Positions 1 to 64,000 of a stretch of 64,000 nt of DNA are shown piece by piece. The DNA lies in assembly GCF_024978135.1 (NCBI RefSeq), contig NZ_JANTEZ010000001.1, positions 1 to 64,000 of the forward strand. Reading direction: 5' to 3'. Each line of letters begins with the position of its first letter. Position 1 is the first letter of the stretch. The notes under the pieces are model-generated. The model was given only the letters and a program-made list of their open reading frames with translations. It had not been told where the DNA came from and ran no database searches. The position numbers and the translations under genes are program-made. The DNA is from Herbiconiux gentiana (GTDB taxonomy: Bacteria > Actinomycetota > Actinomycetes > Actinomycetales > Microbacteriaceae).

Positions 1-19
1 CTTGGCCTCCGACTTCACC

Positions 20-81
20 GCGCCCGCCTCCGCGCGTGCCGGCCGCCACCGCGCCCGCCTCCGCGCGTGCCGGCCGCCACC
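20..81. repeat. 31-bp tandem repeat, two copies
   Basis: Two identical 31-bp units run from 20 to 50 and 51 to 81 and are followed by a few bases of a third, diverged unit. They begin with GCGCCCGCCTCCGCGCGTGC. The rest of 1-157 shows no convincing gene; if translated, the repeats would give an Ala/Arg/Pro-rich low-complexity peptide, perhaps the tail of a gene that begins outside the window. Confidence 0.8.
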
Positions 82-157
82 GTGCCCGCCCTGGTACCGT
101 CGCCGCGCGCGCCCTGGCCGCCGCCCGCTAAGCTGTTCGTGCCTGCCCACGCGCGCA

Positions 158-231
158 GGGGCCTTTAGCTCAGTTGGTAGAGCGCCACGTTTACACCGTG
201 GATGTCATCGGTTCGAGCCCGGTAGGGCCCA
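158..231 (+). tRNA. tRNA-Val (anticodon TAC)
   Basis: A full cloverleaf can be drawn. The acceptor arm GGGCCTT (158-164) pairs with AGGGCCC (224-230), the anticodon stem is CCACG/CGTGG around loop TTTACAC with anticodon TAC at 192-194, and the T arm is ATCGG-TTCGAGC-CCGGT. The discriminator base is A231 and CCA is not encoded. It reads GUA and, by wobble, other valine codons. The window also carries the other two valine isoacceptors, CAC and GAC, near 59 kb. Confidence 0.95.
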
Positions 232-306
232 CAGAGGCGGCGCCGCCCGCCCGGTCGAGCGCCACCCGCCGTCCCGTCCGCTGCACCGGAGTGGGAGGGT
301 GGGGGG

Positions 307-1149
307 ATGGGTGCGGAGCGGGTCGTCGTCGTGAGCGGGGCGAGTTCGGGGATCGGGGCCGTCGTGGCCGAGAAGGCCGCCGCGCGGGGCGACCGCGTCG
401 CCGTCGTGGGGCGGGATGCCGGGCGCACGCGGAGCGTAGCCGCGAGGGTGGGCGGCGAGTCGTTCGTCGCCGACTTCGCGCGGCTCGACGAGGTGCGGGG
501 GCTCGCAGAAGCGCTCACCGCCCGGTACGCGCAGATCGACGTGCTGCTCGCCAACGCCGGCGGGCTCGTCTCGAAGCGCGGGGTGACCGTCGACGGCCAC
601 GACCTCGGCTTCCAGGTGAATCACCTCGCGCCCTACCTGCTGACGCGCCTGATGCTGCCGGCGCTGCGGAGGGCCGCCGCCGAGGGGCGCGACGCCCGGG
701 TCGTCGCGACGGCGAGTGCCGCGAACCGGTGGGGGCGCATCCGCTTCGACGACCTGGAGGGGCGGCGGCGGCCGTGGCTCGGCGGCTGGCTGCCGTACTG
801 CACCGCGAAGCTGGCGGTGGTGCTGACGGCGAAGGAGCTGGCGCGGCGCGAGAGCGCCGTGCAGGCGTTCAGCGTGCATCCGGGGGCCGTGGTCACGTCG
901 TTCGGCAGCGGCTCGATGCTCATCAGGGTGGGTACGGCGCTCACCGGCGGGCACTGGGGCACCACGCCCGAGGCCGGCGCCGCACCGCTCGACGCGCTGG
1001 TCTCCGACGGGCCGGTGCCCGCGCCGAGCGGCACCTACTTCGACGGGCTGAGGGCCGGCGGGCGCACTGCCAGGCAGGCCGACGACGCCGACGTCGCCCG
1101 GGAGCTCTGGGAGCGGTCGGCCGCGCTGGTCGGCCTGCCGATCGGCTAG
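307..1149 (+). CDS. short-chain dehydrogenase/reductase (SDR)
   Basis: This 280-residue protein has a single Rossmann fold of the classical or extended SDR family and probably reduces or oxidises a carbonyl/alcohol with NAD(P)H in the cytoplasm. The dinucleotide-binding motif SGASSGIG is at residues 10-17, NAG at 83-85, a probable catalytic Ser at 137, and Tyr164/Lys168 in YCTAK form the catalytic pair. The substrate cannot be told; the sequence resembles the retinol dehydrogenase/WW-domain-oxidoreductase-like branch that carries an HPG motif after the active site. The ATG at 307 follows a G-rich ribosome-binding region. It stands alone between tRNA-Val and the Nif3-like gene, on the same strand as both. 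Confidence 0.88.
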   Translation: MGAERVVVVSGASSGIGAVVAEKAAARGDRVAVVGRDAGRTRSVAARVGGESFVADFARLDEVRGLAEALTARYAQIDVLLANAGGLVSKRGVTVDGHDLGFQVNHLAPYLLTRLMLPALRRAAAEGRDARVVATASAANRWGRIRFDDLEGRRRPWLGGWLPYCTAKLAVVLTAKELARRESAVQAFSVHPGAVVTSFGSGSMLIRVGTALTGGHWGTTPEAGAAPLDALVSDGPVPAPSGTYFDGLRAGGRTARQADDADVARELWERSAALVGLPIG

Positions 1150-1175
1150 ACACGGGGCGGCGCAGAGCGCCCCGG

Positions 1176-1181
1176 TAGACT
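1176..1181 (+). promoter_or_regulatory. -10 element, probable leaderless promoter of the Nif3-like gene
   Basis: TAGACT ends 7 nt before the GTG at 1189 and no Shine-Dalgarno sequence lies between, so transcription would start at or within a base or two of the start codon. I did not find a clear -35 hexamer. Confidence 0.6.
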
Positions 1182-1188
1182 CGCAGAC

Positions 1189-2037
1189 GTGCCGACCACG
1201 CTTGCCGATCTGAACGCCGCCGTCGAACGGCTGTGGCCCACCGAGTTCGCCGAGGGCTGGGACGCACCCGGCCTGATCAGCGGCGCCCCGGGCGACGAGG
1301 TGCGGCGCGTGCTGCTCGCGGTCGACGCCGTGTCCGACACCGTCGACGAGGCGCTCGAGACGAAGGCCGATGCGCTGCTCGTGCACCACCCGCTGCTGCT
1401 CCGCGGCGTCACGACCGTCGCCGAGACGGGCTACAAGGGCGCCCTCCTCGCGCGGCTGATCCGAGCGCGCTGCGGTCTCATCGCCGCCCACACCAACGCC
1501 GACATCGTCGACGACGGCACCTCGGCCGTCATCGCCACCAAGCTCGGCCTGGTCGACGTCGTGCCCATCGTCGACGGCGCGCGTGCGGGCACCGGTCTCG
1601 GCCGGGTGGGGCGGATGCCCGAACCCACCACCCTCGGCCGCCTGGCGTTAGCCCTCGGCGACGTGCTTCCCGCGACGGCCACGGGTGTGCGGGTCGCGGG
1701 CGACTACGACCAGCCCGTGTCGACCGTCTCCCTCTGCGGGGGAGCGGGCGACTCGCTGCTCGGCGATCCGGCCGTGCGTGCCTCAGACGTCTACATCACC
1801 TCCGACCTGCGGCACCACCCGGCCTCCGAGTCCCGCGAGCAGACGCTGAGCGGCAGCGGCAGCGGCAGCGGCAGCGGCGCCGGTACCGGGCCCGCCCTCG
1901 TCGACGTCTCGCACTGGGCCAGCGAGTGGCTCTGGCTCGAGACGGCCGCGGCACAGCTCGCCAAGGCGCTGCCCGACGTCGAGTTCGCTGTGAGCGAACT
2001 GCGCACCGACCCGTGGGACTTCGTGGTCACCCAGTGA
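1189..2037 (+). CDS. Nif3-like dinuclear metal centre protein (YbgI/GTP cyclohydrolase I type 2 family)
   Basis: This 282-residue protein belongs to the Nif3/YbgI family, hexameric cytoplasmic proteins with a two-metal site whose physiological reaction is unsettled. Metal ligands are visible: His66-His67 (VHHP), His101 and Asp105 (AHTNAD), and near the C-terminus His242 and Glu246 (SHWASE). A Gly-Ser repeat at residues 221-230 precedes the last conserved block and is probably a flexible surface loop. The GTG start is chosen because a TAGACT -10 element sits 7 nt upstream. In Actinobacteria the gene is commonly followed by the coiled-coil zinc-ribbon protein, as here, with an 85-nt gap. Confidence 0.9.
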   Translation: MPTTLADLNAAVERLWPTEFAEGWDAPGLISGAPGDEVRRVLLAVDAVSDTVDEALETKADALLVHHPLLLRGVTTVAETGYKGALLARLIRARCGLIAAHTNADIVDDGTSAVIATKLGLVDVVPIVDGARAGTGLGRVGRMPEPTTLGRLALALGDVLPATATGVRVAGDYDQPVSTVSLCGGAGDSLLGDPAVRASDVYITSDLRHHPASESREQTLSGSGSGSGSGAGTGPALVDVSHWASEWLWLETAAAQLAKALPDVEFAVSELRTDPWDFVVTQ

Positions 2038-2059
2038 CCGCCACCCTCCCGACCACGGG

Positions 2060-2105
2060 CCCCAGACGAACCACAGACCCCAGACGAACCACAGACCCCA
2101 GACGA
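2060..2105. repeat. 18-bp tandem repeat in the gap before the coiled-coil gene
   Basis: The unit CCCCAGACGAACCACAGA is repeated exactly at 2060-2077 and 2078-2095, with a third partial copy from 2096. It fills most of the spacer between the Nif3-like gene and the next start codon. The low complexity suggests slippage; an operator role cannot be excluded. Confidence 0.85.
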
Positions 2106-2122
2106 TCCGCGAAGGACACCCG

Positions 2123-2857
2123 ATGAAGGCTCCCGCCGCCGAACAGCTCAAGCTCCTCGACCTCCAGGCCGCCGACAACCAGGTGGCCCAGCTCGAGCAC
2201 GCGCTGCGCACCCTGCCGCAGGAGAAGCGCCTCGCCGAGCTGCAGCGCGACTCCGCCGCCGCCCGCGCCGAGTACGCCTCGGTCAGCGGTGAGCTCGAGA
2301 GCGCCCAGAACGAGATCAGCCGCGTCGAGGCCGACATCCACACCGTCACGGCCCGCGAGAAGCGCGACAACGAGCGCCTGCAGGCGACCTCGTCCTCGAA
2401 GGATATCCAGGGCCTCGAGCGCGAACTGGAGTCGCTGCGCATCCGCCGCCTGACCCTCGAGGACACCGAGCTCGAGGTGATGGAGCGCGTCGAGGAGATC
2501 GAGGTGCGGCTCTCCGCCATCACCGCCCGCCGCGACGACATCGCGACCGAGGAGCGGATGCTCGCCGGCGCCCGCGACGAGCAGAAGCAGCGCATCCTGA
2601 AGCAGCTCGAGATCGCGCGCTCGGAGCGCGACGCGGTGGCCGGAGGCATCCTGCCCGAACTGCTCGCGCTGTACCAGAAGCTCCGCGAGCGCTACGGCGT
2701 CGGTGCGGCCCTGCTGCAGCGCCGGGTCTCGCTCGGCAGCAACGTCGAGCTGACCGGCACCGATCTGGCCGCGATCCGGGCTGCCGCACCCGACGACGTC
2801 GTGCTCGATCCCGAGAGCACGTGCATCCTGGTGCGCACCGACGAGTCGGGGCTGTAG
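2123..2857 (+). CDS. coiled-coil protein of the actinobacterial zinc-ribbon (CT398-like) family, ribbon degenerate
   Basis: This 244-residue protein is mostly a long helical hairpin: residues about 8-170 are rich in Glu, Arg, Leu and Ala with heptad character. It matches the CT398/DUF164-like family, usually annotated as a C4-type zinc ribbon domain protein next to Nif3 in Actinobacteria. The C-terminal segment (about 190-240) aligns by its LAAIRAA and ILVRT blocks with the family ribbon, yet the usual two CxxC knuckles are missing and Cys234 is the only cysteine in the protein. Zinc binding through the usual four cysteines is therefore not possible. Function unknown. The start is the ATG at 2123, preceded by a weak GAAGGA ribosome-binding site. 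Confidence 0.82.
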   Translation: MKAPAAEQLKLLDLQAADNQVAQLEHALRTLPQEKRLAELQRDSAAARAEYASVSGELESAQNEISRVEADIHTVTAREKRDNERLQATSSSKDIQGLERELESLRIRRLTLEDTELEVMERVEEIEVRLSAITARRDDIATEERMLAGARDEQKQRILKQLEIARSERDAVAGGILPELLALYQKLRERYGVGAALLQRRVSLGSNVELTGTDLAAIRAAAPDDVVLDPESTCILVRTDESGL

Positions 2858-2882
2858 GCCGAGCTCGACGAGCACCGGATGC

Positions 2883-2903
2883 CCGGCGGAGGTCACCCGC
2901 CGG
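2883..2903. terminator. GC hairpin between the coiled-coil gene and rnpB
   Basis: CCGGCGG (2883-2889) and CCGCCGG (2897-2903) form a 7-bp stem with a 7-nt loop between two converging transcripts. There is no U tract. It could serve as a bidirectional terminator for the gene ending at 2857 and the RNase P RNA ending near 2912. Confidence 0.45.
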
Positions 2904-2911
2904 TCTGAGGT

Positions 2912-3290
2912 GAATGGGCCGGCGATACGCCGGGTTCTGTAGGGAGCACGCTCCCTGACGGCCATCTATCTAGGAGCTGCGTCACCGCAGCCCTCGAGCG
3001 GTCTACCCGGAAGCTCCGCGAGCAGCCTCAACGCTTCCTGTCTGACCTTGCTCCGGGCGAGGTTTACCGAGCCGACCGTGTCACCACGGCCGCTGGTGGT
3101 CTCTTACGCCACCGTTTCACCCTTACCGCGGGCCGGAGCCCGTGGCGGTCTGCTTTCTGTGGCACTTTCTCGCGGGTTGCCCCGGGTGGGTGTTACCCAC
3201 CGCCCTGCTCTGTGGAGCCCGGACGTTCCTCGGCGCCGTGCCGGACCGGAGGCCCGACGCGGCGACGCGACCGTCTGCCGGCCCATTCAC
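2912..3290 (-). ncRNA. rnpB: RNase P RNA (M1 RNA, bacterial type A)
   Basis: Read on the minus strand, the 5' end GAATGGGCCGGC (3288-3277) pairs with the 3' end GCCGGCCCATTC (2923-2912), forming helix P1. The universally conserved block GAGGAACGTCCGGGCTCC lies soon after the 5' end, and the 3' portion has the conserved ACAGAACCCGGCGTAT element. Length is about 378 nt, normal for type A RNase P RNA. It is the catalytic component that trims pre-tRNA 5' leaders. It lies between two protein genes and has its own -10 element; the 2858-3345 stretch is thus accounted for. Confidence 0.95.
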
Positions 3291-3297
3291 GCTCTCG

Positions 3298-3303
3298 AGT
3301 GTA
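3298..3303 (-). promoter_or_regulatory. -10 element of rnpB
   Basis: TACACT on the minus strand ends 7 nt before the predicted 5' end of RNase P RNA (about 3290). The spacing fits a sigma-A-type promoter; the -35 region is not obvious. Confidence 0.55.
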
Positions 3304-3345
3304 GCCGCCCGCCCGGAGGCGTCGTACTCCAGGAAGGAGGAGGTC

Positions 3346-4125
3346 CTACTCCAGGAAGGTCGTGCGCATCGTCGACAGGCTGGCCGCGCCCAGGATGCCC
3401 GCGTTGTTGCGCAGCGTTGCCGGAACGATCGGCGTGTCGAGCTTCAGCAGCGGCAGGAACTCCTCGTGGTGCTTCGAGACGCCGCCGCCCACGATGAAGC
3501 CGTCGGGGGAGAACAGGGCCTCGAGGCGCTCGTAGTAGACCTGCAGGCGCTCGGCCCACTTCTTCCAGCTGAGGTCCTCGCGCTCCTTGGCCGAGTACGC
3601 GGCCCTCGTCTCGTAGTCCACGCCGCCGATCTCGAGGTGGCCGAGCTCGGCGTTCGGGGTGAGCACGCCGTTGTAGATCAGCGCGGTGCCGATGCCGGTG
3701 CCGAGGGTGGTCAGGATGATCAGCCCGCTCTTGCCCTTCGCCGCGCCGTAGCGCACCTCCGCGAAGCCCGCGGCATCGGCGTCGTTGACGAAGGTGATGT
3801 CGCGGCCGAGCGTCTTCTCGAACAGCTTCTCGGCCTCGAAGCCGATCCACTTCTTCGACACGTTCGCCGCCGACATCGTGACGCCGTGGCGCACGACGGC
3901 CGGGAAGCAGATGCCCACGGTGGCCGACGCCGGAATATCGCCGAGCGACTCCATCAGGTCGGTGACCGTCTTGGCGATGTCGTCGGGCTTGCCGCCCTCA
4001 GGGGTGGCGAACTTTTTGCGGTCGGTGAGCAGCTCGCCCGTCGTCACGTCGACGATGGCGCCCTTGATGCCGGTTCCGCCGATGTCGATACCGACGGCGA
4101 CGGTGTCGGGGGTGTTCGCGGTCAC
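3346..4125 (-). CDS. ppgK: polyphosphate glucokinase (ROK family)
   Basis: This 259-residue ROK-family sugar kinase phosphorylates glucose with inorganic polyphosphate (often also ATP) to glucose 6-phosphate in the cytoplasm. The phosphate-1 motif GIDIGGTG is at residues 12-19, the catalytic aspartate lies in FVNDADAAG near residue 110, and TLGTGIGTALI is the adenosine/phosphate-2 region. The lack of the ROK zinc cluster and the length match actinobacterial PpgK. The GTG at 4125 is chosen over an in-frame ATG at 4155 because it overlaps the stop of the preceding small gene (GTGA), a translational-coupling arrangement. A 13-bp piece of its 3' end, TACTCCAGGAAGG on the plus strand, is duplicated just downstream at 3325-3337. 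Confidence 0.93.
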   Translation of the reverse strand: MTANTPDTVAVGIDIGGTGIKGAIVDVTTGELLTDRKKFATPEGGKPDDIAKTVTDLMESLGDIPASATVGICFPAVVRHGVTMSAANVSKKWIGFEAEKLFEKTLGRDITFVNDADAAGFAEVRYGAAKGKSGLIILTTLGTGIGTALIYNGVLTPNAELGHLEIGGVDYETRAAYSAKEREDLSWKKWAERLQVYYERLEALFSPDGFIVGGGVSKHHEEFLPLLKLDTPIVPATLRNNAGILGAASLSTMRTTFLE

Positions 4126-4310
4126 CGGTTCTCGTTCGCGTCGTCCTCGGCCCACTTGGCGCTGTTCGCGCGGAGGGTCTCGAGCGCGTGCTCGGCCTCT
4201 TCGTGGGTCTCGAACGGCCCGACGCGGTCGACGACCGAGGACTCGTAGCCCTTCTCGACCTGGCCGGTCTTCATGTTGTACCAGTACTGCGTCGACGGGT
4301 CGTCGCTCAT
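4122..4310 (-). CDS. small SPOR-like protein coupled to ppgK
   Basis: This 62-residue acidic protein has a tyrosine- and tryptophan-containing start (QYWYNMKTGQVEKG), then a segment ETHEEAEHALETLRANS that resembles the second helix of a SPOR fold, with no signal peptide or membrane segment. Similar small proteins precede ppgK in other Microbacteriaceae and are often labelled SPOR-domain proteins; I do not know a function. Its TGA overlaps the ppgK GTG, so the two are probably made together. The ATG at 4310 is preceded by GGAGGACACG, a strong ribosome-binding site. Confidence 0.8.
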   Translation of the reverse strand: MSDDPSTQYWYNMKTGQVEKGYESSVVDRVGPFETHEEAEHALETLRANSAKWAEDDANENR

Positions 4311-4329
4311 CGTGTCCTCCGTGGGCTCG

Positions 4330-4360
4330 GTGTCCAGCTGTGCGTCAGTGTCCAGCTGTG
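4330..4360. repeat. 13-bp direct repeat upstream of the SPOR-like gene
   Basis: GTGTCCAGCTGTG occurs at 4330-4342 and 4348-4360, an 18-bp period, in the 61-nt gap between panB and the SPOR-like/ppgK pair. The core CAGCTG is itself palindromic. It may be a duplicated operator or a slippage product. Confidence 0.6.
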
Positions 4361-4371
4361 TCAGGGGGAGT

Positions 4372-5205
4372 TTATTCGTAGCTGTGCTCGGGGCCCGGGT
4401 AGGCGCCCTCGGCGACGTCGCCGCGGAACGCGGTCACCGCCTCCGTCAGCGCACCCCGCAGGTCGGCGTACTGCTTGACGAACTTCGGCACGCGGCCGGT
4501 CGAGAAGCCGGCGAAGTCGGTCCAGACGAGCAGCTGGCCGTCGACGTGGGGGCCGGCGCCGACACCGATGGTGGGGATGCGCAGCCGCTCGGTGACGCGA
4601 CGGGCGGCCTCGGCCGGCACCATCTCGAGCACCACGGCGAACGCCCCGGCCTCCTCGACCGCCAGCGCGTCGTCTATCAGGGCCGCCTCGCCCTCGCCCC
4701 GGCCCTGGATGATGTGGCCGCCCAGGCCGTGCTCGCTCTGCGGGGTGAAGCCGATGTGCGCCATCACCGGGATGCCCGCGTCGACGATGCGGCGGATCTT
4801 GTCGGCGCTGCGCACCCCGCCCTCGAGCTTCACGGCGTGGGCACGGGACTCCTTCATGAAGCGCACCGCGGTGTGCAGGGCCTCCTCGGCGCTGTTCTCG
4901 TAGGACCCGAACGGCATGTCGGCCACGACGAAGGCCCGGGAGACGGCGCCCGCCACACCCCGGGCGAGCGGGATGAGCTCGTCGACCGTGACGGGCACGG
5001 TGGTGTCGTAGCCGAGCACGTTGTTGCCCGCCGAGTCGCCGACCAGCAGGAAGTCGATGCCCGCCTCGTCGAAGATCTGCGCCGAGAGCATGTCGTAGCT
5101 GGTCAGCCCGGTGATGCGGATGCCCGAGTCCTTCGCCGTCTGGAAGTGGCGGGTGCGCACCCGCTTCGCAACGGGCTTCTCCGACGGCGTCGTCTGCTCT
5201 GGCAT
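4372..5205 (-). CDS. panB: 3-methyl-2-oxobutanoate hydroxymethyltransferase
   Basis: This 277-residue TIM-barrel enzyme transfers a hydroxymethyl group from methylene-tetrahydrofolate to 2-oxoisovalerate, giving ketopantoate, the first committed step to pantothenate and CoA. Family motifs are present in order: LTSYDMLSA, LVGDSAGNNVLGY, ADMPFGSY, VKLEGG, MAHIGFTPQSEHGLGG and TIGVGAGPHVDGQLLV. An N-terminal extension of about 25 residues precedes the barrel. A TAGACT -10 element 6 nt upstream supports the ATG at 5205 as a leaderless start. No panC or panD is adjacent. Confidence 0.95.
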   Translation of the reverse strand: MPEQTTPSEKPVAKRVRTRHFQTAKDSGIRITGLTSYDMLSAQIFDEAGIDFLLVGDSAGNNVLGYDTTVPVTVDELIPLARGVAGAVSRAFVVADMPFGSYENSAEEALHTAVRFMKESRAHAVKLEGGVRSADKIRRIVDAGIPVMAHIGFTPQSEHGLGGHIIQGRGEGEAALIDDALAVEEAGAFAVVLEMVPAEAARRVTERLRIPTIGVGAGPHVDGQLLVWTDFAGFSTGRVPKFVKQYADLRGALTEAVTAFRGDVAEGAYPGPEHSYE

Positions 5206-5211
5206 GTCATC

Positions 5212-5217
5212 AGTCTA
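5212..5217 (-). promoter_or_regulatory. -10 element, probable leaderless promoter of panB
   Basis: TAGACT on the minus strand lies 6 nt before the panB ATG (5205), leaving no room for a ribosome-binding site. Another in-frame-looking ATG at 5210 is too close to the hexamer to be used. Confidence 0.6.
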
Positions 5218-5245
5218 GTTCCGCGGGTTCGGCGGACGGATGCGT

Positions 5246-5251
5246 TAGGTT
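5246..5251 (+). promoter_or_regulatory. -10 element upstream of the secreted hydrolase
   Basis: TAGGTT would start transcription near 5258, giving a leader of about 45 nt that carries the AAGGGGAG ribosome-binding site used by the GTG at 5303. Confidence 0.45.
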
Positions 5252-5302
5252 GAGGGACACGTATCCCGAATGCGTGATCCTGCACCTGGCCGAAGGGGAG
5301 AC

Positions 5303-7237
5303 GTGGGCCGTCGAATCACCGTTCCGATCGCGGCGGCCGCCGTTCTGGCCGCCTTCATCCTCTCGGGGCCGGTGCTCGGTCAGCCGCCGGCCGCCCAGGC
5401 CGCGACGATCGCCGAGCGCAGCTGCGAGGACGGCCTCCCCGACCGCGCCGTCTGCGGCACGCTGACCGTGCCCGAGACCCGCGGCGACCCGGCGAGCCGG
5501 GCGATCGACCTGCCGTACGTGGTCATCCCGGCCGAGACCCAGCCGCCGACCGGCACCCCCGTCGTCACGATGGCGGGCGGCCCCGGCCAGAGCTCCACCG
5601 CCATCGCCGAGGCCCTGGCGGCCGACCCGCGCATCGGCGGTGGCCGTGACATCGTCGCCCTCGCGCAGCGCGGCAGCCTCGAGTCGAGCGCACCGCTGGA
5701 CTGCCCGGCCGCCTCGGCCGCCTACGTCGACACGTTCACCGACGACTCCAGCCCGGCGGCCGAGATGACGACGGTGGCCGCGGAGCTGAAGGAGTGCCTG
5801 ACGGCCTTCGCCGAACAGGGCGGCAATGTCTCCGCCTACACCCGCACCGACACCGCGGCCGACCTGGTGGAGCTGCGCTCGGTGCTGGCCTACCCGACCT
5901 GGACGCTGTTCGGCGACTCGTGGTCGACGAAGGTGATGCAGTCGGTCGCGATGACCGACACCGCCGGCGTGGACGCCGTGGTGCTGAACGCGTTCAGCCC
6001 GATCGACCGCGACATCAAGGGCGACGCCTACGCGGCCCTCGAGAACGCGCTGCGCACCCTGTCCGAGCGCAGCGGCGGGGAGTACGCCGATCTGAACACC
6101 GATCTCGCCGACACCGCGGCGCTGTTCAGCGACGAGCCGGTGAACGGCCTGCTGACCAACCCGTTCACGAACCGGCAGCGGTACTACTCGCTGACCGGGT
6201 CCGACGCGGTCACCATCGTGCAGCAGGCCCTCTACGACCCCGAGACGGCCGCCGCCGTGCCCTACCTGCTGCAGCGACTCGCCGACGGCAAGACCGACGC
6301 GCTCAACACGATCGTCGATCCGGTGCTGATGAACCTCTCCCGCACGAGCCTCGCCCAGTACTGGGTGGAGGCCTGCCGCGACGAGCAGCCGTTCTGGTCG
6401 CCCGACCCGCTCGAGCCGGTCGCGGAGGGCTCCGACGAGGAGCCGACGCCGAAGCCGGTGCTCACCTACCTGACGGCCGCCGACCAGCTCTGCGGGCCGC
6501 TCGGGCTGTCGGCATCCGCGGGGGAGACCCGCACGATCGTGCCCCAGCAGCAGCCGGCGCTGATCTTCGGCAGCGACACCGACCCGCTCATCCCGCTCGC
6601 CGTCGTGCAGAGCGGCACGAGCTCGTTCCCGAACAGCCAGGTGGTGACCCTGCAGGGTGCGGGGCGGGCCGGCGTGATCGCCGACCCGTGCGGCATGGAC
6701 CAGCTGGCCGCCTGGCTGGGCCAGCCCGGCACCCCGGTCGAGACGACCTGCTCCGATCTCGCCGAGGCGAACCCCGCCATCTCGGCCGACGACGTGCATC
6801 CGACCTCGCGCTTCGACTCGGTCGTCACGGCCGTCGAGCGCCAGGAGCCCTTCCAGCTGACCATCCCGCTTATCTTCGGCGGCTTCGCCGGGCTGTGGTT
6901 CCTCGGCTGGCTCATCACCGTGATCGTGCAGGCGCTGCGCCGGGAGTCGATCGGCCTGCTGATCGCCACCGGCATCGCGCCGGTCACGGGCGTGGCGTTC
7001 CTCGCGGCGCTCTGGGTGACGGTCTCGTCGGCGCTGGCGTCGAGCCCCGCGTTCACCCTGGTGGGCGTGCCGACGGTCACCCCGTGGCTCGGCATCCTGC
7101 TCGGGGTCGGCTTCCTCGGCATCATCCCGGTCTGGCGCCTCGGCGGCCGGGCGGCGGCGAGCCTGGCGGCGGCGGCCACCATCGTCTGGCTCGGGATGAT
7201 CGTCTGGTTCGTCTGGGTGGCGGTTCTTCCCAGCTGA
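5303..7237 (+). CDS. secreted, membrane-anchored alpha/beta hydrolase (tripeptidyl-aminopeptidase-like)
   Basis: This protein of about 644 residues starts with a signal sequence (charged GRR, hydrophobic 7-25, then an Ala-rich cleavage region near AQA). A GGPGQSS oxyanion-hole motif is at about 92-98 and the nucleophile elbow GDSWS has Ser206. Near residue 430, FGSDTDPLIP carries the likely acid residue, as in the TAP-like C-terminal domain of actinobacterial secreted peptidases. The last 110 residues hold four or five membrane segments, so the enzyme is probably outside the cell and anchored. The GTG at 5303 is preferred because AAGGGGAG lies just before it; an ATG at 5270 would place a poor, charged peptide before the signal sequence. 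Substrate unknown. Confidence 0.85.
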   Translation: MGRRITVPIAAAAVLAAFILSGPVLGQPPAAQAATIAERSCEDGLPDRAVCGTLTVPETRGDPASRAIDLPYVVIPAETQPPTGTPVVTMAGGPGQSSTAIAEALAADPRIGGGRDIVALAQRGSLESSAPLDCPAASAAYVDTFTDDSSPAAEMTTVAAELKECLTAFAEQGGNVSAYTRTDTAADLVELRSVLAYPTWTLFGDSWSTKVMQSVAMTDTAGVDAVVLNAFSPIDRDIKGDAYAALENALRTLSERSGGEYADLNTDLADTAALFSDEPVNGLLTNPFTNRQRYYSLTGSDAVTIVQQALYDPETAAAVPYLLQRLADGKTDALNTIVDPVLMNLSRTSLAQYWVEACRDEQPFWSPDPLEPVAEGSDEEPTPKPVLTYLTAADQLCGPLGLSASAGETRTIVPQQQPALIFGSDTDPLIPLAVVQSGTSSFPNSQVVTLQGAGRAGVIADPCGMDQLAAWLGQPGTPVETTCSDLAEANPAISADDVHPTSRFDSVVTAVERQEPFQLTIPLIFGGFAGLWFLGWLITVIVQALRRESIGLLIATGIAPVTGVAFLAALWVTVSSALASSPAFTLVGVPTVTPWLGILLGVGFLGIIPVWRLGGRAAASLAAAATIVWLGMIVWFVWVAVLPS

Positions 7238-7243
7238 CCCCGG

Positions 7244-8980
7244 CTAGAGAGCCGGCCGGTACGTGATCGGCAGGCGCCGGTCGCGGCCGAAGGCCGTGCG
7301 CGAGATCTTCGGGCCGATGGCGCTCTGCCGGCGCTTCCACTCGGCCCGGTCAACGAGCGTCGTGATGCGCTGCACCGTCGCCTCGTCGAAGCCCAGGCCG
7401 ACGATGTCGGCGATGCTGAGGCCGCCGTTGATGTAGGCCTCGAGGATGGCGTCGAGCACCTCGTAGTCGGGCAGCGAGTCCTGGTCGGTCTGCCCGGGGC
7501 GCAGCTCGGCCGACGGCGGCTTCGAGATGGAGTTCTCGGGAATCGGCGGGGTCTCGCCGAGCGCCTCGGCGTGCGCGTTGCGCCACCGGGCCAGCTCCCA
7601 GACGAGCATCTTCGGAACGTCTTTCAGCGGGGCGAAGCCGCCCACCGAATCGCCGTAGATGGTCGAGTAGCCGACCGCCAGCTCGCTCTTGTTCCCCGTG
7701 GTGAGCACGAGGTGCCCCTCCTGGTTCGACAGCCCCATCAGGATGACGCCGCGGGTGCGCGCCTGCAAGTTCTCGGCGGCGATGTCGGTGAGCCCCAGCT
7801 GGTTCTCGAACGGGATGACGAGGTCGGCGATCGCCTCGGTGCGGTAGTGCAGCCCTAGCCGCTCGGCGAGGTCGTCGGCGTCGGAGCGCGAGTGGTCGGA
7901 CGACCAGCGGGAGGGCATCGAGACGCCGAACACCCGGTCGGCTCCGATGGCGTCGGCCGCGAGGGCGGCGCAGACGGCGGAGTCGATGCCTCCGGAGAGG
8001 CCGAGGATGACCGACGGAAAGCGGTTCTTCTCGACATAGTCGCGGAGGCCCAGCACGATCGCGTTCCAGATCTGCTGCCGATCATCCGGAAGCGCGGCCA
8101 CGTCGGCGGCGATCGCCGGCTTCTCGGCCTCGACGGCGCCGGGGGAGAGCTCGATGCGGCGCACGTCGTCGGGCAGCTGGGCGTCGGTGGCGGCCTCGGG
8201 CTCGAGGTCGACGACGAGCAGGTGCTCGCGGAACTGGGGAGCCCGGGCCAGGATGCCGCCGTCGCGGTCGACCACGACGCTGTCGCCGTCGAAGACGAGG
8301 TCGTCCTGACCGCCCACGAGGTTGACGTAGGCGACGATCGTGTCGGTCTCGGTGGCGCGGCGGGTGACGAGCGGCAGGCGCACCTCGTCTTTGTCGCGCT
8401 CGTAGGGCGAACCGTTGATCACGACGAGCAGCCCGGCGTCGGCGCTGAGCACCCGGCCGACCGGCCCGCCGTCGCGCCAGAGGTCTTCGCAGATGAGCAG
8501 GGCCACGTCGACGCCCTTCATGCGGATGACCAGCAGCTCGTCGCCCGGGATGAAGATGCGGTACTCGTCGAAAACCGAGTAGTTCGGCAGGTGGTGCTTG
8601 GCGTAGCGCGCCACGACACGCCCGCCCTGCAGCACGCTGGCCGCGTTCTGGGCGATGGCGGTGGGGGCGTTCGACGTGCCGAGCAGGCGCGGCTCGAACG
8701 GCCCGTCGGGGTGGCCGACGATCACGGGCACGTCGCCGAGGCCGGCCTCGGCCAGCTCCTTCGCGAGGTGGTGCACGCGCTCGTGCGCCGCGCCCAGGAA
8801 GCTCGGCCGCAGCGCGAGGTCTTCGATGGGGTACCCCGAGATCGCCATCTCGCCGAACGCGACGAGGTCGCTGCCGGCCGCGGCCGCCTCCCGGGTCAGG
8901 CGGATGATCTCTCGGGAGTTCCCCTCGAGGTCTCCCAGCACGGGGTTCGTCTGGGCCAACGCTAAGCGAAGTCTCGGCAT
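7244..8980 (-). CDS. nadE: glutamine-dependent NAD(+) synthetase
   Basis: This 578-residue two-domain enzyme amidates nicotinic acid adenine dinucleotide to NAD, the last step of NAD synthesis. The N-terminal nitrilase-like glutaminase has the Glu44-Lys128-Cys164 triad (FGEMAISGYP, RYAKHHLPNYS, LLICEDLW). The C-terminal synthetase has the P-loop LGLSGGIDSAV and TGNKSELAVGYSTIYGD. The ATG at 8980 is preferred to the in-frame GTG at 8986 because a TAGGCT -10 element ends 7 nt before it. It converges with the hydrolase gene (6-nt gap) and diverges from glnA2, sharing the -10 region with it. Confidence 0.95.
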   Translation of the reverse strand: MPRLRLALAQTNPVLGDLEGNSREIIRLTREAAAAGSDLVAFGEMAISGYPIEDLALRPSFLGAAHERVHHLAKELAEAGLGDVPVIVGHPDGPFEPRLLGTSNAPTAIAQNAASVLQGGRVVARYAKHHLPNYSVFDEYRIFIPGDELLVIRMKGVDVALLICEDLWRDGGPVGRVLSADAGLLVVINGSPYERDKDEVRLPLVTRRATETDTIVAYVNLVGGQDDLVFDGDSVVVDRDGGILARAPQFREHLLVVDLEPEAATDAQLPDDVRRIELSPGAVEAEKPAIAADVAALPDDRQQIWNAIVLGLRDYVEKNRFPSVILGLSGGIDSAVCAALAADAIGADRVFGVSMPSRWSSDHSRSDADDLAERLGLHYRTEAIADLVIPFENQLGLTDIAAENLQARTRGVILMGLSNQEGHLVLTTGNKSELAVGYSTIYGDSVGGFAPLKDVPKMLVWELARWRNAHAEALGETPPIPENSISKPPSAELRPGQTDQDSLPDYEVLDAILEAYINGGLSIADIVGLGFDEATVQRITTLVDRAEWKRRQSAIGPKISRTAFGRDRRLPITYRPAL

Positions 8981-8986
8981 AGCCAC

Positions 8987-8993
8987 TAGCCTA
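8987..8993. promoter_or_regulatory. overlapping bidirectional -10 element for nadE and glnA2
   Basis: The heptamer TAGCCTA reads TAGCCT on the plus strand and TAGGCT on the minus strand. The minus reading lies 7 nt before the nadE ATG (leaderless). The plus reading would start glnA2 mRNA near 9000, leaving a 37-nt leader with GGAGAGAGG as ribosome-binding site. Confidence 0.5.
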
Positions 8994-9036
8994 ATAGGGG
9001 CATGCGCTAGTGCCGGAGAGAGGGTCTGTTCGCCAG

Positions 9037-10374
9037 ATGGATAAGCAACGGGACTTCGTTCTTCGAACCATTGAAGAGCGGGGCATCAAGTTCGTTCGAC
9101 TCTGGTTCACCGACGTGGTCGGCACCCTGAAATCCGTCGCCATCGCCCCGGCCGAGGTCGAGGGCGCGTTCGCCGAGGGCCTCGGTTTCGACGGCTCCGC
9201 GATCGAGGGCCTGACCCGGTCGTTCGAGGCCGACGTGCTCGCGCATCCCGACCCCACGACGTTCCAGATCCTGCCCTGGCGGGGCGAGATCGACCCCACC
9301 GCCCGCATGTTCTGCGACATCACGACGCCCGACGGCCAGCCCGCCGTCGCCGACCCGCGCAACGTGCTCAAGCGCACGCTGGCGAAGGCGGCCGACCGCG
9401 GCTTCACGTTCTACACGCACCCCGAGATCGAGTTCTACCTGCTGAAGTCGTCGCAGTACGGCCCCGACGGGCCCGAGCCGGTCGACTCAGCGGGCTACTT
9501 CGACAACGTGCCAGGCGGCACCGCGCACGACTTCCGTCGCCGTTCGGTTCGGATGCTCGAAGACCTCGGCATCTCGGTGGAGTTCAGCCACCACGAGGCG
9601 GGCCCGGGCCAGAACGAGATCGACCTCCGGTACGCCGACGCGCTCACCACGGCCGACAACATCATGACCTTCCGCACCGTCATCAAGGAGGTGGCGATCG
9701 AGCAGGGCGTGTACGCGACCTTCATGCCGAAGCCGCTGTCCGGGCATCCGGGATCGGGCATGCACACGCACCTGTCGCTGTTCGAGGGCGACGCGAACGC
9801 CTTCTACGAGCAGGGCGCCGAGTACCAGCTGTCGAAGATCGGCCGCAACTTCATCGCCGGTCTGCTGAAGCACGCCCCCGAGATCACCGCGGTGACGAAC
9901 CAGTTCGTCAACTCCTACAAGCGGCTCTGGGGCGGCGACGAGGCCCCGAGCTTCGTCTGCTGGGGTCACAACAACCGCTCGGCGCTCGTGCGCGTGCCGC
10001 TGTACAAGCCCAACAAGGGCCAGTCGTCGCGCATCGAGTACCGCGCGATCGACTCGGCGGCGAACCCGTACCTCGCCTACTCGCTGCTCCTCGCCGCGGG
10101 GCTCAGGGGCATCGAAGAGGGCTACGAGCTGCCGCCCGAGGCCGAGGACAACGTGTGGAGCCTCACCGACGCGGAGCGCAAGGCCCTCGGCTACGACGCA
10201 CTGCCGGCCTCGCTCGACCGCGCGATCAGCCTGATGGAGGAGTCGGAGCTCGTCGCCGAGACCCTCGGCGAGCAGGTCTTCAACTACGTGCTGCTGAACA
10301 AGCGGCAGGAGTGGAAGGCGTACCGCGCCCAGGTCACCCCCTACGAGCTGCAGTCCAACCTCGAGATCCTGTGA
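9037..10374 (+). CDS. glnA2: glutamine synthetase, type I-alpha (GlnA2-like)
   Basis: This 445-residue type I glutamine synthetase makes glutamine from glutamate, ammonia and ATP as a cytoplasmic dodecamer. Signature blocks are FDGSAIEGL, EIEFYLL, the metal-binding SHHEAGPGQNEI, KPLSGHPGSGMH, and the glutamate-loop region NSYKRL. The C-terminal block GYELPPEAEDNVW and the short length match actinobacterial GlnA2 (alpha subtype) rather than GlnA1. The ATG at 9037 follows GGAGAGAGG at a suitable distance. The gene leads into glnE after 42 nt, with glnA1 converging from the other side. Confidence 0.93.
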   Translation: MDKQRDFVLRTIEERGIKFVRLWFTDVVGTLKSVAIAPAEVEGAFAEGLGFDGSAIEGLTRSFEADVLAHPDPTTFQILPWRGEIDPTARMFCDITTPDGQPAVADPRNVLKRTLAKAADRGFTFYTHPEIEFYLLKSSQYGPDGPEPVDSAGYFDNVPGGTAHDFRRRSVRMLEDLGISVEFSHHEAGPGQNEIDLRYADALTTADNIMTFRTVIKEVAIEQGVYATFMPKPLSGHPGSGMHTHLSLFEGDANAFYEQGAEYQLSKIGRNFIAGLLKHAPEITAVTNQFVNSYKRLWGGDEAPSFVCWGHNNRSALVRVPLYKPNKGQSSRIEYRAIDSAANPYLAYSLLLAAGLRGIEEGYELPPEAEDNVWSLTDAERKALGYDALPASLDRAISLMEESELVAETLGEQVFNYVLLNKRQEWKAYRAQVTPYELQSNLEIL

Positions 10375-10416
10375 GCCCGGCCGCCCGGCCCCGTGCCGGG
10401 CGGCGGCTCCGCTGAG

Positions 10417-13413
10417 ATGCGTCCGATGCCCCGTTCCAAGACAGCGCTCACCGATCTGGCGCGCATCGGCTTCGCCCGACTGAGCTGGGCGGCCGAGGAG
10501 CTGCCCGCCCTCGCCGAGGCGAGCTCGGTGCCGGTCGAGGAGCTGCTGTCCGCGTTCCAGGCGGCGGCCGACCCCGATCAGGCGCTCGAGGGGGTGCGGC
10601 GCTTCGGTCTGCGCTCGCCCGCCGTGCTGCAGTCGGCGTTCGCGGATGCTCGGCTGCGCGCCCGCGTGATCCGCGTGTTCGGGGCATCCGCCGGTCTCAC
10701 CGACTTCTTCACCCGGCACCCGCGCGAGCTCGCGGCGCTCGACGTCGACGAGCTGCGGCTGCCCGACGCCGAGGAGGCCAAGCGGTCGCTGCTCGAGTCG
10801 GTCGGTGCCGTCGACGGCTTCTCGGCAGTCGTCGGGGAGGACGCGTGGACGGCGCTCCGGGTGCGCTACCGCGTGCTGCTCGCGCTGGTGACGGCCTATG
10901 ACCTCGAGCAGCGCGACCCCGTGACCGGGCTGCCCGACGTGGCCGCCGCCCTCGCCGACCTCGCCGCCGGAGCGCTCGAGGCCGCTCTGGCCGTCGCCCG
11001 CAGCCAGCTCTCGACGAAGGGCAACGGACTCTGGCACTTTCCGGTCGACGACGTACGGGCGACCCGGCTCGCGATCATCGGCATGGGCAAGGCGGGCGCT
11101 GGCGAGCTGAACTACGTCAGCGACGTCGACGTCATCTTCGTGGGCGAGGGCTCGGGAGACCTGCCCACCTCGAGCGCCATGGAGATCGCGACCCGTCTGG
11201 CGATGGTGACCATGCGCGGCATCGGCGAATCCGGTCTGGAGCCCGGGCTCTGGGAGGTCGACCCCAACCTGCGCCCCGAAGGCAAGGCCGGCGCGCTGGT
11301 CCGCTCGCTCGAGTCGCACGCGGCCTACTACGACCGGTGGGCGAAGAACTGGGAGTTCCAGGCGCTGCTGAAGGCGCGCCCGCTCGCCGGTGACCTCGCA
11401 CTCGGCGAGGAGTACACCCGGCTCGTGGCGCCCCAGGTCTGGTCGAGCGCGTCCCGTGAGAACTTCGTCGAGTCGGTGCAGCGCATGCGCGAGCGGGTCA
11501 CCGAGCACATCAAGAACGACGACGTCGAGTACCAGCTGAAGCTCGGGCCCGGGGGCCTTCGCGACATCGAGTTCACCGTGCAGCTGCTGCAGCTCGTGCA
11601 CGGCCAGACCGACGAGACGGTGCGCCAGCGGGGAACCCTGCCCGCCCTCGCCGCCCTCGCCGACGCCGGCTACATCGGCCGCGTCGAGGCGGTGGAGTTC
11701 GGGCAGGACTACCGCATCCTGCGGCTGCTCGAGCACCGCCTGCAGCTGCGCCAGCTCAGCCGCACCCACCTGATGCCGCGCGACGAGTCGGAGCAGCGCG
11801 TGCTCGCCCGCGGCACCGGGCTCGCCGGCAGCGCGGCCGACCTCGTCACCCGCTGGACCGCCATCAAGGTGCGCGTGCGGAGCCTGCACGAACGGCTCTT
11901 CTACCGCCCGCTGCTGGCCGCCGTCGCTGCGCTCTCGCCCGACGAGCAGGCACTGACCAGCGCGCAGGCCGAGGCCAGGCTCGCGGCCATCGGCTTCCAG
12001 AACCCGGGCGGCGCACTCGGTCACATCCGCGCCATGACCACGGGGGTGTCGCGGCGGGCGCAGATCCAGCGCACCCTGCTGCCGGTGATGCTGCAGTGGT
12101 TCGCGAACGGGGCCGACCCCGACTACGGGCTGCTGGCGTTCCGCCGCCTGTCCGACACGCTGGGGGAGACCTACTGGTTCCTGCGCATGCTCCGCGACTC
12201 CTCGGGAGCGGCCGCGCGACTGACCCAGGTGCTCTCGGGATCGCGATTCGTGGGGGAGCTGCTGGAGCGCATCCCGGAGGCCGCCGCGTGGCTCGAGAAC
12301 GACGAGGAGCTGCGACCCCGCCCCCGCTCGGTGCTCGACGACGAGATGCGCTCGATCGTGGCGCGCCACGACACCCCTGACGCGGCGGCCATGGCCCTGC
12401 GCACCGCCCGCCGGCGGGAGGTGCTGCGGCTCGCGATCGCCTCCATCCTCGGCATGGTCACGGTGCAGGAGCTCGGCAAGGGCCTGACCGACGTGACGAC
12501 CGTGCTGCTCGAGGGCACGCTCGCGGTCATCCGGCAGTCCGCCGCACCCGCCACCGGCGACGGCATCGAGTTCGCGATCATCGGCATGGGGCGCTACGGG
12601 GGCGGCGAGCTCGGCTTCGGCTCCGACGCCGACGTGCTCTACGTCTACCGGCCTCGCCGGGTCGACAGCGCGACCGGCCAGTCGGTGGCGCAGTTCATCG
12701 TGAACGAGCTGGTGCGTCTGACCGAGGATGCCCGGCTGCCGCTCGACCTCGACATCGACCTGCGTCCCGAGGGCAAGAACGGCCCCGCGGTGCGCTCCTT
12801 CGCGTCGTACGCCACCTACTACGAGCGCTGGTCGCTCACCTGGGAGGCGCAGGCTCTGCTGCGCGCCAACGGGGTGGCGGGCGACCGCGAGCTGATCGAG
12901 GACTTCCACGCCCTCGCCGACACGGTGCGCTACCCCGCGTCGCTGTCGGAGACCGAGGCCCGCGAGGTCAAGCGCATCAAGGCCCGCGTCGAAAAGGAGC
13001 GGCTGCCGCAGGGCGCCGATCCGGCGCGGCACCTCAAGCTCGGCCGCGGATCGCTCAGCGACGTCGAGTGGTACGTGCAGCTGCTGCAGCTGCAGCACGC
13101 CTCACCCGTCCCGTCGCTGCGCACGACCTCGACGCTGCTCGCCCTCGCCGCCGAGGAGTCGGCCGGGCTGATCAACCACGACGACGCGCGGAAGCTGCGG
13201 GAGGCGTGGCTGTTCGCCTCGCGGGCCCGCTCGGCGATGACGCTGTGGACCAACAAGACCTCCGACGTGCTGCCGTCGGACCGCCGCTCGCTCGAGGGGG
13301 TGGCGCGGCTGCTGGAGTACCCTCCGGGCTCGGCGTCGCAGCTCGAGGAGGACTACCTCGGGGTGACGCGGCGGGCGCGCACGGTGTTCGAGCGGCTGTT
13401 CTACGGGCAGTGA
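10417..13413 (+). CDS. glnE: bifunctional glutamine synthetase adenylyltransferase/adenylyl-removase
   Basis: This protein of about 998 residues adds AMP to, and removes it from, a tyrosine of glutamine synthetase, turning it down when nitrogen is plentiful. It carries two nucleotidyltransferase domains. The N-terminal one has GMGKAGAGELNYVSDVDV near residue 221 and the C-terminal one GMGRYGGGELGFGSDADV near 721; each contains the G-S/D-x-D-x-D metal motif. A helical regulatory region follows each. The ATG at 10417 is chosen by length comparison; 10426 is also possible and no strong ribosome-binding site decides. It is probably co-transcribed with glnA2 and lies 118 bp from the end of its presumed target gene glnA1. 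Confidence 0.95.
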   Translation: MRPMPRSKTALTDLARIGFARLSWAAEELPALAEASSVPVEELLSAFQAAADPDQALEGVRRFGLRSPAVLQSAFADARLRARVIRVFGASAGLTDFFTRHPRELAALDVDELRLPDAEEAKRSLLESVGAVDGFSAVVGEDAWTALRVRYRVLLALVTAYDLEQRDPVTGLPDVAAALADLAAGALEAALAVARSQLSTKGNGLWHFPVDDVRATRLAIIGMGKAGAGELNYVSDVDVIFVGEGSGDLPTSSAMEIATRLAMVTMRGIGESGLEPGLWEVDPNLRPEGKAGALVRSLESHAAYYDRWAKNWEFQALLKARPLAGDLALGEEYTRLVAPQVWSSASRENFVESVQRMRERVTEHIKNDDVEYQLKLGPGGLRDIEFTVQLLQLVHGQTDETVRQRGTLPALAALADAGYIGRVEAVEFGQDYRILRLLEHRLQLRQLSRTHLMPRDESEQRVLARGTGLAGSAADLVTRWTAIKVRVRSLHERLFYRPLLAAVAALSPDEQALTSAQAEARLAAIGFQNPGGALGHIRAMTTGVSRRAQIQRTLLPVMLQWFANGADPDYGLLAFRRLSDTLGETYWFLRMLRDSSGAAARLTQVLSGSRFVGELLERIPEAAAWLENDEELRPRPRSVLDDEMRSIVARHDTPDAAAMALRTARRREVLRLAIASILGMVTVQELGKGLTDVTTVLLEGTLAVIRQSAAPATGDGIEFAIIGMGRYGGGELGFGSDADVLYVYRPRRVDSATGQSVAQFIVNELVRLTEDARLPLDLDIDLRPEGKNGPAVRSFASYATYYERWSLTWEAQALLRANGVAGDRELIEDFHALADTVRYPASLSETEAREVKRIKARVEKERLPQGADPARHLKLGRGSLSDVEWYVQLLQLQHASPVPSLRTTSTLLALAAEESAGLINHDDARKLREAWLFASRARSAMTLWTNKTSDVLPSDRRSLEGVARLLEYPPGSASQLEEDYLGVTRRARTVFERLFYGQ

Positions 13414-13482
13414 GGCGTTCGGGCCGGTCTACCGGCTCTTCCCTGTGCGTCCGACGCGCATCCGCCCGCCCGCTACGACGAG

Positions 13483-13516
13483 AAGGGCCGCACCCTCGTG
13501 AGAGGATGCGGCCCTT
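13483..13516. terminator. bidirectional terminator hairpin between glnE and glnA1
   Basis: AAGGGCCGCA (13483-13492) pairs perfectly with TGCGGCCCTT (13507-13516) around a 14-nt loop, between two converging genes. The arms end in T-rich sequence on both strands, suiting termination in both directions. Confidence 0.75.
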
Positions 13517-13531
13517 CATCGTGCGGAGTGC

Positions 13532-14956
13532 TTACACGCCGTAGTAGAGCTCGAACTCGAAGGGGTGCGGGCGCTGGGCGATGGGCTTGATCTCGTTCTC
13601 GCGCTTGTACGAGATCCAGGTCTCGATCAGGTCGGGAGTGAAGACGTTGCCCTTGGTGAGGAACTCGTGGTCGGCCTCGAGCGCGTCGAGCGCGGCGTCG
13701 AGGGTCGCGGGAACCTGCGGGATGTTCTTCGCCTCCTCGGGGGGAAGCTCGTACAGGTCCTTGTCGACGGGCTCGTGCGGCTCGATGCGGTTGGCGATGC
13801 CGTCGAGGCCCGCCATCAGCTGCGCGGCGAACGCGAGGTACGGGTTGCCCGAGGCGTCGGGCGCACGGAACTCGATGCGCTTGGCCTTCGGGTTCGTGCC
13901 CGTGATCGGGATGCGGATCGACGCCGAGCGGTTGCCGGCCGAGTAGACCAGGTTGACGGGGGCCTCGAAGCCGGGCACCAGGCGGTGGTAGGAGTTCACC
14001 GTCGGGTTCGTGAAGGCGAGCACCGCGGGGGCGTGCTTCAGCAGACCGCCGATGTACCAGCGCGCGAGGTCGCTGAGCCCGCCGTAGCCGGCCTCGTCGT
14101 AGAACAGCGGCTTGCCGTCGCTCCACAGCGACTGGTGGGTGTGCATGCCCGAGCCGTTGTCGCCGAAGAGGGGCTTCGGCATGAACGTCGCGGTCTTGCC
14201 CCAGAGGTTCGCCGTGTTCTTCACGATGTACTTGAACTTCAGGATGTCGTCGGCCGCGTGCACCATGGTGTCGAAGCGGTAGTTGATCTCGCCCTGGCCG
14301 CCGGTGCCGACCTCGTGGTGCGAGCGCTCGAGGATGAGCCCGGCGTCGATCAGCTTGAGGCAGATGTCGTCGCGCAGGTCGGCGTGCTGGTCGACCGGGC
14401 TGACGGGGAAGTAGCCGCCCTTGTAGGGCGTCTTGTTGCCGAGGTTGCCGCCCTCTTCTTCGCGGCCGGAGTTCCAGGCACCCTCGGAGGAGTCGACGGA
14501 GTAGAAGCTGGAGTTCTGCTTCACCTCGTAGCGCACGTCGTCGAAGATGTAGAACTCGGCCTCGGGGGCGAAGAACGCGGTGTCGGCGATGCCGGTCGAG
14601 GCGAGGTACTTCTCAGCCTTCTTGGCCACCTGGCGCGGGTCGCGCGAATAGATCTCGCCGTTGCGCGGGTTGTAGATGTCGAAGACGATGATCAGCGTGC
14701 GCTCGGCGCGGAAGGCGTCGATGTAAGCCGTGGAGACATCAGGGATGAGCTGCATGTCCGACTCGTGGATCGACGCGAAGCCGCGGATCGACGAACCGTC
14801 GAAGAGCTGACCGACGGCGAAGAACTCCTCGTCGACGGTGGAGGCGGGGATGTTGAAGTGCTGCTGGACCCCGGGAAGGTCCGTGAAGCGGATGTCGAGG
14901 AACTTGACATCCGTGTCCTTGATGAACTTGAGCACCTCGGAAGAATCACTGAACAT
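13532..14956 (-). CDS. glnA1: glutamine synthetase type I-beta (GlnA1), adenylylation-controlled
   Basis: This 474-residue protein is the main dodecameric glutamine synthetase. Its blocks closely follow mycobacterial GlnA1: [70 protein letters not shown] and [13 protein letters not shown]. The adenylylation loop [10 protein letters not shown], with the target tyrosine near residue 400, is intact, so it is the expected substrate of GlnE. The ATG at 14956 gives the family's usual N-terminus; in-frame codons upstream lack homology. A GlnR-type box lies 84 nt upstream, which suggests activation under nitrogen limitation. Confidence 0.95.
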
Positions 14957-15012
14957 GTGAGAGATCTCCAAATGGCTTGGTACAGAAACAGCTACAGATG
15001 CAGCCACTCGTC

Positions 15013-15018
15013 AGGATA
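15013..15018 (-). promoter_or_regulatory. candidate -10 element of glnA1
   Basis: TATCCT on the minus strand lies 21 nt downstream of the GlnR-type box. That spacing would put the box just upstream of the -35 region, a place from which an activator can work. The inferred leader is about 50 nt. Confidence 0.4.
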
Positions 15019-15039
15019 GGGGCAGGCCGTTGCCCGACT

Positions 15040-15066
15040 GTGTCGCCATTGTTTCCGGGATGTTAC
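15040..15066 (-). promoter_or_regulatory. GlnR-type operator upstream of glnA1
   Basis: The minus strand reads GTAAC-n6-GAAAC-n6-GACAC, matching the actinobacterial GlnR consensus of alternating GTNAC and GAAAC half-sites with 6-nt spacers (first two half-sites perfect, third one base off). GlnR is the OmpR-type global nitrogen regulator. The regulator gene itself is not in the window. Confidence 0.7.
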
Positions 15067-15110
15067 GGCTTCCCCGGATGGGCCCCGGCGTCCGCCCATC
15101 CGGCACCGCC

Positions 15111-15116
15111 TAGGCT
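15111..15116 (+). promoter_or_regulatory. -10 element, probable leaderless promoter of the RDD gene
   Basis: TAGGCT ends 6 nt before the GTG at 15123 and no ribosome-binding site intervenes. Confidence 0.6.
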
Positions 15117-15122
15117 TGTGCG

Positions 15123-15542
15123 GTGATGACTTCCGCACCCCCGCCCGGTGGGGCAGCCCCGAGCGACTGGCCCGGGGAGCGACTCGGCCTGAACCGTGAG
15201 GGGCACGGCTCGATCGCCCGCCCCGGGCGTCGGATCGCCGCGCTCCTGATCGACTTCGCGCTCTGCTACGTGATTTATTTCGCGTTCTTCTTCGGCAGCG
15301 ACTGGGCGAGCCTCTTGATCTTCATGGTCGAGCAGATCGTGCTGCTGATCCTGCTGGGCGGCGGCGTCGGGCATCTGCTGCTGGGGTTGCGACTCGTGCG
15401 GCTCGACGGGAGCTGGGCCGGGCGGTGGCGGCCGATCCTGCGCACCGTGCTGCTCGTGCTGGTGATTCCCGCCGTGATCTGGGACTCGGATCAGCGGGGG
15501 CTGCACGACGTGTTCGCGGGGACGATGCTCATTCGGCGCTGA
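15123..15542 (+). CDS. RDD family membrane protein
   Basis: This 139-residue protein has a Pro-rich cytoplasmic N-terminus (1-35), then a region starting GRRIAALLIDF, the RDD signature (Arg, Asp), and three hydrophobic segments at about 40-60, 62-82 and 100-120. The end, WDSDQRGLHDVFAGT, carries the family's conserved D-x-x-x-Q-x-L-H-D motif. RDD proteins sit in the cell membrane; some are ion transporters, but no function can be assigned here. The gene diverges from glnA1. The GTG at 15123 is supported by a -10 hexamer 6 nt upstream; an ATG follows directly at 15126. Confidence 0.88.
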   Translation: MMTSAPPPGGAAPSDWPGERLGLNREGHGSIARPGRRIAALLIDFALCYVIYFAFFFGSDWASLLIFMVEQIVLLILLGGGVGHLLLGLRLVRLDGSWAGRWRPILRTVLLVLVIPAVIWDSDQRGLHDVFAGTMLIRR

Positions 15543-15610
15543 GCGGGACGGGCATCCGCTCTCTGCTGTTCTGCTCTTCTGTGGCGGCGCGTCGTTGGTG
15601 GCGCGTCTAT

Positions 15611-16324
15611 CTAGCGGCCGCGCTGCGGGCGCATGCGCATCGGGTCGATGCCCTTGGGGATGGGCAGCGGCGACGACGACAGCGACGTCAGCCGGTTCGA
15701 CACGGCGAGCACCTCGGGCTTGGTGAGCGTGGGCTTGATCTTCCCCAGGGTGCGCGGCACACGGTGCAGCGGCACGGTGCCGGCGTCGGGGCCGACGTTG
15801 ATGAAGGTGACGGGCACGTTGGGGAGGATGCGCAGCACCTTGCGCCGCTCGTCCTCCTGCATCTTGGTGGTGCGGGTCTTCGAGCCCTCGCCGATCAGCA
15901 CGACGCCGCCGCGCCCGACCGCGCGGTAGACCGCGTCTTGGGTCTTGCCATTGACGGCGATGGGCATCTCGCTGCCCGTCCAGCTGCGGCGGAGCGAGCT
16001 GCGGAGCACCGCGCCCACGGCACCGGGCTGCCCCTCGATCTGCTTGTAGGCGGCGCGCTCGGCACGGCGACCGAGGATGATGAGAGCGGCGAGCAGACCC
16101 GCGAGCACGCCCGCCAGAATCCACATAACGATGCCGAAGACGTTGCCGCCCGCGAGCAGGAGCGCGAGCACGACACCGACGACGACCGGCAGGGCGAAGC
16201 CGAGCGCCATGATCCACACCGCGTGCGAGTCGTAGCGGCGGGTCATCTTGAAGACCTGCCACATCTGCTTCAGACGGCCGGGTTCTTTGGGCTTCTTGGG
16301 GGTCTTCTCGGTGTTGCGTGCCAT
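15611..16324 (-). CDS. DUF4191 membrane protein
   Basis: This 237-residue protein begins with a Lys/Pro-rich stretch (about 1-17), has two adjacent membrane segments (about 30-50 and 58-82, each rich in Ala, Val and Leu), and a basic cytoplasmic domain ending in Pro- and Arg-rich sequence. It matches DUF4191, an actinobacterial family of unknown function usually encoded near lipoate-synthesis or 2-oxoacid dehydrogenase genes; here sucB and lpd are nearby. The ATG at 16324 is chosen because a TATCCT -10 element lies 7 nt upstream; the longer open frame back to 16489 has no homology-like content. Confidence 0.85.
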   Translation of the reverse strand: MARNTEKTPKKPKEPGRLKQMWQVFKMTRRYDSHAVWIMALGFALPVVVGVVLALLLAGGNVFGIVMWILAGVLAGLLAALIILGRRAERAAYKQIEGQPGAVGAVLRSSLRRSWTGSEMPIAVNGKTQDAVYRAVGRGGVVLIGEGSKTRTTKMQEDERRKVLRILPNVPVTFINVGPDAGTVPLHRVPRTLGKIKPTLTKPEVLAVSNRLTSLSSSPLPIPKGIDPMRMRPQRGR

Positions 16325-16331
16325 GACTCCA

Positions 16332-16337
16332 AGGATA
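16332..16337 (-). promoter_or_regulatory. -10 element, probable leaderless promoter of the DUF4191 gene
   Basis: TATCCT on the minus strand lies 7 nt before the ATG at 16324. There is no Shine-Dalgarno sequence in between. Confidence 0.55.
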
Positions 16338-16481
16338 CGTGCTGGCACCGACCTCGGGGGCCACGTTCTCTGCGGACGTGCGACGGGTATCGACTCCTCC
16401 ACAGGGCGCCCCGGATGTTCGTTCCTCCCCAGATCGCCTCCTGACCGTCTGCGGCGCCGCCGAGGCCCGCAGGCTCGTCGC

Positions 16482-18089
16482 ATGACCACTTCACTCGTGC
16501 CCGGCTATCTCGTTCCCGGCAACCTCGTTCCCGGCTATCGGCTGACCGAGCTCGTGGCGGTGGGGGAGCGGGCGAACGTCTTCCGGGCGCATCCCGTGAG
16601 CGACCCCCGGGCGACGGTGATCGTGAAGGTGTGGGTTCCGGATGCCCGGTCCGCGTGCCGCGCGGAGTGCGAGGTGCTGGCGCGGCGCCCCGTCGCGGCC
16701 ATGCCGACGCTGCTCGCCTGCCTGCGCACCGCGCACGACGATCCCGTCACGGTGATGTCGGCGGTGGCGGGGCGCCCGGTCGCGCCGCCGGCGTTGGCAC
16801 CACCCGCCGCCGCCTCGTTGGCGGCCGTCGTGGCGTCGCTGCACGCGATCGGGATCGCGCACGGGGCGCTGGAGCGGGACGCACTGCTGGTCGACGACTC
16901 TGGGGCGCTGGGGGTCGTCGGCTTCGGTCGGGCGGTGATGCTCGACGGGCCCGGCGTCGGCCCGGGCCCGGGCCTCGGCCTCGGCCTCGGCGCCTCGCGA
17001 GCCGAGTTCGACGCGGCGCGGGCGGCCGACCTGCGTGTGCTGCTGACGGTGTCGCGGGAGGCGGTCGCCTCCGGGCTCGGGCCTGGAGAGCCGCTGCGTC
17101 CGGTCGTCCCCGGGCTCGATTCGCCGGAGATCACGGGCGTGGGTCGCCCTGGCCGCGATCCCTGGCAGCCGGTGCTGTCCGAGACGCCGGTGGAGCCCGA
17201 ACTGCAGTTCGTCGAGACCCTGGAGCCGGCGGCGCTGGCCGTGCGCGAGAGCTGGGTGGCGCTGCGGCGGGCGCTGGGCGGGCAGGGTCGGCGGGCTCTC
17301 CAGGGCCGCCATCGCCGGATCGCGATCGCGGGAGGAGCAGCGCTCGTGGTGGGAGTGATCGTCGCGGCGCTCGTCATCCCACCGCCCGATGCCCCCGCGA
17401 ACGATGGCCGCGCGAACGGTGCCCACGTGAATGGTGAGGCGACGGGCGATGCGTCCAGCACGGTCGCGGCTTCGCTGACTCCCGTCAGCAGCCCGGGCTC
17501 GGGTGCGCCGGGCGATGGTGGGCGTTCCGAGGCGGGTCAGGCACATCCATCGCCGAGCGGGGCGGCGGGGGCCGGTCTGTTCGACGATCGGGGGGCGGAT
17601 CCCGTTGCGGCGGTCGTCGCGCTGCTCGGAGCGCGGGCCCGGTGCATCCAGGGTGGCGGTGATGAGTGCCTGGTCGGGGTCGATCAGCCCGGGTCGCCGG
17701 CGTTCCTCGCCGACGCAGCGCTGATCGGAGCGTCGGCCCCAGCGAGCGGAGGTCGAACAGGCGAGACCCATGATCCGCTCGCCGAGGTCAGCGGCATCGA
17801 GGTGGTGGACGACTTCGGCGGGCTCATCCTGCTGCGGGCCTCGGCTGCGGTCGGCCGAGCGGAAGCGGACGGTCGCGCGGGCGCGGGTGGGCAGCAGGGC
17901 GCAGGTGGTCTCGAGGGCGCGGGTGGGCAGCAGGGCGCAGGTGGTCTCGAGGGCGCGGGTGGGCAGGCGGGTGCGGGTGATCAGCCGGGCGCGGACGGGG
18001 TGGGAACGGCGAAGCCGGTCTCGCTCCTCGTGGTGAGGGGCGAGACCGGCTTCAGGCTGCGCTCGTGGGAGCTCGGCGGGGCCGCTGGA
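16482..18089 (+). CDS. membrane-spanning pseudokinase (Ser/Thr kinase-like), 3' end uncertain
   Basis: A kinase-like fold fills residues 18-200. Lys49 in VIVKVW fits the ATP-binding lysine and a glutamate in AECEVL fits helix C. The catalytic HRD motif reads HGAL (127-130) with no aspartate, and DFG reads GFG (147-149), so phosphotransfer is unlikely. One membrane helix follows (280-300). The outer domain contains RCIQGGGDEC, a possible disulfide, and DQPGSPA, which I associate with extracellular parts of actinobacterial kinases. Residues 6-19 repeat LVPGY/N three times. A Gly-rich 12-residue repeat covers about 467-495. No stop follows: the frame stays open into the antisense of sucB, and my end coordinate is simply the sucB boundary. 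Confidence 0.65.
17881..17966. repeat. 36-bp tandem repeat, about 2.4 copies
   Basis: Identical 36-bp units lie at 17881-17916 and 17917-17952, followed by 14 matching bases. The unit starts GCGCGGGTGGGCAGCAGGGC. In the pseudokinase frame it encodes a Gly/Gln/Ala-rich 12-residue repeat. Being GC-rich and repeated, it is prone to length change and to sequencing error. Confidence 0.85.
18011..18053. terminator. strong terminator hairpin between the pseudokinase and sucB
   Basis: GAAGCCGGTCTCGC (18011-18024) pairs perfectly with GCGAGACCGGCTTC (18040-18053), and TCCTC/GAGGG extends the stem to 19 bp around a 5-nt loop. It lies 37 nt beyond the sucB stop and suits termination of both converging transcripts. 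The open frame of the pseudokinase runs straight through it, so residues read from here are probably not real protein. Confidence 0.8.
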
Positions 18090-19598
18090 TCAGATGCCCA
18101 GGTCGGCCTGGAAGGCGCCCTCTTCGAGGCGGTTCTTGACCGCGGTGAGGAAGCGGGCGGCGTCCGCGCCGTCGACGATGCGGTGGTCGTAGCTCAGCGC
18201 CAGGTAGACCGTCGAGCGCACCGCGATGGCGTCGGCTCCGTCGACCTTCACGATCGCCGGCTTCTTCACGACCGCGCCGGTGCCGAGGATGGCGACCTGG
18301 GGGAGGAAGACGAGAGGCGTGTCGAAGAGCGCGCCACGCGAACCGGTGTTGGTGAGGGTGAAGGTGCCGCCGGCCAGCTCGTCGGGCTTCAGCTTGTTGT
18401 CGCGGGTGCGGGCGGCGAGGTCGGCGATCTGGGCCGCGAAGCCCGCGATGTCGAGGTCGCCGGCGTTCTTCACCACGGGGGTGAGGAGACCGCGCTCGGT
18501 GTCGACCGCGATGCTGATGCTCTCGTGGTCGGGGTAGACGATGCTGTCACCATCGACCGTGGCGTTGATGATCGGGTACGCCTTGAGGGCCTCGGCCGCG
18601 GCCAGGGCGAAGAACGGCAGGAACGAGAGCTTCTGACCGGTCTTCTCGAGGAAGCTGCCCTTCACCGAGTCGCGGAACGCCGCGACCTTGGTGACGTCGA
18701 CCTCGACCACGGTCGTCAGCTGCGCCGACGCCTGCATCGAGGCCACGGCGCGCTCGGCGACGACCTTGCGGAGGCGCGACATCGGCTGCGTGGTGCCCCG
18801 GAGCGGCGAGGTCTCGAGCTTGGTGCTCGCAGCCGGCGACTCGGCGGCGGCCGGAGCGGCGGCTGGGGCCTTGGCGGCCTCGGCCGCGGCGAGCACGTCC
18901 TCCTTGCGGATGCGGCCGCCGACGCCCGAACCGGTGACGGTCGAGAGGTCGATGCCCTGGTCGTGCGCGAGCTTGCGCACGAGCGGGGTGACGTAGCCGG
19001 CGTTGGGGCCCGACTGCGCGGTGGCGTCGGCCGGCGCGGCGGCGGGGGCCGGGGCGGCAGCAGGCGCGGCCGCGGGTGCCGGAGCGGCGGGAGCGGGCGT
19101 GGCGACTGGAGCAGGAGCCGCTGCGGGAGCCGGGGCGGCCGGGGCCGGCGCGGGGGTCTCCTGAACGGGCTCGGGAGCCGACGGAGCCGGCTGCTCGGCA
19201 GGAGCCGGGGCGTCGACCGAGGGGGTGACGACCTCTTCGGGCTTCTCCTCGGCCGGGGCGGCCGGAGCCGGCTCGGCGGGAGCAGCGGCCTCGGCGGGAG
19301 CAGCCTGGGCCTCCTCGGCGGGAGCCTCGGCCGGGGCCGGAGCGGCGTCGCCGCCACCGGAGCCGTCGCCGATGCGCACGAGGGCGGTGCCGACCTCGAC
19401 GGTCTCGTCCTCCTGCACGAGGATCTCCTCGATCACACCCGAGACGGGCGAGGGGATCTCGGTGTCGACCTTGTCGGTCGAGACCTCGAGAAGCGGCTCA
19501 TCGACCTCGACGCGATCGCCGACGTTCTTGAGCCACCGGGTGACCGTTCCTTCGGTGACACTCTCACCGAGTGCGGGAAGGTTGACGGATTCGCTCAT
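18090..19598 (-). CDS. sucB: 2-oxoglutarate dehydrogenase E2 component (dihydrolipoamide acyltransferase)
   Basis: This 502-residue E2 subunit of a 2-oxoacid dehydrogenase complex carries one lipoyl domain at the N-terminus (lipoyl-lysine in [10 protein letters not shown], about residue 43). A long Ala/Pro-rich linker (about 80-195) follows, then a peripheral-subunit-binding domain ([15 protein letters not shown]...GRIRKEDVL, about 205-240) and the acyltransferase core, which ends in the catalytic HRIVDGAD. In Actinobacteria such proteins may serve the pyruvate or 2-oxoglutarate complex; the SucB label rests on overall resemblance. An AAGGAGAC ribosome-binding site precedes the ATG. It follows lpd by 96 nt on the same strand. 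Confidence 0.9.
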
Positions 19599-19694
19599 GA
19601 CCTTTGTCTCCTTATGGAACGGTTCTTCTTCAGCCTAGTCGGCACGGTGGGTGGGGGCACGGCCCCGGTCGGCGCGGCCCGGAGGCCGGCAGGA

Positions 19695-21068
19695 TCAGAT
19701 GGCGTGCAAGGGCTTCCCGGCCAGCGCGAGGTGTGCCTCGCCGAGCGCCTCGTTCTGCGTGGGGTGCGCGTGCACGAGCGAGGCCACGTCCTCGGGGTAG
19801 GCCTCCCAGTTCACGATCAGCTGGCCTTCGCCGATCAGCTCGCCCACGCGGGCGCCGATCATGTGGATGCCGATGACCGGGCCGTCGTTGACGCGCACGA
19901 CCTTGACCGAGCCCGTCGTGCCGATGATGTGGCTCTTGCCGTTGCCGGCGAGGTTGTAGTCGTAGGCCGAGATCTTGTCGTCGCCGTACTTCTCCTTGGC
20001 CTTCGCCTCGGTGAGTCCGACGGAGGCGACCTCGGGGTCGGAGTAGGTGACCTTGGGGATGTTGACGTCCTCGACGACCTGCGGGTTGAGGCCCGCGATC
20101 TCCTCGGCCACGAAGATGCCCTGCTGGAAGCCGCGGTGCGCGAGCTGGAGGCCGGGCACGATGTCGCCGACGGCGTAGACGCCGGGCACGCTGGTCTGCA
20201 GGCGGTGGTCGGTGATGACGAAGCCGCGGTCGACCGTCACACCGGCCTCCTCGAAACCGAGCCCGGCGGTCGCCGGGCCACGGCCCACGGCGACGAGCAG
20301 AAGGTCGCCTTCGAAGGTCTTGCCGTCTTCCAGCGAGACGACGACGCCGTTCTCGTTCTGCGTGACGCCGGAGAAGCGGGTGCCGAGGTTGAAGGCGATG
20401 CCCCTCTTGCGGAAGGCCCGCTCGAACTGCTTCGAGATCGCCTCGTCCTCGTTGGGCACCAGGTGGGGGAGCGCCTCGACGATGGTCACGTCGACGCCGA
20501 ACGACTTCCAGACGCTCGCGAACTCGACGCCGATCACGCCGCCGCCCAGGATGACGACCTTGTTCGGGATGAAGTCGAGCGCCAGGGCCTGCTCGGAGGT
20601 GATGACCCGGCCGCCGATCTCGAGGCCGGGCAGGGTGCGGGAGTAGGAGCCGGTCGCGAGCACGATCTTGCCGCCCGTGATGGTCTGGTCGCCGACCTGC
20701 ACCGTGGTGGGGGAGGTCAAACGGCCCTCACCGGCGATCGTGGTGATGCCGCGCGCCTTGACGAGCCCCTCGAGGCCCTTGTACTTGGAGGCGACGATGC
20801 CCTCGCGGTAGGCGGTGACCGCGGCGATGTCGATGCCGCCGAACGTGGTGTTCACGCCGTACTTCGCCGACTCCCGCGAGACGTCGGCCACCTCGGCCGA
20901 GTGGAGGAGCGCCTTGGTCGGGATGCAGCCTCGGTGGAGGCACGTGCCGCCGACCTTGTCCTTCTCGATCATCGCGACCGTGAAGCCCAGCTGGCTGGCC
21001 CGCAGGGCGGCTGCATAGCCACCGCTGCCGCCGCCGAGAACCACAATGTCAAAATTCTGTTCCGACAC
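19695..21068 (-). CDS. lpdA: dihydrolipoyl dehydrogenase (E3)
   Basis: This 457-residue FAD-dependent disulfide reductase reoxidises the dihydrolipoyl groups of E2 with NAD. The FAD motif GGGSGGYAAA is near residue 12, the redox-active pair is in GGTCLHRGCIPTK, the NAD fold has VILGGGVIGVEFA, and the C-terminal interface has the His-Glu pair in HAHPTQNEALGE. Length is normal. It lies between pepA (90-nt gap) and sucB (96-nt gap) on the same strand, a common Microbacteriaceae order, and presumably supplies E3 to the complex of the adjacent E2. Confidence 0.95.
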   Translation of the reverse strand: MSEQNFDIVVLGGGSGGYAAALRASQLGFTVAMIEKDKVGGTCLHRGCIPTKALLHSAEVADVSRESAKYGVNTTFGGIDIAAVTAYREGIVASKYKGLEGLVKARGITTIAGEGRLTSPTTVQVGDQTITGGKIVLATGSYSRTLPGLEIGGRVITSEQALALDFIPNKVVILGGGVIGVEFASVWKSFGVDVTIVEALPHLVPNEDEAISKQFERAFRKRGIAFNLGTRFSGVTQNENGVVVSLEDGKTFEGDLLLVAVGRGPATAGLGFEEAGVTVDRGFVITDHRLQTSVPGVYAVGDIVPGLQLAHRGFQQGIFVAEEIAGLNPQVVEDVNIPKVTYSDPEVASVGLTEAKAKEKYGDDKISAYDYNLAGNGKSHIIGTTGSVKVVRVNDGPVIGIHMIGARVGELIGEGQLIVNWEAYPEDVASLVHAHPTQNEALGEAHLALAGKPLHAI

Positions 21069-21158
21069 CTAGCAACTCCCTCGTGCATAGAGATTCCAGC
21101 CCGCATGCGTGATTGGGCATGGAAGAAGGGCGATGTTCTTTTCGCCCCTACGACCTTA

Positions 21159-22679
21159 CTACGCGCGGGAGAAGGCCTCGGCAAGGCGGAGCAAGGTGCG
21201 CACGGTGACTCCGGTCGGGCCCTTCACGGTATAGCCGTAGCCGCCGTCCTTGTTCTGCGCCGGGCCGGCGATGTCGAGGTGCGCCCAGGGGATCGTGACC
21301 CCGGCGTCGTCTTTGCCCACGAAGTCCTTGAGGAAGACGCCGGCGACGAGCATCCCGCCCGCGGTGTTGCCGGGCTTGACGTTGGCGATGTCGGCGATGT
21401 CGGAAGCGAGGAGCGGTCGCAGCTCCTCGGGCAGCGGCATCGGCCAGATCTTCTCACCGGCCGCGTCGGCGGCCTGGAGCACCTGGTCGACGAGGCCCTC
21501 GTCACCCATGGCGGCGGTGTAGCGGTTGCCGAGCGCGACCACGGCGGCCCCGGTGAGGGTGGCCACGTCGATGATGGCGTCGGGTTTCTCCTCGCTGGCG
21601 GCGACGAGGCCGTCGGCCATGACGAGCCGGCCCTCGGCGTCGGTGTTGAGCACCTCGACGGTGCGGCCACCGCGGATGGTCAGCACGTCACCGGGCCGGA
21701 TGGCGACACCCGACGGCATGTTCTCGGCGAGGCAGAGCCACGCGGTCAGACGCACGGGCAGGTCGAGACGGGCGGCAGCCAGCACGGCGGCGAGCACCGT
21801 CGCCGAACCCGCCATGTCGTACTTCATGCCGATCATCGAGACCGGCGGTTTCAGCGACAGGCCGCCCGTGTCGAAGGTGATGCCCTTGCCCACGAGCGCG
21901 ATGTGCTTCTCCGCGGCGGCCGGGTGGTACGAGACCTTCACCAGACGCGGCGGGCGGGTCGAACCCTGACCGACGCCGGCGATGCCGCCGAAGCCCTGGG
22001 CCACGAGCTGCTCCTCGTCCCACACCGCGACCTCGACGGGCAGGCCCTCCACGAGGCCCTGCACCCTATCGGCGTAGTTCGACGGGTAGAGGTCGAGCGC
22101 CGGCACGTTCACCAGGTCGCGGACGAGCTCGACGGCCTCGACCGAGATGCGGGCCCGCTCGAGCGCGGTCGCCGCGTCCTCGGCGGCGAGCGCCCCGTGC
22201 ACGACCTCGAGCCGGCGGGGCGTCACGGGCTCCTCCGAGCTCGTGCCGGTGCCCCGGTAGTCGGTGTAGTCGTACGAGCCGAGGCCCGCTCCCTCGGCGA
22301 CGGCTTCGAGCTCGGCGGGGGTCTCGACTCCGAAGTCGAGCACGACGGGGGCGGAGCCGGTGGCGCGGCGGCCGGCGACACCCGCGGCGTAGCGCAGGGT
22401 CTCGAGGTCGGGCTCGGCCGTGCCCAGTCCGACGACCGCCACGGTCTTCGCCGCGACACCGGCCGGGGCGGGCAGACGCACGAACTCGTCCTTCTTGCCA
22501 CCGAAGCCCACGGCCTCCAGCGACGCCTCGAGCGCGGCCTCGATCTCGGTGCCGAACGAGGCGCCGAGCGATCCGCGCACGGTGACCTCACCGTCGGCGG
22601 TCGAGGCGCCGACGACGAGCACCTCCTCCTCGGTGAGCTGCTGGTCGGGGGAGCGGAGGGAGAGCGAGGCCGAAGTCAT
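21159..22679 (-). CDS. pepA: leucyl aminopeptidase (peptidase M17)
   Basis: This 506-residue enzyme is a hexameric two-metal aminopeptidase that removes N-terminal residues from peptides in the cytoplasm. The M17 signature NTDAEGRLVMAD is present, with the metal and active-site blocks VGKGITFDTGGLSLKP, KYDMAGSATV and the end region GNTAGGMLVAGVFLKDFV. The N-terminal macro-like domain covers about 1-170. A TAGGCT -10 element 6 nt upstream supports a leaderless ATG at 22679. It diverges from the PAC2 gene and precedes lpd and sucB. Confidence 0.95.
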   Translation of the reverse strand: MTSASLSLRSPDQQLTEEEVLVVGASTADGEVTVRGSLGASFGTEIEAALEASLEAVGFGGKKDEFVRLPAPAGVAAKTVAVVGLGTAEPDLETLRYAAGVAGRRATGSAPVVLDFGVETPAELEAVAEGAGLGSYDYTDYRGTGTSSEEPVTPRRLEVVHGALAAEDAATALERARISVEAVELVRDLVNVPALDLYPSNYADRVQGLVEGLPVEVAVWDEEQLVAQGFGGIAGVGQGSTRPPRLVKVSYHPAAAEKHIALVGKGITFDTGGLSLKPPVSMIGMKYDMAGSATVLAAVLAAARLDLPVRLTAWLCLAENMPSGVAIRPGDVLTIRGGRTVEVLNTDAEGRLVMADGLVAASEEKPDAIIDVATLTGAAVVALGNRYTAAMGDEGLVDQVLQAADAAGEKIWPMPLPEELRPLLASDIADIANVKPGNTAGGMLVAGVFLKDFVGKDDAGVTIPWAHLDIAGPAQNKDGGYGYTVKGPTGVTVRTLLRLAEAFSRA

Positions 22680-22685
22680 CCCGCC

Positions 22686-22691
22686 AGCCTA
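22686..22691 (-). promoter_or_regulatory. -10 element, probable leaderless promoter of pepA
   Basis: TAGGCT on the minus strand lies 6 nt before the pepA ATG, with no ribosome-binding site between. Confidence 0.6.
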
Positions 22692-22794
22692 ACCGGGCGG
22701 CCCCGGCCCGCCGCGCCCGGTGCTCGGCCGTATTCCCGATCCCTGTTCGCTCTCGGCATGCGACCCGCGCCAGAGGCCCGCGGGCGGCCGCGAT

Positions 22795-22800
22795 TAGAGT
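22795..22800 (+). promoter_or_regulatory. -10 element, probable leaderless promoter of the PAC2 gene
   Basis: TAGAGT lies 6 nt before the ATG at 22807. Confidence 0.6.
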
Positions 22801-22806
22801 TGGAGC

Positions 22807-23733
22807 ATGGACAATCCGAGCGGTCTCTATGACGTCGTGGCCGAACCGGGCCTCGTGCCCGACGGGCTCCAGCTCGTCGCCGCTCTGTCGGGTTTCACCG
22901 ACGCCGGCGGCGCGGTGGCGCAGTTCGGGGAGTACCTCCTCGACACCCTCGAGTCGACCGTCGTCGCCGAGTTCGACCCCGACATCCTGCTCGACTACCG
23001 GGCCCGCCGCCCGATCATCACCTTCGATCAGGATCACATCAGCGACTACCAGCCGCAGGCGCTGCGGCTGCACCTGATGACCGACGAGATCGGCCAGCGC
23101 TTCCTCTTCCTCAACGGTTTCGAGCCCGACTTCCAGTGGGAGCGCTTCTCGGCCGCGGTGATCGAGCTCGTGCAGCGCTTCGCGGTCAGCACCACCACGT
23201 GGGTGCACGCCATCCCGATGCCGGTGCCGCACACCCGCCCCGTGCGCGTCACGGTCAGCGGCAACCGCAGCGAGTTGACCGACGCGCTCTCGGTATGGAA
23301 GCCCACGACGCAGGCGCCGGCGAACGCGCTCCATCTGGTTGAGTACCGCCTGCAGCAGCTCGGGCATCCGATCGCCGGTTTCGTGCTGCTCGTGCCGCAC
23401 TACCTGGCCGACACCGAGTACCCCACCGCGGCACTCGTCGCGGTCGAGAGCGTCAGCGCGGCGACCAGTCTGATCTTCCCGACCGACCGCCTCCGCGAGG
23501 AGGGCCGGGTCTTCGACGGCAAGATCGACGAGCAGGTGCAGTCGAACACCGAGCTGGCCCGTCTGGTGTCCACGCTCGAGGAGCGTCACGACACCTACAT
23601 GGAGGGCAACGGCGTGCGTTCCCCCCTCACCGACGTCGACGGCGAGCTCCCCTCGGCCGACGAGATCGCCGACGAGCTCGAGCGCTTCCTGGCCGGCAAC
23701 CGTCTGGGCGACGACGACGGGCGTCAGGCCTGA
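22807..23733 (+). CDS. PAC2 family protein
   Basis: This 308-residue protein belongs to the PAC2 family, related to the eukaryotic and archaeal proteasome assembly chaperone 2. Recognisable blocks are GLQLVAALSGFTDAGGAV near residue 20, the RPIITFD strand, IPMPVPHTRPVRVT in the middle, and VPHYLADTEYP later. The C-terminal 60 residues are acidic and helical. No membrane segment or signal peptide is present. Actinobacterial members are widespread and of unproven function. It diverges from pepA and precedes an MFS transporter that has its own promoter. Confidence 0.9.
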   Translation: MDNPSGLYDVVAEPGLVPDGLQLVAALSGFTDAGGAVAQFGEYLLDTLESTVVAEFDPDILLDYRARRPIITFDQDHISDYQPQALRLHLMTDEIGQRFLFLNGFEPDFQWERFSAAVIELVQRFAVSTTTWVHAIPMPVPHTRPVRVTVSGNRSELTDALSVWKPTTQAPANALHLVEYRLQQLGHPIAGFVLLVPHYLADTEYPTAALVAVESVSAATSLIFPTDRLREEGRVFDGKIDEQVQSNTELARLVSTLEERHDTYMEGNGVRSPLTDVDGELPSADEIADELERFLAGNRLGDDDGRQA

Positions 23734-23769
23734 GGCGCTGAGCACCCGGTAGGGGCTCCCGCCCCGGAG

Positions 23770-23775
23770 TAGCAT
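23770..23775 (+). promoter_or_regulatory. -10 element, probable leaderless promoter of the MFS gene
   Basis: TAGCAT lies 7 nt before the GTG at 23783 and supports that start. Confidence 0.6.
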
Positions 23776-23782
23776 TGGCGCA

Positions 23783-25096
23783 GTGAACTCCCGCCGCTCC
23801 TGGATCGTTTTCGCGGTCGGTGTGTTCGCCTACATGGCGGCGGTGCTGCAGCGCTCGACCCTCGGTGTCGCTGGAGTCGACGCAGCCGACCGCTTCGAGA
23901 CCTCGGCCGCCCTGCTGTCGGCGCTGGCCGTGCTGCAGCTCGTGGTCTACGCGGGGCTGCAGATCCCCATCGGCCTGCTGATCGACCGCGTCGGGCCGAA
24001 GCTCCTCATCACCACGGGTTCGGCGATCATGGTCGTCGGCCAGCTCGTGCTCGCCTTCGCGCCGTCGATCGGCGTCGCGATCGCGGGGCGGATGCTCGTG
24101 GGCGCCGGCGACGCCGCCGTCTTCATCTCGCTGATCCGCTTGATCAACTCCTGGTTCCAGGGCCGCAGCGTGCCGCTGCTGTCGCAGTGGACGGGGAACA
24201 TCGGTGCGATCGGCCAGATCCTGAGCGCCCTGCCGTTCGCGTGGGTGCTGCACAACGTGGGCTGGACCCCGGCGTTCGCGGCCGCCGCCTCGCTCTCCTT
24301 CGCCGGGTTCGTGCTCGGCGTCGCGTTCCTCGCCGATCGTCCGGCGGGGGTGGCCGAGCAGCCCCGGGTGGCCTCGGTGAAGGATGCGGTGCGCGGCCTG
24401 GGTGCGACCCTCAAGCGTCCGGGCACCCAGCTCGGCTTCTGGACGCACTACGTCACCCAGTCGTCCGGAACGGCCTTCGCGCTGTTCTGGGGGTTCCCCT
24501 TCCTGGTGTCGGCCGTCGGGATCGAGCAGGGCACCGCATCCGTCGTGCTCGTGCTGATCGTGCTGACCGGGCTCGTCGCCGGGCCGATCCTCGGCATCCT
24601 GACCGCACGCTTCCCGCTGCGACGGTCGAATCTCGTGCTCGCCATCACCGCGACGCTCGGAGCGGTCTGGGCCGCCGTGCTGCTGTGGCCCGGCGTGCCG
24701 CCGTTCTGGCTGATCGTGCTGCTCGTGGTCGCGATGGGCGTCGGCGGCCCCGGCTCCCTGATCGGCTTCGACTTCGCCCGTTCGTTCAACCCCATCCGCT
24801 CCCTGGGATCGGCGAACGGCATCGTCAACGTGGGCGGCTTCACCGCGAGCTTCGTGATCATGTTCCTGATCGGCGTGATCCTCGACGCGCAGTTCGACGC
24901 GGGCTGGAGCAGCTCGCTGTACGACCTCGGAGCCTTCCGCCTCGCGTTCTCGGTGCAGTACCTCGTGATCGGGTTCGGCGTCGTCATGCTGCTGCGCGCC
25001 CGCCGCCGCACGCGGCGCAAGCTGGAGGAGGACGAGGGAATATCCGTGGGCCCCATCTGGGTTGCACTCCTCAGGACGTGGAAGCGGAGAGGGTGA
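23783..25096 (+). CDS. MFS transporter
   Basis: This 437-residue protein has about twelve hydrophobic segments and the layout of the major facilitator superfamily; the loop after helix 2 reads GLLIDRVGPKLLI, matching the conserved G-x-x-x-D-R-x-G motif. The second half contains the repeated fold and ends in a basic, charged tail. It resembles uncharacterised actinobacterial nitrate/sugar-phosphate-type MFS members, but substrate and direction cannot be inferred. The GTG start is supported by a TAGCAT hexamer 7 nt upstream. The gene ends 215 nt before sigA. Confidence 0.85.
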   Translation: MNSRRSWIVFAVGVFAYMAAVLQRSTLGVAGVDAADRFETSAALLSALAVLQLVVYAGLQIPIGLLIDRVGPKLLITTGSAIMVVGQLVLAFAPSIGVAIAGRMLVGAGDAAVFISLIRLINSWFQGRSVPLLSQWTGNIGAIGQILSALPFAWVLHNVGWTPAFAAAASLSFAGFVLGVAFLADRPAGVAEQPRVASVKDAVRGLGATLKRPGTQLGFWTHYVTQSSGTAFALFWGFPFLVSAVGIEQGTASVVLVLIVLTGLVAGPILGILTARFPLRRSNLVLAITATLGAVWAAVLLWPGVPPFWLIVLLVVAMGVGGPGSLIGFDFARSFNPIRSLGSANGIVNVGGFTASFVIMFLIGVILDAQFDAGWSSSLYDLGAFRLAFSVQYLVIGFGVVMLLRARRRTRRKLEEDEGISVGPIWVALLRTWKRRG

Positions 25097-25311
25097 GTCG
25101 TCGGGGGCGCGACGGCGAGCGGTCTTCCGTTTCCGTGTCATAATTGATATGAAGACCCGTTCCTGTGCACGGTTGCAGCGCTCCCCGAGGCTGCGCGAAT
25201 CCGGCACTTGACATGGGTCTTAGTACTGTCCAAAAACATCTTCACGCAGTGGGCTCTCCGCCCGGAGCCACGAGCTCGATCCGCCCGCCGCGTGGCGTGA
25301 AAGGTGAACTA

Positions 25312-26637
<1,326 letters not shown>

Positions 26638-26641
26638 GCCG

Positions 26642-27934
26642 GTGACCGCCCGCACCACGGCCGCCGTCCTCGTCGGACGGGCCGTCCGGGTCGCCGCGCG
26701 CCTGCGTGGCGGCGGCTCGGCCATCCCCGGCAACATCGCCCTCCGCATCGACCCCGACTTCCTCGAGCGCACCATCGCGGCCATCCCCGACGGCGTGGTC
26801 GCGGTGTCGGGTTCGAACGGCAAGTCCACCACCACGAACATGCTGGCGGCGATCATCCGGGCCCACGGCCTGAAGGTCTTCACCAACCCCTCGGGCGGCA
26901 ACCTGCCCCAGGGCATCGCGTCGGCGCTGCTCTCCGAGGTCTCGCTGGGCGGGCGGCTCGACGCCGACATCGCCATCCTCGAGGTCGACGAGGGCTACGG
27001 CACCCGCCTCGCCGAGCTGCTGAAGCCGAAGACGGTGCTGCTGCTGAACATCCAGATCGACCAGCTGAACCGCTACCACGAGCCCGATCGCGTCGCCGCG
27101 ATGCTGGCGCGGGTGGCGGCGACGTCGACCGAGGGGCTGATCCTCAACCGGGAGGACAACTTCCTGGTCGACCTCGACACGCGCATCCCCGCGTACTCCG
27201 GTCGCGCGGTGTCGTTCTTCGGCGGTGTGCCCGAGCTCGTCGAGCCCGCCGGCCACGGTGTCGCCTCGGCCGACCGCTTCGGCGACGTCGGTGCGAAGCC
27301 CGGGTCGCGCCCGGCCGCGGTCGAGGTGGTGGCCCTCACCGGCAACCGTGCGACCCTGGCCATCGAGCCGGACACGCGGATCGAGGTCAAGCTCCCCTCC
27401 CGCGGCCTGCACTACGCGCTCGACGCGGCCGGTGCCGCGGCGACCGCCCGCAGCGTGCTCGGCGACCGCTTCCGCCCGGAGCTGGTGAGCCAGGCGCTCG
27501 ACTCGCTCGCCACCGTGTATGGGCGCGGCGAGCTGCTCGTCGTCGACGGCGAGCAGATCGAGATCATCATGATGAAGAACCCGGCGAGCCTCCAGCTCAA
27601 CCTCGATTCGCTCGAGTCGGCGCCCGAGCAGGTCTTCCTCGCGGTCGACGAGGGGACCCCCGACCCGTCGTGGATCTGGGACATCGACTTCTCGGCCCTC
27701 GACCACGTCGACGGCATCACCGGATCGAAGGCCTGGCAGTTCGCCACGCGTTTCGGCTACCTCGACATCCCCGTCGGCTCGGTCGACCTCGACGTGCGCG
27801 CGGCGCTCAAGGCGTTCCTGGCGCTCCCGAAGCCGGCCACCGGACACAAGGTGATGATCCTGAACTACGAGCAGATGATGGGCATCCGCAAGATCCTGGG
27901 CTTCAAGGAGCTCGAGGGCGGGGGAGCGGCATGA
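26642..27934 (+). CDS. murT: MurT-like Mur ligase family protein without zinc ribbon
   Basis: This 430-residue protein matches MurT, the ATP-dependent half of lipid II isoglutaminyl synthase, which phosphorylates the alpha-carboxylate of D-Glu in lipid II. The P-loop SGSNGKST has Lys61, the Mur-ligase central block LLLNIQIDQLNRY follows, and the C-terminal MurT domain has KNPASLQLNL and DPSWIWDIDF (about 341-350). The ribbon with two CxxC pairs seen in Staphylococcus MurT is absent; the stretch between NREDNFLV and the GLHYALDAAGA block contains no cysteine. The GTG start lies 4 nt after the sigA stop. Its TGA overlaps the GatD-like ATG (ATGA), so the two are coupled and probably form a complex. 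Confidence 0.88.
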   Translation: MTARTTAAVLVGRAVRVAARLRGGGSAIPGNIALRIDPDFLERTIAAIPDGVVAVSGSNGKSTTTNMLAAIIRAHGLKVFTNPSGGNLPQGIASALLSEVSLGGRLDADIAILEVDEGYGTRLAELLKPKTVLLLNIQIDQLNRYHEPDRVAAMLARVAATSTEGLILNREDNFLVDLDTRIPAYSGRAVSFFGGVPELVEPAGHGVASADRFGDVGAKPGSRPAAVEVVALTGNRATLAIEPDTRIEVKLPSRGLHYALDAAGAAATARSVLGDRFRPELVSQALDSLATVYGRGELLVVDGEQIEIIMMKNPASLQLNLDSLESAPEQVFLAVDEGTPDPSWIWDIDFSALDHVDGITGSKAWQFATRFGYLDIPVGSVDLDVRAALKAFLALPKPATGHKVMILNYEQMMGIRKILGFKELEGGGAA

Positions 27935-28710
27935 CCGCGGCGACACCGAAGGGGGCCTCGAGAGGCGCTCTCCGCATCCTGCACCTCTTCCCCCGCCTCC
28001 TCGGCCTGAACGGCGAGAGCGGCAACGTCGAGATCCTCCGTCTGCGGTCCGAGCGGCGGGGTCTCCCCGTCGAGGTGCTGAGCTACGACGGGCCCGACGA
28101 CGCGGCGGTGCGCGCCCGGTTCGACGACGCCGACCTGGTGTTCATCGGCAGCGGCCCCGTGTCGGCCGAGCTGATCGCGCATCCGCTCGTCACCGCCGTG
28201 GCCGGCGACCTGAGGGCGCTGGCCGCCGACGGCCGGCCGTTCCTCGCGGTGGGCGCCGGGTTCCAGCTGCTCGGGCAGACGGTCACGCTCGAATCGGGCG
28301 AGGTGCTCGAAGGCGCCTCCCTGTTCCCCGTCGCCACCCGGCACGGGGGCACCCGTGTAGTGGGCGACTTCGTGCTCGACTCGCCGCGCATCGGCCCGAT
28401 CGTGGGCTTCGAGAACCGTGGATCCTTCGTCGACGTCGGGCCGCACGGCACGCTCGGTCGCGTCGTCTACGGTCGCGGCAACTCCGAGACCCCGGGCGAG
28501 GAGGGCTTCTGGGAGGACAACCTCCTCGGCACCCACATGCACGGGCCGCTGCTCGCGAACAACCCGGCCCTCGCCGACTCGCTGCTCGACACCGCGCGCC
28601 TTCGTCGCGGCCTCGAGTACACCGACCCGGCGCCGGAGTCGCTCCGCCTCGTCGACGAGAGTGCCCGCCAGTCCCGCGCCACGATCGCGGCGGCCCCCCT
28701 CTCGGAGTAG
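27931..28710 (+). CDS. gatD: GatD-like type 1 glutamine amidotransferase homologue lacking the nucleophile Cys
   Basis: This 259-residue protein aligns through its length with GatD, the glutaminase half of MurT/GatD: LGLNGESGNVEILRLRSERR at the start, DLVFIGSG near 69-75, FQLLG after the elbow, IGPIVGFENRG near 154-164, and NLLGTHMHGPLL with His204 at the position of the catalytic His. The nucleophile elbow, normally x-C-G/A-G-[YF]-Q-x-L-G, reads VGAGFQLLG, with Gly108 (codon GGC at 28252-28254) in place of Cys. There is no cysteine anywhere in the protein. Glutamine hydrolysis should be impossible; see the findings. It starts by ATGA overlap with murT and converges with parE. Confidence 0.88.
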   Translation: MTAATPKGASRGALRILHLFPRLLGLNGESGNVEILRLRSERRGLPVEVLSYDGPDDAAVRARFDDADLVFIGSGPVSAELIAHPLVTAVAGDLRALAADGRPFLAVGAGFQLLGQTVTLESGEVLEGASLFPVATRHGGTRVVGDFVLDSPRIGPIVGFENRGSFVDVGPHGTLGRVVYGRGNSETPGEEGFWEDNLLGTHMHGPLLANNPALADSLLDTARLRRGLEYTDPAPESLRLVDESARQSRATIAAAPLSE

Positions 28711-28730
28711 CCCGCCGACTCGCGAGGAGG

Positions 28731-30818
<2,088 letters not shown>

Positions 30819-31022
30819 CGGGTCTCCTTCTGGGGGTCGCGGAGCCGGACCGGCATCCTCGTCAAGGGTAATCGCTGGCGAGGCGCGCCCGGCCGCGCCA
30901 CACCCGACGCGCGACCGGTCGGTACGCGCAGAGCGAAACACGGTGCATTGGGGCCGACCCCGCAGGGAACAGTGCTTTGATTGCAGATAACCCGATCCGC
31001 CCGAGCAGCTTAGGAGCACGAT

Positions 31023-31250
31023 ATGCCGTCAATCGCCGACACCGAGGCTGTCTCCGACCTCGAGAACACGTACCAGCTCACCGCAGCCGACCGCTGCGAC
31101 AGCTGCGGAGCCCAGGCCTACATCCGCGTCGACATGCCGTCGGGTGGCGAGCTGCTGTTCTGCGCCCACCACGGCCGCAAGTACCAGGAGAAGCTCTCCC
31201 AGGTCGCGACCGGCTGGCACGACGAGTCGGCCAAGCTGCTCTCGAAGTAG
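31023..31250 (+). CDS. small cysteine-containing protein of the DUF7455 family
   Basis: This 75-residue protein has CDSCGAQA at 25-32 and FCAHHGRKY at 46-54, giving a Cys-x2-Cys...Cys-x2-His arrangement that could hold zinc. It matches a small family conserved between the parE and parC genes of Actinobacteria, now called DUF7455. Function is unknown. It is transcribed away from parE and toward parC. The ATG at 31023 is preceded by TAGGAGCACGAT, a usable ribosome-binding site. Confidence 0.85.
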   Translation: MPSIADTEAVSDLENTYQLTAADRCDSCGAQAYIRVDMPSGGELLFCAHHGRKYQEKLSQVATGWHDESAKLLSK

Positions 31251-31295
31251 CTGCTGCCGCAGGAGGCAGCCGCAGCCGCGACAGGCAGCAGCCCG

Positions 31296-33761
31296 TCAGC
31301 TCGCCGAGCGCTCCGCTCCGACCGATCCCACGACGCCGCCCAGACCCACTCCCGACGCATCGCGCCGGGCCCCGACCTCGGGGAGGGTCCGGGCGGCGCC
31401 GTCGTTGGCGACGGCGAGTGCGGGGGCCGGCCCTGCCCAGGCCGCGGTGAGCACGTCCTCGCCCTTCAGGAATCGGTGGGCCCGCACGCCTCCGGTGGCC
31501 CGGCCCTTCGGCGGGAACTCGGCGAAATCCGAGACCTTGCCCGTGCCCGGGTCGGTTCCCGCGAGCGTGGCGGTGCTCCCGGCGATGGTCACGACCACGG
31601 CGTCACCCGTGTCGGGCACCGAGCCGAAGAAGATCACCGATGCACCCGCGCCGAGGTTGATGCCCGCCATGCCGCCCGCGGTGACACCCTGGGGCCGCAC
31701 GCTCGCCTGGAAGAAGCGCAGCAGCTGCGCGTCGGAGGTGATGAAGACGAGCTCGTCCTCCTCGGAGTGCTGAGCGACTCCGACGACGCGATCGCCCGGC
31801 TTCAGGGCGATCAGCTCGAAGTCGGGCTTGGCCGGGTAGGCACCCGGAGCGACACGCTTCACGACGCCCTGCGCGGTTCCGAGGGCGATCGGCACCGACG
31901 AGGTCAGCGACACCAGTCCGACGATCTTCTCGCGCTTGTCGAGCGCCAGGTAGTCGCTCACCCGCACGCCGGCGCCGAGCTGCACCGAGTTGGCGGGCGC
32001 GGCGGGGAGGTCGAGCACGGGCATCCGGACCAATCGGCCCGAGTCGGTGACGGCCCCGACCTCGGAGCGCCGGGTCGTGGTGACCTCGCTGCGGATGGCG
32101 TCGTGCTTGCTGCGGCGGGTGCTGACGGCCGGACCCGCCGGGCCGTCCTCGGCCCCCTCCTCCCGGTCGACCCGGAGCACCCGACCCGTCGTGCTGAGGT
32201 ACACCGTGCAGGGGGAGTCGGCCACCTCGAGCACGGGCTGCGAGCGCCGTGACGCCGGAGCCTGGGGCCGCGCCTCGGTGAGCAGGGTGCGGCGCGGGGT
32301 GCCGAACCTCTCGGCCACCTCCTCGAGCTCGTCCGAGACGGCCCGGCGGATGAGCGCCGGGTCGCCGAGCAGGGCCTCGAGCTGCGCGATCTCCTCACGC
32401 AGGCGGTCGCGTTCGGCCTCGAGCTCGATCAGCGAGAACTTCGTCAGCCGGCGCAGGCGCAGCTCGAGGATGTAGTCGGCCTGCAGCACGCTGAGCTCGA
32501 ACACCTCGATCAGCCGGGCGCGGGCGGCCTCGCTGTCGTCGCTCGTGCGGATGACCTGGATCACCTCGTCGATGTCGAGGATGGCGATCAGGAGGCCCTC
32601 GACGAGGTGCAACCGCTCGTTGCGCCGAGCCAGCCGGAAGCGGGTGCGACGGGTGACCACGTCGATGCGGTGGTTGATGTAGACGATCAGCAGCTCGCGG
32701 AGCCCGAGAGTGAGCGGCCCGCCGTCGACCAGCGCGACGTTGTTGATGTTGAAGCCGTCCTCGAGCGGGGTCAGCTTGTAGAGCTGCTCCAGCACGGCCT
32801 CGGGGTTGAAGCCCGTCTTGATGCCGATCACGAGGCGCAGCCCGTGCGTGCGGTCGGTGAGGTCGGTGACGTCGCTGATGCCCTGCAGCTTCTTCGAGGT
32901 GACGCCGTCCTTGATCTTGGCGATCACCTTCTCGGGGCCGACCAGGTAGGGCAGCTCGGTGACCACGAGGCCCACCTTGCGGGCGGTGAGGTTCTCGACC
33001 GAGACCTTCGCGCGCGTCTTGAAGGCGCCGCGACCGGTCTCGTAGGCGTCACGCACGCCGGCGAGGCCGACGATGGTGCCGCCGCCCGGCAGGTCGGGGC
33101 CCGGGATGAACGACATCAGCTCGTCGAGCGAGGCGTCGGGGTGCTCGAGCAGGTAGCGGGCGCCCGCCACGACCTCGATCAGGTTGTGCGGGGCCATGTT
33201 GGTGGCCATGCCCACCGCGATGCCGGTGGTGCCGTTGACCAGCAGGTTCGGGATGGCCGCGGGCAGCACGTCGGGCTGGGTGAGCTGGTTGTCGTAGTTC
33301 GGCACGAACTCCACGACGTCCTCGTCGAGGTTCTCGACCATCGCCATCGCCGCGGCGTCGAGGCGTGCCTCGGTGTAGCGCGAGGCGGCCGGGCCGTCGT
33401 CGAGCGAGCCGAAGTTGCCGTGGCCGTCGACGAGCGGCACGCGCATGGTCCACGACTGCGCCAGGCGCACCAGGGCGTCGTAGATGGCGGTGTCGCCGTG
33501 CGGGTGCAGCTTGCCCATCACCTCGCCGACGACGCGGGCGCTCTTGACGTGACCGCGGTCGGGCCTGAGGCCCATGTCGCTCATCATGTACAGGATGCGG
33601 CGCTGCACGGGTTTCAGCCCGTCGCGGGCGTCGGGCAGGGCGCGGGAGTAGATGACCGAGTAGGCGTACTCGAGGAACGAGTCCTGCATCTCCGTCGAGA
33701 CGTCGACGTCGAGGATCTTCTCGACGACGGCTTCGGACGGATCGTTCTTCGCTGCTGTCAT
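31296..33761 (-). CDS. parC: DNA topoisomerase IV/gyrase-type subunit A
   Basis: This 821-residue A subunit cuts and rejoins DNA. The winged-helix active site has the catalytic tyrosine in ASRYTEARL (about residue 120), preceded by the quinolone-pocket region [21 protein letters not shown]. The tower and coiled-coil gate follow. The C-terminal 300 residues carry the DNA-wrapping beta-pinwheel, with several blades of the type RVLRV...G.V..VP. The ATG at 33761 matches family length. Its partner parE lies 478 nt beyond its end on the same strand with the small DUF7455 gene in between, in the opposite direction. Confidence 0.93.
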
Positions 33762-33836
33762 TGGATGGTTTCTCGTGGAGCCGCGCACGCCCGGATGCGA
33801 GGGCGCGGCAGGAGGTCGTGTGCCAGACTTGGCCGA

Positions 33837-34997
33837 ATGGTCACCATGCTACCGACGCGCGCGGTGGGGGAGCTGACGCTCGCCGACGTGTTGCCGAGTT
33901 GCACGCGGGCGCTGGACGGCGAGCCGAACCCGCTCGAGCTGCCGGCGGCCGAGCGCATCCTCGTCGTGCTGGTCGACGGTCTCGGCACCGCTGCGCTCCG
34001 CGCCCGCGCGGGTCACGCCCGCACACTGGCCGCCGCGCTGACCAGACGGTCGAGCCTCGTCAGCGGCTTCCCGACCACCACGGCCGCCGCCCTGTCCTCC
34101 CTCACGACGGGCACCCGCCCGGGCGAGCACGGCATCGTCGGCTACACCGCGCTCGTGCCCGCGGCCGGTGCGGTCGTGAACCAGCTCTCGGGCTGGTCCG
34201 ACGACATGCTCCCGGCCACCTGGCAGCGCCGCCCCACCGTCTTCGAGCAGCTCCGCGACGCAGGCATCCCCACGAACACCATCGGGCCGGCCAAGTACGC
34301 GAGCTCCGGCCTCACCCAGGCCATCCTGCGCGGCGCCGAGTACGTGCCGGCCGGCTCGATCGCCGAGCGCTTCGCCGCCGCCCGCCGCCTGTTCGATCAG
34401 GGCGGCCGGCGCCTGGTGTACCTCTATGTCCCCGAGCTCGACCAGCTGGCCCACGCGAAGGGCTGGGAGTCCGACCGCTGGCTCGCCACCCTCGAGACCC
34501 TCGACCAGGTCTACGGCGGCTTCGTCTCGCAGCTGCGCCGGGGCGAGGGGCTGCTGCTCACCGCCGACCACGGCGTCGTCGATGTCCCGGCCACGGGCCA
34601 CGTGCTCTTCGGCGAGGTGCCGTCGCTCGTCGAGGGTGTGGCCCACGTCGGGGGCGACCCGCGCTGCGTGCAGCTCTACCTCGACCCGAGCCTGTCGGTT
34701 CCGGATGCGCGTGCCGCCGCCGACCGCCTCGCCGACGCCTGGCGTGCCGCCGAGGGCTCCCGAGCGTGGATCGCGACGCGCGACGAGGCGATCGCGGCAG
34801 GCTGGTTCGGCCCCGAGGTCGACGACGAGGTGCGGCCGCGGATCGGCGACGTGATCGTCGCGGCCCGCAAGCTGGTGGCGTACTATGACGGGCGCGGCGG
34901 CGACACCGCGGGGCAGTCGATGATCGGGCAGCACGGCTCGCTCACCGACGAGGAGACGATGGTGCCGCTGCTGCGCGCCGGGGTCTTCGCGCGCTGA
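33837..34997 (+). CDS. nucleotide pyrophosphatase/phosphodiesterase (alkaline phosphatase superfamily)
   Basis: This 386-residue metal-dependent phosphodiesterase-like protein has [12 protein letters not shown] (first metal Asp, about residue 44), the nucleophile threonine region [37 protein letters not shown] (metal Asp and His) and [11 protein letters not shown] (metal Asp-His). These are the hallmark blocks of the type I phosphodiesterase/nucleotide pyrophosphatase family. No signal peptide is seen, so it probably acts in the cytoplasm. Substrate unknown. The ATG at 33837 has CAGACT 7 nt upstream, possibly a leaderless -10 variant; it diverges from parC and converges with sepH. Confidence 0.9.
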
Positions 34998-35046
34998 GCT
35001 GCCGGCGCGCCGACCTGACCGCGCCCCGGCTGGGCGCCGCCGCCGC

Positions 35047-36249
35047 CTAGGCCGGGTCGTCGTCGCTGCGCGCGCCGAAGACGATCTCGTCCCAGCTCGG
35101 CATCGACGCCCGCTGTCGCTTCGCGCGCGGCTGCGGCCCGGTCGCTCCGCGCGCGCCCTTGCCGGCCGGGGCGTCGGCGAGCTCGGCGCCGAGCCCGTCG
35201 AGCGGGGTGTCGGTGGCGTCGGGGCCGAACAGGTCGGCGATCTCCTGGGCGTCGTCGCGCTCGGCGATGGCGACCGGCTGGCGCTCGAGCGGGCGGGGCC
35301 CGCCGAACACCGGATGCTCGGCGGTCTCCTCGGGCTCGACCGCCGCCGCCTCGCGCTCGCCCCGTCGGCGGCGCAGCGCCTCGAGCAGGTCGGCGGTCTG
35401 GTTGTGGTCGGCCGGCTCGTCGTCGGAGCGCTTCACGGCGAAGGCGTCGAAGGGGCGGTTGTCCGAGCGTGCGGCCGCCTCGCGGGAGGGGTCGCGCAGC
35501 AGGCGGCTCGCCCCCACCACGGTGGTCGGGGTCTCGGACGGGGCGGGGGTCGCCGCCGCGGGCTCGGGTCGGGCATCCTGAACCGGCTCGGGGCCGGCCG
35601 CCGCCTCGAGCGGGTCGAAGGCGCCGCTGTCGAAGCGCTGGCTGTCGTCGACCGACACCGCACGCAGCCGCGGGATGAGCCCCTCGGTCAGCTCGCCGTG
35701 CCGGGACAGCGTGGTGGCCTCGTTGTTCAGAGGGGTGAGCACGTGCCGCTTCGGGTCGAACTGCCAGCGGGCGTCGTGCTCGATCTCGCGGGAGGAGAAG
35801 GTGAGCTTGACGATCCAGCCCGTCTCGTCCTTCCAGCTGGCCCAGCGCACGTCTTGGGCGGTGAGCCCCTCGAGGCGCTCCTCGAGCGCGTCGCCGAAGG
35901 TCGACAGCGGCTCCTCACCGAGCGGGTCGGCGGGGGAGGTGGGCTGCACGGGCACGCGGAGCGCCGAGTCGACCATGAACTGGCGCTCGGCGAGCACCGG
36001 ACCCTCGAAGCGCTCGACGTACTCCACGTCGGCCCCGGTGAGCTCGGCCACCTCGACGGCCGAGAGACCGGCGCGGATGTGCATCTGGATCTCGCGCGGC
36101 GAGACCTTCTTTCCGCCCTGGGCGGACGCGATGCTTGCGCGGAGCCGGGACTGGAGCACGTCGTCGATGACGATGCGGAAACGCTCCCCGCCGTCGCTCG
36201 AGACGATCAACGCCCCGTTCTCGACTCCGATTACCGTTAGATCCTGCAT
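35047..36249 (-). CDS. sepH: septation protein SepH (DUF3071)
   Basis: This 400-residue protein starts MQDLTVIGVENGALIV, the conserved SepH N-terminus, followed by a helix-turn-helix-like segment (SPREIQMHIRAGLSAVEVAELTG split over about 51-72) and YVERFEGPVLAERQF. This region is DUF3071. The middle (about 120-210) contains a WxVKLTF-type domain, and the last 180 residues are disordered, Pro/Ala-rich and charged, ending SMPSWDEIVFG. In Streptomyces and mycobacteria SepH stimulates FtsZ assembly at the division site. The ATG at 36249 follows GGAGGCCTTCC. It diverges from the DUF4193 gene. Confidence 0.92.
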   Translation of the reverse strand: MQDLTVIGVENGALIVSSDGGERFRIVIDDVLQSRLRASIASAQGGKKVSPREIQMHIRAGLSAVEVAELTGADVEYVERFEGPVLAERQFMVDSALRVPVQPTSPADPLGEEPLSTFGDALEERLEGLTAQDVRWASWKDETGWIVKLTFSSREIEHDARWQFDPKRHVLTPLNNEATTLSRHGELTEGLIPRLRAVSVDDSQRFDSGAFDPLEAAAGPEPVQDARPEPAAATPAPSETPTTVVGASRLLRDPSREAAARSDNRPFDAFAVKRSDDEPADHNQTADLLEALRRRRGEREAAAVEPEETAEHPVFGGPRPLERQPVAIAERDDAQEIADLFGPDATDTPLDGLGAELADAPAGKGARGATGPQPRAKRQRASMPSWDEIVFGARSDDDPA

Positions 36250-36372
36250 GGTGGAAGGCCTCCAGAGGTCACTGTTCGCTGACAGGATGCCACGCGGCAC
36301 CGCCCGCGACGGGGAATGTTCCGGGCGTGCCGGAAGTTGATGGCCGCGTGAGTATTCATTGCTCATTCGACG

Positions 36373-36402
36373 GTTTGCTATTCGAGCATCTTTGATGCAA
36401 AC
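36373..36402. promoter_or_regulatory. AT-rich inverted repeat between sepH and the DUF4193 gene
   Basis: In the 201-nt gap, GTTTGC (36373-36378) is mirrored by GCAAAC (36397-36402), and within it GCATC-TTT-GATGC is a perfect short hairpin (36386-36398). The surrounding 80 bp is markedly AT-richer than the rest of the window. It is a plausible shared regulatory region; the binding factor is unknown. Confidence 0.4.
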
Positions 36403-36450
36403 TAACGCCGCCGATTTGGTTAAACGGCTGTATTCAAGAAGTGGATGGGC

Positions 36451-36744
36451 ATGGCGACTGATTACGACGCACCGCGCAAGACCGATGACGACTCGGACTC
36501 GATCGAAGCGCTGAAGGAGCGAGTTCCGGACAAGATGTCCGGCGTCGTAGATGTCGATGACGCCGACAACCCGGGTGGGTTCGAACTGCCCGGAGCCGAC
36601 CTCTCCGACCTCGACCTGGATGTCGTCGTCCTGCCCCCGCAGGCCGACGAGTTCACCTGCGTGAGCTGCTTCCTGGTGAAGCACCGCTCGCAGATCGACC
36701 ACGAGGAGAAGCTCGGCGCGATCTGCGTGGAGTGCGCCTCCTAG
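36451..36744 (+). CDS. DUF4193 protein
   Basis: This 97-residue acidic protein starts MATDYDAPRKTDDDSDSIE and ends in a cysteine pair region: FTCVSCFLVKHRSQ and ICVECAS, a likely four-cysteine zinc site. It matches DUF4193, one of the most conserved small actinobacterial proteins, always near sepH and dut. Function unknown; homologues have been proposed to act in transcription-related roles without proof. An in-frame ATG at 36445 adds two residues; 36451 fits the family start. Confidence 0.9.
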   Translation: MATDYDAPRKTDDDSDSIEALKERVPDKMSGVVDVDDADNPGGFELPGADLSDLDLDVVVLPPQADEFTCVSCFLVKHRSQIDHEEKLGAICVECAS

Positions 36745-36766
36745 AGGCCCTTCGCGCGAGGCGCGC

Positions 36767-37213
36767 CTAGCGCACCGTCACCGCATCGATGAGATCGCCG
36801 GGACGCCGGCTCGACACCAGCCAGTAGGGTGTCGGGTCCAGCGGATCGGCGATTCGCATTTTAACGACCGGCTTCACCCAACCCCTGATGCAGAGGTAGG
36901 CGCGGGCGTCGAGACGCTGGCCGCGTTCGGCGGTGGCCTCGGCGCCGTCGAAAGCCGTGCATCCGCCGAGAAGATCGAGGGCGATGGATGCTCGGCCGAC
37001 CCTCAGCCGGCCCCCCGCCACCTCGATCACCGGCGCGGTCGCGATCAGCACGACGAGCACACCGGCGTAGAGCACCAGACCGACGGCCGTGCCGACGACG
37101 AGCCCGGGCACCGCGGTCACCGGAGCGAAGACCAGCATGCTCGCCGGGATGACGAGGGCGGTGGCCACGAAGACCCAGAGCGACGGGGTGAGCCGTTCCC
37201 GATAGTTCGACAT
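36767..37213 (-). CDS. DUF3093 membrane protein
   Basis: This 148-residue protein has two membrane segments near the N-terminus (about 13-32 and 38-60), followed by a soluble beta-rich domain with RVGRASIALDLLGGC, RGWVKPVVKMRI and DPTPYWLVSSRRPGDL. These match DUF3093, an actinobacterial family of unknown function encoded next to dut. It is the only minus-strand gene in the DUF4193-to-ATPase block and diverges from dut. Confidence 0.88.
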   Translation of the reverse strand: MSNYRERLTPSLWVFVATALVIPASMLVFAPVTAVPGLVVGTAVGLVLYAGVLVVLIATAPVIEVAGGRLRVGRASIALDLLGGCTAFDGAEATAERGQRLDARAYLCIRGWVKPVVKMRIADPLDPTPYWLVSSRRPGDLIDAVTVR

Positions 37214-37269
37214 GCCTCTATTCGATCATCCTTTGCACAAGGGGCCCGACAGCCCGGTGGTGGATGCCC

Positions 37270-37275
37270 TAGCCT
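37270..37275 (+). promoter_or_regulatory. -10 element, probable leaderless promoter of dut
   Basis: TAGCCT lies 6 nt before the dut GTG at 37282 with no ribosome-binding site. Three downstream genes overlap or nearly abut, so this promoter may drive the dut-DUF3710-DUF3159-ATPase unit. Confidence 0.6.
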
Positions 37276-37281
37276 CGACTC

Positions 37282-37740
37282 GTGACTTCCACCACCGAGA
37301 TCCTCATCACCGCGCCCGAGGTGCCGCAGTACGCCCACCCGGGCGACGCCGGGGCCGACCTCCGCTCGGCCGAGGCGTTCACGCTCGCCCCGGGGGAGCG
37401 GCGGCTCGTCGGCACGGGTGTCGCCATCGCGCTGCCCGACGGCTTCGCCGCCTTCGTCGTGCCGCGCTCGGGGCTCGCTGCGAAGCACGGCATCACCATC
37501 GTCAACGCACCGGGCACCGTCGACGCGGGCTACCGCGGCGAGATCAAGGTCGCCCTCCTCAACACCGACAGCGCAGTGCCGTACGATATCGCCGTCGGCG
37601 ACAGAATCGCGCAACTGATCGTGATGCCGGTGACGCGAGCCGTCTTCGTGCCCGTCGAGACGCTCCCCGGGAGCGATCGCGGGCAGGGCGGCTTCGGCTC
37701 CACCGGATACTCGTCGCCCACGAACGGAAACCAGTCATGA
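37282..37740 (+). CDS. dut: dUTP diphosphatase
   Basis: This 152-residue trimeric dUTPase splits dUTP to dUMP and pyrophosphate, keeping uracil out of DNA and feeding dTMP synthesis. The five family motifs are visible: PGDAGADLRS (1), PRSGLAAKHG (2), IVNAPGTVDAGYRGE (3), GDRIAQLIV (4) and RGQGGFGSTG (5, closing over the active site). The GTG start is supported by a -10 hexamer 6 nt upstream. The stop overlaps the next gene's start (ATGA). Confidence 0.96.
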   Translation: MTSTTEILITAPEVPQYAHPGDAGADLRSAEAFTLAPGERRLVGTGVAIALPDGFAAFVVPRSGLAAKHGITIVNAPGTVDAGYRGEIKVALLNTDSAVPYDIAVGDRIAQLIVMPVTRAVFVPVETLPGSDRGQGGFGSTGYSSPTNGNQS

Positions 37741-38414
37741 CCGACAACGAACTCGTTCCAGAAGAGCCCACCGAGGGCGAGCTGGCGACCACCGACGACG
37801 ACGCGGCCGAGGTCGTCGACCGCGACGCCAAGTCGGCGCCCGCCGACCGCTCGACCGAGGGCCCCTTCGACGCCACCGAGGCGAGCCCCGCCCGCCCCTA
37901 CGTCGACCTCGGCGGTCTCAAGATCCTTCCCCGCGAGGGGCTGCACCTGCGCCTGGAGGTGGAGGAGGGGACCAACCGCGTCGTCGCGGTGGGCCTCGAC
38001 TACGCCGGATCGACGCTGCAGGTGCAGGCGTTCGCCGCTCCGCGCTCGACCGGGCTGTGGCACGAGATCCGCGAGCAGATCGAGGACCAGATCCTCAAGC
38101 AGGGCGGCAAGAGCACGGCGCAGCTCGGTCCGTTCGGGCCCGAGCTCGTCGCCGGGGTGCCGGCCACCGCGCCCGACGGCTCGCAGGGCATGCGCGTCGC
38201 GCGCTTCATCGGCGTCGACGGCCCGCGCTGGCTGCTGCGCGGCGTGATCGCGGGCGAGGCCATCCAGAACCCCACGGCCAAGGCCGCCGTCGAGGAGCTG
38301 TTCCGCAGCGTCGTCGTCGTGCGCGGCACGCAGCCGATGCCCCCGCGCGACCTGATCCCGCTGAGCATCCCGAAGACCGCGGCCTCCGGCGGCGCCGCGC
38401 CGGCCGCCGGCTGA
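37737..38414 (+). CDS. DUF3710 protein
   Basis: This 225-residue protein has an acidic, disordered first 50 residues, then the DUF3710 domain with YVDLGGLKI, GSTLQVQAFAAPRSTGLW, LGPFGPEL and a C-terminal FIGVDGPRWLLRG...RGTQPMPPRDLIPL. The family is restricted to Actinobacteria and follows dut almost invariably. No enzymatic motif is seen. It is translationally coupled to dut by a 4-nt overlap and is followed 4 nt later by the DUF3159 gene. Confidence 0.9.
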   Translation: MTDNELVPEEPTEGELATTDDDAAEVVDRDAKSAPADRSTEGPFDATEASPARPYVDLGGLKILPREGLHLRLEVEEGTNRVVAVGLDYAGSTLQVQAFAAPRSTGLWHEIREQIEDQILKQGGKSTAQLGPFGPELVAGVPATAPDGSQGMRVARFIGVDGPRWLLRGVIAGEAIQNPTAKAAVEELFRSVVVVRGTQPMPPRDLIPLSIPKTAASGGAAPAAG

Positions 38415-38418
38415 CCCC

Positions 38419-39141
38419 GTGAGCGAGCCGGAGCGTCAGCCCACCTTCCACGAGGCCTTCGCCCAGGCCGCCCGGAACGCCGGCATCGGTCAGGTGAAGC
38501 CGGGGGAGACCCCGTCGGGCTCGTCGCTGCTGCGCGCCATCGGCGGCGTGCGCGGCCTGATCGAGTCGATCCTGCCCGGGCTCGCGTTCCTCGTGATCTA
38601 CACGGTCACGAAAGACCTGGTGCTCGCCGTCGCCGCACCGGTGGCCGTCTCGGTGGTCTTCGTGATCGTGCGCCTGGTCACCCGCAGTGCGCCGATGCCG
38701 GCCATCGCGGGTCTCCTCGGGGTCGGCGTCTCGGCGGCGCTGGCGCTGTTCACCGGGCGCGCCGAGGACAACTTCCTCGTCGGCATCGCGATCAACACGG
38801 TCTGCCTGATCGTGCTGCTCGTCTCGCTCGTGATCCGCCGGCCGCTGATCGGCGTGATCGTCGGGCTGCTCGCCAACGACCCCGCCGGGTACCGCACCGA
38901 CCCCGCGAAGGGCCGGGTCGTGCTCGTGGCCACCTGGTGCTGGGTCGGGCTGTTCGCGGCCCGGCTGCTGTTCGAGCTGCCCCTCTACTTCGCGGGCGAG
39001 ACCACGCTGCTGGGGTCGGTGAAGCTGATCATGGGGGTTCCGCTGTACGCGGGCCTGCTCTGGGTCACCTGGCTGCTCGTGCGGGCGGCGTACTCGAAGC
39101 CGGCGGCCGCCGACCCGGTGCCGACGGAGACGGCCGAGTAG
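38419..39141 (+). CDS. DUF3159 membrane protein
   Basis: This 240-residue protein has a soluble N-terminus (1-45) and about six membrane segments between residues 50 and 225. The family block RPLIGVIVGLLANDPAGYR is near the middle and WVGLFAARLLFELPLYFAG later. It matches DUF3159, an actinobacterial integral membrane family of unknown function next to DUF3710. The GTG at 38419 starts 4 nt after the DUF3710 stop, and its own stop shares one base with the following ATPase start. Confidence 0.9.
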   Translation: MSEPERQPTFHEAFAQAARNAGIGQVKPGETPSGSSLLRAIGGVRGLIESILPGLAFLVIYTVTKDLVLAVAAPVAVSVVFVIVRLVTRSAPMPAIAGLLGVGVSAALALFTGRAEDNFLVGIAINTVCLIVLLVSLVIRRPLIGVIVGLLANDPAGYRTDPAKGRVVLVATWCWVGLFAARLLFELPLYFAGETTLLGSVKLIMGVPLYAGLLWVTWLLVRAAYSKPAAADPVPTETAE

Positions 39142-41543
39142 TGACCGCGCCGGGGGAGCGTGTCGGTGCGGGGGAGGCGCCGGGGCTGAGCGACGAGGAG
39201 GTCGCCGAGCGCGTCGCCCGCGGGCAGACGAACGTGCAGGACTCCTCGCTCTCGCGGTCGGTCTCGAGCATCCTGAGGGAGAACGTGCTGACGTTCTTCA
39301 ACGGCATCCTCACGGCCTGCTTCATCGCCGTGCTGCTGCTCGGCGACCTCGGCGACGGCCTGTTCTTCGGCATCGTCGTCGTCAACTCGCTGATCGGCAT
39401 CGTGCAGGAGCTGCGTGCGAAGCGGAGCCTGGAGCGCCTGGCCCTGCTGTCGGCCCCCGAGACCGCGGTGCGCCGCGGCGGAGCGGTCGTCGTCGTGCGC
39501 CCCGAGCGCATCGTGCTCGATGACCTCATGCTGTTGCGGCCGGGCGATCAGGTCACGGCCGACGCGACCCTCGGCAGCGCCAGCGACCTCCTCGTCGACG
39601 AGTCGATGCTCACCGGCGAGTCCGAGCCAGTCGCCAAGCACTCCGGCGACAAGGTGCTCTCCGGCTCGCTGGTGGTGTCGGGCACGGCCGAGGCGACCGT
39701 CACGGCCGTGGGGGCCGACTCCTACGCCAACACGCTGACGCGCGAGATCAAGCGGCACTCCGTGGTGTACTCCGAGCTCAGGGCCGCCACCACGCGCATC
39801 CTGGTGTACCTGACCTGGCTGCTGCTGCCGGTCATCGCCATCGTCGTGATCGGGCGGGTGATCGCCTACAGCGGGGACGGCACCACGCCTGAGGACTTCC
39901 GGCAGGCCGGGATCGACACCGTGGCCGCGGTGGTGGGCATGATCCCCGAGGGGCTCGTACTGCTGACGAGCCTCGCCTTCGGTGTCGCGGTGATTCAGCT
40001 CGGGCGCCAGAAGGTGCTCGTGCAGGAGCTCGCCGCGGTGGAGGTGCTGGCGCGCGTCGACGTGCTCTGCCTCGACAAGACCGGCACCCTGACCACCGGC
40101 GAGATCGGCTTCGAGCGGCTCGTCACGATCGAGCAGCCGCCCGGGTCGCCGCCCTTCGGTGACGCCGAGCTCGACGCCGTGCTCGGGCTGATCGCCCACG
40201 ACGTCGCCGCCAACCAGACCGCGCTGGCGCTGCGCCCGCACTACGGCGACGACGGCGGCACGGTGGTGGAGCGGCTGCCGTTCAACTCGCGTCGCGCCTT
40301 CAGCGCCGTCACCTTCGACCGCGACGGCCGTCGCGAGACCTGGCTGCTCGGCGCACCCGAACGGCTGCTCGAGGGGTTCCCGGATGCCCTGGCCGCCGCC
40401 CAGGGCATCGCCTCCGGTGGCCGGCGGGCGCTCGCGCTCGGCCGCGGCACGGGCACGGCCTCCGACTACGCCGAGCGGGTCACCCCGGGCGAGGGGTTCC
40501 GGCCCGCGGCGATCGCGGTGTTCCACGAGACGGTGCGAACGGATGCGCGGCCGACGCTCGACTACTTCGACGAGCAGGGCGTGCGGGTCGTCGTGCTCTC
40601 GGGCGACAACCCGGTCACGGTCGGTGCGATCGCGGGGGAGCTCGGCCTGCCCGGCCAGGCGCAGGACGCCTCGACCCTCGTCTCCGACGAGTCGCTGGTC
40701 TCGGCGCTGAGCGGAACCAGCGTCTACGGCCGGGTGGCCCCGGAGCAGAAGCGACGGGTCGTCCATCAGCTGCAGGCCGACGGTCACACCGTCGCCATGA
40801 CGGGCGACGGGGTCAACGACGCCATGGCGGTCAAGGACGCCGACCTCGGCATCGCCATGGGCAACGCCACTCCGGCGACCCGGGCGGTGTCGCGCATCGT
40901 GCTGCTCGAGGGCCGATTCGACCGGCTGCCCACCGTGCTCGACTACGCCCGGCGGGTCATCGCGAACGTCGAGCGGGTGTCGAACCTGTTCCTCACCAAG
41001 ACGGTCTACGGCATCGTGCTCGCCGTGGTGGTGGCCGTGCTGCTCTGGCGCTTCCCGTTCCTGCCGCGGCAGATGACGCTGGTGTCGACGCTCGCGATCG
41101 GCATCCCGTCGTTCTTCCTCGCCCTCGCGCCGAACCGTCGGCGGTATCGGCCCGGCGTGCTGAAGCGCATCCTGAGCTTCTCGATACCGTCGGGCCTGAT
41201 CGCCTCGGCGGCCGTGATCGCGTCGTACGCGGTGCTGAGCGCGCTGCTGCCGCTCGACGAGACGCGCAGCCTCGTGACGATCACGCTGTTCATCGTGTCG
41301 CTCTGGGTGCTGAGCGTGCTCGCCCGGCCGCTGTCGCGCGCACGGCTGGTGCTGATCGGCTCGGTCACGCTGACCTTCGCCGTGTCGTTCGCCGTTCCGC
41401 TCGCGCGGGACTTCTTCGCGCTGGAGGTGCCCGGGCTGCCCGGCCTCGCCTACGCGGTCGGCGTCGGCGTGCTGGGCGCGGGCGGCATCGAGCTCTGGTA
41501 TCGGATCGCCCGCTCGAAGGGGCTCGTGTCCGACCGCGAGTAG
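39141..41543 (+). CDS. P-type cation-transporting ATPase (CtpE-like)
   Basis: This 800-residue P-type ATPase pumps a cation across the membrane. In order: actuator motif MLTGESEPV, membrane motif MIPEGLVLL in the ion-path helix, phosphorylation site CLDKTGTLTTGE (about residue 312), hinge MTGDGVNDAMAVKDADLGIAMG, and six C-terminal membrane segments. The MIPEG motif without a CPC pair argues against heavy-metal pumps; the overall pattern resembles mycobacterial CtpE, a calcium pump, so calcium is the best guess. The hinge reads DAM where most P2 pumps have DAP. The GTG overlaps the DUF3159 stop by one base, so it is probably part of the dut operon. Confidence 0.88.
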   Translation: MTAPGERVGAGEAPGLSDEEVAERVARGQTNVQDSSLSRSVSSILRENVLTFFNGILTACFIAVLLLGDLGDGLFFGIVVVNSLIGIVQELRAKRSLERLALLSAPETAVRRGGAVVVVRPERIVLDDLMLLRPGDQVTADATLGSASDLLVDESMLTGESEPVAKHSGDKVLSGSLVVSGTAEATVTAVGADSYANTLTREIKRHSVVYSELRAATTRILVYLTWLLLPVIAIVVIGRVIAYSGDGTTPEDFRQAGIDTVAAVVGMIPEGLVLLTSLAFGVAVIQLGRQKVLVQELAAVEVLARVDVLCLDKTGTLTTGEIGFERLVTIEQPPGSPPFGDAELDAVLGLIAHDVAANQTALALRPHYGDDGGTVVERLPFNSRRAFSAVTFDRDGRRETWLLGAPERLLEGFPDALAAAQGIASGGRRALALGRGTGTASDYAERVTPGEGFRPAAIAVFHETVRTDARPTLDYFDEQGVRVVVLSGDNPVTVGAIAGELGLPGQAQDASTLVSDESLVSALSGTSVYGRVAPEQKRRVVHQLQADGHTVAMTGDGVNDAMAVKDADLGIAMGNATPATRAVSRIVLLEGRFDRLPTVLDYARRVIANVERVSNLFLTKTVYGIVLAVVVAVLLWRFPFLPRQMTLVSTLAIGIPSFFLALAPNRRRYRPGVLKRILSFSIPSGLIASAAVIASYAVLSALLPLDETRSLVTITLFIVSLWVLSVLARPLSRARLVLIGSVTLTFAVSFAVPLARDFFALEVPGLPGLAYAVGVGVLGAGGIELWYRIARSKGLVSDRE

Positions 41544-41560
41544 CGCGGCGCTGGGGGTAT

Positions 41561-41599
41561 ATTTATCTCGACGTCAAGATAAATCGTCTCGACGTGAAG
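41561..41599. promoter_or_regulatory. palindromic operator upstream of acnA, with a second half-copy
   Basis: 41561-41584 is a 24-bp near-palindrome centred on GACGTC, with arms TTTATCT and AGATAAA (one central mismatch pair). Its core TCTCGACGTCAAG (41566-41578) is repeated as TCTCGACGTGAAG at 41587-41599, exactly 21 bp on, two helical turns. The layout fits two dimers of a MarR- or TetR-like repressor on one DNA face. The regulator is not identified. It lies about 95-130 bp before the acnA start. Confidence 0.65.
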
Positions 41600-41693
41600 C
41601 GGTTCGCGGGGGCCCGTCGTTAGGGTTCCCTTGCTAGCCATCCACCCCTCTCACGCACGAAAATCGACGTGAGTCAGCGAAGGTGAGGTCGAC

Positions 41694-44510
<2,817 letters not shown>

Positions 44511-44524
44511 TCGGAGCTGGACGT

Positions 44525-44554
44525 GAGCGGCGGGCGCTTCGGCGCCCGCCGCTC
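44525..44554. terminator. terminator hairpin after acnA
   Basis: GAGCGGCGGGCGC (44525-44537) and GCGCCCGCCGCTC (44542-44554) form a perfect 13-bp stem capped by the stable TTCG tetraloop, 14 nt after the acnA stop. It separates acnA from dxs. Confidence 0.85.
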
Positions 44555-44638
44555 TGCCGTCTCCGGAGCGGCGTTTTTGGGCGGCGTTTCCGGGCCGTGT
44601 TGACGGCGAATCCAGCTGGGCGTGGGAAGGTGGTAGCT

Positions 44639-46606
44639 ATGAGCCTGCTCGAACAGATCCGGGGTCCGCGTGACCTCGACGGCCTCTCCGTCGAGGAGCT
44701 CGAAGTGCTGGCGGCCGAGGTGCGCGCGTTCCTCGTGGCCGAGGTCTCCAAGACCGGCGGGCACCTGGGGCCGAACCTCGGCGTCGTCGAGACGACCATC
44801 GCCATCCATCGGGTCTTCGACTCCCCGCGCGACGCCATCGTGTTCGACACCGGCCACCAGTCCTACGTGCACAAGATGCTCACCGGCCGGCAGGACTTCT
44901 CGATGCTGCGCCAGAAGGGCGGCCTCGCCGGCTACCCGCAGCGCTCCGAGAGCCCCCACGACGTCGTCGAGTCCTCGCACGCGTCGAGCTCGCTGTCCTG
45001 GGCCGACGGCATCTCCCGCGCCTTCGAGATGACCGGTCAGACCGACCGCCACGTCGTCGCGGTCGTCGGCGACGGGGCGCTCACGGGCGGCATGACCTGG
45101 GAGGCGCTGAACAACATCAGCGACGACAACTCCCGCAACCTCGTGATCATCGTGAACGACAACGGCCGCTCGTACGCGCCGACCATCGGCGGCATGGCGC
45201 GATACCTCAACGGCGTGCGCACCGCATCCAAGTACCAGCAGCTGCACCAGTCGAGCCGCCGCCTGTTCGACCACTTCGGGTCGCCCGGCCGGGCCATCTA
45301 CCGTGGCGCGCGTGGTGGCCTGCACGGCTTCCTCAGCCGTCTCACGAACAACGCGGCGCTCTACGCGAACCTCGACATCAAGTACGTCGGGCCGGTCGAC
45401 GGGCACGACGTCCGCGCGATGGAGGAGGCCCTGCGTCAGGCGAAGGACTACGCGGCTCCGGTGATCGTGCACGCCATCACCGAGAAGGGCCGTGGCTACG
45501 AGCCCGCTCTCGCCGACGTGGCCGACCAGTTCCACGCCGTCGGCCAGATCGACCCCGAGACGGGCGAACCGATCGGCTCCTCGGGGGCTCCCTCGTGGAC
45601 GGGCGTCTTCGCCGACGAGATCGTCGCGCAGGCCGAGAACGACCCGACCATCGTCGGCATCACGGCGGCGATGCTGCGCCCCACCGGGCTGCACAAGTTT
45701 GCCGAGCGCTTCCCGTCGCGGGTGCTCGACGTCGGCATCGCCGAGCAGCACGCCGTCACCTCGGCCGCGGGTCTCGCATTCGGCGGCCTGCACCCGGTCG
45801 TCGCGCTGTACGCCACGTTCGTGAACCGGGCGTTCGACCAGATCCTGATGGACGTCGGGCTGCACCAGGCCGGCGTCACGTTCGTGCTCGACCGGGCCGG
45901 CGTCACCGGGCCCGACGGGGCGAGCCACCACGGCATGTGGGACCTCGCGATCCTCCAGGTCGTGCCGCGCATCCGTCTGGCCGCCCCCCGCGACGCCGAA
46001 CGCCTGCGCGAGGAGCTGGCCGAGGCCGTCCGGGTCACCGACGCGCCGACGGTCATCCGCTTCCCGAAGGGCTCCGTCGGCCCCGAGCTCGTCGCGCTCC
46101 GCCGCACCGGCGACGGGGTCGACGTGCTGCGCGAGGGCGAGTCGAAGGACGTTCTGATCGTGGCCGTCGGCACCATGGCGACCATCGCGCTCGACGTGGC
46201 CGAGCTGCTCGCCGAGCAGGGCATCGGTTGCACCGTGGTCGACCCGCGCTGGGTCGTGCCCGTGGCGTGGAGCATCATCGAGCTGTCGGATGCGCACCGC
46301 ATCGTCGTGACGATCGAGGACGGTGTGCGGGTCGGTGGTATCGGCACGCGCATTCGTCAAGACCTCCGCGAGGCCGGCGTCGACACCGCGGTCACCGAGC
46401 TCGGGCTGCCCGACGAGTTCCTCGAGCACGCGACCCGCGAGCAGATCCTCGAGCGCGTCGGCCTCACGCCCGCCCAGATCGCGGAGGACCTCGTCGCCCA
46501 GGTGCGCGGCAACAAGATCCCGATCGCGCGCCCCGTCGACTCCCGCCCGGCCTCGACCGGCCCGGCCGACACGGGCTCGACGCCCCTCCACCCCGCCAGC
46601 CGCTAG
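44639..46606 (+). CDS. dxs: 1-deoxy-D-xylulose-5-phosphate synthase
   Basis: This 655-residue thiamine-diphosphate enzyme joins pyruvate and glyceraldehyde 3-phosphate, the first step of the MEP isoprenoid pathway. Key blocks are FDTGHQSYVHKMLTGR, the TPP/Mg motif GDGALTGGMTWEALNN, the transketolase pyrimidine domain VLDVGIAEQHAVTSAAGLA, DRAGVTGPDGASHHG and the C-terminal domain TIEDGVRVGGIG. The length is normal, with a disordered Pro/Ser tail of about 25 residues. The ATG at 44639 follows GGGAAGGTGG. Downstream genes are in the opposite direction. Confidence 0.96.
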   Translation: MSLLEQIRGPRDLDGLSVEELEVLAAEVRAFLVAEVSKTGGHLGPNLGVVETTIAIHRVFDSPRDAIVFDTGHQSYVHKMLTGRQDFSMLRQKGGLAGYPQRSESPHDVVESSHASSSLSWADGISRAFEMTGQTDRHVVAVVGDGALTGGMTWEALNNISDDNSRNLVIIVNDNGRSYAPTIGGMARYLNGVRTASKYQQLHQSSRRLFDHFGSPGRAIYRGARGGLHGFLSRLTNNAALYANLDIKYVGPVDGHDVRAMEEALRQAKDYAAPVIVHAITEKGRGYEPALADVADQFHAVGQIDPETGEPIGSSGAPSWTGVFADEIVAQAENDPTIVGITAAMLRPTGLHKFAERFPSRVLDVGIAEQHAVTSAAGLAFGGLHPVVALYATFVNRAFDQILMDVGLHQAGVTFVLDRAGVTGPDGASHHGMWDLAILQVVPRIRLAAPRDAERLREELAEAVRVTDAPTVIRFPKGSVGPELVALRRTGDGVDVLREGESKDVLIVAVGTMATIALDVAELLAEQGIGCTVVDPRWVVPVAWSIIELSDAHRIVVTIEDGVRVGGIGTRIRQDLREAGVDTAVTELGLPDEFLEHATREQILERVGLTPAQIAEDLVAQVRGNKIPIARPVDSRPASTGPADTGSTPLHPASR

Positions 46607-46684
46607 GCGTCGCGAGCGCTGCGTCTCTGCGTAGCAGCGGTCCGGTGGTCCGCGGGGTAACGGTCGTCGGCTGCGGTGGCCCGC

Positions 46685-47305
46685 TCAGCGGCGGGGCATC
46701 GCGTACGTCGTCGTGATCGCGCCACTCGGATGCACGTGCGTGCCCGCGGCCGCCAGGACGCCACTCGTGGCGGCGATGGGCAGCAGCGGGGTGCCCGCTC
46801 CGAGCACGACCGGCATCGTCGTCAGCACGATCTCGTCGATCAGCCCCGCGTCGGCCACCTGGGCCGCCACGTGGCCGCCGCCCACGATCCACACGTCGCG
46901 CCCGGCCGCCGTCTCGAGCCACTGCGCGTGCAGCGCGGAGACGTCGCCCCGCGCAAACCGCAAGGCGCCCGCCTGCAGCTCGCCGACTTGGGACTCACCG
47001 TGCTGCAGCTCGCCCGACTGCCGCTCGCCCGACTGCAGCGCGACAGGTGGCAGCTCGGGGAGCGGGAGCGGGCGACTCGTCAGAACCCACGACACCTGCT
47101 CCGGGTAGGCCCAGGGCCCGCCCTCGCCGAGCAGGAACTCGTAGGTGGCCGACCCCATCACGACGACGCCCACCTCGGCGAGGAAGGCGTCGTACTCGGC
47201 CTGGAACTCCTCGAACCCGAACTGCAGCAGCCACCTCAGCCCGCCGTCGCGATCGGCGATGAACCCGTCGATCGACGCCGCCACGTAATACCTCGTCTTC
47301 CCCAT
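46685..47305 (-). CDS. RibD/dihydrofolate reductase-like protein with pentapeptide insert
   Basis: This 206-residue protein has the dihydrofolate reductase-like fold of the RibD C-terminal family: YYVAASIDGFIADRDG at the start, VVMGSATYEFLL, and VWIVGGGHVAAQVADAGLIDEIVLTTMPVVLGAGTPL (in two blocks) for NADPH and substrate. It is likely an NADPH-dependent reductase of unknown substrate. Between strands, residues 91-115 consist of five pentapeptides (QSGER, QSGEL, QHGES, QVGEL, QAGAL). A TATTCT hexamer 6 nt upstream suggests a leaderless ATG at 47305. It converges with dxs. Confidence 0.85.
   Translation of the reverse strand: MGKTRYYVAASIDGFIADRDGGLRWLLQFGFEEFQAEYDAFLAEVGVVVMGSATYEFLLGEGGPWAYPEQVSWVLTSRPLPLPELPPVALQSGERQSGELQHGESQVGELQAGALRFARGDVSALHAQWLETAAGRDVWIVGGGHVAAQVADAGLIDEIVLTTMPVVLGAGTPLLPIAATSGVLAAAGTHVHPSGAITTTYAMPRR
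46961..47035. repeat. 15-bp degenerate repeat inside the RibD-like gene
   Basis: Five units of 15 bp, for example CTCGCCCGACTGCCG and CTCGCCCGACTGCAG on the plus strand, encode the Q-x-G-E-x pentapeptides of the RibD-like protein (residues 91-115). The units have diverged, so it is not a very recent slippage. Confidence 0.75.
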
Positions 47306-47311
47306 GCCCCG

Positions 47312-47317
47312 AGAATA
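47312..47317 (-). promoter_or_regulatory. -10 element, probable leaderless promoter of the RibD-like gene
   Basis: TATTCT on the minus strand lies 6 nt before the ATG at 47305 and directly beside the terminator of the upstream fad operon. Confidence 0.55.
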
Positions 47318-47319
47318 CG

Positions 47320-47354
47320 AGCGGCCACCGACACCCGGGGGTGCGGTGGCCGCT
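47320..47354 (-). terminator. terminator hairpin after fadB
   Basis: AGCGGCCACCG (47320-47330) and CGGTGGCCGCT (47344-47354) form a perfect 11-bp stem with a 13-nt loop, 22 nt past the fadB stop. Confidence 0.75.
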
Positions 47355-47375
47355 TCGTGGGGGAGTGCCGTGGGG

Positions 47376-49520
47376 CTACTCGACGCCCTTGATGAGGGGG
47401 TGGTGGAAGGTGTCGCCGAAGGCGCGCTCCGAGGCCCCGACGCGGTCGAGGTAGGGCGTGAGGCCGCCCATCTGGAACGGGTAGCCGGCGCCGAGGATGA
47501 GGCAGAGGTCGATGTCCTCCGCCGCGTGCACGACGTCGTCCTCCAGCATGCGGTGCACCTCGTCGGCCAGGCCGTCCTCGACGCGGCGGGCGATCTCGTC
47601 CTCGGTCATCGGCGTGCCGGTGCCCTTCGGCGGGGTGACGATCTTGACCGCGGTCTTGTCGAAGCCCTTGATCTTGCCCTTGTCGTCGCGGTCGAAGATG
47701 CGGCCGTGCTCGGCTAGCCGGTGGAGGTTCGCGCTCTCGAAGAAGCGGTCGGGGAATGCCGCGTGGTGCGTGTCGAGCACGTGCGCCCCCACCTTGAGGC
47801 CGACCAGCTCGAGCAGCTCGAAGGGGCTCATCGGCAGACCGAAGCGGTCGAGCGCCCGGTTCATCACCTCGAACGAGGTGCCGGTGTCGACCGCGTGCAT
47901 CGCCTCGCCCAGCACCTTGGCCAGCACGCGGTTGACCACGAAGCCGGGGGTGTCGCGCGTGATGACGGCCGTCTTCTTCAGCTTGGCCGCGACGGCCATG
48001 GCGGTCGCCAGGGTCTCGTCGGAGGTGGCCGGGGCGTTCACCACCTCGATCAGCGGCATCACCGCCACCGGGTTGAAGAAGTGGAAGCCGACGAGCCGCT
48101 CGGGGTGGGCGAGCTTCGCACCGATCTGCTCCACCGACAGCGACGAGGTGTTGGTGGCGAGCACCGCGGTGTCGGAGATGTGCTTCTCGATCTCGGCGAA
48201 CACGTCCTGCTTCACGCCGAGCTCCTCGAAGACCGCCTCGATCACCCAGTCGGCGTCGGCGAAGTCGGCCTTGTCGGTGGTGCCCGAGACGAGGGCGTTC
48301 AGGCGGTTCGACTCGTCGTGCGAGATGCGGCCCTTCGCCAGCAGCGCGGCGATCTCGTCGCGGATGTACCCGAGACCCTTGTCGACCCGCGACTGGTCGA
48401 GGTCGGTGATGACCACGGGTACCTGCAGACGGCGCACGAACAGCAGCGCGAACTGCGAAGCCATCAGCCCGGCCCCGATCACACCCACCTTGGTGACCGG
48501 GCGCGCCAGCGCCTTGTCGGGGGCGCCGGCCGGCTTCTTGGCCCGCTTCTGCACCAGGTTGAAGGCGTAGATGCTCGCACGGAACTGGTCGCCGGCGATG
48601 AGCTCGGCCAGCGCCTCGTCCTCGCGCTCGAAGCCCTCCTCGGGTGTGCCCGACTTGGCGGCCTTCAGCAGGTCGAGGGCCCGATAGGGCGACTTCGCCA
48701 CGGTGCCGATGCGCGACTCGAGCATCTTGCGGGCGATGCCGACCGCGGCGTCCCACTTCACCAGGCGCTCGACCTTGCCCGGCTCGTTCGGGCGCTTGAC
48801 CTTGACGGCGCCGGTGAGCACGCCGTCGGCCCACTTCAGCGAGTCTTCCAGGTAGTTGCCCGGCCCGAAGATGGCGTCGGCGATGCCGAGGTCGAAGGCC
48901 TCCTGGCCCTTGAGGGTGCGGTTGTTCTTCAGCGGATTCTCGATCACGACCTTGAGGGCGTTCTCGATGCCGATCAGGTTCGGCAGCAGGTAGGCCCCGC
49001 CCCACCCCGGGATGATGCCGAGGAACACCTCGGGAAGCGCGAGCGCCGGCGTCGACGAGTCGATCGTGCGGTAGTCGGCGGCCAGGGCCACCTCCACCCC
49101 GCCGCCGAGCGCGAGCCCGTTGATGAACGCGAAGCTCGGCACGCCGATCTTCTTCATCTCACCGAAGGCGTAGTGCCCGAGCTGCGCCATCTTGCGCGCG
49201 GCGTCTCTGCTCGGGATCTCGCCGACCTTGCTCAGGTCGGCTCCGGCGGCCAGGATGTAGGGCTTGCCGGTGACCGCGACGGCGTCGATCTCGCCGGCGG
49301 AGGCGCGGGCGCGGAGCCCCAGCAGCGTGTGCAGGTACTCCAGCAGCCCGACCGGGCCGAGCGTGTTCGGCCGGGTGTGGTCGCGCCCGTTGTCGAGCGT
49401 GATCAGCGCCAGCGTCTTGCCGCTCGGCAGCGGTACGTCGCGCACCAGTGAGTGGGTGACGACCTCGTCGACCGAGAAGGCCTCGAGATCGGAGAAGTCG
49501 ATGCTTGCGTAGTCGGTCAT
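47376..49520 (-). CDS. fadB: enoyl-CoA hydratase/3-hydroxyacyl-CoA dehydrogenase fusion
   Basis: This 714-residue two-function beta-oxidation enzyme hydrates 2-enoyl-CoA and then oxidises 3-hydroxyacyl-CoA with NAD. The N-terminal crotonase domain has AGADLSKVGEI, NGLALGGGVEVALAADYR and LPEVFLGIIPGWGG (oxyanion and catalytic Glu region). The NAD-binding domain starts VGVIGAGLMASQFA near residue 335, with NTSSLSVEQI, GFHFFNPV and the C-terminal helical domain GFVVNRVLAKVLGEAM. The ATG at 49520 overlaps the thiolase stop (ATGA), so the two are coupled as a fadAB trifunctional unit. Confidence 0.94.
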   Translation of the reverse strand: MTDYASIDFSDLEAFSVDEVVTHSLVRDVPLPSGKTLALITLDNGRDHTRPNTLGPVGLLEYLHTLLGLRARASAGEIDAVAVTGKPYILAAGADLSKVGEIPSRDAARKMAQLGHYAFGEMKKIGVPSFAFINGLALGGGVEVALAADYRTIDSSTPALALPEVFLGIIPGWGGAYLLPNLIGIENALKVVIENPLKNNRTLKGQEAFDLGIADAIFGPGNYLEDSLKWADGVLTGAVKVKRPNEPGKVERLVKWDAAVGIARKMLESRIGTVAKSPYRALDLLKAAKSGTPEEGFEREDEALAELIAGDQFRASIYAFNLVQKRAKKPAGAPDKALARPVTKVGVIGAGLMASQFALLFVRRLQVPVVITDLDQSRVDKGLGYIRDEIAALLAKGRISHDESNRLNALVSGTTDKADFADADWVIEAVFEELGVKQDVFAEIEKHISDTAVLATNTSSLSVEQIGAKLAHPERLVGFHFFNPVAVMPLIEVVNAPATSDETLATAMAVAAKLKKTAVITRDTPGFVVNRVLAKVLGEAMHAVDTGTSFEVMNRALDRFGLPMSPFELLELVGLKVGAHVLDTHHAAFPDRFFESANLHRLAEHGRIFDRDDKGKIKGFDKTAVKIVTPPKGTGTPMTEDEIARRVEDGLADEVHRMLEDDVVHAAEDIDLCLILGAGYPFQMGGLTPYLDRVGASERAFGDTFHHPLIKGVE

Positions 49521-50725
49521 CGTGCGGCCTTCGCCTTCTTGTTCCAATTCGGGTTCTCCCAGATGACGGTGCCGCCCTGGCCGAGGCCCACGCACATGGC
49601 CGTGAGACCGTAGCGCACCTCGGGGTGCTCCTCGAACTGTCGCGCGAGCTGGATCATCAGTCGCACGCCCGACGAGGCGAGCGGATGCCCGAGCGCGATC
49701 GCCCCACCGTAGGGGTTCACCCGGGGGTCGTCGTCGTCGATCGCGAAATGGTCGAGGAAGGAGAGCACCTGCACGGCGAACGCCTCGTTCAGCTCGAACA
49801 GGCCGATGTCGTCGATCGACAGCCCGGCCTTGCGCAGCGCCTTCTCGGTGGACGGCACCGGGCCGATGCCCATGATCTCGGGCTCGACGCCGGCGAAGGC
49901 GAACGAGACCAGACGCATGCGCACGGGCAGGCCGAGCTCGCGGGCCGCGCTCTCGCTGGCGATCAGCGAGGCGGTGGCGCCGTCGTTCAGGCCCGAGGAG
50001 TTGCCCGCCGTGACCCGACCGTGCGGCCGGAACGGGGTGCGGAGGCCGGCGAGGCCCTCCATCGTGGTCTCGGGGCGCGGTGCCTCGTCGCGCGTGGCGA
50101 GCCCCCAGCCCTCACCGCTGCGGATGGCGACCGGCACCAGGTCGGGCTGGATCTGCCCGGCCTCGTAGGCGGCGGCGACCTTCTGCTGGCTGCGCAGCGC
50201 GTAGCGGTCGGAGCGCTCCTTGGTGAGCTGCGGAAAACGGTCGTGGATGCGCTCGGCCGTGTTGCCCATGTTGAGCGCCTCGCCGCTCACGAGCCGCTCC
50301 GCGAGGAAGCGCGGATTCGGGTCGGCGTTGAACCCCATGGGGTGGCGACCCATGTGCTCGACGCCGCCCGCGATGGCGAAGTCGTAGGCACCGAAGGCGA
50401 TCGCCCCCGCCACCGTGGTGACGCTCGTCATGGCGCCGGCGCACATGCGGTCGATGGCATAGCCCGGCACCGAGAGCGGCAGGCCCGCGAGGATGGCGGT
50501 GGTGCGGCCGAGGGTGAGCCCCTGGTCGCCCTGCTGGGTGGTCGCCGCGATGGCGACGTCGTCGATGCGGTCTTTGGGGAGCTGCGGGTTGCGCTCCAGC
50601 ACGCCCGTGATCGCCTTGACCGCGAGGTCGTCGGCGCGGGTCTGCCAGTACATGCCCTTCTCGCCCGCGCGCCCGAAGGGGGTGCGCATTCCATCGACGA
50701 AAACGACTTCAGTTCTTTCGGCCAC
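49517..50725 (-). CDS. fadA: acetyl-CoA acyltransferase (thiolase)
   Basis: This 402-residue thiolase cleaves 3-ketoacyl-CoA with CoA at the end of each beta-oxidation round. The acyl-accepting cysteine is in IDRMCAGAMTSV (about residue 93), then NSSGLNDGATA, the ELNEAFAVQ block, and the C-terminal NPYGGAIALGHPLASSG and the second cysteine in TAMCVGLGQGG. The GTG at 50725 follows AGGAGG at good spacing. The 3' end overlaps fadB by 4 nt. A gap of about 70 nt separates it from RNase D, transcribed the same way. Confidence 0.94.
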   Translation of the reverse strand: MAERTEVVFVDGMRTPFGRAGEKGMYWQTRADDLAVKAITGVLERNPQLPKDRIDDVAIAATTQQGDQGLTLGRTTAILAGLPLSVPGYAIDRMCAGAMTSVTTVAGAIAFGAYDFAIAGGVEHMGRHPMGFNADPNPRFLAERLVSGEALNMGNTAERIHDRFPQLTKERSDRYALRSQQKVAAAYEAGQIQPDLVPVAIRSGEGWGLATRDEAPRPETTMEGLAGLRTPFRPHGRVTAGNSSGLNDGATASLIASESAARELGLPVRMRLVSFAFAGVEPEIMGIGPVPSTEKALRKAGLSIDDIGLFELNEAFAVQVLSFLDHFAIDDDDPRVNPYGGAIALGHPLASSGVRLMIQLARQFEEHPEVRYGLTAMCVGLGQGGTVIWENPNWNKKAKAAR

Positions 50726-50795
50726 AATGCCTCCTGGTTGGGAACGTCTCGATCGTAGAGCGGGCCCCCGACAGCCAGGAATCGTTTGATTCTTC

Positions 50796-52037
50796 CTACG
50801 AATCGGCTTTCTCGGCCGGATCGGCGCTTTGGTGGGGTTCCACAAAGGCTTGCAGGATCGGCTGTGCAGTCAGTTCAATCTGCCACGGCCGCGCGCCGAG
50901 CTCGGCGAGGTCCTCCGAGAGGCTCTCGAGCGTGAGCGGCTCGGGCGGGTTCCACGCGACGCGGCGCAGGAAATCGGGGGTCAGCAGGTTCTCGAGCGGG
51001 ATGGCGCGCTCGACGGAGAGCTCGGTCAGGGCCGTGCGCGCGGTCTTCAGCCGCGCATCCGCCTCGGGGTTGCGGTCGGCCCAGCTGCGCGGGGGAGGGA
51101 GGGTGTCGGTGGCCCGGCGCTGCACGGGGATGTCGTCGCTCGCCAGGGCGCGCTCGATGGCGGCCCACCAGCGGTCGATCTCGCTGCGGCTGGCCCGCCC
51201 CGAGAACTGCTTGAGCGAGGCGAGCTCGCGGCGCGAGGTGGGCAGGGCGCGGGCGGCGACCATGAGAGAGGAGTCGGGGACGAGCCGGCCCGGGGCGGTG
51301 TCGGTCGCGCGGGCCAGCTCGTCGCGGGCGAGCCAGAGCTCGCGGGCGGCCGCGAGATGGCGGTCGGCCCGCAGCGCCGAGATGCCGGTGAGGCGGCGCC
51401 AGGGCTCGGCGAGCGGCGGCTTGTCCTCCTTGGCGACGACGGCGGCGAACTCCTGCGCGGCGATCTCGAGCTTGCCCTGCTCCTTCAGCAGCACGGCCAT
51501 CGAGTCGCGCAGGTCGATCAGCAGCTCGACGTCGAGGGCGGCGTACTCGAGCCACGAGGCCGGGAGCGGCCGGGTCGACCAGTCGGCGGCCGAGTGCTCC
51601 TTCGCGAGATGGATGCCCAGCAGCTCCTCGACCACGGTGCCGAGACCCACCCGGGGGATGCCCAGCAGCCGGGCCGCGAGCTCGGTGTCGAAGACGGTGC
51701 TCGGCTCGAGACCGACCTCGCGCAGGCACGGCAGGTCTTGGCTGGCGGCGTGCAGCACCCACTCGACGTCTCCGATGACCGACTGCAGGGGAGCGAACTC
51801 CTCGATGGCGGGCGGGTCGATCAGGAAGGTGCCGGAGCCGCGCCGGTAGAGCTGGATCAGGTAGGCCCGCTGGGAGTAGCGGAAGCCGCTCGCGCGCTCG
51901 GCGTCGACCGCGACGGGGCCGTGGCCCTCCGCGAGCGCCTCGACCGCGTCGTGGAAGTCGTCGATCGTCGAGATGACGGTGCGCGCCGGAACGGCGATGG
52001 GGGATGGTGCCGGTGTTTCGATGGGGTCCTCAGTCAC
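50796..52037 (-). CDS. rnd: ribonuclease D-like 3'-5' exonuclease with HRDC domain
   Basis: This 413-residue protein has a DEDD-y exonuclease domain: VAVDAERASG (first Asp/Glu), HAASQDL (second Asp), and the Tyr-Asp pair in WLEYAALDVELL. An HRDC domain follows (about 215-300, with LWLARDELARATD...RLVPDSSLMVAARALP), then a Trp-rich C-terminal region as in actinobacterial RNase D. It trims tRNA and other RNA 3' ends. The GTG at 52037 overlaps the DUF3000 stop by 8 nt, indicating coupling. Confidence 0.92.
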   Translation of the reverse strand: MTEDPIETPAPSPIAVPARTVISTIDDFHDAVEALAEGHGPVAVDAERASGFRYSQRAYLIQLYRRGSGTFLIDPPAIEEFAPLQSVIGDVEWVLHAASQDLPCLREVGLEPSTVFDTELAARLLGIPRVGLGTVVEELLGIHLAKEHSAADWSTRPLPASWLEYAALDVELLIDLRDSMAVLLKEQGKLEIAAQEFAAVVAKEDKPPLAEPWRRLTGISALRADRHLAAARELWLARDELARATDTAPGRLVPDSSLMVAARALPTSRRELASLKQFSGRASRSEIDRWWAAIERALASDDIPVQRRATDTLPPPRSWADRNPEADARLKTARTALTELSVERAIPLENLLTPDFLRRVAWNPPEPLTLESLSEDLAELGARPWQIELTAQPILQAFVEPHQSADPAEKADS

Positions 52038-52626
52038 GTCGTGCTCGCCTGGTCTGCAGCATCGTCACCCCGTCGACCACAGGGGGGAGGCCGGCCAGCA
52101 TGCACAGCAGTTCGCTCCAGCCCTCGACGTGGGCCTGGATGTTGTGGTCGGTGGGGGTCCAGGATGCCCGGAGCTCGATCTGCGCCCCGTCACCCTGCGC
52201 CTGCAGCTCGCCGAAGCCGGTCGAGATGATCTTCGTGGCGGTGCCCGAGGCGTTCAGGTAGTTCGCGCCGCGCGCGTCGAGCGCGTCGACGAGCCATGAC
52301 CAGGCGACGTCGGCGAGGAACGGGTCGAGCCCGATCTCGGTCTCGAGCGGCGCCTGCGCGAAGCAGACCACGCGGAACTCGCCGCCCCACGCCTCCGGCC
52401 GCTCCTCGTCGTGGAGCAGGATGAACCGTCCGGTGCCGAGCTCGGAGTCGGCGCCGTGCCGGGCGGGGGTGACGTCGGCGGCGAGCGCCACCGCGTTCGG
52501 GGCCAGGTTGCCGGGGGCGGGGATCTCGTGCACGACGAGCTCCTCGCGCGTGTCGGCCCGGCGCAGCGAGTCGAGCGCCGCACCGAAGGCCGCCGGGATG
52601 TCCGGGCTGAAGGGGGAATCGGGCAC
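52030..52626 (-). CDS. DUF3000 protein
   Basis: This 198-residue soluble protein matches DUF3000: FGAALDSLRRADTREELVVHEIPAP at the start (split here for length), then LHDEERPEAWGGEFRVVC, DVAWSWLVDAL and WTPTDHNIQAHVEGWSELLCMLAGLPP at the end. The family is actinobacterial and precedes the RNase D gene, as here; function is unknown. The GTG at 52626 has a TAGTCT element 6 nt upstream, suggesting a leaderless mRNA that also carries rnd. Confidence 0.9.
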   Translation of the reverse strand: MPDSPFSPDIPAAFGAALDSLRRADTREELVVHEIPAPGNLAPNAVALAADVTPARHGADSELGTGRFILLHDEERPEAWGGEFRVVCFAQAPLETEIGLDPFLADVAWSWLVDALDARGANYLNASGTATKIISTGFGELQAQGDGAQIELRASWTPTDHNIQAHVEGWSELLCMLAGLPPVVDGVTMLQTRRARRD

Positions 52627-52632
52627 GTCTGC

Positions 52633-52642
52633 AGACTAGAGT
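52633..52642. promoter_or_regulatory. overlapping bidirectional -10 elements, DUF3000 and the divergent hydrolase
   Basis: AGACTAGAGT holds TAGTCT on the minus strand (52638-52633), 6 nt before the DUF3000 GTG, and TAGAGT on the plus strand (52637-52642), which would start hydrolase mRNA near 52649 with a leader of about 50 nt. The two hexamers share two bases. Confidence 0.5.
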
Positions 52643-52699
52643 TCTTTGCGTTCCTCCCGGCGACGGCACGCCGGGTGCCGTCCGAAGGGAGAGCCCCGC

Positions 52700-53878
52700 G
52701 TGAGCCCCGTGTCCCCCCGGCCGAACGTGCCCGCGTGGGCCGTCGTCGCCTTGGCCGCCGGAACCGCGGCCACGCTCGTCACCGCGGCCGGCGCCGTGGT
52801 GGCCGCCCTGACCTCCCGCGCGATCGTCACGCCGTCGCTCCCGGTCGACGACGTGCGCATCCTGGGCTACGACGAGACCGCCCGCACGGTCGACCTGGCC
52901 GTGACGGCCGACTCCATCCTGCCGGGCCTCTACAGCCTGCGCTTCTCGGCCGACACCGGCCACGCCCGCATCGGCGAGGTGCTCTCGGTCGCCGACGGCG
53001 TGGTGCGCCGCTCGGTGCTCGCTGTCGACTACGGCGAGCTCTCCCGCGCGAGGAGCGGCCGGATCAGCGGGTGGTACTACATCCACCCGCGCGAGCTCGG
53101 TGTCGAGGTCGAGGAGGTGTCGGTGCCGACCGCGGTGGGCCCGGCGCCGGCCTGGTACGTGCCGGCGGCCGATCCCGCCGCTGTGAAGTGGGTCGTGCAG
53201 GTGCACGGGCGCGGGGTGCGCCGCGGCGAGACCATCCGCGCGCTGCCCGTCTTCCACGAGCACGGCTACCACGTGCTGCACATCTCCTACCGCAACGACG
53301 GCGAGGCGCCGCGCTCGGCCGACGGCCGCTACGCGCTCGGCGACACCGAGTGGGAGGACCTCGACGCGGCCATCGACTGGGCGGTCGACCGGGGCGCCCG
53401 CGACGTCGTGCTGATGGGCTGGTCGATGGGCGGCGCGATCGCGCTGCAGGCGATGGGTCGCGCCCGGCACCGCGCGCTCGTCCGCGGGATCGCCCTCGAG
53501 TCGCCGGCGGTCGACTGGCGCGAGGTGCTGCGCTACCAGGGGCGGGCGCGACGGGTGCCCGAGCTGGTGGGAGACGCGGCCTTCGCGACCATCACCCACG
53601 CGCCGGGCCGCCTGGTGACCGGCCAGGAGCATCCGCTCGACCTCGACCGGCTCGACTTCGTGAAGCGGTCGCACGAGGTCGACGTGCCGGTGCTGCTCAT
53701 GCACAGCGACGACGACGGCTACGTGCCCTCGGGCGCATCACGGAGGCTCGCCGAGGCGCGGCCCGACCTCGTCACCTTCGTGCCGTTCTCGATCGCCCGG
53801 CACACCAAGCTGTGGAACTACGACCGGGTGAAGTGGAACCGCGCGATCAGCGACTGGCTGACCGCCAACGGGCTGTGA
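52700..53878 (+). CDS. alpha/beta hydrolase with N-terminal membrane anchor
   Basis: This 392-residue protein has a hydrophobic segment at about 10-35, either an uncleaved signal or anchor, then a beta domain and an alpha/beta-hydrolase core. The oxyanion region is VQVHGRGVRRGE, the nucleophile elbow LMGWSMGGAIA has its Ser near 259, the acid is in LLMHSDDDGYVPSG near 340, and the His in ARHTKLWNYD near 373. The core resembles serine aminopeptidase S33/prolyl oligopeptidase-like esterases. The active domain is likely outside the cell. The GTG at 52700 follows GAAGGGAG; other starts upstream lack a ribosome-binding site. Confidence 0.85.
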   Translation: MSPVSPRPNVPAWAVVALAAGTAATLVTAAGAVVAALTSRAIVTPSLPVDDVRILGYDETARTVDLAVTADSILPGLYSLRFSADTGHARIGEVLSVADGVVRRSVLAVDYGELSRARSGRISGWYYIHPRELGVEVEEVSVPTAVGPAPAWYVPAADPAAVKWVVQVHGRGVRRGETIRALPVFHEHGYHVLHISYRNDGEAPRSADGRYALGDTEWEDLDAAIDWAVDRGARDVVLMGWSMGGAIALQAMGRARHRALVRGIALESPAVDWREVLRYQGRARRVPELVGDAAFATITHAPGRLVTGQEHPLDLDRLDFVKRSHEVDVPVLLMHSDDDGYVPSGASRRLAEARPDLVTFVPFSIARHTKLWNYDRVKWNRAISDWLTANGL

Positions 53879-53896
53879 CCCGAACGCCGACGCGCC

Positions 53897-54334
53897 TCAG
53901 GCCGCGACGCGCTCCCGCAGCTGCCGCTTGGTGCGCCCGAGCATCGCCGTCATGCCGCGGATGCGCAGTAGCGACACCGCCTCGGTGAGCCCGATCGTGT
54001 TCGGGAAGTCGTCGGGGATGCCGAGCACCTCGTCGACGGTCAGACCGTCGATGCCCTGCACGAGGATCGACGCGAAGCCGCGCGTGGTGGGCGCCTCGCG
54101 CGGAGCCGTCGCGAACAGGTGCACGACTCCGTCGTCGACCTCGACGAAGATGTACACCGGCGACTGGCACTCCTCGACCCGCTCCAGCAGGTCGGGATGC
54201 TCGCTGTAGCGCGCGGGCAGCTCGGGGAGCTCGTTCGCGAACTCGAGCAGCATCTCGAGCCGCTCGCGCTGCCCGAGGGCGAGGAAGTCGTCACGGATCT
54301 CGGCGAGCGTCGCCGGCAGCTGGTTCTCGGTCAT
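53897..54334 (-). CDS. sufE: SufE family sulfur-acceptor protein
   Basis: This 145-residue protein matches SufE, which takes persulfide sulfur from a cysteine desulfurase during Fe-S cluster assembly. The acceptor cysteine is Cys56 in VEECQSPVYIFVE, and the family end block GLTEAVSLLRIRGMTAML is present. The ATG at 54334 fits the family length. It lies 20 nt behind a rhodanese-type sulfurtransferase on the same strand, not beside sufS, so it may accept sulfur relayed by that neighbour. Confidence 0.92.
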   Translation of the reverse strand: MTENQLPATLAEIRDDFLALGQRERLEMLLEFANELPELPARYSEHPDLLERVEECQSPVYIFVEVDDGVVHLFATAPREAPTTRGFASILVQGIDGLTVDEVLGIPDDFPNTIGLTEAVSLLRIRGMTAMLGRTKRQLRERVAA

Positions 54335-54354
54335 CCCCTCCAGTATGCGCGCCC

Positions 54355-55254
54355 TCAGCGCGCGGGCACCTCGCCGGGCTCCGAGCCCTTGACGATCGGC
54401 ACCCGCACGGTGCTGCCCCACTCGGTCCACGAGCCGTCGTAGTTCCGCACGTCGTCGAAGCCGAGGAGGTGGGTGAGCACGAACCAGGTGTGGCTCGACC
54501 GCTCGCCGATGCGGCAGTACGCGATCACCGGCTCGCCCTCGGTGAGACCGGCGCCCTCGCGGTAGATGGCGTCGAGCTCGGCCACCGGCTTGAAGGTGCC
54601 GTCGTCGGCGGCGGCCTTCGCCCACGGCACGTTCGCGGCACTCGGGATGTGACCGGCGCGCAGGGCGCCCTCCTCGGGGTAGGCCGGGGCGGTGGTGCGC
54701 TCTCCGCTGTACTCCTCGGGGGAGCGCACGTCGATCAGCGGGTGCCCGAGGTGCGCGAGCACGTCGTCCTTGAAGGCGCGGATCTCGGCGTCGTGCCGCT
54801 CGACGACCGGGTACTCCACCGCCTCCGGGGCCGGTCGCTCGGTGGTGACGGGGCGGCCCTCGGCGATCCACTTGTCGCGGCCGCCGTCGAGCAGGCGCAC
54901 GTCGTCGTGGCCGAACAGCGAGAACACCCAGAGGGCGTAGGCGGCCCACCAGTTGTTCTTGTCGCCGTAGATCACGACGGTCGAGTCGCGCGAGATGCCC
55001 TTGCCGCCGACGAGCGCCGCGAAGGCCTCGCCGTCGATGTAGTCGCGGAGCACCGGGTCGTTCAGGTCGGTGTGCCAGTCGATCTTGACGGCGCCGGGGA
55101 TGTGCCCGGTCTCGTAGAGCAGCACGTCCTCGTCGGACTCCACCACCACGAGCCCCTCGTCGCCGAGGTGGGCCTCGAGCCAGTCGCCCGACACGAGGCG
55201 CTCCGGATGCGCGTACCCGGCGAACTTCGGAGCGGAATCGGTCTCGACAGTCAT
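54355..55254 (-). CDS. sseA: sulfurtransferase (thiosulfate/3-mercaptopyruvate type)
   Basis: This 299-residue protein has two rhodanese domains. The N-terminal inactive one has [16 protein letters not shown], and the C-terminal one has [11 protein letters not shown] and the active loop with Cys247 in [11 protein letters not shown]. The CRIGERS loop is typical of thiosulfate sulfurtransferases. It moves sulfane sulfur to an acceptor such as cyanide in vitro or a protein thiol. The ATG at 55254 follows CTGGAGGTTG. sufE follows after 20 nt, so the two probably form a sulfur-transfer operon. Confidence 0.93.
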
Positions 55255-55356
55255 TTCACAACCTCCAGTTAGGGTAGGGGACGCCCCCTACGAATCTAGG
55301 TCCTCCGCGGCCGGCTCTGCACGCCAGGGTCACACTTCGAGACACAGGATGATCCG

Positions 55357-56391
55357 ATGACAGCCGAGCAGCAGGCCGTTGCGCCGCGCCTCACCGAGCG
55401 CAGCCCCTCGATGACGGCGGCCGAGCTCGCCGCGACCCTGGTGCCGCCCCGCCAGTTCGACACCGCCTCGTTCGAGAGCTACCGCCCCGACCCCGACTAC
55501 CCGTCGCAGGCCGAGGCGCTCGAGAAGATCACCGCGTTCGCCGGCAGCTGGGCTCCGGCGAAGTCGGGCGGGTTCTTCAGCCGGGCGAAGAAGGCCCCGG
55601 CCGCGAAGCCCGGCATCTACCTCGACGGCGGCTTCGGCGTGGGCAAGACCCACCTGCTCGCCGCCCTCTGGCACGCCGCTCCCGGCCCGAAGTACTTCGG
55701 CACCTTCATCGAGTACACGGCCCTCGTCGGCGCCCTCGGCTTCAGCGAGGCCGTGAAGCTGTTCCACGGTGCCCGCTTCATCGCGATCGACGAGTTCGAG
55801 CTCGACGACCCGGGTGACACCATGCTGATGACCCGCTTCCTCGGCGAGCTCGTCGCGGGCGGCACGCGCCTCGCCGCCACCTCCAACACCCCGCCGAACG
55901 CGCTCGGGGAGGGCCGCTTCGCCGCCGCCGACTTCCTGCGCGAGATCCAGGCCATCGCCGACCGCTTCGACATCGTGCGCATCGACGGCCTCGACTACCG
56001 CCGCCGCGACATCGAGGGCCACGCCGTCGCGTTCGGCAGCGACGCCGAGCTCCTCTCCGCCGTCGAGCGCCGGGCCGCGGCGGGGGAGTCGATCACCCTC
56101 GACCCGTTCAGCGAGCTCGTCGAGCACCTCGGCAGCATCCACCCCTCGCGCTACATCAAGATGATCGACGGCGTCGACGTGATCGCGCTCAGCGACGTCA
56201 CGCCCCTCCTGAATCAGACGGATGCGCTGCGACTCGTCGCGTTCGTCGACCGCGTCTACGACGCTCAGATCCGCATCCTCGCCTCCGGCACCCCGCTCGA
56301 CGAGGTCTTCGCGGGCGACATGCTGAACGGCGGCTACCGCAAGAAGTACCTGCGCGCGACGTCGCGTCTGATCGCCTCGGCCTCGCTCTAG
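55357..56391 (+). CDS. zapE: cell division ATPase ZapE (AFG1-like)
   Basis: This 344-residue P-loop ATPase has Walker A GGFGVGKTH at 91-99, Walker B FIAIDEFELDD near 145, and the AFG1 blocks LVAGGTRLAATSNTPPNALGEGRF (in two pieces) and FDIVRIDGLDYRRRD. Proteobacterial ZapE binds FtsZ and acts at the constricting ring. The C-terminal 40 residues carry the usual FVDRVYDAQIRI segment. The ATG at 55357 has CAGGAT 6 nt upstream, a weak -10 variant. It diverges from sseA-sufE. Confidence 0.92.
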   Translation: MTAEQQAVAPRLTERSPSMTAAELAATLVPPRQFDTASFESYRPDPDYPSQAEALEKITAFAGSWAPAKSGGFFSRAKKAPAAKPGIYLDGGFGVGKTHLLAALWHAAPGPKYFGTFIEYTALVGALGFSEAVKLFHGARFIAIDEFELDDPGDTMLMTRFLGELVAGGTRLAATSNTPPNALGEGRFAAADFLREIQAIADRFDIVRIDGLDYRRRDIEGHAVAFGSDAELLSAVERRAAAGESITLDPFSELVEHLGSIHPSRYIKMIDGVDVIALSDVTPLLNQTDALRLVAFVDRVYDAQIRILASGTPLDEVFAGDMLNGGYRKKYLRATSRLIASASL

Positions 56392-56436
56392 CCCTTCGGG
56401 GCACGCCGAGCATCCGCTCGGGACATTCTGCGCACC

Positions 56437-56485
56437 GCGAAACATCGAATTTACATTCGGCCCCGCCGTGTAACACGGCGTACAC
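56437..56485 (+). promoter_or_regulatory. candidate GlnR half-sites and palindrome upstream of amtB
   Basis: GAAAC-n6-TTTAC (56439-56454) and GTAAC-n6-TACAC (56470-56485) resemble GlnR half-site pairs, though weaker than the glnA1 box. Overlapping the second, CGCCGTG-TAA-CACGGCG (56464-56480) is a perfect 7-bp inverted repeat. A second GCGAAAC is at 56501-56507. The 233-nt gap before amtB is otherwise empty of genes. Confidence 0.45.
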
Positions 56486-56624
56486 AGAACACGTCTCCTC
56501 GCGAAACGTGCTGTCGACAGACTTCACGTGCCTGCAATTGCGCCCCCGGCGTCGTGCTCGCCCTCGGCATCACAGCAATTCCAGTTGTACCCGCCCAGCA
56601 CGTTATAGAGAGGTAACCATTCAT

Positions 56625-57863
56625 ATGGAAGAAGTAACCGGCAACCTGAACTCGTTGTGGTTGCTCGTTGCAGCCGCCCTCGTGCTCCTCATGACCCCTG
56701 GTGTCGCGTTCTTCTACGGCGGCATGGTCAAGGCGAAGTCCGTCATCTCGATGATGATGATGAGCTTCGGAGCAATGGGCCTCGTGGGCGTCCTCTGGGT
56801 GCTCTACGGCTACGGCATGGCCTTCGGCACCCCGCTGATCCCGGGCCTCCTCGGAAACCCGTTCGACGGCTCGATCGGCCTCGGCAGCCTCCTCGGCATC
56901 GACGAGTCGGGCGCCATGAGCCCCGACCTCGCCGGCCTGGCCTTCGCCGGCTTCCAGGCGACCTTCGCGATCATCACCGTCGCGCTGATCTCGGGAGCCA
57001 TCGCCGACCGCGCGAAGTTCGGCGCCTGGATGGTCTTCGCCGGTGTCTGGGTCACCGTCGTCTACTTCCCGGTCGCCTTCTGGGTGTTCAACCTCGCTGA
57101 GGGCTGGGCTCCCGTCTGGGGCGTCAACGACTTCGCCGGTGGCACCGCGGTGCACATCAACGCCGGTGCGGCGGCCCTCGCCCTCGCTCTGGTGCTCGGC
57201 AAGCGCGTCGGCTTCCAGAAGGGCATCCAGAAGCCGCACAACGTGCCGCTGACCCTCCTCGGCGCCTCGCTGCTGTGGTTCGGCTGGTTCGGCTTCAACG
57301 CCGGCTCCGAAGCCGCGGTCGACGGCGTCGCCGCCATCGCCTGGATCAACACCCTCGCCGCCCCGGCCGCCGCCATCATCGGCTGGCTGATCGTCGAGAA
57401 GATCAAGGACGGCAAGCCCACCTCGATCGGTGCCGCGTCGGGTGCCGTCGCCGGCCTCGTCGCCATCACCCCGGCCTGCAACATCCTGACCCCGGGTTGG
57501 GCGATCGTGCTCGGCGTCATCGCCGGTGCCGTCTGCGCCCTGGCGATCGAGCTGAAGTTCAAGCTCGGCTTCGACGACTCGCTCGACGTCGTGGGCATCC
57601 ACCTCGTCGGCGGCATCATCGGAACGCTCTACATCGGCATCTTCGGTGCCGGCATCGGCCTGCTGGACACCGGCTCGCTGGAGCAGCTGGGCAAGCAGGC
57701 GGGCGCGGCCGCGGTCGTGCTGGTCTACTCCTTCGTGATGGCGTTCATCATCGGCTGGATCATCCAGAAGACGATGGGCTTCCGCATCAAGAACGAGGAC
57801 GAGGTCGCCGGCGTGGACACCACGGTGCACGGCGAAGAGGGCTACGTGCTCGAGACCGTCTGA
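56625..57863 (+). CDS. amtB: ammonium transporter (Amt/MEP/Rh family)
   Basis: This 412-residue membrane protein imports ammonium. About eleven hydrophobic segments are present. Family blocks are LLMTPGVAFFYGGMVKAKSV (in two halves), FQATFAIITVALISGAIADR, DFAGGTAVHINAGAAALALAL (with the pore His), FGFNAGSEAA, and DVVGIHLVGGIIGTLYIG with the second pore His. No signal peptide precedes the first helix. The ATG at 56625 follows GAGAGGTAACC. No glnB (PII) or glnD gene follows, unlike many Actinobacteria. Candidate GlnR sites lie upstream, and the last 22 nt overlap the 3' end of the EI24 gene. Confidence 0.95.
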   Translation: MEEVTGNLNSLWLLVAAALVLLMTPGVAFFYGGMVKAKSVISMMMMSFGAMGLVGVLWVLYGYGMAFGTPLIPGLLGNPFDGSIGLGSLLGIDESGAMSPDLAGLAFAGFQATFAIITVALISGAIADRAKFGAWMVFAGVWVTVVYFPVAFWVFNLAEGWAPVWGVNDFAGGTAVHINAGAAALALALVLGKRVGFQKGIQKPHNVPLTLLGASLLWFGWFGFNAGSEAAVDGVAAIAWINTLAAPAAAIIGWLIVEKIKDGKPTSIGAASGAVAGLVAITPACNILTPGWAIVLGVIAGAVCALAIELKFKLGFDDSLDVVGIHLVGGIIGTLYIGIFGAGIGLLDTGSLEQLGKQAGAAAVVLVYSFVMAFIIGWIIQKTMGFRIKNEDEVAGVDTTVHGEEGYVLETV

Positions 57864-58648
57864 TCCGTCTCTCCCCGATAGCGGGGCGTCACCTGCGGGT
57901 GGCGCCCCGCTTCGTCGTTCGCGGCGCGGGCGAGGCGCGTCGCCCCCACGACGGCCGCGGGCATCGCGACGACGGCACCGAGCGGGATGAGGAACACGAG
58001 GTAGGCGGCGACGCCGAAGCCGAGGGTGCGCGCGCGGCGGTGGCCGAGCATCCGTCGCCGCTGTTTCAGGGGGACGTCGCGCGCGTCGAAGGCGAAGCCG
58101 GTGAGCTCGAGGGCGAGCACCCAGCCGCCGAACAGGGCGCCGAGCACCGGGCCGGCGATCTGGCCCACCACGGGTACGAGCCCGACCGCGAACAGCATCA
58201 CGCCGATGCCGAGTGCGAGCAGCAGCAGTCGCAAGGCGTTCAGGATGCCGCGGGCAAGCTGCTCCCAGAATCCGCCGGCGGGCTCGCCTGGGGCGTCTCC
58301 CAGGCTCTCCTCGGTGGCGCGCCAGATGCGCTCGTAGAAGGGGTCTCCGACGGCCAGGGTGATGGCGGTGAAGGTCAGCACGACGAGCAGCACGGCGAGC
58401 CCGACGAGGGCGAGCGAGGCGGCGGCGCGGGTGATCTCGCGCCAGGGCTCGTCCCAGTCGTCGGCGAACGGGGTGGCCCAGTCGGCGATGGCGGGGGAGT
58501 TGATCACGAGCAGCACGACGCCGGTGACGTAGACCGCGCCGACGATGGCGGCGGGGATCGCGCCGAGGAGCATGAGGCCGGGACGGTTGAGCCAGGTGCC
58601 GAGGCCGCGGCCGAACAGGCCGACGCCTTCGAGGAACGAGCGGATCAT
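57842..58648 (-). CDS. EI24 domain (CysZ-like) membrane protein
   Basis: This 268-residue protein has about six membrane segments and the EI24/CysZ pattern: FLEGVGLFGRGLGTWLNRPGL at the start (split), a middle GDPFYERIWRATEE block, and VGLVPVVGQIAGPVLG followed by the FDARDVPLKQRRRMLG loop. Family members are linked to sulfate uptake in proteobacteria, but actinobacterial ones are uncharacterised and no cys genes are near. Its last 70 nt hold the amtB terminator hairpin, and it overlaps amtB tail-to-tail by 22 nt. Confidence 0.88.
   Translation of the reverse strand: MIRSFLEGVGLFGRGLGTWLNRPGLMLLGAIPAAIVGAVYVTGVVLLVINSPAIADWATPFADDWDEPWREITRAAASLALVGLAVLLVVLTFTAITLAVGDPFYERIWRATEESLGDAPGEPAGGFWEQLARGILNALRLLLLALGIGVMLFAVGLVPVVGQIAGPVLGALFGGWVLALELTGFAFDARDVPLKQRRRMLGHRRARTLGFGVAAYLVFLIPLGAVVAMPAAVVGATRLARAANDEAGRHPQVTPRYRGETDQTVSST
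57880..57911. terminator. terminator hairpin after amtB, inside the EI24 coding end
   Basis: AGCGGGGCGTCACC (57880-57893) pairs with GGTGGCGCCCCGCT (57898-57911), 14 bp with one G-T wobble and a 4-nt loop. It is 17 nt past the amtB stop and is also coding sequence for the C-terminus of the EI24 protein. Confidence 0.75.
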
Positions 58649-58707
58649 GCCGCGAGCCTATGGTGATGCGGGGCCGATGCCGACTCGTCTGCCGCGGGAG
58701 TTTCTGG

Positions 58708-58780
58708 TGGGCGATACCGGACTCGAACCGATGACCTCTTCCGTGTGAAGGAAGCGCGCTACCAACTGCGCCAATCGCCC
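58708..58780 (-). tRNA. tRNA-Val (anticodon CAC)
   Basis: On the minus strand the acceptor arm GGGCGAT pairs with ATCGCCC, the anticodon loop is TTCACAC with anticodon CAC (58747-58745), and the T arm contains GGTTCGAGTCC. The discriminator is A (58708). No CCA is encoded. It reads GUG, the commonest valine codon in such genomes. It is nearly identical to the tRNA-Val(GAC) at 59147, in inverted orientation. Confidence 0.95.
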
Positions 58781-58918
58781 GCGGTTATCGATAGTAGCGG
58801 ACGAAAGGGGGTGCTCGTGAACACCAGGGGGGCGCGACACGCGGTTCCGGTGTCGATTTGGCAATCGCCGAAAGAGTCGGCTAGTGTCTAATCCGTTCGC
58901 AGGAATGCTGAACGAAAT

Positions 58919-58990
58919 GCGGATGTGGCGCAGTGGTAGCGCATCACCTTGCCAAGGTGAGGGTCGCGAGTTCGAATCTCGTCATCCGCT
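58919..58990 (+). tRNA. tRNA-Gly (anticodon GCC)
   Basis: Acceptor arm GCGGATG pairs with CATCCGC (58983-58989); the anticodon stem CACCT/AGGTG encloses a loop with GCC; the T arm reads GAGTTCGAATCTC. The discriminator is T and no CCA is encoded. It is the first of three same-strand tRNAs. Confidence 0.95.
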
Positions 58991-59043
58991 CGAGTGAAGT
59001 TACTCGGTTGTGAGAACCCCGGTTCATCACAGTGCACGAACTG

Positions 59044-59114
59044 GGTGGCGTGGCCGAGAGGCGAGGCAGCGGCCTGCAAAGCCGTCCACACGGGTTCAAA
59101 TCCCGTCGCCACCT
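59044..59114 (+). tRNA. tRNA-Cys (anticodon GCA)
   Basis: Acceptor arm GGTGGCG pairs with CGCCACC (59107-59113). The anticodon loop CTGCAAA lies between CGGC and GCCG with anticodon GCA. The T arm reads CGGGTTCAAATCCCG. The discriminator is T, the usual identity base for tRNA-Cys. Confidence 0.95.
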
Positions 59115-59146
59115 CCACTCCACCACCAGCGGAGCCTGTCTCCACT

Positions 59147-59218
59147 GGGCGATTGGCGCAGCGGTAGCGCGCTTCCCTGACACGGAAGAGGTCACTGGTT
59201 CGATCCCAGTATCGCCCA
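59147..59218 (+). tRNA. tRNA-Val (anticodon GAC)
   Basis: Acceptor arm GGGCGAT pairs with ATCGCCC (59211-59217). The anticodon loop CTGACAC between CTTCC and GGAAG gives anticodon GAC. The T arm reads CTGGTTCGATCCCAG. The discriminator is A. It differs from the tRNA-Val(CAC) at 58708-58780 at only a few positions. Confidence 0.95.
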
Positions 59219-59225
59219 CCACCAC

Positions 59226-59253
59226 GAACCCTCGACCTGCCGGCCGGGGGTTC
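59226..59253 (+). terminator. probable terminator of the tRNA cluster
   Basis: GAACCCTC (59226-59233) pairs with GGGGGTTC (59246-59253) with one wobble, around a 12-nt loop that can itself fold, and TTCT follows. It lies 7 nt after tRNA-Val(GAC). Confidence 0.5.
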
Positions 59254-59295
59254 TTCTGGTTCTGCAAGCCGGTACCCCTCGAAAGGACTCCCGAC

Positions 59296-59853
59296 ATGGC
59301 CGACATCCAGATCCTCGAGGCCGGCGGCCGATCGATCCCCGTCGTCGACGAGGGCGTCGGCCCGGCCGTCGTCATCCTCACCGAGCAGGGTGAGGGAGTC
59401 GACTACCTCGACGCGCTCGCCCACGTGTTGGTCGAGGAGGACTTCCGCATCGTCCGTGTCGGCACGGTGGCCTCCGATGCCCGTTCGGGCGTCGACAACG
59501 TCACCGCCGTGCTCGACCACCTCGCCATCGCCGACGCCTGGGTCGGCGGCCACGGCTTCGGCGGCACCGTCGCCCGCCATCTCGCCCACGACCAGCACGA
59601 GCGCGTCAACGGCGTGCTGCTGTTCGGTGTCGAGGCCGGCGACGACCTTCCTGCGCCGGTCGAGGGGATGCCCGTGCTCGTGATCCAGGGCGACGCCGAC
59701 GAGGTGAACCCGCCGGCCAACGGCGAGGCCCTCCGCGCCGCGGCCCCCGGCCTCGTCAGCGTCGTTCCCATCGAGGGCGGCGGCCACCGCTTCCCGGCGA
59801 CCCACGTCGGCGCCACCTCCTGGGCGATCGAGGACTACCTCGACTGGGACTGA
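59296..59853 (+). CDS. small alpha/beta hydrolase-like protein without nucleophile serine
   Basis: This 185-residue protein shows a shortened alpha/beta-hydrolase fold: [10 protein letters not shown] where the oxyanion loop should be, [10 protein letters not shown] at 84-93, [11 protein letters not shown] near 145 and [11 protein letters not shown] near 168. The elbow G-x-S-x-G reads G-H-G87-F-G, so the nucleophile serine is replaced by glycine, while the acid and His positions remain. Catalysis by the usual mechanism is unlikely. The ATG at 59296 follows GAAAGGA. It lies between the tRNA cluster and thrS, with no clear functional partner. Confidence 0.8.
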
Positions 59854-59914
59854 CCTCCCGGCAGCGCCGGTAGAGTTGGTTCGTTCTGCACCGACAGCTA
59901 GGGAGCATGCGAGC

Positions 59915-61894
59915 GTGGCAACTGGATTCGACCTCTTCACCGACCGGGCCGTCGTGGCCCTCCGCGTCAACGGAGAGCTGAAAGACCTCGCCACGACCGT
60001 GTCCGACGACGACACCGTCGAGCCCGTCACGATCGACAGCCCCGACGGCCTGGCCATCCTGCGCCACTCGGCCGCCCACGTGGCCGCCCAGGCCGTGCAG
60101 GCCATCAACCCCGAGGCGAAGCTCGGCATCGGCCCGCCCGTGACCGACGGCTTCTACTACGACTTCGACGTCGCCGAGCCCTTCACCCCCGAAGACCTGA
60201 AGGCCATCGAGAAGGGCATGGAGCGCATCGTGCGCGCCGGCCAGCGCTTCGTGCGCCGCGTCGTCACCGAGGACGAGGCGCGGGCCGAGCTCGCCGACGA
60301 GCCCTACAAGCTCGAGCTGATCGGGCTGAAGGGCGGCTCGGCCGACGACGCCGAGCTGAACGGCGACAACGAGTCGGTCGAGGTCGGCGGCGCCGAGCTC
60401 ACCATCTATGACAACGTCGACCCGAAGACCGGCGAGACCGTCTGGAAGGACCTCTGCCGCGGCCCGCACCTGCCGAGCACGCGGATGATCGGCAACGGCT
60501 TCGCGCTCACCCGCCTCGCGGCGGCGTACTGGCGCGGCTCCGAGAAGAACAAGCAGCTGCAGCGCGTCTACGGCACCGCCTGGCCCACCAAGGACGAGCT
60601 GCGCGCCTACCAGACCCGCCTCGAGGAGGCCGCCAAGCGCGACCACCGCAAGCTCGGCGCCGAGCTCGACCTGTTCTCCTTCCCCGACGAGATCGGCTCG
60701 GGCCTCGCGGTCTTCCACCCGAAGGGCGGCATCATCCGCTCGCAGATCGAGGACTACCTGCGCCGTCAGCTGGTGGCCAACGACTACGAGCTGGTGAACA
60801 CCCCGCACATCACCAAGGCGCACCTGTTCGAGACCAGCCAGCACCTGCACTGGTACAAGGACGGCATGTTCCCCGCGATGCACCTCGACGAGGAGCAGGA
60901 CGCCGACGGCAACATCACCCGCCAGGGCCAGGACTACTACCTCAAGCCGATGAACTGCCCGATGCACAACCTGGTGTTCCGGGCGCGCGGCCGCAGCTAC
61001 CGCGAGCTGCCCCTGCGCCTGGCGGAGTTCGGCACGGTCTACCGCTACGAGAAGAGCGGCACCCTCTCCGGCCTCACCCGCGTGCGCGGCCTGACGCAGG
61101 ACGACGCCCACATCTACGTCGCGCAGAGCGAGGTGCGCGAGGAGCTCACCCGCCAGATCGACTTCATGCTGGAGGTGCTCCGCGGCTACGGCCTCGACGA
61201 CTTCTACCTCGAGCTGTCGACCCGCGACCCCGAGAAGTCGGTCGGCACCGATGAGATGTGGGAGACCGCGACCGAGACCCTCCGCGAGGTCGCCCTGGCC
61301 TCCGGCCTGGAGCTCGTTCCCGATCCCGGGGGAGCGGCGTTCTACGGCCCGAAGATCTCGGTGCAGGCGCGCGACGCCATCGGCCGCACCTGGCAGCTGT
61401 CGACCATCCAGCTCGACTTCAATCAGCCCGAGCTGTTCGAGCTGGAGTACACGGCGCCCGACGGCACTCGTCAGCAGCCCGTGATGATCCACCGCGCGCT
61501 GCTGGGCTCGATCGAGCGCTTCTTCGCCATCCTGCTCGAGCACTACGCCGGGGCGTTCCCGGTCTGGCTCGCGCCGGTGCAGGTGGTGGGCATCCCGATC
61601 GCCGACGACCACGCCGACTACCTCGCCGAGGTCATCCGCCGGCTGAAGAAGCGCGGCATCCGCGCGCAACTCGACGACTCGGCCGAGCGCATGCAGAAGA
61701 AGATCCGCACCCACACCAAGGACAAGGTGCCCGTGCTGCTGATCGCCGGAGGCGAGGACGTGGCGGCCGGCTCGGTGAGCTTCCGCTTCCGCGACGGTTC
61801 GCAGGAGAACGGCGTGGCCGCTGACGAGGCGATCGAGCGCATCGTGGCGAGTGTCGAGAAGCACCTGCAGGTCACCTCCGCCGGTCAGCTCTGA
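59915..61894 (+). CDS. thrS: threonyl-tRNA synthetase
   Basis: This 659-residue class II synthetase charges tRNA-Thr. A TGS-like N-terminal domain (about 1-55) is followed by the editing domain with [11 protein letters not shown] and FYYDFDV, then the catalytic core: motif 2 region [21 protein letters not shown] (in two pieces), the zinc cysteine in MNCPMHN, motif 3 in [13 protein letters not shown], and the anticodon-binding domain at the end ([13 protein letters not shown]). The GTG at 59915 gives the family N-terminus, with AGGGAG about 10 nt upstream. A TAGAGT hexamer at 59871-59876 could be its -10. It overlaps the HIT gene by one base. No T-box leader is present. Confidence 0.95.
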
Positions 61895-62469
61895 TGGAGC
61901 GCGAGCCGGTCGACGGGGTCGAGCCGGAGGCCGTCGAGCTCGAGGGCTCCGACGGCTTCGCGGGCGTGCCCGACGAGTTCCAGCGCCTGTGGACCCCGCA
62001 CCGCATGGTCTACATCGAGGGCGGCCCGCAGCCGCACATCGACGAGTGCCCGTTCGATCGTGCCCCCACGCTCTCCGACGAGGAGGGGCTGATCGTCGCC
62101 CGGGGCGAGCACGCCTACGTGCTGCTCAACCTCTTCCCGTACAACTCCGGCCACCTGCTCGTCTGCCCGTACCGGCACGTATCGACGTACGACCTGGCGA
62201 CGGATGCCGAGGTGGCCGAGATCGCGAGCCTCACGCAGACGGCCATGCGGGTGCTCACGGCCGTGTCGAACTGCGACGGCTTCAACATCGGCATGAACCA
62301 GGGCCGGGTCGCCGGCGCCGGCGTCGCCGGTCACCTGCACCAGCACATCGTGCCCCGCTGGGCCTCCGACGCGAACTTCTTCCCGATCATCGCGCGCACC
62401 AAAGCCCTGCCGCAGCTGCTCGGCGACGTGCGCGCCACGATCCAGGCGGCCTGGCCTCAAGTAGACTGA
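61894..62469 (+). CDS. HIT family protein
   Basis: This 191-residue protein has the histidine triad [10 protein letters not shown] near residue 149 and the preceding [15 protein letters not shown] and [17 protein letters not shown]. It matches the actinobacterial HIT group next to thrS, related to mycobacterial Ap4A phosphorylase (Rv2613c), which degrades diadenosine tetraphosphate, a by-product of aminoacyl-tRNA synthetases. That makes the coupling to thrS (1-nt overlap, TGATG) functionally sensible. The pgsA gene that follows HIT in mycobacteria is not here. Confidence 0.92.
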
Positions 62470-62494
62470 CCACCGACTTCCGAAGGAGATTCTC

Positions 62495-63259
62495 GTGTCC
62501 GGACATTCCAAATGGGCGACGACCAAGCACAAGAAGGCCGTCATCGACGCTCGCCGTGCGAAGTCGTTCGCGAAGCTCATCAAGAACATCGAGGTGGCCG
62601 CCAAGATCGGCGGAGCCGACATGTCGGGCAACCCGACCCTCGTCGACGCGGTGCAGAAGGCCAAGAAGACCTCGGTGCCGAACGACAACATCGACCGCGC
62701 GATCAAGCGCGGTGCCGGCCTCACCGGTGAGGTCATCGACTACCACACGATCATGTACGAGGGCTACGGCCCCAACGGCGTCGCGCTGCTGATCGAGTGC
62801 CTCACCGACAACAAGAACCGGGCCGCGGCCGACGTGCGCACGGCGATGACCCGCAACGGCGGCACCATGGCCGACCCGGGCAGCGTGGCCTACAACTTCA
62901 GCCGCAAAGGCGTCATCACCGTCGCCCACGCCGGTGAGCTCAGCGAGGACGACGTGCTGATGGCCGTGCTCGACGCCGGGGCGGAAGAGGTCACCGACCG
63001 TGGCGAGACCTTCGAGGTGCTCACCGACCCGTCGCACATGGTCGCCGCGCGCACCGCGCTGCAGGAGGCCGGCATCGACTACGACTCGGCCGACGTCGAG
63101 TTCGTCGCCAGCCTCCAGGTCGAGGCCGACGCCGAGACGGCCCGCAAGGTGTTCCGGCTGATCGACGGGCTGGAGGACTCCGACGACGTGCAGAACGTGT
63201 ACACGAACATGGATCTGACCGCCGAGGTGCAGGCCGAGCTCGAGAACGAGTCCGACTAG
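62495..63259 (+). CDS. yebC: YebC/PmpR family transcription or translation factor
   Basis: This 254-residue protein begins [20 protein letters not shown], the family hallmark, and continues with [30 protein letters not shown] and the acidic C-terminal domain [16 protein letters not shown]. YebC proteins were described as DNA-binding regulators and more recently as factors easing ribosome stalling at proline stretches. The GTG at 62495 follows GAAGGAG at ideal spacing. It is upstream of ruvC, as in most bacteria. Confidence 0.95.
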
Positions 63260-63292
63260 CCGACTGGCACCGAGCGGCCGGAAGGGCGCGAC

Positions 63293-63934
63293 ATGAGGGT
63301 TATCGGCATCGACCCCGGGCTCACCCGCTGCGGCGTCGGCGTGGTCGACGTTTCGCCGACCCGCACGGCCGTGCTCGTGCACGTCTCGGTCATCCAGACC
63401 CCGCCCGAGATGCCGCTCGAACTCCGCCTCCTGGCGGTCGCCGCCGGCATCGAGGCGGTGCTCGACGAGCACCGGCCCGACCACCTCGCGGTGGAGCGGG
63501 TGTTTGCGCAGCACAACGTGCGCACCGTGATGGGCACGGCCCAGGTGAGCGGTCTCGCGCTGCTCGCGGCGGCGCGCCGGTCGCTTCCCGTCGGGCTGCA
63601 CACGCCGTCCGAGGTGAAGGCCGCGGTCACCGGGTACGGGCAGGCCGACAAGAAGCAGGTCGGCACGATGGTGGCCAAGGTGCTGAAGCTCGACGAGATC
63701 CCGCGTCCGGCCGATGCGGCGGATGCTCTGGCCCTCGCGATCTGCCACGCCTGGCGACTGCCGCTCGGGAGCTCGGGCGGTGCGTCGGGCGGTGGTGCCG
63801 GATCGTCCGGGGGCGGCGCGTCGGCCTCGTCCGCGGGCGGCGGCGGAGCATCCGGACTCACCCCGGCGCAGCAGGCGTGGCGCGCCGCCGAGCAAGGGAC
63901 GAAGTCGCGGGTGGCCGCCCGTAGGCTGGTCTGA
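63293..63934 (+). CDS. ruvC: Holliday junction resolvase RuvC
   Basis: This 213-residue endonuclease cuts Holliday junctions during recombination. Acidic residues of the RNase H-like site are Asp7 ([10 protein letters not shown]), Glu69 (AVERVF) and Asp141/Asp144 ([15 protein letters not shown]). After the core, residues 159-188 are a Gly/Ser/Ala linker, then a short basic tail ending RRLV, so the protein is longer than most RuvC proteins (about 170-190). The ATG follows GGAAGGGCGCGAC. Its TGA shares one base with the ruvA ATG. Confidence 0.94.
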
Positions 63935-64000
63935 TGATCTCAGCCTTGCGCGGCACCGTGCTCTCCCTCTCGGGCGGTACCGCCGTCATCGACGTGGGCG
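63934..64000 (+). CDS. ruvA: Holliday junction branch migration protein RuvA, 5' part
   Basis: Only the first 22 residues are in the window, starting [22 protein letters not shown], the beginning of RuvA domain I (an OB fold). RuvA binds the junction and loads the RuvB motor. The start overlaps the ruvC stop by one base, the usual ruvC-ruvA coupling. The gene continues past the window end. Confidence 0.88.
   Translation, partial: MISALRGTVLSLSGGTAVIDVG

Follow-up and report, generated by a model that had tools for sequence, protein, structure and literature searches.

A cysteine-less MurT/GatD pair in the sigA slot of Microbacteriaceae as a candidate amino-acid ligase for the group B cross-bridge

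A MurT/GatD-like pair beside sigA

The window (the whole stretch of 64,000 nucleotides that was analysed) carries a MurT/GatD-like gene pair at positions 26642-28710. The pair is preceded by sigA (25165..26637, + strand; start from a mechanical list, the true start possibly downstream), which encodes the principal sigma factor and whose end served as the slot marker, and is followed by a convergent gene for a parE/gyrB-type topoisomerase subunit (28731..31019, - strand; named by eye from sequence, start mechanical), which forms the far border of the slot. The first gene (26642..27934, + strand) starts with GTG and encodes a MurT-like Mur ligase of 430 aa, here called MurT-like; the second (27931..28710, + strand) encodes a subunit of 259 aa with the glutaminase fold but without the nucleophile, here called GatD-like. 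Neither protein contains a Cys. As the initial annotation had noted, the two frames overlap by ATGA, at 27931-27934. This pair is the sole MurT/GatD found in the window's genome. No racemase-like, ectB-like or ATP-grasp gene was found in the window.

Alignment to S. aureus GatD sets tICGGYQFLG opposite LAVGAGFQLLG and places Gly108 (28252..28254, + strand) at the C94 site, in agreement with the earlier reading that glycine replaces the catalytic Cys. Pfam assigned Mur_ligase_M and MurT_C to MurT-like and GATase_3 to GatD-like, all above curated cut-offs, and the best NCBIfam equivalog scores lay far below theirs (113.5 vs 800 bits for MurT-like and 130.1 vs 450 bits for GatD-like). The AlphaFold2 model of GatD-like (mean pLDDT 93.6) gave TM scores of 0.82/0.86 to 6gs2_A and returned GatD chains at Foldseek ranks 1-9, which bears out the suggestion that the GatD fold is kept; the MurT-like model (mean pLDDT 88.9) returned MurT chains of the PDB at ranks 1-13, with MurC-MurF ranking below them. 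Both folds are thus retained in the predicted models.

The P-loop and the DxSWIWDxDF region previously ascribed to MurT-like are present as GSNGKST (residues 57-63, including Lys61; 26810..26830, + strand) and DPSWIWDIDF, together with PSGGN, EVDEG and KNPAS. With the MurT/GatD lipid II isoglutaminyl synthase of S. aureus and S. pneumoniae (PDB 6gs2, 6h5e, 6fqb), the pair has in common the gene pairing, both folds, P-loop Lys61, acceptor-loop Asn87 and the acidic metal site E114/D116/E117, and MurT-like Asp341 lies in the region of S. aureus D349. Unlike that synthase, it lacks the glutaminase Cys and other conserved GatD residues, carries Tyr and Asp in place of the adenine Asn pair, and belongs to a clade found mostly beside sigA. 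The replacement of the Asn pair had been missed in the earlier reading: S. pneumoniae N270/N273 align with Tyr258 (27413..27415, + strand) and Asp261 (27422..27424, + strand), the sites of the first and second adenine-contacting Asn of canonical MurT, and the same alignment pairs S. aureus N264 (number from our residue count) with Tyr258 and N267 with Asp261. S. aureus MurT N267Y is inactive (PMC6113224, excerpt); reading Tyr258 as its direct equivalent was rejected, as the residue count puts N267 at Asp261.

Cysteine loss and descent across Microbacteriaceae

Cys was scored in 120 loci, five of which repeat a place (L311, L312, L328, L361, L380). It was present in none of the 83 scored Microbacteriaceae rows beside a sigA end, meaning one within the ~4 kb examined, and none of the 23 Cys-bearing Microbacteriaceae rows (20 places) lay beside such an end; four Cys matches from a looser pattern were put down to chance. 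The concern that Gly108 might be a local mutation can be set aside, because the Microbacteriaceae pairs beside sigA, including related ones, uniformly lack Cys. Outside the family, all 46 GatD read from the order's other families keep it, a count made irrespective of wall type. At the Cys site, 52 named loci and the window carried G in 44 cases, A in 7, S in 1 and H in 1, among the matches listed. Thirteen Cys-less rows had no sigA end in the DNA examined, among them the second Cys-less pair of G159 and that of G122. Four genomes (G054, G124, G066, G163) hold two kinds of pair, at sigA a Cys-less one whose MurT has HYxxD and elsewhere a Cys-bearing one whose MurT has NxxN; the cleanest is G163 (10 contigs, 100% complete), the other three being fragmented drafts. 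The named and other genome sets overlap in species and are therefore not independent.

In a MurT tree, 41 Cys-less rows formed one side of a branch with support of 100/100. Its rows had been thinned to these 41 for the Cys-less group, to every second one outside the family and to 4 for the diverged type, and the five repeats were dropped along with two Cys-less rows lying off the slot and 14 atypical rows (five in the slot that keep Asn, five Cys-bearing and four others); in a quick tree with the 16 non-repeat omitted rows put back, 49 Cys-less rows still fell on one side (SH-aLRT 100). Judged from these trees, the pair is one clade by descent, and most of its members sit in the Microbacteriaceae sigA slot.

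GatD residues Tyr27, Gly74, Asp77, Gln80, Cys108, Gln112, Gly165 and Tyr202 are invariant in the 65 Cys-bearing rows having a letter there and lost or variable in the 124 Cys-less rows; these eight residues probably line the glutamine pocket. The Cys-less group of this comparison was picked by His257 and Asp261, which are 100% conserved in it by construction, because rows were chosen on them. MurT-like keeps K61, N87, E114, D116, E117, R144, R295, N313 and D341, its catalytic residues being nearly invariant. Among three relatives, dN/dS was 0.21-0.46 for the gatD-like gene and 0.18-0.23 for the murT-like gene, indicating purifying selection, and the pair is present in a 0.9 Mb genome (G015). 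Alignments and models together indicate that GatD-like has lost the glutaminase nucleophile and further conserved residues, while the GatD fold and the acyl-phosphate residues of MurT have been kept.

Two further marks proposed by the initial annotation fared less well. His204 is indeed present in the window's GatD-like but occurs in only 74 of the 119 Cys-less rows, as against all Cys-bearing rows having a letter there, and its retention was dropped as a mark of GatD function since it is not maintained across the clade. The CxxC pairs are absent from MurT-like, as follows from its lack of any Cys, but they are equally missing from most out-of-family MurT (33/47 over the matched region; 29/47 over whole open frames), whose partner GatD has Cys wherever sequence covered it. 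CxxC loss is thus not diagnostic and was rejected as a mark of new function; a Cys tetrad is present in some Actinobacteria MurT (PMC6085368, excerpt).

The pair is one of several states in the family. In the Microbacteriaceae MurT profile search, the best 8 first-look candidates were scored in nearly all genomes; weak MurT matches (~1e-11 to 1e-14; e.g. G020, G049, G089, G119, G174) were taken unread as other Mur ligases, and partial-profile GatD matches (E 1e-8 to 1e-3) as other amidotransferases. Absences by PF08353 were set aside in favor of the GatD profile, because PF08353 misses the G142 pair (MurT profile E 9.6e-162). In place of the pair, genomes carried a CofE-like gene, a strongly diverged pair, an off-slot Cys-bearing pair or none of these, and in some genera a Cys-bearing pair was the only kind seen. 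At least nine Microbacteriaceae genomes had no convincing pair or CofE-like match (G019, G022, G049, G051, G062, G119, G121, G146, G174; G022 and G146 are 87% complete), and in G049, G119 and G174 a binding-protein-like gene, named by eye, follows sigA. The earlier claim that combined a lost glutaminase, a kept acyl-phosphate ligase and a link to group B walls is partly supported: it passed both refutation checks that could be run, on related slot pairs and on other families of the order. Not every member of Microbacteriaceae carries the pair.

A CofE-like gene in the same slot

A strong CofE-like match (E < 1e-100) was found in 27 of 199 Microbacteriaceae genomes, in which the GatD profile search returned no GatD except weak partial matches, and in 23 of these 27 the gene lies immediately after sigA. 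Three carriers (G044, G094, G156) are 82-90% complete, and in G094 the CofE-like gene and a sigA end are on different contigs. Among the matches listed, all 77 readable named sigA loci held one type and never two (MurT-like 62, CofE-like 12, diverged pair 3), in a scan that recognises a single coding of the sigA end and assigns loci with <800 nt after sigA to MurT-like by rule. Weak matches do occur beside a pair: G147 combines MurT-like with a match of 3.1e-37, and G053 and G123 combine a match of ~1e-45 with a very diverged pair. Nine genus codes (g7, g9, g12, g57, g74, g76, g79, g84, g85) include both the MurT-like pair and a strong CofE-like match, and switching between the two has apparently been repeated, because types differ within genera; the starred branches of the parE tree force only one change.

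Two CofE-like proteins tested against PF01996 (F420 ligase) scored 30.0 and 45.6 bits (gathering cut-off 25), and the CofE-like profile had no PDB match, the CofE assignment being remote. A CofD-family match was absent in 16 of the 27 genomes, which therefore have no known F420 route; the 11 CofD-positive carriers may hold relatives of another role, because 10 of 14 control genomes match, including E. coli, and CofD is only partly informative as an F420 marker. FPGS is a Mur-like enzyme. FPGS and CofE are non-homologous, and CofE joins a carboxylate, activated as an acyl phosphate via GTP, to an amino acid (PMC10861534, excerpt). We propose CofE/FbiB (F420-0:gamma-glutamyl ligase, PF01996) as a functional analogue of the pair, as a remote homologue occupies the same slot, strong matches never co-occurred with the pair, and characterised CofE couples an activated carboxylate to an amino acid; CofE is, however, not homologous to Mur-type ligases, and its Microbacteriaceae counterparts resemble CofE of solved structure only remotely.

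Among the matches listed, racemase-like genes lie between the ligase and parE in 7 of the 38 MurT-like and 4 of the 9 CofE-like loci whose full interval was covered, an ectB-like gene adjoins two named slots (L139 and L211), and an ATP-grasp gene is present in 10 of the 11 CofE-like loci with enough DNA and in none of the 62 MurT-like loci, 38 of them complete to parE. At three Pseudoclavibacter loci ~600-700 nt separate sigA from the murT-like gene, and at L211 the ectB-like gene lies in between. The strongest clue to function is that the gene replacing the pair at the same slot is CofE-like, of an amino-acid ligase family; this evidence, which the initial annotation did not have, points the same way as its core idea.

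A candidate enzyme for the group B bond

Group B walls are cross-linked via D-Glu rather than residue 3 and, following Schleifer and Kandler, reportedly use the D-Glu alpha-carboxylate for the bridge. In B1 walls glycine is bound to this carboxylate, and in B2 walls a diamino acid is bound directly to D-Glu. A Gly-D-Glu peptide has been called characteristic of B-type walls (PMC4156110, excerpt), and published walls are group B in all three MurT-like carriers looked up, which are few of all carriers: Rhodoluna lacicola (taken as G010, locus L047) is B2beta (PMC4156110, excerpt), Clavibacter michiganensis (locus L186) is B2gamma (PMC5358740, excerpt) and Herbiconiux, the closest named kin of the window, is B2gamma with D- and L-DAB (PMC10011130, excerpt). 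Genome editing has been reported for R. lacicola (PMC11577799). Lacisediminihabitans, the genus of CofE-like locus L192, has a B1alpha wall (PMC7033078, excerpt). The literature searches made here turned up no enzyme for the defining group B bond.

We consider it probable that the pair is a D-Glu alpha-carboxyl:amino-acid ligase that makes the group B cross-bridge. The pair would descend from the lipid II D-Glu amidotransferase and no longer use glutamine; MurT-like would phosphorylate D-Glu of the stem peptide at its alpha-carboxylate and couple this group to an amino acid through the latter's amine, the resulting amide being the bond defining group B peptidoglycan. The incoming amine would be that of a D-diamino acid, D-2,4-diaminobutyrate in this Herbiconiux-like organism, and GatD-like may have a structural role, either closing the active site or helping this amine to dock. 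If so, a glutamine amidotransferase has turned into an amino-acid ligase, the candidate and its unrelated same-locus substitute make the origin of the group B bond testable in tractable species, and both could serve as markers by which group B wall chemistry is read from genomes. A group B wall in genomes with neither system, or with the Cys-bearing pair only, would mean that another enzyme must exist.

A broader and more tentative extension is that the sigA slot holds interchangeable, partly unrelated solutions for coupling a D-diamino acid to D-Glu at its alpha-carboxylate, namely the MurT-like/GatD-like pair, the CofE-like gene with an ATP-grasp gene and the diverged Cys-to-His pair. Tyr258 and Asp261 could then mark a nucleotide switch, perhaps to GTP as in CofE, and GatD-like would be an amine-docking pseudoenzyme.

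It seems unlikely that the pair attaches glycine or some other neutral amino acid to the alpha-carboxylate of D-Glu, either as a side group or as the first residue of the bridge, with the D-diamino acid added by another enzyme. The glycine of B1 walls at this position and the B1alpha genus at L192 would suit such a ligase, and the ATP-grasp gene in 10/11 CofE-like loci could encode a second ligase; among the same matches listed, however, the 62 MurT-like loci have no ATP-grasp match, and the B2 diamino acid sits straight on D-Glu. We are still less inclined to believe that MurT-like amidates the alpha-carboxylate with free ammonia, GatD-like being a leftover scaffold. The kept fold, gene pair and overlap agree with such an enzyme, and the retained MurT residues would be compatible with ammonia use too, but the group B bridge occupies the alpha-carboxylate, the substitute gene belongs to an amino-acid ligase family, and four genomes keep the Cys-less pair alongside a Cys-bearing one. 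In addition, replacing C94 of S. aureus GatD by Gly or Ser (C94G, C94S) leaves the enzyme inactive in vitro (PMC6113224, PMC6085368, excerpts).

The genomes with neither system, and the different genes after sigA in a few (G049, G119, G174), would fit a role of both the pair and the CofE-like gene in another pathway, such as one for a secondary wall polymer or for a cofactor of gamma-glutamyl type, with the slot being just a site that tolerates insertions. The descent of MurT from the lipid II amidating enzyme, the absence of CofD-family matches in 16/27 CofE-like genomes and the racemase-like and ectB-like genes in the same slot at some loci make this improbable. That the pair is a degenerate remnant without catalytic role, as the fast divergence and lost active site of GatD-like might suggest, is hardly credible given the purifying selection on both genes, the survival in a 0.9 Mb genome and the near-invariant MurT-like catalytic residues.

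MurC-MurF form amides through an acyl phosphate, with an amino acid or dipeptide supplying the amine; they act on UDP-linked precursors and are not known to have a GatD subunit. Archaeal MurT-like proteins also occur without a GatD homologue (PMC11915815, excerpt), whereas an inactive GatD is retained here. In the window's genome, an EctB search gave nothing above cut-off, and two tandem racemase copies, with Lys and Tyr motifs recognised by eye, lie near glmS.

The Cys-less MurT/GatD-like pair and its clade

The MurT-like ligase gene (26642-27934) follows sigA, which ends at 26637, and overlaps the gene for a GatD-like protein (27931-28710), both scoring above the Pfam cut-offs; a parE-type gene on the minus strand (28731-31019) converges on the pair and closes this slot. 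Scores against the NCBIfam equivalog models for the true amidotransferase fell far under the cut-offs (at best 113.5 against 800 bits, and 130.1 against 450), and the MurT_C, window GatD and MurT profiles each matched once in the genome. The nearest named kin by sequence, Herbiconiux sp. nzgw89 (L169; MurT 88% by BLAST and 90% by alignment, parE 90%), likewise has the convergent parE.

The initial annotation held that Gly108 replaces the catalytic Cys of GatD, and alignment to S. aureus GatD upheld this, placing Gly108 at the nucleophile C94. Tyr27, Gly74, Asp77, Gln80, Cys108, Gln112, Gly165 and Tyr202 are invariant, where a letter is present, in 65 Cys-bearing rows, and the same eight positions are lost or variable across 124 Cys-less rows, with Gln112 still present in the window protein; we infer that these residues line the glutamine site. 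The annotation had also proposed that the partner His204 and the rest of the fold are kept. The fold is indeed kept in the AlphaFold2 model (mean pLDDT 93.6; 1.9 A and TM 0.82/0.86 against 6gs2_A; GatD chains at ranks 1-9 of the structure matches), and the window protein has His204, but that residue is retained in only 74 of 119 Cys-less rows.

We read 120 loci across the Microbacteriaceae genomes, five of which repeat a place, and counted a pair as beside sigA when the sigA end lay within the DNA read. None of the 83 scored among 84 sigA-side rows carries Cys at the nucleophile position, so the loss, which might have been a local mutation, is not one on the evidence of relatives' sequences. 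Conversely, a sigA end lies near none of the 23 Cys-bearing family rows (20 places); four Cys hits from a looser pattern were chance matches. Thirteen further Cys-less rows, including second Cys-less pairs of G159 and G122, had no sigA end in the DNA read. In other families of the order a GatD was read at 46 of 47 loci, always with Cys (45 by alignment, L278 by eye). Four genomes hold both kinds of pair (G054, G124, G066 and G163), Cys accompanying NxxN and its absence HYxxD; contamination is possible for the first three because they are drafts of ~90-290 contigs.

In a MurT tree of 78 rows, a branch supported at 100/100 separated the 41 Cys-less rows from the others, and the in-family Cys-bearing rows were intermixed with those of other families; a quick tree restoring 16 left-out rows kept 49/49 Cys-less rows together (SH-aLRT 100). 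Between the window and three relatives, dN/dS was 0.18-0.23 for the ligase gene and 0.21-0.46 for its partner. In the parts of the open-licence literature covered we found no published Cys-less GatD in Microbacteriaceae, and section 6 of PMC6085368 calls the operon universal in Actinobacteria and Chloroflexi, with loss unmentioned there.

Ligase residues and nucleotide site

The AlphaFold2 model of the MurT-like protein (pLDDT 88.9) matched MurT chains at ranks 1-13, and the ATP/acyl-phosphate residues Lys61, Asn87, Glu114, Asp116, Glu117, Arg144, Arg295, Asn313 and Asp341 are retained. Canonical MurT contacts adenine through two Asn (PMC6085368, PMC6113224), replaced in the window by Tyr258 and Asp261; across 54 named clade members plus the window, this pair reads YD in 52 and FD in 3. 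S. aureus C94G, C94S and N267Y each abolish activity (PMC6113224), and N267 aligns with Asp261, so the lineage differs naturally at two sites whose assayed substitutions inactivate the amidotransferase. The exceptions are five slot rows from small genomes with fast-evolving pairs (L041, L357, L359, L365 and L366), which retain Asn at 261, their GatD being Cys-less in four and none being read for L357; given these rows, the Cys may have been lost first and the adenine site altered afterwards. L345 bears Cys, yet aligns Asp at 261.

Exchange with a CofE-like gene

Examining the slot in genomes without the pair, we found that many encode directly after sigA a remote homologue of the F420 ligase family PF01996 (30.0 and 45.6 bits for the two proteins tested; cut-off 25), whose profile had no match in the PDB. 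Among 199 family genomes 30 matched this CofE-like profile, 27 strongly (E below 1e-100). In those 27 (20 plus seven checked), GatD gave nothing past weak partial matches, and the MurT profile was concordant once weak hits near 1e-11 were set aside. The three weak genomes were G147, which also has a clade MurT, and G053 and G123, with a very diverged pair. The CofE-like gene immediately follows sigA in 23/27 strong carriers; in G020 an ectB-like gene intervenes, and the other three had no sigA end in the DNA read, that of G094 lying on a different contig.

Of 80 named sigA loci three were too short, and the remaining 77 comprised 62 with the clade MurT, 12 with the CofE-like gene and 3 with a strongly diverged pair, never two together. 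Both of the main types occur inside named Cryobacterium, Salinibacterium and Frigoribacterium and inside nine genus codes of the family genome set. FPGS is a member of the Mur ligase superfamily. CofE, an amino-acid ligase, uses GTP to activate a carboxylate and is not homologous to its folate counterpart FPGS (PMC10861534). We read the exchange as one enzyme having displaced another with a similar function.

The diverged pair lies beside sigA in most of L044, L045, L052-L055, L057-L062, L151, L181 and L213; its GatD, where read, carries His in place of the Cys (FTHNA), and its MurT keeps the Asn pair, has KGLVGV instead of KNPA and mostly has CxxC. Separately, at L046, L056 and L087 (G053, G123) another CofE-like homologue shares its neighbourhood with yet another diverged MurT/GatD-like pair (ESNN, VVFGTS). 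An ATP-grasp gene in convergent orientation, assigned to PF14397 in the single case tested, follows the CofE-like gene in 10/11 loci with enough DNA (L155, L164, L168, L182, L192, L198, L204, L211, L215 and L217) and occurs in 0/62 clade MurT loci.

A candidate role in the wall

Group B peptidoglycan is cross-linked through the alpha-carboxylate of D-Glu. The glutaminase site is lost and the ligase residues are kept within one clade that exchanges with a CofE-like gene; the pair is almost certainly not a glutamine-dependent amidase, and we somewhat favor a ligase that joins a bridge amino acid to that carboxylate. Its substrate would be lipid II, because of descent, and its nucleophile an amino acid, because of the exchange; D-DAB would be the amine joined in this organism, given the nearest genus' wall type, with GatD perhaps a scaffold or docking subunit. 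The Tyr/Asp change is the sole feature suggesting a possible nucleotide switch. Against a cross-bridge ligase count at least nine family genomes with neither pair nor CofE-like gene, six with the Cys-bearing pair and parE directly after sigA (G003, G014, G016, G024, G047 and G059), and the His-type pair also occupying the slot. The open-licence literature, in the parts covered, yielded no paper that connects group B walls with either MurT/GatD or CofE-like genes.

Wall chemistry was compared for few carriers. The published wall type is B2beta with Gly-D-Glu and D-Ala-D-Dab in Rhodoluna lacicola (PMC4156110), taken as a carrier of the Cys-less pair (L047, G010), B2gamma in Clavibacter michiganensis (PMC5358740), B2gamma with D- and L-DAB in Herbiconiux (PMC10011130) and B1alpha in Lacisediminihabitans, a genus with a CofE-like locus (PMC7033078). 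Where the whole interval was read, alanine-racemase-like genes lie between ligase and parE in 7/38 clade MurT and 4/9 CofE-like named loci, and an ectB-like gene adjoins two named slots (L139, L211); the window's slot has neither. Such neighbors agree with a need for a D-diamino acid but are far from universal.

By pattern search, two adjoining alanine-racemase-like genes downstream of the slot ligase in L204, L215, L216, L173 (cut by the DNA end) and L198 (fused) have complementary motifs, one with the Lys motif and without the VSYGxTY-type Tyr motif and the other the reverse; paired in a heterodimer, the two proteins could complete a single active site. The window's own genome has two tandem alanine racemase genes near glmS (L290:7496-10623); inspection by eye shows the Lys and the Tyr motif in each, and one of the two might serve a diamino acid.
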